Shown here piece by piece: positions 1 to 38,884 of a DNA stretch of 38,884 bases; position 1 is the stretch's first letter, and every line of letters begins with the position of its first letter. Origin of the DNA: an uncultured Bacteroidales bacterium (GTDB taxonomy: Bacteria > Bacteroidota > Bacteroidia > Bacteroidales > Bacteroidaceae); contig CACXKA010000019.1 of the NCBI GenBank assembly GCA_902768125.1, positions 1 to 38,884 of the forward strand, read 5' to 3'. The notes beneath the pieces were generated by a model, which searched no databases, was not told the origin of the DNA, and was given only the letters and a program-made list of their open reading frames with translations. The position numbers were made by a program, and so were the translations under genes.

Positions 1-1290
1 CAGCAGGTCGGCATTTTGTCTGTGCTCCTTGTCGTCTTTTTCAAAGTAGTAGTCAACATTGTGGATATAGCCCTTCACTTCTGAACTGAGCAGCATCCAG
101 GTCTTCATGTTGCCCTGCTTGCCATTGGTCATGTTTTTGGCATCAACAGCAGAGAAAGAGAGGTTGGCATTGGGTTGTGTCTGCAATTCCAGTTCCACCT
201 TGCCACAAGGTTTCAGTTTACTTGTCTTTGCCACAATGCGGATGCTGTCCTCTTTATCAGGTTTGGGGCAAAGGAAGAAGAGCCTTTCAGCCACAATCCT
301 TCCCATACTGTCAAAGAAGGTCATCTGGTTCACGCCCTCAGGCATTGCCTGTCTGTCCAGTTCTATCTCAATGAGTGGGGCAGCGGTGAGGGTGTCGCAT
401 CGGAAGATATTGCCGTTATGCATCAAGACATAACCCAACTGGTTGCCACACATCTTATTGGTGCATTGAAGGGTGGCAAGCATATTGTCACTGTATCTGG
501 CACCAGTTCAAAGATACCCCTTCCCAAGGTGTCCGTCTGGACGGAAGCAAGCACGTCGCCTGCCTCGTTCATCACGAAGCCCTCGCCCTCGTGTGGATGT
601 CCGTTGTCATCCACCGCCAACATCGCCACACGGCATCTCTTGCCCACAATGAGGTCTCCTCCCTCTGGATAAAACTTCACGCTGATGGTCTTCATCAGGT
701 CGTTGGTGTATATGCCCTCGTCAATGGCGTTCTGGTAGAGTGAATCCTCGCTGATGCGGTTGTTAGGGGCGGTTGTTAGGGTCGCGAGCTGAGTATAGCA
801 TGGTTCGGATGGTCAGGTCGGAGTAGTCGCCCTCCTTCTTGGGAGCCTTGAATACAGGGAACACCCTTGAGAACACGGCATTCGTTCCCCAGTTGGTCAT
901 GTAGCGAGTGTAGGCACGCACCTCATAATAGCCTGATGTGAGCAATGTGTCCAGCTTGATGTCCCCATGAGAAACTCCTAAGGAGTCAATCGGGTACTTT
1001 CGTGTCTTGACCACATCGCCGCTCGGATTCAGCAACTCCACATACAGCACCTTGCTCAAATCGGATAAATGCCCGTTGTCCGTCCTTGTCACGTAAGCCT
1101 TGAACCAAAGGGTTTCATTCTCGAAGTAGCCCATATTGTCAAAGTGCAGGTACACCTTCTCCTGAGGCACCACCTTGTTGAAGTTCATCGCCTTCTGGAT
1201 ATACGACAAGATACGGTTTGTCTCCTCGCTCTGTGCATGAAGAGGCAAAGCAAGGAGTATCAAGAATAATATGTGGAGCAAACGATGCAT
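1..1290 (-). pseudogene. Disrupted secreted MG2/macroglobulin-like protein, partial
   Basis: The start at 1290 gives a clean signal peptide (MHRLLHILFLILLALPLHAQ) followed by an N-terminal MG2-like region with motifs KVYLHFDNMGYFENETLWFK and YYEVRAYTRYMTNWG. This is typical of large Bacteroidetes exported proteins with macroglobulin-type beta domains, some of which end in a TonB plug-like region. The frame breaks at 756-781, where a 13-base tandem duplication shifts it; removing one copy restores DPNNRISEDSLYQNAIDEG. A second shift lies near 490-500. After it the family sequence resumes (NQLGYVLMHNG, then TWMLLSSEVKGYIHN) and is open to the window edge. The second lesion looks like a short out-of-frame deletion, which is inference from family layout. 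The gene continues left of the window. Exact domain naming is uncertain; that it is broken here is well supported. Confidence 0.8.
756..781. repeat. 13-bp tandem duplication causing a frameshift
   Basis: GCGGTTGTTAGGG occurs twice back to back (756-768 and 769-781). On the minus strand the second copy inserts 13 bases into the MG2-like gene and brings a TAA into frame. Deleting either copy restores the reading frame exactly. Confidence 0.95.
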
Positions 1291-1305
1291 GAGGTCGTTG
1301 ATTCT
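1221..1305. repeat. 85-bp direct repeat, copy A (5' end of the MG2-like gene)
   Basis: This copy covers the start codon, the signal-peptide codons and 15 bases upstream of the start. It matches 2989-3073 with about 7 mismatches in 85 and no gaps, in the same orientation. The AAA_14 ATPase gene lies between the two copies. Confidence 0.9.
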
Positions 1306-1479
1306 GCGTGTATAAATTGGAGCGTTTTCTATCCCTATATTACCCATTTTACTGAAAATGTATAATCCGAGAGGCACTTTTTTTACATGAAAGGTGCATT
1401 TTTAACATTTCGCTTGCAAAGTTGCTGTCCTGCTATTCATCTAATGTAGAACGATAGTAGAGCTATCATAACTCTCCCC

Positions 1480-2793
1480 TCACAATGTACTGTCCAATTC
1501 ATCTATGTAACTCAGACAGAAATCCTCCAGTCCGATGTAATAGATACCATTTTCGTCGTACCACGGTACAATGTGATGACGCACGACAACGATCTTGCGA
1601 TAAGAGTCGTGGATGCGCTGCAGTGAGTTCGTTTCCTGCTTCCTCTTCTCCTCATCAGGGATTGCAAAAGCCGACTGAATGTAGCAGCGGCGGTTGCCCC
1701 GATTGACCACGAAGTCAACCTCCAGCTTGGTGCGTTTGCTCTTACCCTGCTCGTCCTTATAATTATACTCCACCACACCTACATCCACGTTGAATCCACG
1801 AACACACAGCTCATTATAGATGACATTCTCCATCAGGTGAGTTTCCTCCTGCTGGCGGAAGTTGAGTTGTGCATTGCGCAGCCCCACATCGGTCAGAAAA
1901 TACTTTTGAGGGGTGTTGATATACTTCCTGCCTTTGATGTCATATTGTCTGGCCTGACGTAGCAGATATGCCTCAGCAAAATAGCCAAGATAGATGCTGA
2001 TGGTAGCATCGTCTATCTTTGTCTGTTTCACGGTGGCAAAGGTGTTCTCAAGTTTCTTCGGGTTGGTCAGTGAGCCGATGCTGCTCGCCACGATGTTCAG
2101 CAGGTCATCCAACACAGAGATGTCTTTCTGGATATGATTACGCTCTATCACATCGGTCAGGTAGGTTTTCTGAATCAGGTCATGCAGATACTGACTCTTC
2201 TCCCTGTCGGTCTTCAGCGCCATCACCCTTGGCAGTCCCCCGTATGTCACGAACTCTGCCCATGCACGACTCTTGTCACCCTGGTATGCCGAATAGAATT
2301 CCTTGTACATCAGCGGGTTCACATGAATCTCGTCACCCCTGTCCTTAAATTCTGTCATCACATCAGTCGAGAGCATTTTCGAGTTGCTGCCAGTTACATA
2401 GACATCCACATTCTTGATGTCTAGCAGCCCCAACAGAATATCCGCAAAACCAATGGTAGCATTCTCGTCATTAAGCCAAGGGTTGGGTATAGGTTCCACT
2501 TCTTGAATTTCATCCAGCATGACGTAGTATTGCTGTTTGGGATCCTTTATCTGGTCACGCAGATACTTATCCAACTCCAAAGGATTACGATACCGGGCAT
2601 TTCTTGCCACGTCAAGTTTCAGCATAACCATCTGGTCGTCAGCAACTCCCTCTGCTTTTAGGTAGTCGCCAAAGATATCGAAGAGCAGTACCGACTTTCC
2701 GCATCTTCGTATGCCGGTTATCACTTTCACACGTCCATTGTCACGCTTCTCAATGAGTTGATTGAGATAATAATTCCTTTCAATCCTATCCAT
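1480..2793 (-). CDS. ATP-binding protein, AAA_14 / DUF4143 family
   Basis: A 437-residue protein. The open frame extends four codons further to a TTG, but the ATG at 2793 (MDRIERNYY) is preferred. Walker A is GIRRCGKS at residues 27-34, Walker B is YYVMLDEIQ with D94-E95, and a VYVTGSNSKML sensor segment follows near 131. The C-terminal part has the DUF4143 character, ending in a nuclease-like EVDFVVNRG segment. Members are common in Bacteroidetes and archaea; their cellular role is not settled. The gene stands alone behind its own promoter (2835-2865) and sits between two copies of an 85-bp repeat, so it may have been inserted there. A second, diverged family member lies at 16115-17368. Confidence 0.9.
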   Translation of the reverse strand: MDRIERNYYLNQLIEKRDNGRVKVITGIRRCGKSVLLFDIFGDYLKAEGVADDQMVMLKLDVARNARYRNPLELDKYLRDQIKDPKQQYYVMLDEIQEVEPIPNPWLNDENATIGFADILLGLLDIKNVDVYVTGSNSKMLSTDVMTEFKDRGDEIHVNPLMYKEFYSAYQGDKSRAWAEFVTYGGLPRVMALKTDREKSQYLHDLIQKTYLTDVIERNHIQKDISVLDDLLNIVASSIGSLTNPKKLENTFATVKQTKIDDATISIYLGYFAEAYLLRQARQYDIKGRKYINTPQKYFLTDVGLRNAQLNFRQQEETHLMENVIYNELCVRGFNVDVGVVEYNYKDEQGKSKRTKLEVDFVVNRGNRRCYIQSAFAIPDEEKRKQETNSLQRIHDSYRKIVVVRHHIVPWYDENGIYYIGLEDFCLSYIDELDSTL

Positions 2794-2834
2794 GCTTCCG
2801 AACAATTTGCGTATTTACGCATAATTTTCAGCTG

Positions 2835-2865
2835 CAAAGTTACAATTAAGTGAGAACAAAACAAA
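2835..2865 (-). promoter_or_regulatory. Bacteroidetes-type promoter for the AAA_14 ATPase
   Basis: Read on the minus strand this is TTTG (2865-2862), 19 bases, then TAACTTTG (2842-2835). It matches the primary sigma pattern of Bacteroidetes exactly. The ATG at 2793 lies about 40 bases downstream. Confidence 0.75.
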
Positions 2866-2877
2866 ATTTTGAGGCAT

Positions 2878-2894
2878 AAAAAAGAGGAAACCTC
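2878..2894 (-). terminator. Possible weak terminator
   Basis: On the minus strand GAGG-TTT-CCTC is followed by six T. The stem has only four pairs, so this is a weak call. It would end transcripts coming from the glycosyltransferase or micro-ORF side, before the ATPase promoter. Confidence 0.35.
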
Positions 2895-2932
2895 GACTTT
2901 TCTTCTTTTTCATTTCTTTTTCCTTTTTCTTT

Positions 2933-3058
2933 TCACTCATTCACCAGCACCTTTCCGTCTTCTGTCATTCCTTCCACACTGATATACATCTCCTCGCTCT
3001 GTGCTTGAATAGGCAAAGCAAGGAGAATCAAGAATAATATGTAAAGCAATCTATGCAT
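2933..3058 (-). pseudogene. 41-codon remnant with duplicated signal peptide
   Basis: An open frame of 41 codons. Residues 1-23 (MHRLLYILFLILLALPIQAQ then SEE) are nearly identical to the start of the MG2-like gene at 1290. The last 18 residues, MYISVEGMTEDGKVLVNE, do not match that gene's N-terminus. It may be a paralogue that lost its middle, leaving signal peptide joined to C-terminal tail; this is inference. A tiny secreted peptide cannot be excluded. Confidence 0.6.
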
Positions 3059-3073
3059 GAGGTCGTTGATTCT
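2989..3073. repeat. 85-bp direct repeat, copy B
   Basis: Second copy of 1221-1305, about 92% identical, same orientation, 1768 bases away. It carries the start codon and signal-peptide codons of the 41-codon remnant. Confidence 0.9.
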
Positions 3074-3076
3074 TTT

Positions 3077-4546
3077 TCAAAGAGGGGCTATTTTGTAGAG
3101 TTCCAAGTGCTTTTCAGAATCTGAGAGTTGCAGTTGATAGTGGGTGTCCAGGATGGATTGAATCATCAAGGGGCTGGTGATGGAGGTGCGTTTCACCAAG
3201 ATCCATTGGGGTTGATGAGTGAGGAAGAGGTTGGTCACAAAAGAAGTCCATTGGGGAATGCGGTCTTTGCCCATTTCCTGCAAAGCGAAGACAGGAACGG
3301 CTGGACGGATGTCTTCAGCAAGATAAAGACTGGGGTCACATTGGTAGGCAACGAAAGAGGAGTAGTCGATGGTGGGGTTCTGGTGGAGAAATGCCTGACA
3401 ATCGGTCACTTCCTTGTTTTCCCAATGATACATCACATACATATAGCGCATCTTGCTGGCGGCTCCAATCAGGAGAAGCAAGGCAACGGCATAGGTCAGG
3501 TAGGTGAACTTCATCCTGCGGAGTTCTATCAAGGCAAGGGCGAACAACGGAAAGACAGTCATTCCGTAGTGTCCATAGCCGTTGCCCAAGCAGAACCAAA
3601 GCAGGGGAATGGAGGCAGAGAACAGATAGAGGGCGATTCGAGGCGTGATGGTGCGGCTCTTCAGCAGCATGATCACCACCACGGCAATGAGCAGGAAACT
3701 GTTGAAATAGCTGAGGAGGAAATAGTGAATGCCGATATCCATCAAATCCATGTGGGAATGACCTGTATATTCCCATGGGAAGACAAAGGTGCCGTTCCAC
3801 ATATCGGTCAGGGCATCATGCGCAGCGAAGTAGGCAACGAAGGGTGATGTGACAAGGATGAAACCTCCCAGAAACGAAAGGGCGTTCAGAAGCAGGTTTC
3901 GATACTCTCGATGCCAAAGCAGCATGCAGACAATCACGAGGATGGCGGCACAAAGGCTCAAGGCGTTGGTGAGTCGGGACATCAGGCAGAGCCCCAAGAC
4001 GATGCCATACAGGATGGCGTGCCAAGGACAATGACGAAGTTGGTGCCTTGCCTCATAGTCGTTGAGCCAGCGCAAGATGTAGTAGAAGGATAAGGACAAG
4101 GGAAAGAGGATGTATTCCTCCGTCAAGTTTCCTCCCCCATAGACATAGGAAAGACCTGCTAACGATAAAAGGTTTGAGATTTGAGATTTGAGATTTGAGA
4201 TTTGGCTTCGCCGAGTTGAGGTTGGAGGTTGGAGGTTGAAGATGTGATGGAGGGTCAGCAGGGTGAAGGTAAGGGAGAGGATTTGCAGGAGATAGACACC
4301 CAGACGCGAGCCTGTCAGCCAATAACCCAAGGCATTGACGAAGAAGATGAACGGACCTTTCAAGTCCCACAAGTCTTGATAAGGCACGGAACCCTCTGCC
4401 CAATACTTTCCGATAATTTGAAAGATGGGTGAGTCAGGCGTGTCGCCCCAATGATATAATGGAGAGGTGGTATAGGAAAAGAAGGTCACAAACAAACTTG
4501 CAACCAACAAATAGAACCCACATTCTATATAGCATTTCCCTTTCAT
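3077..4546 (-). CDS. GT-C-type membrane glycosyltransferase
   Basis: A 489-residue integral membrane protein with about ten hydrophobic segments. The first periplasmic loop carries GDTPDSPIFQ and VPYQDLWDLKGPFIFF, the acidic-residue and 'pY.D..d.KgP' pattern of polyprenyl-phosphate-sugar glycosyltransferases (PMT/ArnT-like, GT39/GT83 relatives). It probably transfers a sugar from a lipid carrier to an acceptor on the periplasmic face; donor and acceptor cannot be read. Near residue 115-130 the protein contains two in-frame copies of SQISNLK/L, encoded by a heptanucleotide repeat (4173-4204), which looks like an insertion into a loop. No glycan-synthesis cluster surrounds it. Confidence 0.8.
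   Translation of the reverse strand: MKGKCYIECGFYLLVASLFVTFFSYTTSPLYHWGDTPDSPIFQIIGKYWAEGSVPYQDLWDLKGPFIFFVNALGYWLTGSRLGVYLLQILSLTFTLLTLHHIFNLQPPTSTRRSQISNLKSQISNLLSLAGLSYVYGGGNLTEEYILFPLSLSFYYILRWLNDYEARHQLRHCPWHAILYGIVLGLCLMSRLTNALSLCAAILVIVCMLLWHREYRNLLLNALSFLGGFILVTSPFVAYFAAHDALTDMWNGTFVFPWEYTGHSHMDLMDIGIHYFLLSYFNSFLLIAVVVIMLLKSRTITPRIALYLFSASIPLLWFCLGNGYGHYGMTVFPLFALALIELRRMKFTYLTYAVALLLLIGAASKMRYMYVMYHWENKEVTDCQAFLHQNPTIDYSSFVAYQCDPSLYLAEDIRPAVPVFALQEMGKDRIPQWTSFVTNLFLTHQPQWILVKRTSITSPLMIQSILDTHYQLQLSDSEKHLELYKIAPL
4173..4235. repeat. Heptanucleotide repeats inside the glycosyltransferase gene
   Basis: TTTGAGA occurs four times in tandem (4173-4200), then after a short spacer TTGGAGG occurs twice (4222-4235). 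Three heptads make 21 bases, so the array stays in frame and encodes a seven-residue repeat, SQISNLK. Confidence 0.9.
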
Positions 4547-4575
4547 CTTAAACCTCTTATCTCGGCTTGCCCAAA

Positions 4576-4603
4576 AACCTCAAATCTCAAATCTCAAACC
4601 TCA
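4576..4603. repeat. Heptanucleotide repeat upstream of the glycosyltransferase
   Basis: Four units, AACCTCA-AATCTCA-AATCTCA-AACCTCA. AATCTCA is the reverse complement of the TGAGATT phase of the array at 4173-4200, so the two arrays form inverted repeats about 370 bases apart around the gene's 5' end. Confidence 0.9.
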
Positions 4604-4612
4604 AATCCATCC

Positions 4613-6160
4613 TCACTCCACCCAATTGTCCCTATCCAGATTACGATAGCCAATGGCTTCGGCTATGTGGTGGCTCTGCACTTGAGCAACTCCCTCGAGG
4701 TCGGCAATGGTGCGGCTGACCTTGAGGATGCGGTCATAGGCACGAGCAGAGAGGTTGAACTTCTTCATGGCTGTGCGCAGAAGGTTGAGGGCTGTCTCAT
4801 CCAGTTGCACATATTTCTGCAAGAGGGAGGTGGTCATCTGGGCATTGCAATAAATACCCTTCACTCCTTTGTAGCGTTCACTCTGTATCTGACGGGCCTT
4901 GAGCACTCGCTCTCGAATGGTCGCAGAGGATTCGCCCTTAGGAGCTTTGGCAATGTCCTCGAAAGGCACACTCTCCACTTCCACCTGTATGTCGATGCGA
5001 TCCATGAGAGGACCACTAATCTTGTTCATGTAGCGCTGAATCTGTGCTGGGGTGCAGACGCACTTGCGAGTGGGGTGATGATGATAGCCACAAGGGCAAG
5101 GATTCATCGATGCCACCAACATGAAGGAGCAAGGAAGGGTGAGGTTGTAACGTGCTCGAGAGATGGTGATGATGCGGTCTTCGAGCGGTTGGCGAAGGGT
5201 TTCGAGTACGGAACGGTTGAACTCTGGCAACTCGTCCATGAAAAGCACCCCATTGTGGGCAAGACATATTTCACCTGGCATGAAGACATTGCCGCCACCC
5301 ACCAATGCCACATCGGAAACGGTGTGATGAGGAGCACGGAAAGGTCGTTGGCTGATGAGGGAAGTGTCTCGTTTCAGTTTCCCTGCAATGGAATGTATCT
5401 GGGTGGTTTCGAGACTTTCACTCAGGGTGAGAGGAGGAAGAATGGAGGGGAGTCGTTTTGCCATCATGGACTTGCCACAACCAGGGCTGCCCACAAGAAT
5501 GATATTGTGGCTTCCTGCCGCCGCCACCTCAAAGGCTCGTTTCACGTTCTCCTGTCCTTTCACCTCATCGAAATCGCAATCGAAGGTGAAAAGCTGGGAA
5601 TAGAACTCTTCACGAGTATTCACAAGGGTGGGTTCGATAGGGTGTGTGCCGTCGAAGAAACCGACGATATCATTCAGATGACTGACGCCATAGACTTTTA
5701 ACTTGTTCACCACAGCGGCTTCACGAGCATTCTCTGCAGGCACAAAGAGACCTTCGTAACCCAGTTCACGTGCCTTGATGGAAATGGGGAGAACGCCCTT
5801 GACTGGCAAGATGCTGCCATCCAATCCCAATTCGCCCACAAACATAAAACGCTCTGGACACTTGATGGTGAGCAAATCGCAGGAAAGCATCACGCAGATT
5901 GCCATTGGAAGGTCGAAGCCAGAACCCTCCTTGCGCACATCGGCTGGCGCCAGATTGACCACCACCGATTTGTTGGGCATCTTATAACCATTCACTCGAA
6001 GTGCCGACTGCACTCGCTCCTGACTTTCCTTCACGGCATTGTCGGGCAAACCTACAATCGTAAACTTCGCATTCTGCCCCCCCTCAAAGTTATCCACCTC
6101 GACGGTGACCACCATCGCATCCAATCCCTGCAGGGCTGCACTATGCACTTTCGCAACCAT
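4613..6160 (-). CDS. yifB: YifB/ComM-family Mg-chelatase-like AAA ATPase
   Basis: A 515-residue protein. The open frame runs 23 codons further upstream, but those overlap the end of the preceding gene and have no family match; the ATG at 6160 (MVAKVHSAALQG) follows a GAAGG/AAGGAAAG ribosome-binding stretch. The N-terminal ChlI-like domain (LGYEGLFVPAENA) is followed by Walker A GSPGCGKS near residue 223, Walker B FMDELPEF, and MNPCPCGYHHH, a family signature. The C-terminal part ends with the usual YDRILKVSRTIADLEG. In other bacteria ComM is a helicase acting in branch migration during transformation. It follows the DUF4369 gene by 17 bases, so they are probably co-transcribed. Confidence 0.93.
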   Translation of the reverse strand: MVAKVHSAALQGLDAMVVTVEVDNFEGGQNAKFTIVGLPDNAVKESQERVQSALRVNGYKMPNKSVVVNLAPADVRKEGSGFDLPMAICVMLSCDLLTIKCPERFMFVGELGLDGSILPVKGVLPISIKARELGYEGLFVPAENAREAAVVNKLKVYGVSHLNDIVGFFDGTHPIEPTLVNTREEFYSQLFTFDCDFDEVKGQENVKRAFEVAAAGSHNIILVGSPGCGKSMMAKRLPSILPPLTLSESLETTQIHSIAGKLKRDTSLISQRPFRAPHHTVSDVALVGGGNVFMPGEICLAHNGVLFMDELPEFNRSVLETLRQPLEDRIITISRARYNLTLPCSFMLVASMNPCPCGYHHHPTRKCVCTPAQIQRYMNKISGPLMDRIDIQVEVESVPFEDIAKAPKGESSATIRERVLKARQIQSERYKGVKGIYCNAQMTTSLLQKYVQLDETALNLLRTAMKKFNLSARAYDRILKVSRTIADLEGVAQVQSHHIAEAIGYRNLDRDNWVE

Positions 6161-6177
6161 TCCTTCGCTTTCCTTTA

Positions 6178-7197
6178 TTAGATTTTTTGCTTCAAGAAGT
6201 CCTTCAACTTGTTCACGTCGTTGCCACAATCGAGCACCTTGTGATTCTTGTCGGTGAGGATATAGTAAGGCACAGCATCAATGCTGAGGGTCTTGATGGC
6301 TTTCGACTCGAAGCCTTGTCCGTCGCAATAGTGCTCAAGGAAGGTGAGGGTGGAGTCGGAACGGATGGCATCTTCCCATCGGTAAGGCTCCACATCAAGT
6401 GACACAGCCACCACACGCACTTTACCCTTGTCCTGACCATCTCGCAAGGCAGACTTGAGTTGCCAGATAAAGTCCGACCCATTGGATATCCAAGTGGACC
6501 AGAAAGCGATGATATTATAATCCTTAGCGGACTTCCAAAGCTTGGTGGTTTTCCCATCCTTATGCGTGAGGGTGACATCAGGCAGTTTCTTGCCCACTTG
6601 CCGCTTTTCAGCATTGGTAATCTTGCTTTCGATATCAAGCAAGCCATGATGATGAGGGTGTTTCTTTCGCAGAACGGTGAGCAGTTCCTTGAGTTCAGCA
6701 TTGCTCACTTCTTCGTTTTGGGCAAAGTATTGGTCGAAGAGATAAATAGCAACGGGTGAGGCAGGATTGTCCTTGATGTAGGTGCGAGCCGTGTTGGTCA
6801 TCAAAGAGGGATTCATGGTGTAGGTCTCCTCTCTGAACTTGTTCATCAGCTTGTTCTCCTCGTTGCCATTCACCACATAGTTCTTCAGGTCGTTGGCGGT
6901 GGCTTCGTATTCGAGGTCATCGCCTGCCCCTATAAAGATGACTTGTTCCACCCCATTAGGGAACACCAGCATATAAGGTGTGACTTCATCAGCCTCTCCT
7001 CGATAGCGGAACTTTCCTTCCTGTATGTTGATGGTGTCGAGACGAGCATGGTCACCATTGAGGTTATAGATATAAAGTTCCCCCGCCTGCATATCACGGA
7101 AACTGCCACGAATGCGGAAGGAGTTGCCTCCAGGTCCACATGCCGCCAACAGCACCATCAGCAAAACGATAACGAAAACCTTCACCTTGACCATCAT
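6178..7197 (-). CDS. DUF4369 / thioredoxin-fold lipoprotein without CxxC
   Basis: A 339-residue lipoprotein. The signal peptide ends in LLAACGPG with a lipid-anchored Cys near residue 20. Residues ~27-115 look like the DUF4369 beta domain (FRIRGSFRDMQAGELYIYNL). Residues ~195-339 resemble the AhpC/TlpA thioredoxin fold (VGKKLPDVTLTHKDGKTTKL, AVPYYILTDKNHKVLDCG). Where TlpA-like proteins carry WxxWCxxC this one reads FWSTWISNGSDF, so both redox cysteines are absent. A thiol-disulfide role is unlikely; a structural or binding role is inference. MM at the start leaves 7197 or 7194 as start. Confidence 0.85.
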   Translation of the reverse strand: MMVKVKVFVIVLLMVLLAACGPGGNSFRIRGSFRDMQAGELYIYNLNGDHARLDTINIQEGKFRYRGEADEVTPYMLVFPNGVEQVIFIGAGDDLEYEATANDLKNYVVNGNEENKLMNKFREETYTMNPSLMTNTARTYIKDNPASPVAIYLFDQYFAQNEEVSNAELKELLTVLRKKHPHHHGLLDIESKITNAEKRQVGKKLPDVTLTHKDGKTTKLWKSAKDYNIIAFWSTWISNGSDFIWQLKSALRDGQDKGKVRVVAVSLDVEPYRWEDAIRSDSTLTFLEHYCDGQGFESKAIKTLSIDAVPYYILTDKNHKVLDCGNDVNKLKDFLKQKI

Positions 7198-7210
7198 AAC
7201 CTTATTAGCC

Positions 7211-7262
7211 TTTGACTTTTGACCTTTGACCTTCGACCGTCTTTAACCTTTAACCCTTAACC
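7211..7262. repeat. Intergenic heptanucleotide repeats
   Basis: TTTGACT-TTTGACC-TTTGACC-TTCGACC (7211-7238), then TTTAACC-TTTAACC-CTTAACC (7242-7262). This fills most of the 66-base gap between the TPR lipoprotein gene and the DUF4369 gene. Confidence 0.9.
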
Positions 7263-7263
7263 T

Positions 7264-8937
7264 TTATTTATTGTACTCTGCAAATTCTGCATCGTTAGCC
7301 GCTCTCTTCGACAACGATGGGTCAAGAGCAATTGCCTTATCCAGATTGGTCTTCACTTCTGACTTATCCTCCATACGGGCTGCCAAGATGGCCCGCAGAT
7401 AGTAGGTCATCGCATCAGGAGTCTTGATGTTGCCCAAAATCTTGAGCGCATCAGCATAGTCTTGAGAAAGGATATGAGCAAGGGCTGCACTATTATTGGC
7501 AGACTTGGCAAACTTGGCTGAAGCCTGGCTATATCGGCTCTGTGCCACATAAAGATGTCCGAGAGCCTCATCGAAGTTGTTGGCACTAACACCTTTGGAA
7601 ATGTATGTTTCAGCATCTTGGAACTGTCCGTTCTGGATGGCAAGCATACCCAAATTCACATTTGCCTCAGCCGCATTGGAATTGATACTCAATGCCTGAC
7701 GCAAGAAAGACTGAGCGGTTTCGTTGTCACCACGTCGCATCGCCAACTCACCCAAATTGTTGTAAGCACGATAGTCGTTAGGGAAGAGGGATACAGCCTT
7801 CTTCAGGATGCTCTCTTTCTGCGCATCGCTGGTGGAAAGGATGTTGGCAGCATAGATGAGTTCTTCAATGCTGAGCTTGGAAGCATCGGCATCAACCAAC
7901 TGCATAATCGCCTCATCGCTACGTCCAATCACGTCGTAGTTGATGACCATGCGGGCACGACGCAACTCAGGCAGAACGGCATCCGCCAGTTCCTTATACA
8001 CCACTGCCACATTGCGGATTTCACGTTCACGCTGCTCTGGGTCTTGGTACATTGAGAGAACGCGAAGGATGATTTCCTTGTCTTGCAAGTTGGATTGTGA
8101 CACCAAAGCCTGAAAACCTTCCCAGTCCTCTGCTGTGTATTTCGTATCCACGTTAGTGGCAAGCTGCTGCTGCTTCAACTGCTGATTGACATAACCTTCT
8201 GACACTTCGCCTCGCTTCTCTGCCAAACGTTCGTTGATGGCATAAGCACCATCAGGAGAGGCATAGGCACTCACCTCGATGTTGTTCAGCACCAAGCTCT
8301 GCTCGTCGCTCTTGATGTTCTTCAATGTAGCGATGAAGTCCTGCACGGTCTTGCTGTTCAACTCGCTGCCACGCAGGTTTGCCTGACCAATGAGGAACTT
8401 CACTGCTGCCTCCTGCTTCTGGCTGATCACTCGCTGGAAGTTGTCAGGAGCCACACCAAAATTAGCGGTCTTGGCGGTCTTGGTGATGAGGGCAGCTGTA
8501 CACTGAGTGCCATAACCTATCTTCACGGTCGGCATCTTCACGATTTTCTTACCGACCTTAGTATTGAACTGCATCATCAGGTCGCTCTTCTCCATCCCAT
8601 CCACGAAAGGAACAGAGAAACGCATGGTGGCATGACCACCGTTCTTGTAAGAGATGATGGTGTGATTGGCTTCCACCTTCTCACCCTGCAAGATGAAAGA
8701 TGCTCCAGCCGCATTTCCCCCATCCCATTGCAGCACAGGGATGCATTCCACCACAGCCTTCTTGTTCATCGCCTTGGCGGGCACATTGATACTAATGGTG
8801 GCGGGTACTTCACCTGCGATATATTCCAACGGAGTGGGCGACACAGCAAAGTTGTCCGACACAAATGCTTTCTGCTTACTGCAACCTGTCAGCAGAGTAA
8901 CTGCTACAGCTGATAACACATAGATGCTCTTCTTCAT
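7264..8937 (-). CDS. TPR-containing lipoprotein with an OmpA-like segment
   Basis: A 557-residue lipoprotein with lipobox LLTGCSKQ. Residues ~150-260 contain AYASPDGAYAINERLAEKR, which resembles the peptidoglycan-binding core of OmpA-like domains (family pattern G.aD..G....N..LS..RA). Residues ~360-557 are TPR units (AYNNLGELAMRRGDNETAQS, AEANVNLGMLAIQNGQFQDA). This suits a periplasmic protein tethered to the outer membrane that holds partner proteins or the cell wall. Its stop lies 4 bases from the next gene upstream in the transcript, a LolC/E-type permease, so they are in one operon. The specific role is unknown. Confidence 0.82.
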   Translation of the reverse strand: MKKSIYVLSAVAVTLLTGCSKQKAFVSDNFAVSPTPLEYIAGEVPATISINVPAKAMNKKAVVECIPVLQWDGGNAAGASFILQGEKVEANHTIISYKNGGHATMRFSVPFVDGMEKSDLMMQFNTKVGKKIVKMPTVKIGYGTQCTAALITKTAKTANFGVAPDNFQRVISQKQEAAVKFLIGQANLRGSELNSKTVQDFIATLKNIKSDEQSLVLNNIEVSAYASPDGAYAINERLAEKRGEVSEGYVNQQLKQQQLATNVDTKYTAEDWEGFQALVSQSNLQDKEIILRVLSMYQDPEQREREIRNVAVVYKELADAVLPELRRARMVINYDVIGRSDEAIMQLVDADASKLSIEELIYAANILSTSDAQKESILKKAVSLFPNDYRAYNNLGELAMRRGDNETAQSFLRQALSINSNAAEANVNLGMLAIQNGQFQDAETYISKGVSANNFDEALGHLYVAQSRYSQASAKFAKSANNSAALAHILSQDYADALKILGNIKTPDAMTYYLRAILAARMEDKSEVKTNLDKAIALDPSLSKRAANDAEFAEYNK

Positions 8938-8941
8938 ATCT

Positions 8942-10174
8942 TTAGTTTTTTGTATATTTCTTACTCAAATGACGAACTGGATACCAAACGGACAAGAAAC
9001 CGACAGCGATAACCGTCACGAACACCAGCACCACATCCAAAGCATGCACGCTGACGGGATAGGCACTAATGATGTAGCTTCCTTCGCTATTGCCAAACCG
9101 CACTAACCCAAACTCCTGCTGCAACCAACACAACAGCAATCCGATAGAAATGCCGATGATGGCTCCCAACAACGATATCATCCTACCCTCCATCATGAAG
9201 ATACCCCTGATTTGACGCTCTGAAGCACCAAGATTCCTCAGTGTGATGGCATCCTGCTTCTTATCGATAATCAGCATGGACAGCGAACCGATGATGTTGA
9301 AGCAAGCAATCATCAAGATGAACGTCAAGAAGATGTAAGAGATGAGTTTCTCTATCTGCATAATCTTGAACGTGTCCTCCTGCTGCTCATAGCGGTCTTT
9401 CACCACATACTTCTCACCCAACGCCTGTTGCAGACGTGATTTCACCTTCGACACATCAGCCCCTTTCCGCACCTTCAACTCCACTGCTGAAACCTCACCC
9501 TCTCGCTCAAACAATCGACGGGTAAAGGCTATATTCGTGATGACATACTGCGAGTCATACTTGTTTTGCTTCACCATGAAACCCACCCTTGGCGAGTACA
9601 ATTCCTCCTGATTCAAACTCTCTCGAGGGTCGTTCAGGTCAATGCGTTCCCCTTTTCGAGGGGCATACACTTGGATAGGATCATCGAAATCGGCAGACAA
9701 ACCCAACTGCATCAGCAAGTTCGCTCCCAAGATGCCATAATCTATCACATCGGCATGGAGTTCGAACACTCCTTCGCCTATCAGGATATTATTAATGCCT
9801 GTCAGTTCCTCAAAATTGTCTTCCACGCCTTTCACTGTCGCCATCACCTGACGGTTGTTCATCATCAGCAACGCCTGGTCTTCCAAAGTCTCCGTACAAA
9901 CGGCGATATCAGCATCCGTCTTCAGATTCTTCAACGCTTTGGCATCTGCAGGCATGAACTTCCCAACTGCTGGCACCACCTTCAACTGTGGGTCCATCGC
10001 CGTGAACAAACCTGCCACCATGTCTTGGAAACCATTGAACACAGACAGGATGCACACCAACGCTGCCGTTGCAATTGCCACTCCACACACCGACACACCT
10101 GAGATGATGTTGATGGCACTGTGCGACTTCTTCGACAGCAGATAACGCTTGGCTATGTAGAAAGGAAAGTTCAT
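8942..10174 (-). CDS. LolC/E-type ABC transporter permease
   Basis: A 410-residue FtsX/MacB-fold membrane protein: one N-terminal helix (~20-45, INIISGVSVCGVAIATAAL), a large periplasmic domain (~50-270), then three helices (LISYIFLTFILMIACFNIIG; near 320-345; near 370-395). The FYIAKRYLLSKKSHSAINII start and the LGASERQIRGIFMMEG coupling segment are typical of the lipoprotein-releasing permease. It probably extracts lipoproteins from the inner membrane with a LolD-type ATPase not present here. Its start overlaps the rbfA stop by ATGA. As in many Bacteroidetes, one permease may serve for both LolC and LolE. Confidence 0.9.
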   Translation of the reverse strand: MNFPFYIAKRYLLSKKSHSAINIISGVSVCGVAIATAALVCILSVFNGFQDMVAGLFTAMDPQLKVVPAVGKFMPADAKALKNLKTDADIAVCTETLEDQALLMMNNRQVMATVKGVEDNFEELTGINNILIGEGVFELHADVIDYGILGANLLMQLGLSADFDDPIQVYAPRKGERIDLNDPRESLNQEELYSPRVGFMVKQNKYDSQYVITNIAFTRRLFEREGEVSAVELKVRKGADVSKVKSRLQQALGEKYVVKDRYEQQEDTFKIMQIEKLISYIFLTFILMIACFNIIGSLSMLIIDKKQDAITLRNLGASERQIRGIFMMEGRMISLLGAIIGISIGLLLCWLQQEFGLVRFGNSEGSYIISAYPVSVHALDVVLVFVTVIAVGFLSVWYPVRHLSKKYTKN

Positions 10175-10506
10175 CCTTTCAGCAACTTGTCAATGTTCTC
10201 CACATAATCCAACGAGTCATCCAAGAAGAACTTCAACTCTGGAATGATGCGCAACTGGTGACGTTCCAGCTTACCCAACTCATAGCGAATCTCTCCTGCA
10301 TGGTCATTGATATTCTGCAACACCTCCTGTGCCTTCTCTGAAGGGAAAATACTCAGATAGGCCTTTGCCACACTCAAGTCAGGGCTGATTCTCACCACAC
10401 TCACACTCACCAACAAGTTCCTCGTCTGTCTTGTCTGTGCCTGAAATATGCCCGCCAAATCCTTCTGAATCAAACGTGCAATCTTATTCTGTCTTGTTGT
10501 CTCCAT
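10171..10506 (-). CDS. rbfA: Ribosome-binding factor A
   Basis: A 111-residue protein with the RbfA KH-like fold: METTRQNKIARLIQKDLAGI at the start, VRISPDLSVAKAYLSIFP in the middle and LRIIPELKFFLDDSLDY near the end. It helps maturation of the 30S subunit. Its 5' end overlaps the O-methyltransferase gene by 23 bases and its stop overlaps the permease start by ATGA, giving tight translational coupling. Confidence 0.95.
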   Translation of the reverse strand: METTRQNKIARLIQKDLAGIFQAQTRQTRNLLVSVSVVRISPDLSVAKAYLSIFPSEKAQEVLQNINDHAGEIRYELGKLERHQLRIIPELKFFLDDSLDYVENIDKLLKG

Positions 10507-11140
10507 ATTTCTTTCTTATGATACTCAATCCATCTCTCAATGGCAAAATCACTTTCTCCACTCGTTCATCTTGTGCCACATGGTCGTTAAACTTCCGAAT
10601 GCCCTCTGTCTGGGCATCATGCGTCTGCTCTTCCACTACGTGACCATCCCACAACGTGTTGTCTGCCAAGATATAACCACCCTCATTCAAGTGTTCCATC
10701 ACCATCTCGTAATACTCCACATACAACCGTTTGTCACCATCAATGAACGCCATATCAAACTTCAAGCCCAATCTTGGCACCACCTCCAACGCATCGCCGA
10801 TATGCATCGTAATCTTGTCCTTGTAGGGAGAACCTTGGAACCAAGGCAACGTGAAATCCTCTTGCTCATCGTTAATCTCCACTGTGTGCAAATGACCACC
10901 CTCTGGCAATCCTTCTGCTATGCACAAGCCCGAATATCCGCTATAGGTACCAATCTCCAACACCAATTTCGGCTGCACCATCCCCACCAGCATCTTCAAC
11001 AAACGTCCCTGCAAGTGACCGCTTGCCATCCGTCCATACAAGAGATGCAACTGAGTGGCACGCCACAACCGATGCATGTACTCACTCTCCTGGTCGATAT
11101 GCTGGAGGATGTACTCATCTATTTTTTCCGTTTCCGTCAT
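10484..11140 (-). CDS. SAM-dependent O-methyltransferase
   Basis: A 218-residue protein starting at MTETEKIDEY; the ATG overlaps the aroQ stop as ATGA. A longer open frame lies within aroQ and is not supported. It belongs to the class I O-methyltransferase family related to caffeoyl-CoA and catechol methyltransferases: SAM-binding motif I is VLEIGTYSGYSGLCIAEGLP, and FIDGDKRLYVEYYE carries the metal-binding Asp. A bacterial relative, TrmR, methylates tRNA wobble 5-hydroxyuridine, so an RNA substrate is possible. Position between aroQ and rbfA does not identify the substrate. Confidence 0.88.
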   Translation of the reverse strand: MTETEKIDEYILQHIDQESEYMHRLWRATQLHLLYGRMASGHLQGRLLKMLVGMVQPKLVLEIGTYSGYSGLCIAEGLPEGGHLHTVEINDEQEDFTLPWFQGSPYKDKITMHIGDALEVVPRLGLKFDMAFIDGDKRLYVEYYEMVMEHLNEGGYILADNTLWDGHVVEEQTHDAQTEGIRKFNDHVAQDERVEKVILPLRDGLSIIRKKYGDNKTE

Positions 11141-11562
11141 GCCTTGTTCAAAAGCCCTTCGATACCCAAACGGTAGCTGTCCAATCCGAACCCACAAATC
11201 ACACCCACACAAGCACAGCTAATCATGGAGTGATGGCGGAAGTCCTCACGCTGATGCACATTTGAGATATGCACCTCCACCACAGGAGTTTTCACCCCAC
11301 GGATGGCATCCTGCAAGGCAATGCTCGTATGCGTATAAGCCCCAGCATTCAGCACAATGCCGTCCCATGTAAAGCCCACCTCATGAATCTTGTCAATCAG
11401 TTCGCCCTCCACGTTCGATTGGAAATATGCCAATTCCACTTCAGGGTACTTCTTTTTCAATTCATCAAAGTACTCTTCAAAGCCTCTGCTACCATAGATA
11501 CCTGGCTCCCGCTTGCCCAGCAAGTTCAGGTTTGGACCGTTCAAAATCAGAATCTTCTTCAT
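11137..11562 (-). CDS. aroQ: 3-dehydroquinate dehydratase, type II
   Basis: A 141-residue protein, the usual length for the dodecameric type II enzyme. NGPNLNLLGKREPGIYGS holds the conserved N-terminal motif with the catalytic Tyr and Arg, LNAGAYTHTSIAL follows, and HISNVHQREDFRHHSM holds the His and the substrate-binding residues. It dehydrates 3-dehydroquinate to 3-dehydroshikimate. It is the first gene of a run that continues through the O-methyltransferase, rbfA and the LolC/E-type permease, behind a TATCTTTG box at 11584-11591. Confidence 0.97.
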   Translation of the reverse strand: MKKILILNGPNLNLLGKREPGIYGSRGFEEYFDELKKKYPEVELAYFQSNVEGELIDKIHEVGFTWDGIVLNAGAYTHTSIALQDAIRGVKTPVVEVHISNVHQREDFRHHSMISCACVGVICGFGLDSYRLGIEGLLNKA

Positions 11563-11583
11563 ATTCTTATTGATTTATGTGTG

Positions 11584-11591
11584 CAAAGATA
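11584..11591 (-). promoter_or_regulatory. -7 box for the aroQ operon
   Basis: TATCTTTG on the minus strand, about 22 bases before the aroQ ATG. It matches TAnnTTTG. No clean -33 TTTG was seen at 19-20 bases. Confidence 0.6.
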
Positions 11592-11632
11592 GTCCTTTTT
11601 TTCGACATTCTCATCACAAATATAGCATTTAA

Positions 11633-11665
11633 ATGAAAATAACACTTTACTGATTTTCAGTAAAG
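11633..11665 (-). terminator. Candidate terminator overlapping the dusB stop
   Basis: Perfect 9-bp arms CTTTACTGA and TCAGTAAAG (11645-11653 and 11657-11665) with a 3-base loop, followed on the minus strand by the T-rich TGTTATTTTC. It separates the dusB transcript from the aroQ promoter. The U tract is interrupted. Confidence 0.5.
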
Positions 11666-12732
11666 CTCAAAATACGCTCCTTTGCCTCATCCAGCAAAGC
11701 AAAAAGTTCCTCTTGTGTTTCAGCACGAAGGATTTTTACACGAGTTTGGCGAAAGTCAGGAATACCCTTGAAAAGAGGACTGTTGGCAAGGTGGCGACGC
11801 ACATGCATGATACCCCCTAATTCTGTTCTTTTACGTTCCTTCAAAGCATTGTCCTCACGAAGGGAGTACTCGACACTTTTCTGCACCTGACGTTTGAGAA
11901 CCTCCATCTTCCAGTCGAGGGTCATCGTGTCGTCATGCTTGCCTGTGTCAAGATAAGTGCGGACATCCTTGAAGAGCCAAGGTTGCCCAAAGGTGGCACG
12001 ACCAATCATGACGGCATCCACTCCATAGCGTTCAAAAGCATCGGCTGCCTGTTCTGCTGTGCAGATGTCACCATTACCAATGATGGGGATATGAATGCGA
12101 GGATTGTTCTTCACTTCGCCAATGAGTGTCCAATCAGCTTCGCCTTGATACATCTGACTGCGAGTGCGACCATGAATGGTGAGGGCTTCAATGCCACAAT
12201 CCTGCAACCGTTCTGCCAACTCCAAGATGAAAGGAGTCTTGTCTTCTGAGGCACGATGCCATTCAGTAGGAATATCGTAAAGTGAGGGTACATCCCATCC
12301 GAGGCGCGTCTTCACAGTCACTGGAATCTTCACCGCCTTCACCACCTCGCTGGTGATGTCAAGCATCAGTTGGGGAGTGCGCAACATCCCAGCACCAGCA
12401 CCCTTGCCTGCCACCTTCTTCACAGGGCAACCAAAGTTGATATCGAGAATGTCAGGATGGGCTTCGCTCTCCACTATCTTGGCTGCTTCCACCATACTCT
12501 CCACATCACGCCCATAAATCTGAATAGCAACAGGACGCTCACGGTCATCCACCCGAATTTTCTCCAATGAACGATTCACATTGCGGATGAGCGCATCGGC
12601 ACTGACGAACTCGGAATACACCATGCTCGCCCCAAACTCCTTACACAAAAGGCGAAAAGCCTGATCTGTCACATCCTCCATAGGGGCTAACAGAACAGGC
12701 TTATTGCCTAAATTGATGTTTCTAATCTTCAC
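11647..12732 (-). CDS. dusB: tRNA-dihydrouridine synthase, DusB type
   Basis: A 361-residue protein. The start is a GTG at 12732, chosen because KIRNINLGNKPVLLAPMEDV lines up with the family N-terminus; it lies 2 bases after the rubredoxin stop. The FMN TIM barrel shows APMEDVTDQAFRLLCKEFGA, DINFGCPVKKVAGKGAGAGM (with the catalytic Cys) and IPIIGNGDICT. The C-terminal helical domain follows from about residue 270. The enzyme reduces uridines in tRNA. Linkage with rubredoxin and reverse rubrerythrin suggests shared transcription under oxygen stress. Confidence 0.93.
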   Translation of the reverse strand: MKIRNINLGNKPVLLAPMEDVTDQAFRLLCKEFGASMVYSEFVSADALIRNVNRSLEKIRVDDRERPVAIQIYGRDVESMVEAAKIVESEAHPDILDINFGCPVKKVAGKGAGAGMLRTPQLMLDITSEVVKAVKIPVTVKTRLGWDVPSLYDIPTEWHRASEDKTPFILELAERLQDCGIEALTIHGRTRSQMYQGEADWTLIGEVKNNPRIHIPIIGNGDICTAEQAADAFERYGVDAVMIGRATFGQPWLFKDVRTYLDTGKHDDTMTLDWKMEVLKRQVQKSVEYSLREDNALKERKRTELGGIMHVRRHLANSPLFKGIPDFRQTRVKILRAETQEELFALLDEAKERILSFTENQ

Positions 12733-12734
12733 TA

Positions 12735-12893
12735 TTACGCTTCTGAAAATTCACTTTTGCCAACACCACAAAGTGGGCACTCGAAATCTTCTGGAAGATC
12801 TTCAAACGCAGTACCTGGCTCGATGCCACCTTCTGGATAACCTACTTCTGGGTCATACTCCCATCCGCAAGTGTCACATACATATTTCTTCAT
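12735..12893 (-). CDS. Rubredoxin
   Basis: A 52-residue protein read directly from the minus strand, starting [18 protein letters not shown]. It has the two CxxC knuckles, CDTC and CPLC, and the standard rubredoxin length. It holds one iron and passes single electrons. It sits between reverse rubrerythrin (30-base gap) and dusB (2-base gap), so it is probably the electron donor to the neighbouring peroxidase. Confidence 0.97.
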
Positions 12894-12922
12894 ATCCTTT
12901 TATTTGAGAAATTCTACCTTTT

Positions 12923-13486
12923 TTATTTGAAATACCTGTTATACAAGCCCTGGAAACCAGCACCATGACGTGCTTCGTCCTTTGCCATTTCATGAACAGT
13001 ATCGTGGATGGCATCGAGGTTCAGCTTCTTAGCCACCTTGGCAATTTCCAGCTTACCGGCACAAGCACCTTCCTCAGCTTCCATACGCTTCTTCAGGTTG
13101 GTCTTGGTGTCCCAAACCACCTCACCAAGCAATTCTGCAAAACGAGATGCGTGGTCAGCCTCCTCGTAAGCATAACGACGGAATGCCTCAGAAACCTCTG
13201 GATAGCCTTCACGATCTGCTTGACGAGCCATTGCCAAATACATACCTACTTCTGTGCATTCACCAGTAAAGTGATCTTTCAAGCCCTGAAGTACGAAAGC
13301 GCCTTCCTCACCTTCTGGGATTGCCTTCGCAACACCTACTTCGTGTTCACAAGCGAAATTCAGTCCTTCAGTTTCTTCCTTCATCTTGAACTTAGAGCCA
13401 GGAACTTTACACTGTGGACACTTCTCTGGAGGGTTCTCTCCCTCATACACATAGCCACACACGGGGCATACCCATTTTTTTGCCAT
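12923..13486 (-). CDS. Reverse rubrerythrin (NADH-dependent peroxidase type)
   Basis: A 187-residue protein. An N-terminal rubredoxin-like domain ([10 protein letters not shown] at 7-16 and CPQC near 23-26) precedes a ferritin-like four-helix domain with [40 protein letters not shown] and [11 protein letters not shown], which supply the di-iron Glu and His ligands. This order is the reverse of classical rubrerythrin, whose rubredoxin domain is C-terminal. Reverse rubrerythrins of anaerobes reduce hydrogen peroxide with electrons from rubredoxin. It is the first gene of the operon, with a perfect promoter at 13587-13617. Confidence 0.93.
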
Positions 13487-13586
13487 AATTGTTAGAGTTT
13501 TTAAGTTAGTAATATACTTAGTTAACGCTCTTCTTCATCAACGAGTGGGTCAGTCACAACTCCTCGTTTTCTTGAATTAAGTTTGC

Positions 13587-13617
13587 AAATATACGAATAA
13601 GTGAATACAAAACAAAG
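13587..13617 (-). promoter_or_regulatory. Promoter of the rubrerythrin-rubredoxin-dusB operon
   Basis: On the minus strand: TTTG (13617-13614), 19 bases, TATATTTG (13594-13587). The leader to the ATG at 13486 is about 95 bases, long enough to hold a control element, though none was recognised. Confidence 0.75.
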
Positions 13618-13666
13618 AAAAAAGGATTTTTTTTCATTTTTTTATACCTTTATCTCCAAAGAAGAC

Positions 13667-13704
13667 AAAAAGGCTCCGACACTTTTCAGTATCGAAGCCC
13701 TTTT
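13667..13704 (-). terminator. groL terminator
   Basis: On the minus strand AAAAGGGCTTCGATAC, a short loop, then GTGTCGGAGCCTTTTT. The stem pairs over about 15 positions with G-U pairs and ends in a T run. It lies 58 bases after the groL stop. Confidence 0.8.
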
Positions 13705-13761
13705 CATTATATATACTTTTTCCTCTTCAAATGGAGAGAAATCGCGCAGCACGTGGGTTGC

Positions 13762-15476
<1,715 letters not shown>

Positions 15477-15492
15477 TTTTAATTTTTCAATT

Positions 15493-15765
15493 TTACTTTA
15501 GGATTGCCAAAACGTCACTTTGTCTCATCATCAGGTACTTCACACCTTCATATTCGAGCTCAGTGCCTGAGTACTTGCCATAGAGGACTTGGTCGCCAAC
15601 CTTGACTACCATTTCCTCGTCCTTCGTACCGTTGCCACAAGCAACAACTTCGCCCTGCAGGGGCTTTTCCTTTGCAGTGTCTGGAATGATGATTCCGCCA
15701 ACTGTCTTTTCTTCAGCAGGTTTTGGGAGCACCAGCACCCTGTCTGCCAATGGTTGAATGTTCAT
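15493..15765 (-). CDS. groS: Co-chaperonin GroES
   Basis: A 90-residue protein starting [20 protein letters not shown]. The mobile loop [16 protein letters not shown] and the [20 protein letters not shown] segment are typical. It caps the GroEL ring. No CIRCE element (TTAGCACTC-N9-GAGTGCTAA) is present upstream, so HrcA control is not supported here. Confidence 0.99.
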
Positions 15766-15862
15766 AGTCTTTTCGTTTTTAGAGTTTATATTATTAATAT
15801 TGTATAGACTTCAAAATCCACAGAAACCTATCAACAAAGAACATACCACCCTGAAAACGAAC

Positions 15863-15898
15863 TGACAAGGGGTGACAAAGTGACATAAGAGGGTGACA
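15863..15898. promoter_or_regulatory. Four TGACA direct repeats upstream of groS
   Basis: TGACA begins at 15863, 15873, 15881 and 15894, mostly as TGACAAR. The spacings are 10, 8 and 13 bases, about 100-130 bases before the groS ATG. This could be an operator array for stress control, which is inference. The rest of 15766-16114, between groS and the divergent ATPase gene, is AT-rich with no gene seen; no convincing groS -7 box was found. Confidence 0.4.
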
Positions 15899-16058
15899 AA
15901 AAGGGAGAAAAGTCACTTCTATACAACGTAGCTGTTTGATAAGACAAGAATTATCCAGAGAGATATCACTTTGGGGTAAAAATAATGGTTTGTGATAAAA
16001 AAGTGTGAAAATATTGCAAAAATTCAGAGATTATTAATTTTATTTTATAGAAAATACC

Positions 16059-16066
16059 TAAATTTG
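16059..16066 (+). promoter_or_regulatory. -7 box for the second AAA_14 ATPase
   Basis: TAAATTTG, matching TAnnTTTG, 49 bases before the ATG at 16115. No exact TTTG lies 19 bases upstream, but the flank is AT-rich. Confidence 0.5.
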
Positions 16067-16114
16067 TAAACCAAACTTTATAAAATCGCATAATTCTTAT
16101 TAAATTTAATTTAT

Positions 16115-17368
16115 ATGAGTATTAGTAAAGATGTCATCAAGCAGTGCGTGATTAGTAAGCAGCGCGAAGTGGATGAGGCGGTGATTGTGAACCGTCCTAT
16201 AGACTTTGAAGAAAATGGCAACTATGTGATAGTTGGCGTGAGGCATGCGGGTAAGTCGTACCTGCTGTATCAACGTGTGCGACAACTACAGGCTGCAGGA
16301 AAGGGATGGGACGAGATTCTGTTTGTGGACTTTGAGGATGAGCGTCTGGCAGAATTTCAGACAGAGGACTTCAACAGTCTGCTGGAGGCCCATCTGGAAC
16401 TGTATGGCAAGAAGCCTGTGGTATTTCTGGACGAGGTGCAGAACATTCCACACTGGGATAAGTTCGTGCGGAGACTGACTGATGCTAAATATAGAGTATA
16501 TGTAACGGGCAGCAATGCGAAGATGCTAAGCAAAGAGGTGGCAACGACATTGGGCGGACGCTTCTTCATTTATGATGCGTACCCATATTCATTCAAAGAG
16601 TATCTGGCAGCGCAGCAGGTGGAACTGAGGGAGCATTGGGAGTATGACACGATTCAGAGAAGCGAGGTGAAGCGACATCTGAATGAGTACTTCTATTACG
16701 GTGGTCTACCAGAGATCCTGTCGTTTAAGAACAAGCGGGCTATGCTTTCTAGCTTGTACCAGAAGATTTACCTGGGTGACATCTGTGCCCGAAACAACAT
16801 TAAGAACGACAGAGTGTTGAACATCCTGATTAAGAAGATGGCAGAGAGTGTGAAGCAACCGCTGTCGTATAACAGGCTGAAGAACGTAATAGTGGCAACG
16901 GGGGCGCCTATCAGTGTGCCTACTACGATAGACTATGTGGATTACACCTCTGATAGTTGGCTAATACTGCCCATGGAGAACGAGGTGGGGAAGCTGACGG
17001 AGAAGGAAACACAGAAGAAATACTATTTTGTTGACAACGGACTGCTGAACCTGTTCTTAATGAACTCAGAGACATCACTACTGGAAAACATGGTAGCGGT
17101 GGAGCTGTGCAGGAAGTTTGGCAAGAAGAATGTGTTTTTCCTGAATGCGGAGAAAGAGATAGACTTCATTGTGCCTGATGAGAAGCTGGCCATTCAGGTG
17201 TCGTATAGCATCAAGGAGGAGACCACTTACAATAGGGAGGTGCCGCCATTGGTGAAGTATGCCAAAGCGCATGAGGACTGGAAGTGCCTGCTGATTACTT
17301 ATGATGAGGAGGGCACGGAAGAGGGAATACCCGTGGTGCCGGTGTGGAAGTGGCTGATGGAAGAGTGA
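16115..17368 (+). CDS. ATP-binding protein, AAA_14 / DUF4143 family
   Basis: A 417-residue protein. Walker A is GVRHAGKS (41-48), Walker B VVFLDEVQ with D106-E107, then VYVTGSNAKML and TTLGGRF, the usual AAA_14 order. The C-terminal DUF4143 part includes KKYYFVDNGLLNLFL and KEIDFIVPDEKLAIQVSYSI, the nuclease-like fold's conserved acidic and Gln residues. It shares domains but little close sequence with the protein at 1480-2793, so it is an old paralogue. It is a lone gene next to a repeat-filled gap. Function is unknown; links to mobile DNA or toxin-like modules have been suggested for the family. Confidence 0.9.
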   Translation: MSISKDVIKQCVISKQREVDEAVIVNRPIDFEENGNYVIVGVRHAGKSYLLYQRVRQLQAAGKGWDEILFVDFEDERLAEFQTEDFNSLLEAHLELYGKKPVVFLDEVQNIPHWDKFVRRLTDAKYRVYVTGSNAKMLSKEVATTLGGRFFIYDAYPYSFKEYLAAQQVELREHWEYDTIQRSEVKRHLNEYFYYGGLPEILSFKNKRAMLSSLYQKIYLGDICARNNIKNDRVLNILIKKMAESVKQPLSYNRLKNVIVATGAPISVPTTIDYVDYTSDSWLILPMENEVGKLTEKETQKKYYFVDNGLLNLFLMNSETSLLENMVAVELCRKFGKKNVFFLNAEKEIDFIVPDEKLAIQVSYSIKEETTYNREVPPLVKYAKAHEDWKCLLITYDEEGTEEGIPVVPVWKWLMEE

Positions 17369-17440
17369 CTTCAGAAGATAGAATAATCACCCCCCATACA
17401 AAACAGCCTCTTCAAAAAGAGACGGCGGCTCTCTTACCTT

Positions 17441-17475
17441 TTGCCGTCGGCAATCCATTGCTTTGCCGTCGGCAA
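17441..17475. repeat. Two copies of a 13-base near-palindrome
   Basis: TTGCCGTCGGCAA at 17441-17453 and 17463-17475, 22 bases apart. Each is a palindrome around a central T. Confidence 0.9.
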
Positions 17476-17501
17476 TTTAAAACGAGGCCATACCATTTAT
17501 G

Positions 17502-17590
17502 TTCCCTCGTGGGTGCGTAATTTTTCTCTCGTAGGGCTGCAATTTTTTCCCTTAAGGGTAACAATACTTTCCCTTAAAGGAAGCAAAAAC
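17502..17590. repeat. Degenerate 22-base tandem array with palindromic core
   Basis: Units start at 17502, 17524, 17546 and 17568 (22, 22, 22, 23 bases). Each begins TTCCCT or a close variant, carries a mirror core (CCCTCGTGGG, CTCTCGTAGGG, CCCTTAAGGG, CCCTTAAAGG) and ends in a CAAT/TAAT-like A/T-rich tail. A CTTAGAA-TTAGTT-TTCTAAG hairpin follows at 17599-17618. Confidence 0.8.
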
Positions 17591-17638
17591 TTCTGTGACT
17601 TAGAATTAGTTTTCTAAGAGGCAGATGTCCCCTCGCCT

Positions 17639-17690
17639 CCAATAACCCACCCTTATCGCTCAATAACCCCCGCTTATTTTCCAATAACCT
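17639..17690. repeat. Three YCAATAACCY units at 21-base spacing
   Basis: CCAATAACCC at 17639, TCAATAACCC at 17660 and CCAATAACCT at 17681. The period is exactly 21 bases, close to the 22-base period of the array just upstream. Confidence 0.8.
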
Positions 17691-17728
17691 GCCTCTGCTG
17701 AGAAATACTCGTGCCTTATTGAAAAAGA

Positions 17729-17864
17729 GCCAAATGCCAAATAAGAAATAAGCACCCCTCTTATTATATATATAATAATTATAGGGATAGAAGTAAATGG
17801 ATAGGAACTTATATAATATATAATAACCATCCCTTCACGCTTATTTGGCATTTGGCGTTTGGCA
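17729..17864. repeat. 17-base inverted repeat built from heptads, around an AT-rich core
   Basis: GCCAAATGCCAAATAAG (17729-17745) is the exact reverse complement of 17840-17856. The left arm is two GCCAAAT heptads; the right side is three TTTGGCN heptads (17844-17864). The 94-base core holds its own palindrome, TTATTATATATATAATAA. A large cruciform or stem-loop is possible. Confidence 0.9.
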
Positions 17865-17900
17865 GAATTTGTATTAAAATAGAATGAAATAAAGTTTTTG

Positions 17901-17922
17901 ATAAGGGAGTCGACTCCCTTAT
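17901..17922. repeat. Perfect 22-base palindrome
   Basis: The sequence ATAAGGGAGTC then GACTCCCTTAT is perfectly self-complementary. It lies 6 bases beyond the stop of the Bor-like gene. As a hairpin it could end that transcript, although no T run follows; it could also be a protein-binding site. Confidence 0.85.
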
Positions 17923-17928
17923 TCATTG

Positions 17929-18291
17929 TTATTTCAAATATCCCTTATATGCCTTACTCATTATTTTTCTTTTCTTGACAACAACGTCAGGATTATCCTT
18001 CTTAACATAATATTTTGTTGTTGTTGGAGAGTAGATTCCTAAAGTTATGCCTGAAACAAATAAGTCACCAAATGTACGCTTGTTTTCAATAACATAATCT
18101 TGCGTGTTACCAATATAATGGCTAACATTGTTTTTGGAAACTATAAAACCTCCAAAAATATGAGTGTTGTGTGAACTTGCTACATGTACGAGATCATCAT
18201 GTGATTTTACATTACCTACATACATCTTGTCACAAAAACAAGATGTTAACACCATTGATGTAATAATTGAAAAGATAATAGTTTTTTTCAT
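17929..18291 (-). CDS. Small Bor/Iss-like lipoprotein
   Basis: A 120-residue protein starting at MKKTIIFSI. The open frame extends upstream but only through a terminator hairpin. The lipobox is MVLTSCFCD. The C-terminal part, FVSGITLGIYSPTTTKYYVK, strongly resembles the end of lambda Bor and Iss-family lipoproteins (G..ITLGIYTP...Y), and HIFGGFIVSK resembles their central segment. In E. coli these surface lipoproteins add serum resistance; the role here is unknown. Base composition is AT-richer than the housekeeping genes. It lies directly behind a long structured leader with a promoter at 18661-18691. Confidence 0.75.
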   Translation of the reverse strand: MKKTIIFSIITSMVLTSCFCDKMYVGNVKSHDDLVHVASSHNTHIFGGFIVSKNNVSHYIGNTQDYVIENKRTFGDLFVSGITLGIYSPTTTKYYVKKDNPDVVVKKRKIMSKAYKGYLK

Positions 18292-18304
18292 AATATTCAA
18301 ATTT

Positions 18305-18355
18305 GAAAAAGAAAGGCGGAACCGTTCGATGCTTATCAGAAGCTCGGTTACCGCC
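18305..18355 (-). terminator. Strong terminator just before the Bor-like gene
   Basis: Minus strand: GGCGGTAACCG pairs with CGGTTCCGCC (one bulged T), with an inner GCTT/AAGC stem, then TTTCTTTTTC. It ends about 14 bases before the ATG at 18291, so read-through decides whether the lipoprotein is made. Confidence 0.8.
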
Positions 18356-18655
18356 AAGTAGACCTATTACACAACAAGCAAGAACAGCCCACGCCTAACG
18401 ATGTGAGTCTTTCGTCTGCTTGTTCTCGTGTAATGAATGTTTTGGCGGTATTCAGCTTCAAAGAACAAGAGCAAAAGCTCAAATCTATGTTATAAGTACG
18501 AACAGAAACGCTATTCTGTAAGTTAATAATTGATTGAATTAAACTCAAGTGACCAAGTAAGACGTCTAAGCCTCAACAAGGTCGGTTAGCGTACTTTCTT
18601 TTTATTTCATTGGCAATTGGTTTTAAAAGATTGACTTAGGTTTATTTATTGTTCG
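18305..18655 (-). ncRNA. Candidate structured leader or small RNA
   Basis: About 350 bases from the start expected from the promoter at 18661-18691 to the terminator at 18305-18355. Inverted repeats seen: 18350-18357 with 18442-18449 (8 bp), 18366-18372 with 18428-18434 (7 bp), and 18373-18380 with 18417-18424 (8 bp). Together these form one long rod, closed further in by CTCAC/GTGGG, which pairs fully only in the minus-strand RNA. Smaller hairpins, GAGC-TTTT-GCTC and ACAGAA..TTCTGT, lie 5' of it. The inner arm of the rod (18350-18355) is also the 5' arm of the terminator, so the two cannot form together. That is the layout of an attenuator or riboswitch. No Rfam class was recognised from the sequence. 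Confidence 0.6.
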
Positions 18656-18660
18656 TTTTG

Positions 18661-18691
18661 CAAAATTAGCTATTTTTTCAATACACACAAA
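18661..18691 (-). promoter_or_regulatory. Promoter of the structured leader
   Basis: Minus strand: TTTG (18691-18688), 19 bases, TAATTTTG (18668-18661), an exact Bacteroidetes promoter. Transcription should start near 18655. Confidence 0.8.
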
Positions 18692-18701
18692 ATTTTATAT
18701 C

Positions 18702-19163
18702 CTATTTTTGTTGTAATAATTGTTCGGCATGCTCCTTGGTCTTCACTTGCTTGCCAGCAAAGATCTGCTCAATGATACCCTCCTCATTAATAATAAAGGT
18801 GGTGCGGATGGTGCCCTCAGTCTTCTTGCCATACATCACTTTCTCACCCCAGGCACCCATAGCCTGCAACAACGTCTTATCTACATCAGCAATCAATGGG
18901 AAGGGTAATCCGTGTTTCTCCTTGAACTTCATGTGAGAAGCTGCAGAGTCCTTGCTAACACCCACTACCTCATAACCTGCACCTTGCAGTTCACCATAAT
19001 GGTCACGCAAACTACAAGCCTCAGCTGTACAGCCACTCGTGTTGTCCTTTGGATAGAAATACAGCACTAGTTTACGTCCTTTGTAATCACTCAGACGGAT
19101 GTCACGTCCCTGTTCATCCTTGCCCAGAATCTCGGGCGCTTTGTCTCCAATGTTCATAGTCAT
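18702..19163 (-). CDS. bcp: Thiol peroxidase of the Bcp/PrxQ type
   Basis: A 153-residue protein beginning MTMNIGDKAPEILGK; a longer frame exists but runs through the promoter. The peroxidatic centre is PKDNTSGCTAEAC: Pro38, Thr42 and Cys45, with resolving Cys50 five residues on, as in PrxQ enzymes. It reduces hydroperoxides using thioredoxin. It is divergent from the GH43 gene across a bidirectional promoter (19119-19239). The same promoter plus the first codons of this gene is duplicated at 21566-21686 in front of the pyrophosphatase gene. Confidence 0.96.
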   Translation of the reverse strand: MTMNIGDKAPEILGKDEQGRDIRLSDYKGRKLVLYFYPKDNTSGCTAEACSLRDHYGELQGAGYEVVGVSKDSAASHMKFKEKHGLPFPLIADVDKTLLQAMGAWGEKVMYGKKTEGTIRTTFIINEEGIIEQIFAGKQVKTKEHAEQLLQQK

Positions 19164-19239
19164 TTTGTTGTTTATCGCCACAAATTTACAATGTTTTTCT
19201 TTTCCTACCAATTCTTTTTAAATATTTTTCTTACCTTTG
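19119..19239. promoter_or_regulatory. Bidirectional promoter cassette, copy 1 (bcp / GH43)
   Basis: Minus-strand promoter: TTG (19211-19209), 20 bases, TAAATTTG (19188-19181) toward bcp. Plus-strand -7 box: TACCTTTG (19232-19239) toward the GH43 gene. This copy also includes the first 15 or so bcp codons. Copy 2 at 21566-21686 matches it without gaps, with about 10 mismatches in 121. Confidence 0.8.
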
Positions 19240-19274
19240 TGCCATGATAGCAAACCTGTAAAAACGAACATGAC

Positions 19275-20408
19275 ATGAAGATGGATCAGTGGATGAAGAG
19301 CCTTGCTTTGTGCTGCATGGCTTTGATATTGTCCACACAAACACAAGCACAGGAACACGTGAACGGTCAGTTGTGGATGGATACTGAAGGCAACCACATC
19401 AATGCACATGGTGGTAACATCATCCAGTACAACAACACCTACTATTGGTATGGAGAGAATCGCCCTTACAGTGGTGGAAGCACTGAGACAGGCATTGCTG
19501 TCTATTCTTCTGCTGATTTGAAGACGTGGAAGAATGAGGGGATAGCATTGGCAACAAGTCAAGAGGCTGGACACGACATTGAGAGGGGCTGCATCATGGA
19601 GCGTCCCAAGGTGCTCTACAACAAGAAGACGAAGAAGTTTGTGATGCTCTTCCATCTTGAACTGAAGGGACGTGGCTATGAGGCTGCCAGGGTGGCTTTT
19701 GCTGTGAGCGATTCACCCACAGGACCTTTCCAATTTCTCCGCAGTCAACGCATCCATGCCAACCAATGGCCTTTCGATATGGATGAGCAAGCCACCAAGG
19801 AGGCACAGAAGACAGATGCTTCCCAGTGGAAAGAGTGGTGGAACGATGCATGGCGAAAGGAAGTGAACAAGGGCATGTATCTGTGGAGAGACATGAAGGG
19901 AGGACAGATGAGTCGTGACATGACTGTGTATGTGGATGATGACGGCAAGGCATACCACATCACTTCTTCACAAGAGAACCTCACCCTGTTGGTGAGTGAA
20001 CTGACAGACGATTACCTGAACTTCACAGGCAAATATAATATGGTGGCACCAGGAGGTCAGAACGAAGCCCCTTGCATCTTCAAGCACAACGGCACTTATT
20101 GGCTCATCTGTTCTGGTTGTACGGGGTGGTCACCCAACGAAGCCCGCATGTTTAGTGCCAAAAGTATCTGGGGACCTTGGAAACAGCATCCCTCTCCTTT
20201 TATCGGCACTGCCACAGGGTACAACAATATGCCTGCCAACAAAACTTTCGGAGCACAGGGCACCTACATCTATCAGATGAACGGCAAACCTATCTTCATG
20301 GCTGACATCTGGAATCCCCGCCATCTCTCCCAAAGTATGCACCTCTGGCTCCCCATCGAATTTGATGCCAATGGTGTGCCTGTCATCCGTTGGGCAGACA
20401 AGTGGTAA
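19275..20408 (+). CDS. Secreted glycoside hydrolase, family 43-like
   Basis: A 377-residue protein with signal peptide (CCMALILSTQTQAQ). The five-bladed propeller pattern is visible: INAHGGNIIQYNNTYYWYGE, AVYSSADLKTWKNEG, ERPKVLYNKKTKKFVM, AVSDSPTGPF and VYVDDDGKAYHI. QNEAPCIFKHNGTYWLICSG is the blade carrying the probable general acid Glu (in NEAP). The INAHGG opening fits subfamilies that cut beta-galactan-type or related glycans; the substrate cannot be fixed. No SusC/D pair is next to it, so it is not in a typical polysaccharide utilization locus. It is transcribed divergently from bcp. Confidence 0.88.
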   Translation: MKMDQWMKSLALCCMALILSTQTQAQEHVNGQLWMDTEGNHINAHGGNIIQYNNTYYWYGENRPYSGGSTETGIAVYSSADLKTWKNEGIALATSQEAGHDIERGCIMERPKVLYNKKTKKFVMLFHLELKGRGYEAARVAFAVSDSPTGPFQFLRSQRIHANQWPFDMDEQATKEAQKTDASQWKEWWNDAWRKEVNKGMYLWRDMKGGQMSRDMTVYVDDDGKAYHITSSQENLTLLVSELTDDYLNFTGKYNMVAPGGQNEAPCIFKHNGTYWLICSGCTGWSPNEARMFSAKSIWGPWKQHPSPFIGTATGYNNMPANKTFGAQGTYIYQMNGKPIFMADIWNPRHLSQSMHLWLPIEFDANGVPVIRWADKW

Positions 20409-20428
20409 TCAGCCTTCCAAGAGATCGC

Positions 20429-21547
20429 TTACTTGATGACTGCCTCCATCTTGGGGACAATCTGCTTGCGTGACAAATCTTCCTTCGTATAGGTCACTCC
20501 TTCGCGCTGAGAGGTTCCAAAGATGGCTTCAGCTATCTCCTTCGTGCCTTCACCATAGTAGATGAAGTAGATACCATTTTGTATGTAAGGACTGAGAGCT
20601 TGCGTAGGGTCTGGATTCGGCACCATATTGTCAATCTTCGCAAAGACCATCTCAAGGTTGTTCTTTGCCATCACTTCGGGCATGACTGCCAGCATTCTGT
20701 CCATAAAGGCATTCATCTCACTTTGTTTGTATTCTAAACTACCTATGCCAACACGGTGTCCTTTCATGTCGTAGTTCTTATAATCAGACTCAAAGATTTC
20801 AATGTCTTTCATGCCATCGTAACTGCTGGCTGCTTCTTGCATGGCATAGTTGATTTTTGCCACAGAATCAGCTGAAAGACCTAATTGACTGGTCAGCGCT
20901 GTCCATACAATGGTATCAATGCCACATGTCGTACTCTTTGAGAGGTTGCGTGTATCGCTCAAGATACCTGCTAGCATAATATGAGCAGTCTCTCTGTCAA
21001 TGGGTACACCCAACTCTTGGTACATTTCATAGATGATGGTGTTGGTGGATCCCACCATTTCTCGACGAACGTATGGAACATCAGCATCATGGATGTCACC
21101 CTCTGTATGGTGGTCTATCTTCTGCAGGATGATAGCCTCTCTGGCACCATCCACACATTGTGCATAATCACCATGATCTGTCAGGATGAGTCGTGTCTGT
21201 GGTACAACAGATGTCTTCAGTTCGGGTACATCAAAACCAAACAACTGAGAGATGTATGCTGTCTCTCTATTCATCTTGCTCGACACCTTTGCCTTGCAAT
21301 TATAACCTAATGAACGCATCAACTTGGCATACGACAATGCTGATGTCACAGCATCCACATCAGGTGTCTTGTGACCATAGATAAAGCACGTGTCTGTACC
21401 CCAGTTCAGAGTCTTAAGTGTATCTCGGAAGTCTGATCCTGACTTTTGAACCACATTGTTGTCATCCGAACAAGCTGAGAACACAGCTAGACCACAAATG
21501 GTTAACGTAACTAACCACAGGTTGAGTAAAGATTTTCTATTCATCAT
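20429..21547 (-). CDS. Exported DHH-family manganese-type inorganic pyrophosphatase lipoprotein
   Basis: About 372 residues from MMNRKSLL (21547; 21544 also possible). The signal peptide ends in VFSACSDDNN, a lipobox followed by acidic residues, which in Bacteroidetes often means surface display. The catalytic core is that of family II pyrophosphatases: GHKTPDVDAVTSAL, LTDHGD, KIDHHTEGD, and C-terminal DHHA2-like LSRKQIVPKMEAV. Family II enzymes are normally cytosolic, so a lipid-anchored form is unusual. The open frame continues 27 codons upstream through a duplicated bcp start (MTMNIGDKAPENLGK); translation from there would bury the signal peptide. Confidence 0.85.
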   Translation of the reverse strand: MMNRKSLLNLWLVTLTICGLAVFSACSDDNNVVQKSGSDFRDTLKTLNWGTDTCFIYGHKTPDVDAVTSALSYAKLMRSLGYNCKAKVSSKMNRETAYISQLFGFDVPELKTSVVPQTRLILTDHGDYAQCVDGAREAIILQKIDHHTEGDIHDADVPYVRREMVGSTNTIIYEMYQELGVPIDRETAHIMLAGILSDTRNLSKSTTCGIDTIVWTALTSQLGLSADSVAKINYAMQEAASSYDGMKDIEIFESDYKNYDMKGHRVGIGSLEYKQSEMNAFMDRMLAVMPEVMAKNNLEMVFAKIDNMVPNPDPTQALSPYIQNGIYFIYYGEGTKEIAEAIFGTSQREGVTYTKEDLSRKQIVPKMEAVIK

Positions 21548-21565
21548 GTTTCGATGTTTGTATGG

Positions 21566-21686
21566 CTTGCCCAAATTCTCGGGCGCCTTGTCTCCAATGT
21601 TCATAGTCATTTTATTTTTTCTTGCCACAAATTTACAACGTTTTTCTTATCCTACCAATTCTTTTTAAATATTTTTATTACCTTTG
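21566..21686. promoter_or_regulatory. Bidirectional promoter cassette, copy 2 (pyrophosphatase / lipoprotein)
   Basis: A direct repeat of 19119-19239 at an offset of 2447. Both -7 boxes are kept: TAAATTTG on the minus strand (21635-21628) and TACCTTTG on the plus strand (21679-21686). It still carries the bcp ATG and first codons, in frame with the pyrophosphatase gene. Confidence 0.8.
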
Positions 21687-21715
21687 CAACCACTAAACCA
21701 AACTAACAATCAATT

Positions 21716-23014
21716 ATGAAACTTAAATTCTTTTTACCTTTCTTGGCTTTGATGGCCGTTTCAAGTGCATTAATGTCATGTAGTGATGATAATGATGGTG
21801 ACAATAATGATGTATCTTCTGCAGATCCTTTGATGCTGGAAAGCTTTGTTCTGGATGGGATGGAAGAATCAACCATCACACGTTCTGGTGTTGGTGTGGA
21901 TTTTCCTGACAGCGTGAAGTTCCTGGTCTATTTCCAAAACAATGGATTGCCTCAGGGAGACCATAAATATGATATAGGTGTGGCATTATACAATACGAAT
22001 AATCAGAGAATAAAGACTTATGCTCTCTATGATACTATCCCTTGCACGTATGGCAAATCTTACAAGATGGATGATAAGATACAGCTGTCGAAAGATCTCA
22101 GTAATGGCACTTATCTGTTGAAGCCTATTTGTAAGGTGACTGGTGATAAAGAATGGAAAGATATGAAATTGGCTGATGATTTTGCCTTGAGCATCACTAT
22201 CTCTGACAAACAGGCACAACTGAAAGAGGCATTCAAGGATATCATCAAACTGATGAATATCGCTTACAATAAGACTGAAGTGGCTCAAAACGAAAAATTC
22301 AAGGTAACTTTGAATCTTTATGGTAACAACACTTATAAATCCATTCCTGTCTTCCTGGCTCATAAGAATGAGAATAATACTTACCAAAAACTGACAGGTG
22401 AGACTTGGACACCTGATCAAAAGGGAGAAGGTACTGTCACCTTGTCTTATGCTCCTACTGAAGTAGGTAAACAAACTTATTATATCATTACTCCTGTGAG
22501 CGAAGAACCTTTGGCACAATTCAGCATCATCACCAAGGGACAAACTTACGAGATGACTGTAGATAACATTGCTGATGAAGTTGAATACATTCTTGATGAC
22601 AACGCCATCAAGGGTACGATGATTTCGAAGAACTTTGATGATAAAGTTTCTTCTCAAGATATTTATGCGATGTTGATCACCATCGATATGGAAACTTTCG
22701 ATTTCAAGGTTGATTCCCTCTTTAAGAATCCTCAGGAATATCAGAAGATTCATTTCTCTACGCCAAGTCTGGGAGAAGAAAAGATTCCTTTCAGCTTCAC
22801 CAACCTCAATTATGACAGTTACTATGGTGTCACTTATGGCATCAAGGACAAAGATGGCAAGTTTGTAGATATTAGTGGAAACGGTATGTTCATGTTATTC
22901 ACCACCCCATCAGATCCAGAGAATAATGGAGCAAAACGGAGAGTGATGAAATCTCATGCTTACCTGAATAAAATCAGTTACCTGAATGGTAAGAAAGTGA
23001 TGTGGAAGAAATAA
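21716..23014 (+). CDS. Lipoprotein of unknown function with acidic export signal
   Basis: A 432-residue lipoprotein with lipobox SSALMSCSDDNDGDNNDV. The acid-rich stretch after the Cys fits the Bacteroidetes lipoprotein surface-export signal. The rest reads as beta-rich domains (SVKFLVYFQNNGLPQGDHKY, KFKVTLNLYGNNTYKSIPVF), a pattern often found in surface-displayed adhesion or pili-associated proteins, but no known family was recognised. It is followed by a strong terminator (23037-23073) and stands alone behind copy 2 of the duplicated promoter. Codon use looks AT-richer than that of its housekeeping neighbours. Confidence 0.8.
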   Translation: MKLKFFLPFLALMAVSSALMSCSDDNDGDNNDVSSADPLMLESFVLDGMEESTITRSGVGVDFPDSVKFLVYFQNNGLPQGDHKYDIGVALYNTNNQRIKTYALYDTIPCTYGKSYKMDDKIQLSKDLSNGTYLLKPICKVTGDKEWKDMKLADDFALSITISDKQAQLKEAFKDIIKLMNIAYNKTEVAQNEKFKVTLNLYGNNTYKSIPVFLAHKNENNTYQKLTGETWTPDQKGEGTVTLSYAPTEVGKQTYYIITPVSEEPLAQFSIITKGQTYEMTVDNIADEVEYILDDNAIKGTMISKNFDDKVSSQDIYAMLITIDMETFDFKVDSLFKNPQEYQKIHFSTPSLGEEKIPFSFTNLNYDSYYGVTYGIKDKDGKFVDISGNGMFMLFTTPSDPENNGAKRRVMKSHAYLNKISYLNGKKVMWKK

Positions 23015-23036
23015 CCAAATTCACCCATACAAATCA

Positions 23037-23073
23037 AGCGATATGTTCACCCAACGAACATATCGCTTTTTTT
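23037..23073 (+). terminator. Terminator after the lipoprotein gene
   Basis: AGCGATATGTTC, a 7-base loop, GAACATATCGCT, then TTTTTT. A perfect 12-bp stem with a T run. Confidence 0.95.
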
Positions 23074-23390
23074 ATCATCCTATCATTATATATATTCTTT
23101 TTTATTTTTAATTTTAAAAGAATTATATGATGATATTACTAGCGTGTTGATAATGTGGATAAGTTTTCTAAGTAGTATGTAAATCAAGTAATTAGATTGT
23201 GTAAAACTAGTAGATATGGTATGGAAAAATTTTTGATAAAAAATAATAACTTTTTTTGGTGGTTTGAAAATGATGGAGGTATAAAAATTGTGATGAAATA
23301 TCAAAAAAAAATTATTAGAAGTTATTAAAAAGTTATAAATAGAGTTATGAACAATGTTGTCAACATCTCATGATTATTTCACATTCAGTT

Positions 23391-23582
23391 TTATTGTCTC
23401 AGAAGTTCCATGAATCGCTTTTTCATGGCTTCTTTAAGTTCGTTATCATTCAGAATGAAGTCGTTAACCACTTGTTCGAAAGCTTGTTCTGCTTTCACTC
23501 TCATCTGAGCTTTACCTGCTCGCAATCCAGAAGAAAGTTCAGTTTTTGGCAATAGTTGTCTGTTGAAGTTTCCGTCGCTCAT
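23391..23582 (-). CDS. 63-residue protein encoded inside the oriC candidate
   Basis: A small soluble, charged protein starting MSDGNFNRQLLPKTELSSGL, predicted helical in its second half (EQAFEQVVNDFILNDNELKE). A perfect promoter at 23660-23690 supports it as a real gene. Its roughly 70-base leader contains six DnaA-box-like sites, so DnaA binding would be expected to affect its expression. No family was recognised. A part in initiation control is inference from position. Confidence 0.75.
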   Translation of the reverse strand: MSDGNFNRQLLPKTELSSGLRAGKAQMRVKAEQAFEQVVNDFILNDNELKEAMKKRFMELLRQ

Positions 23583-23659
23583 GATTATGTTGATAAGTTT
23601 GTTGATAGTTATTGTTGATAATCTGTGAATAACCTTGTTGATAAGTTGTTAATAAGTGG

Positions 23660-23690
23660 CAAATTTACAGGTTTTCTTTGACATTGCAAA
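23660..23690 (-). promoter_or_regulatory. Promoter of the 63-residue gene
   Basis: Minus strand: TTTG (23690-23687), 19 bases, TAAATTTG (23667-23660). Transcription should start near 23653 and run straight through the DnaA-box array. Confidence 0.8.
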
Positions 23691-23740
23691 TATTTGAGAA
23701 TTAAAATGATTGAATATTTTTCATTTCCAATATTTCTTCC

Positions 23741-23748
23741 TAATTTTG
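23741..23748 (+). promoter_or_regulatory. -7 box for ribD
   Basis: TAATTTTG, 29 bases before the ribD ATG. Two DnaA-box-like 9-mers (23753 and 23765) lie between this box and the start codon. Confidence 0.6.
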
Positions 23749-23776
23749 CAAGTGTTAATAACTAAGTGGATAAGTT

Positions 23777-24733
23777 ATGAAAGATCTGTTGATAACTGAT
23801 GAAAAGTATATGAGAAGATGTATTCAACTTGCTAAAAACGGGATGTTGAATGCACAACCTAATCCAATGGTGGGTGCTGTGATTGTATATGATGATAAAA
23901 TCATTGGAGAGGGTTATCATGTGCGTTGTGGAGAAGGTCATGCAGAAGTGAATGCTTGTGCATCTGTGAAGCCAGAGAATGAACACTTGTTGAAAGACAG
24001 CACGATTTATGTTAGTTTGGAACCTTGCAGTCATTATGGCAAGACACCTCCTTGTGCTGACTTGTTAGTAAGTAAAGGTTTTAAGCGTTGTGTGATTGGT
24101 TGTCAAGATCCATTTGCCAAAGTGCAAGGAAGAGGTATTAAGAAGTTGAAAGATGCTGGTATCGAAGTAACTGTAGGTGTGTTGGAAGAAGAATGCAAGG
24201 CACTCAACAAGCGCTTCATGACTTATCATGCCCAGCAGCGTCCTTTTGTCACATTGAAATGGGCAGAATCAGCAGATGGTTTCATTGACGGACATATTTC
24301 CAATGCTTACACCCAGATGATTTGCCACAAACGTCGGGCAGAACATCAAGCCATCTTGATAGGAAGAAAGACCTTTGAAGTGGATCATCCTTCCTTGAAT
24401 GTGCGTGAATGGATAGGTAAATCACCTAAACGATATGTGGTGTCTTCTCAACCATTGACGCTCCCAGAAGGTTTTCATTTGGTTCAATCCGCAGATGTTG
24501 CCAACATTCTTCATCAACTTGATGAAGATGGCATCCAGACAGTACTTGTAGAGGGAGGTGCAGAATTGCTTCAGTCGTTTATTGATAGTGGCTTGTGGGA
24601 TGAATGTTACGTCGAAAAGGGAGTGAATACTATCAATGGAAAGATCAAAGCTCCTGTGCTTTCTGAAGCAGCCAAATTGAAAGCAATCAATACCGCTTTC
24701 GGACAACCCATTGAAGAATATGTGAAAGCCTGA
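23777..24733 (+). CDS. ribD: Bifunctional riboflavin biosynthesis deaminase/reductase
   Basis: A 318-residue protein. The N-terminal deaminase (1-145) has the zinc motif GHAEVNA with the catalytic Glu and EPCSHYGKTPPCADLL with two Cys. The C-terminal reductase (150-318) has PFVTLKWAESADGFIDG and VLVEGGAELLQSFIDSGLWD. It carries out the second and third steps of riboflavin synthesis from GTP. No FMN riboswitch was seen upstream. A DnaA-like 9-mer lies within its first codons (23787-23795). It converges on the ComF-like gene with a 5-base gap. Confidence 0.96.
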   Translation: MKDLLITDEKYMRRCIQLAKNGMLNAQPNPMVGAVIVYDDKIIGEGYHVRCGEGHAEVNACASVKPENEHLLKDSTIYVSLEPCSHYGKTPPCADLLVSKGFKRCVIGCQDPFAKVQGRGIKKLKDAGIEVTVGVLEEECKALNKRFMTYHAQQRPFVTLKWAESADGFIDGHISNAYTQMICHKRRAEHQAILIGRKTFEVDHPSLNVREWIGKSPKRYVVSSQPLTLPEGFHLVQSADVANILHQLDEDGIQTVLVEGGAELLQSFIDSGLWDECYVEKGVNTINGKIKAPVLSEAAKLKAINTAFGQPIEEYVKA

Positions 24734-24738
24734 GGTTT

Positions 24739-25491
24739 TTATTCCATCAGAGGCACACCATACACAGACGCTTCTATATTATCCCCATTCAAGGCAGGAA
24801 TGGCTAAACGTGAAGCGATAGCCAGTGTCAGTACTGAAATCTTCACATCAGGCGCTTTAGCCAACTCTTTGGCACAAGAAGCAATCGTGGCTCCTGTGGT
24901 GGTCACATCATCCACAAGAAGAACGTGCTTTCCTTTGATTTTTTCAGGATGTATGAGTTGGAAAATATCCGATACATTATCCGATCGTTGGTGAGCATTG
25001 AGATGCGTTTGTGAAGGATTGTTCTTGGTTCGCTTCACCACACGCTTATCAACAGGAATTCCCGTGATTTCGCTGATACCCTTACAAATATAGTGACTTT
25101 GGTTGTAGTGTCGTTTCAACTGTCTTTTCCAATGAAGCGGCAAGGGAATGAGTATATCGATATCATCAAAGAAATGGTACTCCTGCAACTCTTTCGCATA
25201 AATTCTTGCCAAATAGTGCCCTATTTCTGGATGATTCCAATACTTGATATGATAGATGATATGTCGTGTTTTCTCTCCATCGTGATGAAACATCGATACT
25301 GCTTTTTCGATGGGAAACAAGCCCCAAAACTGCTTCTCCAACAAGCTATGTTCCACCAAATGATACTCTGTGAAAGGTAAGTGCATGAAACAGCGTGTAC
25401 AAATGTGCTTTTCCTGCCCCATCAACCTTTCCCCACACATGATGCAATGTCTGGGCATCAAGAAATCAAAGATGTCAGTCAATACACTCAT
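24739..25491 (-). CDS. ComF-family phosphoribosyltransferase-like protein
   Basis: A 250-residue protein. The N-terminal zinc-ribbon-like part has CIMCGERL and CTRC. The C-terminal PRTase fold has the PRPP loop LLVDDVTTTGATIASCAKEL and the family segment NQSHYICKGISE. ComF proteins are needed for DNA uptake in some bacteria and in others help PriA-linked DNA processing. Its 5' end overlaps recX by 17 bases. Confidence 0.9.
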   Translation of the reverse strand: MSVLTDIFDFLMPRHCIMCGERLMGQEKHICTRCFMHLPFTEYHLVEHSLLEKQFWGLFPIEKAVSMFHHDGEKTRHIIYHIKYWNHPEIGHYLARIYAKELQEYHFFDDIDILIPLPLHWKRQLKRHYNQSHYICKGISEITGIPVDKRVVKRTKNNPSQTHLNAHQRSDNVSDIFQLIHPEKIKGKHVLLVDDVTTTGATIASCAKELAKAPDVKISVLTLAIASRLAIPALNGDNIEASVYGVPLME

Positions 25492-25960
25492 CCAAATCTC
25501 CTACTACCTTGACAATATCATCCATCTGAAATCCTCTTCCTAAAGCGAAGCGGATGAGTTTTCCCCTGATTTCATATTCGTTCTTTCCTTTCACTGATGG
25601 GCGTTTCTTTTGGATGAGTTCACGCAGGGTGTTCAGGTTGTCTTCTTCTTGCAGCTCCTCCAATCCCATCTCAATATGCCGTTGGACAATCTTCTTCTTC
25701 CTCAGTTCCAGTTCAATCTTCACCCTACCCCAATGGTTATAGCGAAATTTATCCCTCACAAATGCCCTTGCAAAGCGTTCCTCATCAATGAATCTTTCCT
25801 TCACCAATCGTGCCACAATCTTTTCAGCCACTTCCTGAGCGACCTCCCATCGTTTCATCTTCATCATCACATCATGACAGCATTGTTCACTCATCGCACA
25901 CAGCGCAGAAAGCTTCTGATAAGCCTCCTGCTCCGTGTAGATGTGTTTCTTCTTTTCCAT
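25475..25960 (-). CDS. recX: Regulatory protein RecX
   Basis: A 161-residue protein from the ATG at 25960 (MEKKKHIYTEQEAYQKL); the longer frame begins at a TTG nine codons upstream and is less likely. The three-helix repeats are visible in RLVKERFIDEERFARAFVRD and FRYNHWGRVKIELELRKKKI. RecX binds RecA filaments and limits their growth. recA is not in the window. Confidence 0.88.
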   Translation of the reverse strand: MEKKKHIYTEQEAYQKLSALCAMSEQCCHDVMMKMKRWEVAQEVAEKIVARLVKERFIDEERFARAFVRDKFRYNHWGRVKIELELRKKKIVQRHIEMGLEELQEEDNLNTLRELIQKKRPSVKGKNEYEIRGKLIRFALGRGFQMDDIVKVVGDLDECID

Positions 25961-25993
25961 CTGATACAATGATTGAAGTGAAGACAAAGCCTT

Positions 25994-27283
25994 TCAGCGC
26001 TTCTTCGTCTTGGATTCCAGATAGGTCTTCAGGTCTTCCAAGCTCTTGTGTTCCGTAATGTCATATTCGGCTTCTCCATAGTTGCCTTGCACGAGCGTGA
26101 CTGTACCGTCCTTGGCAAGATAGAAAGCATCAAAGCCAAAAAATTTCTTGACGAACGAAACACGTTTGCGAGGTTCCTGTCCCAGCACCACTGAATAGAA
26201 TTCCTTGCGGGTGTCGCAACCCACCTGCAGCAGCGAACGGATATCATACCAATCACCCAACACTTGCTGGGCAGTGTCAATCTTCGTTGTATTGTTAGTC
26301 ACACACACCAGCACCTTATTCTTCTTGTGACGTTCAGAACGAGGCTTCTTCTCCCTCACCTTGAACTGATCAAAACCTTCGCCCCACACACCACTGGCAT
26401 CCGTCATGCTGACAAAAGCGTAAGGGTCAATCTGCTGAATCATGCGTTGCATCATCGTTTGTTCACGACGACGAATGATGCTGACAATCACCTTTCGGTC
26501 AGTATGCGTAAACCATCCCTCTCCATCCAATACCGTCACACCATGATGAGTTGCCACGATGGCATCAGCAATAGCATCAGGATTGCGAGAGAAAATCATG
26601 AATTGCACTGACTGATGGCGGCGACGGATACAATAATCGAGTGTCATCGAACTGATGAACAACATCACAAAGCCGAAGATCACCCGGAACCAATCGTGGA
26701 AGATGAAGTAGCAAGAAGAAATGACGATGAAGTCCAAGACCATCAGTATGGAACCGATGGAGGAGGTGCGATATTTCCTGACAATCAGGGCAATGATGTC
26801 AGCACCTCCTGTCGAGCCGTTATGCTCAAAACACAACGACAATCCCACTCCTTGACAGATGGCTCCCAAAACACACGCCATGAAAGACTCGTCGCCAATC
26901 AGTTTGGGCAGCATCATTGTTCCTGGGTTGGCAGGGTCAGGCGTCTCTATGAGTCGTTGTATGAACCACAACGTGAATGTCATGAGGGCAACGGCATAGA
27001 TGGTCTTGATACAGAAACGGATGCCCAACATCTTCACCGCCAGAATCAGCAGGAAGATGTTGACAGTCACATACGTCACTTGCACTTCCACCCCTGTCGT
27101 GTAGTAGATGATGGATGCAATACCCGCCACACCACCAATGGTCAAGCTGTATGGCAGCATGAACACTGTCATGCCGATAGAATACAGGAGGACACCTAAG
27201 GCAATGAGGGCGTAATCCTTCAGTTCTGCACACCAACCTCCAGAGAAGGAGAGCTTGCGAAATGTCGAGCTTTGCTCAGTCAT
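25994..27283 (-). CDS. YitT-family membrane protein with DUF2179 and an extra C-terminal domain
   Basis: A 429-residue protein. Residues ~20-220 hold five to six membrane helices of the DUF161/YitT type (YALIALGVLLYSIGMTVFML, NGSTGGADIIALIVRKY). Residues ~230-305 match the DUF2179 domain (GVTVLDGEGWFTHTDRKVIV). A further ~120 residues follow (KVLVCVTNNTTKIDTAQQVL, FFGFDAFYLAKDGTVTLVQG), not usual for this family, with a basic linker RERKKPRSERHKKN-like (FKVREKKPRSERHKKNK) before them. Transport substrate is unknown. It directly follows leuS with no gap. Confidence 0.87.
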   Translation of the reverse strand: MTEQSSTFRKLSFSGGWCAELKDYALIALGVLLYSIGMTVFMLPYSLTIGGVAGIASIIYYTTGVEVQVTYVTVNIFLLILAVKMLGIRFCIKTIYAVALMTFTLWFIQRLIETPDPANPGTMMLPKLIGDESFMACVLGAICQGVGLSLCFEHNGSTGGADIIALIVRKYRTSSIGSILMVLDFIVISSCYFIFHDWFRVIFGFVMLFISSMTLDYCIRRRHQSVQFMIFSRNPDAIADAIVATHHGVTVLDGEGWFTHTDRKVIVSIIRRREQTMMQRMIQQIDPYAFVSMTDASGVWGEGFDQFKVREKKPRSERHKKNKVLVCVTNNTTKIDTAQQVLGDWYDIRSLLQVGCDTRKEFYSVVLGQEPRKRVSFVKKFFGFDAFYLAKDGTVTLVQGNYGEAEYDITEHKSLEDLKTYLESKTKKR

Positions 27284-30127
27284 TTATTTCTTCAATACCA
27301 CGTTGATCATCTTGCCAGGCACCACAATGACTTTTGCCACTGTGAAGCCTTCCATCCACTTCGCTGATTGTGGGTCGGCAAGTGCAGCCTTTTCAGCTTC
27401 TTCCTTCGTGACATTGGCAGGAAATTCCAATGGGAAACGTGCCTTGCCGTTGAATGCCACCATCATCTTCACAGAATCCTCCACCAGATAATCTTCGTTG
27501 AAGGCTGGCCAAGGTGCATCACAAACAGTGGTGTTGTTGCCAAGCAAGTGCCACAATTCCTCAGCCAAGTGAGGACAGAAGGGTGCCAAGAGGATGACAA
27601 GTGCTTCCTTCACCTCGCGGCTCGTGCTCTTCAACTTCGTGAGTTCGTTGAGGCACACCATGAAGGCAGCGATGGAGGTGTTATAGGAGAACACTTCGAT
27701 GTCTGCTGTCACCTTTTTGATGAGCGTGTGGAGGGCTTTGAGTTCCTCCTTGGAGGCAGCACCATCGGTGGCATTGATTGTACCGTCTTCGTTGGTCATG
27801 AACTTCCAGAGTTTCTTCAGGAAGCGGTGACAACCGTCGATACCGTTCGTGTCCCAAGGCTTGCTTTGTTCTACAGGACCGAGGAACATTTCATAGAGAC
27901 GCAGGGTGTCAGCACCAAACTTCTCTACAATCATATCGGGATTCACCACGTTGAACATCGACTTCGACATCTTCTCCACTGCCCATCCGCAGATGTACTT
28001 GCCCTCGTCGTTGAGGATGAATTCAGCGGTGGCATATTCAGGACGCCAAGCCTTGAAAGCCTCCACGTCGAGGATATCGGCACTCACGATGTTCACATCC
28101 ACATGAATAGGCGTCACGTCGTAACCATCCTTCTTGTCGAAAGAGACAAACGTGTTCGTGTCCTTGATGCGATACACAAAGTTGCTTCGTCCCTGAATCA
28201 TACCCTGATTGATGAGTTTCTGGAATGGCTCTTCCTTGCAGGAAACGCCCAAGTCGAAGAGGAACTTGTTCCAGAAACGGCTATAGATCAAGTGACCAGT
28301 TGCGTGTTCGCTACCACCTACATAGAGATCCACATTCTGCCAGTACTCATCTGCTGCCTTGCTGACGAGTGCCTCTGTGTTGTGTGGGTCCATATAGCGG
28401 AGATAGTAAGCAGAGCTACCAGCAAAACCAGGCATCGTGTAGAGCTCGATGGGGAACACCGTCTTGTTGTCAATCTTGCTGTTCTCCACAATCTTCTTGT
28501 TCACTTCGTCCCAAGCCCAAACGGTGGCATTGCCGAGTGGTGGTTCTCCTGTTTCAGTAGGCAGGAACTTATCTACCTCAGGCAGTTCGATAGGCAGGCA
28601 TTCCTCTGGAATCATCGTTGGGATGCCGTTCTTGTAATAGACAGGGAAGGGTTCGCCCCAATAACGCTGACGGGAGAAGATGGCATCGCGCAGACGGTAG
28701 TTCACCTTCACACGACCCAATCCTGCTTCCTTCACATACTTCTTGGTGGCAGCAATGGCTTCCTTCACAGTCAATCCGTTGAGGCTGAAGTCAATGAATG
28801 GCTTCACATCCTGGCGAGGTGAGTTGGTCACGATACCTTCCTTGGCATCGTAGCTCTCTTCGCTGATGTCGGCACCCTCAATCAATGGGATGATGGGGAG
28901 GTTGAAGTGCTTGGCAAAAGCGTAGTCACGAGAGTCGTGAGCAGGCACAGCCATGATGGCACCCGTACCATATCCAGCCAACACATATTCTGAAATCCAG
29001 ATAGGATTCTTTTCGCCTGTGAAAGGATTGATGGCATACGAACCTGAGAACACACCCGTCACCTTGTGGTCAATCATGCGTTCACGTTCTGTACGACCTT
29101 TCACGTACTTGATATACTCCTCCACAGCGGCTTTCTGTTCAGCTGTCGTCACCTTCTCCACCAGTTCACTCTCAGGAGCCAGCACCATGAAAGTCACACC
29201 AAACATCGTGTCAGCACGGGTGGTGAAGATCGTGAAGCTTTCGTCTGAATCAGCAATCTTGAATTTCACCTCAGTACCTTCCGAACGACCAATCCAGTTC
29301 TTCTGGGTTTCCTTGATGGAGTCGCTCCACTGGATGGTCTCCAAACCGTCGAGCAGACGCTGTGAGTAAGCACTTACACGGAGGCACCACTGACGCATCT
29401 TCTTCTGCTCCACAGGGAATCCACCACGCACACTCACGCCGTCCACCACTTCATCATTCGCCAACACAGTGCCCAAACCTGCACACCAGTTCACCATCGT
29501 CTCGCCCATGAAGGCAATGCGGTAGTTCATCAGCACGTCACTCTTCTGCTTCTCATCCATTGCCTTCCATTCGGCAGCCGTGAAGGTGAGGTTTTCTGTC
29601 TGAGCCACATCGAGGTCTTCTGTACCCTTCTCCTCGAAGCGTTCAATCAGCTTTTCGATGGGTTGCGCTGCCTGGCACTTGTTGCAGAAGAACGAGTTGA
29701 ACATCTTCTGGAAAGCCCACTGTGTCCACTTGTAGTAGTTGGGGGCACAAGTACGCACTTCCCTGTCCCAGTCAAAGCAGAAGCCAATCTTGTCCAACTG
29801 CTCACGATAGCGGTCAATGTTGGCAAAGGTGGTCTTCTCAGGATGCTGACCTGTCTGGATGGCATACTGTTCAGCGGGCAAGCCGTAAGCGTCATATCCC
29901 ATAGGGTTCAGCACATTGAATCCCTGCAGACGCTTGAAACGGGCATAGATGTCGCTGGCAATGTAACCCAGTGGGTGTCCCACATGCAGACCTGCACCGC
30001 TTGGATAAGGGAACATGTTCAGCACATAGAACTTGGGTTTGCTGTTATCTTCGGCAACCTTGTAGGTTTTCTCTTCCACCCACTTCTGTTGCCATTTTTT
30101 CTCTATCTCTCTGAAATTGTATTCCAT
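27284..30127 (-). CDS. leuS: Leucyl-tRNA synthetase
   Basis: A 947-residue class I synthetase. The HIGH-type motif is HVGH at 48-51 ([17 protein letters not shown]), KMSKS is at 719-723, and the editing domain lies between ([40 protein letters not shown]). The length is slightly above the 860-880 of E. coli-type enzymes, as is common in Bacteroidetes. It charges tRNA-Leu. It is followed directly by the YitT-family gene and preceded by the FKBP gene with a 13-base gap. Confidence 0.98.
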
Positions 30128-30140
30128 TGTCTTGTCTTTT

Positions 30141-30749
30141 TTACAACACCTTAATCAGTTCCACATCAAAGATGAGTGTGGCGAATGGAGGAATAGATGC
30201 ACCTGCCCCACCCTCTCCATAGGCGAGCATGTAAGGGATGTAGAAACGGAACTTGGCTCCCTCTGACATGAGCTGCACACCTTCCGTCCAGCCAGCGATG
30301 ACCTGCTGAAGACCGAAGTCTGCTGGTGCGTTGCGCTTGTAGCTGCTGTCAAAGATGGTGCCGTCGAGCAGACGACCCTCGTAGTGGCAACGAACGGTGT
30401 CGGTTGCCTTGGGTTGCTTGCCAGTGCCTTCAGTGAGCACTTCGTACTGAAGACCGCTCTTGGTCACGATGACGCCTTCCTTCTTGGCATTCTCTGCCAG
30501 GAACTTCGCACCCTCTTCCTTGGCTGCCTTGCCAGCGGCTGCCTTGGCGGCATTCTGCTTCTGTTCCAATTCACGGAAGAAAGCATTCACAATCTGCTGA
30601 CCTTCCTGATGGCTCACCTGAAGCTGATTGTCTTCGAGCACATCCGTGATAGAAGCTGCGAAATCGTTGATGACGAGTTTACCTTTGAGTCCCATTTGCT
30701 TGAGCTGCTGACCGATGCCAAGACCAAGCGCATAACTGAATTTGTCCAT
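30141..30749 (-). CDS. FKBP-type peptidyl-prolyl isomerase
   Basis: A 202-residue protein with an N-terminal dimerisation domain (FKBP_N, ~1-90, [20 protein letters not shown]) and a C-terminal FKBP domain (~105-202: [47 protein letters not shown]). It resembles Mip/FklB, but there is no signal peptide, so it is probably cytoplasmic. It assists proline isomerisation in protein folding. It is divergent from ychF. Confidence 0.94.
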
Positions 30750-30802
30750 ATTATTTTCGTTGTTTCGTTTTTAGTTTTATCGTTCTTGATTGAAAATCGG
30801 CT

Positions 30803-30842
30803 GCAAAGTTAGTCAATTTTCGCCAAAAATGCCTAACTTTGC
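30803..30842. promoter_or_regulatory. Mirror-image divergent promoters (FKBP / ychF)
   Basis: GCAAAGTTAG (30803-30812) and CTAACTTTGC (30833-30842) are exact inverted repeats. Each holds a TAACTTTG -7 box, one facing the FKBP gene and one facing ychF, 22 bases apart. Confidence 0.7.
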
Positions 30843-30881
30843 ACCAAATTAAGTGACAGATTATCAGAAAAAGAACAAGAT

Positions 30882-31985
30882 ATGGCATTAAAAGCTGGAA
30901 TTGTGGGTTTGCCGAATGTGGGTAAGTCAACACTTTTTAATTGTTTGTCGAGCGCAAAAGCGCAGGCAGCGAATTTTCCTTTTTGTACGATTGATGCGCA
31001 GTTGGGTCAGGTGAGTGTGCCTGACGAGCGACTGACGAAATTGGCGGAGTTGGTGCATCCGGGCAGGATTGTGCCAGCCGTGTGCGATATTGTCGATATT
31101 GCTGGTTTGGTGAAGGGTGCCAGTCAGGGTGAAGGTCTTGGAAATCAGTTCTTGGGCAACATCCGTGAGTGCGACGCCATCATCCATGTGCTCCGTTGTT
31201 TCGACAATGGCAACATCGTGCATGTCGATGGTTCCGTTGACCCTGTGCGCGACAAGGAGATTATCGACACCGAGTTGCAGCTGAAAGACCTCGAAACCGT
31301 TGAGCAGCGCATCAAGAAGACCGAGAAGTTGGCGAATGTGGGACACGACAAGAACGCCAAGGTGGAATATGGGCTGTTGCTTCGCTACAAGGAAGCTTTG
31401 GAGAAAGGCTTGTCTGCCCGTACCGTTCAGCCAGAGAACGACGAAGAGGTGGTGGCTGCCAAGAATATGTTCCTGCTGACTACCAAGCCTGTGCTCTATG
31501 TGTGCAACGTTGATGACGCGAGTGCCAAGACAGGCAATGCCTACGTGGAAAAAGTGCGTGAAGCCATCAAGGGCGAAGATGCCGAGTTGATGATCATCAG
31601 TGCCCAGACAGAAGCCGACATCGCCGAGTTGGAAAGCTACGAGGAAAAGCAGATGTTCCTCGACGACTTGGGTTTGGAAGAGAGTGGTTGCAACCGACTC
31701 ATCAAGGCCATCTACTCGCTGCTCAACCTGCAGACCTTCATCACCGCTGGTGAAATGGAAGTGAAGGCATGGACGGTGCGCAAGGGATGGAAGGCTCCTC
31801 AGTGTGCTGGTGTCATCCACACCGACTTCGAGAAAGGTTTCATCCGTGCTGAGGTCATCAAGTACGACGACTACATCAAATATGGCAGCGAAGCAGCAGT
31901 TCGTGAGGCTGGCAAGCTGGCTGTGGAAGGCAAGGACTATGTGGTGCAGGACGGCGACATCATGCACTTCAGATTTAATGTATAA
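30882..31985 (+). CDS. ychF: YchF/OLA1-family ATPase
   Basis: A 367-residue protein of Obg-family fold. P-loop GLPNVGKS at 9-16, switch [20 protein letters not shown], an inserted coiled region (~125-190), and a C-terminal TGS domain ([20 protein letters not shown] ... [16 protein letters not shown]). YchF prefers ATP over GTP and binds ribosomes. The lgt gene follows after 2 bases. Confidence 0.97.
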
Positions 31986-31987
31986 TT

Positions 31988-32863
31988 ATGGTTGGTTTCA
32001 TCGATTGGCAGCCCTCCGTTGAGGTTTTTTCGATAGGTTCGTACAGCGTTCGTTGGTACTCCATGCTGTGGTGCCTCGGCTTGCTGTTTGCCTATCTGAT
32101 AGTGCAACGACTCTACAAGCACCAGAAGATAGAGGAAGAGAAGTTTGAACCCCTCTTCTTCTATTGCTTCGTGGGTGTGCTCGTGGGAGCCCGACTGGGT
32201 CATTGCATCTTCTACGAACCCGACTACTACCTGACGAGTGGCAAGGGATTCATTGAGATGCTCGTCCCCTTCCACCAACTGTCCGACGGCTCTTGGAAAT
32301 TCACGGGATATGAAGGACTTGCCTCGCATGGCGGCACCATCGGCTTGATCATCGCTATGATGCTCTATTGGCGCAAGATGAAGCTCAAACCTTGGGTGGT
32401 GATGGACAACATCGCCATTTCCGTGCCAGCCACCGCCTGCTGCATCCGTATGGGCAACCTGATGAACTCCGAAATCATCGGCAACCCCACCGATTTGGCT
32501 TGGGGCTTCATTTTCCATACGCGCGAAGCCCTCGTTGATGGAGCACTCGCACCCCGACATCCTGCCCAGCTCTACGAAGCCATCGCCTACCTCGTTATTT
32601 TCGTCGCTGGCGCGTTGATTTACTGGCAGTGGTACAAGTCCCAGGGCATGCCAGAAAAATCGCCTATAGCCGTCGGAACAGGCTTTTATTTCGGTTTCTG
32701 CCTCGCCACCATCTTCACCTTCCGCTTCTTCGTCGAGTTCTTGAAGAAAGAACAGGTGAGTTTCGAACAGGGCATGCCACTCGACATGGGGCAACTCCTC
32801 TCCATCCCCTTCGTCATTTTAGGTGCCTGGTGCATGTGGAGAGCCAAGAAACAAGCAGCTTGA
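31988..32863 (+). CDS. lgt: Prolipoprotein diacylglyceryl transferase
   Basis: A 291-residue membrane protein with seven or so helices. The signature ASHGGTIGLIIAMMLYW, the phosphatidylglycerol-binding RMGNLMNSEIIGNPT and RHPAQLYEAIAYLVIF are all present. It attaches diacylglycerol to the lipobox Cys of the lipoproteins, including the seven or so encoded in this window. It is followed by a terminator. Confidence 0.97.
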   Translation: MVGFIDWQPSVEVFSIGSYSVRWYSMLWCLGLLFAYLIVQRLYKHQKIEEEKFEPLFFYCFVGVLVGARLGHCIFYEPDYYLTSGKGFIEMLVPFHQLSDGSWKFTGYEGLASHGGTIGLIIAMMLYWRKMKLKPWVVMDNIAISVPATACCIRMGNLMNSEIIGNPTDLAWGFIFHTREALVDGALAPRHPAQLYEAIAYLVIFVAGALIYWQWYKSQGMPEKSPIAVGTGFYFGFCLATIFTFRFFVEFLKKEQVSFEQGMPLDMGQLLSIPFVILGAWCMWRAKKQAA

Positions 32864-32868
32864 AATAC

Positions 32869-32903
32869 AAGGAGAGACCCCATTCGGAGCCTCTCCTTTC
32901 TTT
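32869..32903 (+). terminator. lgt terminator
   Basis: AAGGAGAG (32869-32876) pairs with CTCTCCTT (32891-32898), followed by TCTTT. Eight perfect pairs and a 14-base loop. Confidence 0.8.
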
Positions 32904-32967
32904 AACCTTGAACTCTTGTCAGCATGCAGGTAACTGCCAGCACGAAAGTGAGAGTTGTTCTTTTCAT
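32902..32967 (-). pseudogene. 21-codon remnant of the outer-membrane barrel gene's start
   Basis: Reads MKRTTLTFVLAV then TCMLTRVQG. The first 12 codons nearly match the start of the barrel protein at 36374 (MKRTIITFVLAV); 34 bases (32936-32969 against 36343-36376) differ at 2 positions. It stops after the signal-peptide region. A decayed or recombined copy. Confidence 0.6.
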
Positions 32968-32978
32968 ATTGTTGTTGG

Positions 32979-33170
32979 TTATTTGTTGTCCTTTGGTTTT
33001 AGTCTTTGCAATTTTTTCGTTTTTATAATTGATTGGGGAAGATGGGATTCAATGTAAGACGGATCGGAAACCATCTCATAGAACTTTTCATAGTGTTCGC
33101 CAAAGATACGACGCGCATAGGTTTCTTTATCAGCGCCACCTGAAGAGATCGTGATTGATGTGGATGTGGA
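32979..33170 (-). pseudogene. 63-codon coding fragment of unknown family
   Basis: Open without a start codon. It includes ISSGGADKETYARRIFGEHY and EKFYEMVSDPSYIESHLPQ, which look protein-like, then a basic tail. A TGA precedes it in frame. It is probably the end of a lost gene; the family was not recognised. The remaining bases of the 454-base stretch 32864-33317 show only the terminator, the 21-codon remnant and a TATCTTTG box. Confidence 0.5.
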
Positions 33171-33205
33171 TCAGAAAACCGTCACTTGATCTGTAATACA
33201 GGGCA

Positions 33206-33213
33206 CAAAGATA
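33206..33213 (-). promoter_or_regulatory. -7 box facing the gene remnants
   Basis: TATCTTTG on the minus strand with a TTG 20 bases upstream. An intact-looking promoter left in front of the 63-codon fragment, supporting the idea that a complete gene once stood here. Confidence 0.5.
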
Positions 33214-33317
33214 GTTGAAATCTTTTACGCATCCAAGACTTTGATGTTATTTTCTTATGGACTCATATCAATTCTATTGGTGATTTGTTCGTAATTCTTC
33301 TTTATATAATACATTAT

Positions 33318-36300
33318 TCAATCTTTCTTCTTCGGTTCCTTGTTGAAGCGATAAATCACATGCAGGAGACCATAGGAGGGGATGACGTTGTAGAAGGCTT
33401 CGGTGCGTCCCTGGGCATTGACGTAGCGACGCACATTGGAGAGGTTGCCCAGCAAGTCGAAGCCGTCGAAGAGGATGGTCAGGTTCTGTTTGGGCAGACG
33501 TTTGGAGATGCGGGCGTTCCACACCAGTTCGTTCGTGTTCATGGAGGCTTCGCTGTATCCTCTGCGGCTATACATGGTCAGGTCGGTGCCCACCTGCATG
33601 TTCCAAGGCAGGTCTATCTGCCCAGTCACGCCATATTGGTAGGTGAAGGCGTTGATGTTGGTGAAATACTCACGGTCGCTGGTGGAATGCTGATAGGTCA
33701 GCTTACCGCCTGCACCAAACTCCATCTTGTCCGTAGGCCGCCAAGTCAGCGAGAGGTCTTCCGTCACGTTATGGGTTCTCACCACCGAGCGGGTGGCGAC
33801 GAGGGTTTCGTTCGTGCCGTTCAAATCGACGCTGTGGTTGTAGCTGTAGTTGGCATTCTCCTTCACCCGCCACTTGTCATTCTTCGTCAGCGGGAAGTCG
33901 ATGCCCGACCTGATGTTCATGTTCCAGTTGCCGTCCACATTGTCGGGTGTCACGGTTCTCACGCCCGTCTCCTTATTATAGATGTAGCTCATTGCCTCTG
34001 CATTTTGCACGATACCCACATTGGCATCGGCATTGAACATCGTCTTGCCGAACTTGTCTCTGTAAGACCCGTAGAAGGTATGGCGATGCGTGTTCTTCAT
34101 GTGGGGATTGCCCAATGTGACGTAGAGCGGATTGCTGTCGTCGCGGATATTCAACAGGCTGGTCATCATCGGGGCAGAACTCTCCAGACGGTAATTGAAA
34201 TCAATACTTCTTCCCCGTTTGAACAATGAATAATCACCTGTCACATCCATTCTGAAGAGTGCGGTGTTCCGTGTCATCAGCGTATCCACTTGCGTGCCGC
34301 GCTGATAGTCCATTTTCTCGTGGGCGAACGGCATAAGGAATTGTGCCATACAATAGGCATACCAGCTTTCGTCTTCGATTTCTTTCCCGTCTTTATCCTT
34401 GACATGCCCCCAGAAAGTCTTTGTGAGAGCGATTCTTGGTTCGTGGGTAGTCCTCGTGGTCTTGTCATTGGAACTGTTGTCGGCATCGAGGGTGCTCAGC
34501 ATTTCATCCACTGATGGCAAAGTGCCCAGTGCGTGACTGTCCGCCTTGTCCCAGCCCTCCAGTTTGTTAAGCAGGTAGAGAGGGACGTTGCTTTTTTGGT
34601 CGTTGTAGTTGAAGTTGTAGGAGACAATCAAATCGAATTGACGCTTCTTGTCAAGACCGAAAGTAACCCCAGGAGACACATTGAGCGTCTGCTGCCTGTT
34701 TTTCATGGGGGTGTATCGGTTGCGGAAGTCAGCCGGCATGGTGGTGGAACTGGGATAATCCAGCAGGTAATGATTATAATCTTTCGACAGATAATCGTTG
34801 TAATTGTGGGAAAGGTTGAGACTGAACCGGATGTAGTCGTTGTGGGCAGGACGGAAGCTGAGCTCGGAGTCAAAATAAGTTTCCGTGTTATGTCCCTGGT
34901 CCTTACTGCTCGAACGTGTACGGTTGATGGCGTACTTTCTCAGCAGTCCGCCTGCATCGGGTGCCATGATGCTGTCCATCCATGCCTTGCCCAACTGACT
35001 TGCCACATCTTCAGACAGGGTTGTGCTGGCATTGTCTCCAAGATGGTTCCACTTCCGGTAGTTCACCGAGGGTTGGATATAGACATACAGTCCCTTGATG
35101 AAGTCGCCTATGGGTTCGTCATGCTGAAGGTTCAGATAATGCCGGGTGTTGATGTCCCATCCATAACTCTTCCGCGTGTTGAACGACCTGCCGTAGGTGT
35201 CGCCTCCTTCCAGGAATGTGGCGCTGTTGGTGTTCTGTCTGTCTTCTGTCTCGCTGTAGGTGGTCTCCATGCTGCCCTGATAGCGGTAGCGCTCTTCGCG
35301 TTCCTTCATATAGTTGCCGCCCAGCTTGTAGGTGGTTCGCAGTCCCTCCGACTGCTGCAGGGGCGTCCATTCACCCTTCTCACCGGGTGTGCGGTAATCG
35401 TTCAGGTTATTGGCATTGGCAAAGAGCACCAGTCGCGAATGGTCGTCAAACCGCATGCCGAAGAGTCTGCCCAGAAACTTTCCGTCGTGCCTGCCCTCCT
35501 CATTCCGATGGAACGTGAGTCCCCCACCCCCTTCGGCATTGGCTATCCATCCCCGTGCATACTCTTTCTTCAGCCTCACATCCATTACCAGCAGCTTCTT
35601 CGCCGATTTCTCTTCGGGCTTTCCCTTCACGTTGTCCGGCACCCGCTCATAACTCGTCACGTGCTTCACCATATAGGCAGGCATGTTCTCCAACAGCAGT
35701 TCGCGGTCGCTGTCGAAGAAGTCCTTCCCGTTCAGCAGCATCGTGTCGATGGGTTTCCCGTTCACATTGATGACACCGCCCTTTTCCATCGTCACGCCCG
35801 GCAGTTTCTTGATGAGTTCGTTGAGCATCGAGCCTTCTGCCAGATTGAAGGCATCGGCATCATAGACGAGCGTGTCGCCATTCATGTAGAACTTCAGCTT
35901 CGTCGCCTTCACCACCACCTCGTCCAGCTCAATCTCGTTGCGTTTCGGCATCCGCTTCAGATAGATGGGCTTGATTGAACGATTGCTTTCCCGCTTATAG
36001 AGCTTCTTGATGTCAAGCGGCACATACGCCGTCTGATAGCCCTCGGCTTCAACCTTGATAAGGTACTTGCCGGGCTTAAGAACATCACAGGAGATGTAGG
36101 AACTCTTGTATCCGTTCTCGTCGTAGTAGCCTCCGTAAATGCTATCGACAAAGGTGCTGTCGGCAGCATTCAGTTTCACCCCTTTCAGTCCCTTGATGAT
36201 GTCGTGCGTCAAGTGGTCTCTCACCTCGGCGTTCACCGACAACACCCTCACGTTCTTCTTGACAGAATCTGACTGCTCCACCAATGCCGTGCTGTCATTG

Positions 36301-36374
36301 CCCAGCACCTTCTCTTGTCCCATTGCCACCAATGCGGCAACAGCCAGCACGAAAGTGATAATTGTTCTTTTCAT
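33318..36374 (-). CDS. Outer-membrane beta-barrel protein, TonB-receptor-like
   Basis: About 1018 residues from MKRTIITFVL; the longer frame adds 18 unsupported codons. A signal peptide (to VAMGQE) is followed by a CarboxypepD-like domain (~60-155, LKPGKYLIKVEAEGYQTAYV), then a plug-like region (ELDEVVVKATKLKFYMNGDT, LNELIKKLPGVTMEKGGVIN) and a barrel of about 700 residues rich in alternating strands, of the OMP_b-brl_3 class. The C-terminus (GLLHVIYRFNKEPKKKD) lacks the classic terminal Phe. Function is transport or surface assembly, substrate unknown. It is the last gene of the BlaI-M56-lipoprotein operon, with a 4-base gap to the lipoprotein gene. Confidence 0.88.
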   Translation of the reverse strand: MKRTIITFVLAVAALVAMGQEKVLGNDSTALVEQSDSVKKNVRVLSVNAEVRDHLTHDIIKGLKGVKLNAADSTFVDSIYGGYYDENGYKSSYISCDVLKPGKYLIKVEAEGYQTAYVPLDIKKLYKRESNRSIKPIYLKRMPKRNEIELDEVVVKATKLKFYMNGDTLVYDADAFNLAEGSMLNELIKKLPGVTMEKGGVINVNGKPIDTMLLNGKDFFDSDRELLLENMPAYMVKHVTSYERVPDNVKGKPEEKSAKKLLVMDVRLKKEYARGWIANAEGGGGLTFHRNEEGRHDGKFLGRLFGMRFDDHSRLVLFANANNLNDYRTPGEKGEWTPLQQSEGLRTTYKLGGNYMKEREERYRYQGSMETTYSETEDRQNTNSATFLEGGDTYGRSFNTRKSYGWDINTRHYLNLQHDEPIGDFIKGLYVYIQPSVNYRKWNHLGDNASTTLSEDVASQLGKAWMDSIMAPDAGGLLRKYAINRTRSSSKDQGHNTETYFDSELSFRPAHNDYIRFSLNLSHNYNDYLSKDYNHYLLDYPSSTTMPADFRNRYTPMKNRQQTLNVSPGVTFGLDKKRQFDLIVSYNFNYNDQKSNVPLYLLNKLEGWDKADSHALGTLPSVDEMLSTLDADNSSNDKTTRTTHEPRIALTKTFWGHVKDKDGKEIEDESWYAYCMAQFLMPFAHEKMDYQRGTQVDTLMTRNTALFRMDVTGDYSLFKRGRSIDFNYRLESSAPMMTSLLNIRDDSNPLYVTLGNPHMKNTHRHTFYGSYRDKFGKTMFNADANVGIVQNAEAMSYIYNKETGVRTVTPDNVDGNWNMNIRSGIDFPLTKNDKWRVKENANYSYNHSVDLNGTNETLVATRSVVRTHNVTEDLSLTWRPTDKMEFGAGGKLTYQHSTSDREYFTNINAFTYQYGVTGQIDLPWNMQVGTDLTMYSRRGYSEASMNTNELVWNARISKRLPKQNLTILFDGFDLLGNLSNVRRYVNAQGRTEAFYNVIPSYGLLHVIYRFNKEPKKKD

Positions 36375-36378
36375 ATAT

Positions 36379-37785
36379 TTATTTCTCTTTCTTCTTGTTA
36401 GGCTTGTCAAATTCTTCCCATGCCTCATAGCTACCCTGCTGATGCATGGTGCCGGATATGTAGTTCCTCAACTCCTTCTTGGTGAGTTTGGGCTTCTGGG
36501 CGTATGTGACCTTGCCGTTCTTCCAACTCTTGACGACGGGCCATTCGGCCGGCAGCCAGAAATCGCCGGTGGTGTCGAGCACCAGAATGTGGAACTCGTC
36601 GCGGGTACGGTGCAGGATGATGGAGGATTCTTCATAGACAGGCGTCCTTTGGTCGGCAGTGAAATAAGTATCCATTTTGGTGTAATACATGTCACCTGTA
36701 ATCGGTGTGTCAGGGGTGAATCTGTAATTCAGATGCGGATGCCTGTCGAGATATTGCCAGATGCACTGCTCCAGCTGATGAAGCACGGCATCCATCTGTT
36801 CTTTCGACTTGATGGTGTAGATGGTGCCTTTGGTTTCCGAAAACGCTGGTTCAATGTGTCTGCCCAACGACTCTGAATAAGGTTGCACCTCCTTCATGTA
36901 AATCATCTCCATCGGCGTCGTCTCCTGAGAGAAAGCCCACATGGACACTTTGGGGCAGTCCTTGTCGTGGCTGAGATAGAAGGGACGGCTTTCTATTCCC
37001 TTTTGCTTGAGGGTCGATTTGATGAGCTTCTCGAGTTCCTTTTTGTCGAGCAATTCGTGGGTATTGTCATACACGCTGTCAGGAGTGTATGTATAAGTGA
37101 AACTTCCAAATCCCTTGTGACGCCCCAGAGCCTGTCCTCCTGCGAGCGACGGCGCGTCGAGGTCGGGAGTGGAGCGATAAGAGAATGACACCAGCTCTGG
37201 AGCACTGCTGTATTCCGAGCCATGCCGACTATTCCATCTTCTCAACGTGTCTCCCTGCGGATATTCTCTCAGGGCAAGGGAATAAAACACACTGTCTGCC
37301 CCCTCATTGTGTCTCTCCCACAGGCTTTTGTTCTGCTCCTTCACGTTGTCTGCAAGCAGCTTGCAGGTGTTCGAAATCGCGTCATACACCTGCTGATACA
37401 GCAATCCCTGCTCTCTGTAGTAGTGTGTCCAAAAGAGGCTGGCAGAATCTTTCTTGGTGTCTCCCGTCAACCCCATGGGTCGATCGGGTATCTGGGTGAG
37501 GTTGCACGATATGGTTACTTCCTTGGTGTGTTTTCCTCCATAGCTGTAGGTTGTTGTCACAAAGTTCTGAGATGTGGATGGATGTACGCCCAAAAGGTTT
37601 TCCTTCTCCTTCACGAGCGAGTTGATGTATTCCACTAAGCTGTCTATCTTCAACACATTCCCCTCGCCCCTGTAGATGTCGGCAGAGGTGAGTGCCCCCA
37701 TGTTCTCTGGTGCAAGGTTGTAGCACGATGTGGCAGTTGCCACGATCAGCAAGGCGAGTGTTGCCTTCAAATGATGTCGATTCAT
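36379..37785 (-). CDS. Lipoprotein of unknown function in a BlaI/M56 operon
   Basis: A 468-residue protein with signal peptide and lipobox ATATSCYNLAP. No known domain was recognised. It has a predicted coiled or helical segment (~40-60), a charged middle and a C-terminal part ending KKKEK. Its start overlaps the M56 stop by ATGA and its stop lies 4 bases from the barrel start, so it is translationally coupled to both. It may be the outer-membrane partner of the barrel protein, or a substrate or target of the M56 system; both are inference. Confidence 0.8.
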   Translation of the reverse strand: MNRHHLKATLALLIVATATSCYNLAPENMGALTSADIYRGEGNVLKIDSLVEYINSLVKEKENLLGVHPSTSQNFVTTTYSYGGKHTKEVTISCNLTQIPDRPMGLTGDTKKDSASLFWTHYYREQGLLYQQVYDAISNTCKLLADNVKEQNKSLWERHNEGADSVFYSLALREYPQGDTLRRWNSRHGSEYSSAPELVSFSYRSTPDLDAPSLAGGQALGRHKGFGSFTYTYTPDSVYDNTHELLDKKELEKLIKSTLKQKGIESRPFYLSHDKDCPKVSMWAFSQETTPMEMIYMKEVQPYSESLGRHIEPAFSETKGTIYTIKSKEQMDAVLHQLEQCIWQYLDRHPHLNYRFTPDTPITGDMYYTKMDTYFTADQRTPVYEESSIILHRTRDEFHILVLDTTGDFWLPAEWPVVKSWKNGKVTYAQKPKLTKKELRNYISGTMHQQGSYEAWEEFDKPNKKKEK

Positions 37786-38828
37786 AATTCTTCGCTGTTT
37801 TGATGAAATGATTGTTTATTGTTTTGATGGAGTGATTGGATAGCTTCCATATTGATGAAGCGATATTCGAGGGAGGAAAAGCTTTCCTCTACTGGCTTCT
37901 TCATCGCTGGTGTGGCAAAGGCGCTCAGCGCGACAATGATCAGGGGAAGGATATAGAGCACTTTCATTTGCATCCAGGGATTGGAAGTCTTGTGCATCAT
38001 CGCAATGCGACGTCTCACAAGGCTGTGGCTGAAGCCGTTGGCAAGGGAGATGGAACTGGTGTCGATGGCCTTGCGGATGAGCAGGTTCTGATATTGAGAA
38101 AGCCTCACTCCCTGTTGCAGCACATGATGGTCTGCCTCATATTCGTGGACATCGCGAAGGCTTGTCCCCAGCAGATAGACAAAGGGATTCCACCATTGCA
38201 CCACCTGAACAAAGGTGAGTAAGAGAATGTCGAGAGAATGGTGATGGAGAATGTGCCCCTTTTCGTGCAGGAGAATCTCATGGCGATGTTCGCTGTAATC
38301 CCTCTGGCTGATGACAATGCGATTCATCCAACTGCATGGAGCGATGTCATCGGAGTGGCAGTAGATGATGAAGCCATCCACTTGGTCTTTCCACAGACAG
38401 CCTCGACGCATCAGAAAGCCCATACGGATGAACTGCCACAAGCGGAACAAAAGAGCTGAAACCATGCCGACGATGCAGAGAATGCATAGCACAGAATACC
38501 AAGACCATGCGAAATGATGAGAAGCGGCAGGCGTCACCTTTTCGCGTATTGAAGGAGGCACCGGTGTTGTCGTTCTCGTCTGCTGTTCCACAGGTTTCTC
38601 CCACGCCACCACTTGCTGATGCACAGCATGGGTGACAAGCTGCTCCTCTTCTGCCAACGAGGGGAAATTGCACAAGGGCAAGAGTAACGACAGTCCCAGT
38701 ATCGTCAGCAACGTGAAGCGGTTAAGACGGAAGAAACTCTCCCTGCACAGCATCAGCGTGTATGGCACATAAAGCAACGACAGCACAAATGCCGATTTGA
38801 TGGAATACAGGAATAATGCGGTCATCAT
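37782..38828 (-). CDS. M56-family membrane metallopeptidase (BlaR1/MecR1-like)
   Basis: A 348-residue protein with four membrane segments (near 5-30, 35-55, 120-145 and 290-310). The zinc motif HEKGH is at 188-192 within LLHEKGHILHHHSLDILL, with further family residues in WWNPFVYLLGTSLRDVHEYE. Only about 45 residues follow the last helix, so the large penicillin-sensor domain of true BlaR1 is missing. It overlaps the BlaI stop by ATGA. It should cleave the repressor, or a partner, in response to an envelope signal, by analogy with BlaR1. Confidence 0.92.
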   Translation of the reverse strand: MMTALFLYSIKSAFVLSLLYVPYTLMLCRESFFRLNRFTLLTILGLSLLLPLCNFPSLAEEEQLVTHAVHQQVVAWEKPVEQQTRTTTPVPPSIREKVTPAASHHFAWSWYSVLCILCIVGMVSALLFRLWQFIRMGFLMRRGCLWKDQVDGFIIYCHSDDIAPCSWMNRIVISQRDYSEHRHEILLHEKGHILHHHSLDILLLTFVQVVQWWNPFVYLLGTSLRDVHEYEADHHVLQQGVRLSQYQNLLIRKAIDTSSISLANGFSHSLVRRRIAMMHKTSNPWMQMKVLYILPLIIVALSAFATPAMKKPVEESFSSLEYRFINMEAIQSLHQNNKQSFHQNSEEL

Positions 38829-38884
38829 AACGCACCTCCTTCTTCTTCCAACATTCCCAACAACTCGCGAATGTCATCAGCCGA
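38825..38884 (-). CDS. BlaI/MecI/CopY-type repressor, C-terminal fragment
   Basis: Only the last 19 codons are in the window (SADDIRELLGMLEEEGGAL), running off the right edge. The end ELLGMLEEEGG is typical of BlaI-type repressors, and the overlap with an M56 gene is their standard layout. The body of the gene, including the winged helix, is outside, so the identity rests mainly on context. Confidence 0.7.
   Translation of the reverse strand, partial: SADDIRELLGMLEEEGGAL

Follow-up and report, generated by a model that had tools for sequence, protein, structure and literature searches.

Described origins and the layout of the window

In the sections available to us of the papers cited in this paragraph, a predicted oriC with multiple DnaA boxes has been described at the GC-skew transition of the first chromosome of Prevotella intermedia OMA14, with dnaA not near it, and an oriC away from dnaA is called common in Bacteroidetes (PMC4755523). 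In Porphyromonas gingivalis, the oriC is drawn at dnaA, which is a map convention (PMC5771137). The bipartite origins of Bacillus subtilis and Helicobacter pylori consist of two clusters with a gene between them, one cluster lying by an AT-rich element, and such split origins usually have dnaA as the spacer (PMC4285127). In the present study, we analyzed a window of 38.9 kb, that is, the whole stretch of DNA under study, which is the entire contig C19 of a draft genome of 2.78 Mb in 41 contigs. The region at about 23060-23800 is very probably the chromosomal oriC of this Bacteroidales genome, in a bipartite form and far from dnaA. An origin at this site, which the first-pass annotation had put forward, was supported by conservation within the clade and by a skew switch at the array in pooled relatives. 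Like the predicted oriC of P. intermedia OMA14, the locus combines several DnaA boxes, a skew transition and a remote dnaA; in the present locus, the boxes flank an orphan gene. The sequence layout also agreed with that of the B. subtilis and H. pylori origins in its two clusters, the gene between them and the AT-rich element beside one cluster, whereas the spacer was a 63-aa gene without a Pfam or NCBIfam match instead of dnaA. The less usual aspects here were the orphan spacer gene, the differing neighbors among relatives, and Asn in place of Asp in the box-reading helix of DnaA; among open PMC papers, we did not meet such a spacer gene, such changing neighbors or this DnaA change. The locus provides a testable origin for an uncultured herbivore-gut lineage, which matters when growth rates are estimated from metagenome coverage.

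The 63-aa ORF (P0001; 23391..23582, - strand) separates the left box pair from the right cluster, and its product had no match in Pfam, NCBIfam or PHROGs. The right-hand neighbor was identified as ribD (23777..24733, + strand) by a TIGR00326 match above the cut-off, and the left neighbor, a 432-aa ORF at 21716-23014, had no Pfam match at E 0.001. A PDB profile search yielded three weak matches only (E 0.23-0.55), and tRNA and Rfam scans of the window returned nothing. As had been claimed, dnaA was not nearby; it was located on contig C3 (G000:C3:301363-302775), with one box within the 20 kb around it.

Eleven TGTKRATAA-like boxes in one orientation had been proposed, and all were found at their claimed positions, reading TGT...TAA on the + strand, nine of them exact and two (23600 and 23765) with one mismatch. 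The left pair consists of a DnaA-like box TGTTGATAA (23145..23153) and the abutting box TGTGGATAA (23154..23162), which is an exact TTATCCACA. The six-box row of the right cluster contains TGTTGATAA (23588..23596), the one-mismatch copy TGTTGATAG (23600..23608), TGTTGATAA (23613..23621), TGTGAATAA (23624..23632, an exact TTATTCACA), TGTTGATAA (23636..23644) and TGTTAATAA (23647..23655), and is followed by TGTTAATAA (23753..23761) and the second one-mismatch copy, AGTGGATAA (23765..23773). The last box, TGTTGATAA at 23787..23795, lies within the first codons of ribD, varies among the aligned relatives and may be a chance occurrence. The exact matches to TTATNCACA at 23154 and 23624 were likewise borne out. 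The steps of the six-box row were 12, 13, 11, 12 and 11, with a mean of 11.8 bp, and the helical repeat of DNA is about 10.5 bp. The description of the boxes as helically phased was thus overstated: the row is close-packed, yet at this mean step the boxes are not on one helix face.

To compare the array with chance, 2000 dinucleotide shuffles of 23080-23800 were generated. The exact TGTKRATAA count was 9 forward and 0 reverse, against shuffle means of 0.10 and 0.02 and a maximum of 2, although the consensus was derived from these very sites, so that this count is partly circular. The count with the E. coli box TTATCCACA is not circular; with at most one mismatch, it gave 8 forward and 0 reverse, against means of 0.22 and 0.06 and a maximum of 3. 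Exact TGTKRATAA occurred 10 times in the whole window, 9 of them within 23145-23795 and the tenth at 25046 on the opposite strand. When TTATNCACA was allowed one mismatch over the entire window, 57 sites were counted against 36 expected (the largest of 100 shuffles had 51). The box excess over the whole window is modest, and the strong part is the local clustering. In the 2.78-Mb draft genome, only five close same-direction box pairs were found, four of which lay in the array and one between dnaB and nqrA. These results indicated a DnaA-box cluster beyond chance.

The AT-rich flank and the left module

An AT-rich flank beside the boxes had been suggested as a possible unwinding element, and the composition agreed with this: A+T reached 82% at 23060-23144 and 90% at 23077-23125, against a window mean of 53%. 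Among all 300-bp stretches of the window, those with the highest A+T content (79%) begin at 23051-23091, and the T-rich block is seen again in the aligned relatives; the stretch at 23060..23133 is taken as the candidate unwinding element. The most AT-rich 100 bp of the window lies elsewhere, starting at 16031 (region 16011-16140, 85%), away from the array.

Between this stretch and the left pair, the window carries TAT-TAC-TAG (23134..23142, + strand), a DnaA-trio-like run that reads 3'-GAT-CAT-TAT-5' from the boxes; it is followed by CG and the two abutting boxes. The left half was aligned in 26 rows, comprising the window and 25 of the 27 array loci described below (L082 is cut by its contig end, and L112 has another context). 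The relatives showed a T-rich block, GATGATATTAATAG-like letters, a two-base gap and two abutting boxes. The first box differed from TGTTGATAA at no more than two positions in 22 of the 26 rows, and the second from TGTGGATAA at no more than one position in 16. A box-proximal TAG was observed in 18 of the 26 rows and in none in both control frames. Three triplets all with a middle A occurred in 6 of the 26 rows (control frames, 0/26 and 1/26). The looser count of at least two middle-A triplets says little, as it was reached in 19 rows but also in 16 of 26 in one control frame.

In the available text of the BUS papers (PMC6669920, PMC8287927), the described features are shared with the window, namely tandem boxes, an 11-base spacer from a consensus box, middle-A triplets and a box-proximal 3'-GAT-5'. 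The window's box, 11-base spacer and three middle-A triplets fit the published unwinding-module search rule, as far as it is given in the accessible part of PMC8287927. The differences were that three or more middle-A triplets no farther than 16 bases from the box, although present in the window, were found in only those 6 of 26 rows, and that the commonest box here was TTATCAACA, not TTATCCACA. Judging from these letters, the left part resembles a basal unwinding module. A mechanism can be proposed for such an arrangement. DnaA would occupy the right cluster at 23588-23773 as well as the left pair at 23145-23162, and an ATP-DnaA oligomer would extend leftwards from the left pair onto the trio-like strand at 23134-23142. 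The AT-rich stretch at 23060-23133 would open, and DnaB would be loaded there. The right cluster may help DnaA assembly across the spacer, which is about 425 bp long and contains the 63-aa gene.

Conservation and strand composition of the array

The named contigs contained 213 coding stretches for the 63-aa gene, the best 80 of which were analyzed. At least four boxes surrounded the gene in 27 of these best 80 of 213 loci, with ribD no more than 3 kb away in 24 of the 27, and the other 53 had 0-1 boxes. The array is therefore a trait of the window's own clade; its conservation beside ribD, which had been proposed as a check in other Bacteroidales, held within the clade but not in Bacteroidales at large. 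In the right half, aligned in 25 rows (L080 was omitted besides L082 and L112), the row of TGTTGATAA-type boxes was kept in most rows, not all. Among the box-poor loci, another gene (family F1, sdhC-like by eye) stood next to the 63-aa gene in 21 loci, and in L111 and L114 ribD still adjoins the 63-aa gene, yet there are no boxes. The start of the 63-aa family, MSDGNFNR, was invariant in 42 aligned members, and its tail was variable. A search that covered 37 genomes of the genus and 24 others detected the protein in 32 of the former and in none of the latter, and a profile search of 148 further genomes of the order was negative. The neighborhood of the gene differs among relatives. A role of the 63-aa protein in regulating initiation is a weakened proposal, because in 53 of the best 80 of 213 loci the gene is away from any box cluster. 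The same 53 loci, with their 0-1 boxes, led us to drop the candidate of an origin gene everywhere.

These loci also bear on DnaA-controlled promoters, with boxes that would control ribD and the 63-aa gene without contributing to initiation. The boxes do occupy the upstream region common to these two divergent genes, one of them lying inside ribD, and the pair found between the dnaB and nqrA genes of this genome makes DnaA boxes at promoters plausible in the genus. However, the left pair lies beyond the 3' end of the 63-aa gene rather than at a promoter, three loci (L080, L082 and L112) keep the boxes without ribD beside them, and the skew switches at the array. We regard control of these promoters as highly unlikely to be the whole role of the boxes, and an origin remains the preferred reading.

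As a check, the first-pass annotation had proposed cumulative GC skew of the whole chromosome, with a minimum expected at the array. In the window alone (38.9 kb), no skew inflection or signal was observed there, and the raw cumulative minimum was 7 kb off, at 30645. On single contigs, the raw cumulative GC skew was set aside as too noisy and confounded by coding strand; the distance between its minima and the array ranged from 54 bp to 55 kb. Stretches of nine related array contigs and the window were pooled, long ORFs were called, and GC3 skew was regressed on coding strand and array side. With the 10 contigs oriented alike (604 genes), the sign switched at the array, with a t of 6.38 and its peak at shift 0. 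In a scan with 4-kb steps, t fell to 1.3 at -40 kb and to 3.1 at +40 kb. Flanks of up to 10 kb at 25 named loci (334 genes) gave a t of 2.87, also with the peak at shift 0; these t values are not independent probabilities, as the loci are partly on shared contigs and the species are related. The side term was positive in 8 of the 10 contigs and slightly negative in 2. Contig resampling (300 draws) placed the best shift within 10 kb in 91%, with a 5-95% range of -18 to +8 kb. Contig G011:C21 carries much of the effect, and t was 4.0 without it. At random positions on the same contigs, the observed t was equalled or exceeded in 64 of 1000 (144 of 1000 without G011:C21), a control that is weak because every array contig holds the putative origin. 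For comparison, the pooled dnaB-site contigs (n=4, 188 genes) gave a t of -0.89, with one alone at +2.2 and one at -5.4, and the dnaA contig (104 genes) gave -4.49. At the limited resolution of these data, the sign of the strand bias switches at the array or close to it; since random positions reach the observed t this often, skew locates the origin only roughly. The expected switch was thus found in the pooled relatives, but not in the window by itself.

The skew results help to weigh a datA- or DARS-like site for DnaA titration or reactivation, at which the boxes would soak up or recharge DnaA and initiation would occur elsewhere; titration had been offered beside the origin from the outset. 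Such a site would look like a box cluster without dnaA and would agree with the lack of a skew switch in the window alone. The pooled skew, however, peaks at the array, which places the array at or near the origin, the AT-rich flank and the trio-like run adjoin the box pair, and no denser close-pair cluster was found in the draft genome. Given the skew and the unwinding-like module, a titration or reactivation site is unlikely. We also considered whether the origin might belong to a second replicon, such as a large plasmid or a chromid, instead of the main chromosome. Two-chromosome Prevotella exist, according to the available part of PMC4755523, and the window is a whole 38.9-kb contig; on the other side stand the DnaA-type boxes, the core genes near the array (ribD, and groES and groEL by eye in several relatives) and array-bearing contigs of up to 268 kb. 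A second replicon is accordingly extremely improbable, and the main chromosome is the favored location of the putative origin.

Neighbors of the origin, DnaA and box pairs at other sites

The left-module pattern (at most two mismatches) was detected in 24 of the 45 genomes of the genus, with one match for the reversed control. Among its 30 matches in the genus, 27 were on ribD-type or synthase-type contigs, 2 were elsewhere and 1 was unassessed. The synthase-type loci belong to G008, G001, G027 and G015 (L142, L161, L174 and L255), where the array adjoins a carboxynorspermidine-synthase-like gene, a name based on a truncated protein that scored below the cut-off of the family, and the 63-aa gene is boxless. 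The synthase-type contigs of G027 and G008 gave a pooled t of 2.5 (214 genes), which was equalled by 96 of 1000 random positions. In G016, which has a ribD-type array, the distance to the array is about 5 kb for the synthase-like gene and about 15 kb for a TrmH-like gene, so part of the neighbor change may be local rearrangement.

Across the order, the left-module pattern was found in 19 of 149 genomes including the window's own, against 5 matches in 4 genomes for the reversed control. Among the 19 loci in genomes other than the window's own, 7, representing six families, had nadA within a kilobase (NadA was named by family match in one locus and by similarity in the others), and 4 of these 7 also had a TrmH-type gene, on the other side of the module-like pattern. 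The remaining 12 of the 19 had no nadA within the 2-3 kb read. The nadA loci (L266, L268, L269, L272, L274, L280 and L281) are candidate origins in six other families. Skew at the nadA sites gave t values of 6.6 and 4.8 on two longer contigs, with the best change points 10 and 31 kb off, and 0.9 on one short contig. In the genus itself, nadA was without an array (5 boxes in 30 loci, from 43 genomes with nadA). As read from these sequences, the putative origin has different neighbors in different families, and also among members of the genus. Among open-licence PMC papers, none was found on an oriC with nadA in Bacteroides or on origin relocation.

In the available text of PMC5043019, residues 433-434 of E. 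coli DnaA are described as highly conserved, with 432-435 among the base-contacting residues. For the genus, 30 DnaA loci were sampled from 44 genomes with a match (L359-L388), 29 of which were readable. Within the box-reading helix, the residue that we take to correspond to E. coli Asp433 was Asn in 28 of these 29; the lone exception was one of two copies in G067. In the order-wide sample of 30 loci (56 of 60 genomes matched), Asp was found in all 29 readable loci. The commonest box at the origin loci was TTATCAACA, and position 6 was A in 119 of 174 TTATNNACA sites at 25 origin loci. The candidate explanation that Asn for Asp accounts for this A was dropped, because Asp-keeping families also show TTATCAACA. 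A tentative proposal, somewhat short of probable, is that the origin changed neighbors repeatedly, being near nadA in several other families and, in the genus, near ribD with the 63-aa gene inside or near the synthase-like gene, while DnaA changed from Asp to Asn in its box-reading helix. Related species that differ in origin position, spacer gene and DnaA recognition helix would be useful for studying how an origin changes place.

A three-box tandem pattern was uninformative across the order, as it occurred in 2 of 149 genomes and the window's genome was not among them. One of the two matches, L229 (G097:C120:7270-7338), has six head-to-tail TGTGGATAAGAG units within a 450-aa ORF, which are either a coding repeat or a box array within a gene. 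A DnaA-like box pair was also observed upstream of dnaB, mostly between dnaB and the divergent nqrA; the 30 pair loci examined included dnaB in 13 and nqrA in 10. The dnaB-type loci were L003 (G000:C18:14370-14390), L140, L144, L146, L150, L151, L152, L155, L157, L159, L160, L164 and L167, and their arrangement suggests possible DnaA control of the helicase gene dnaB.
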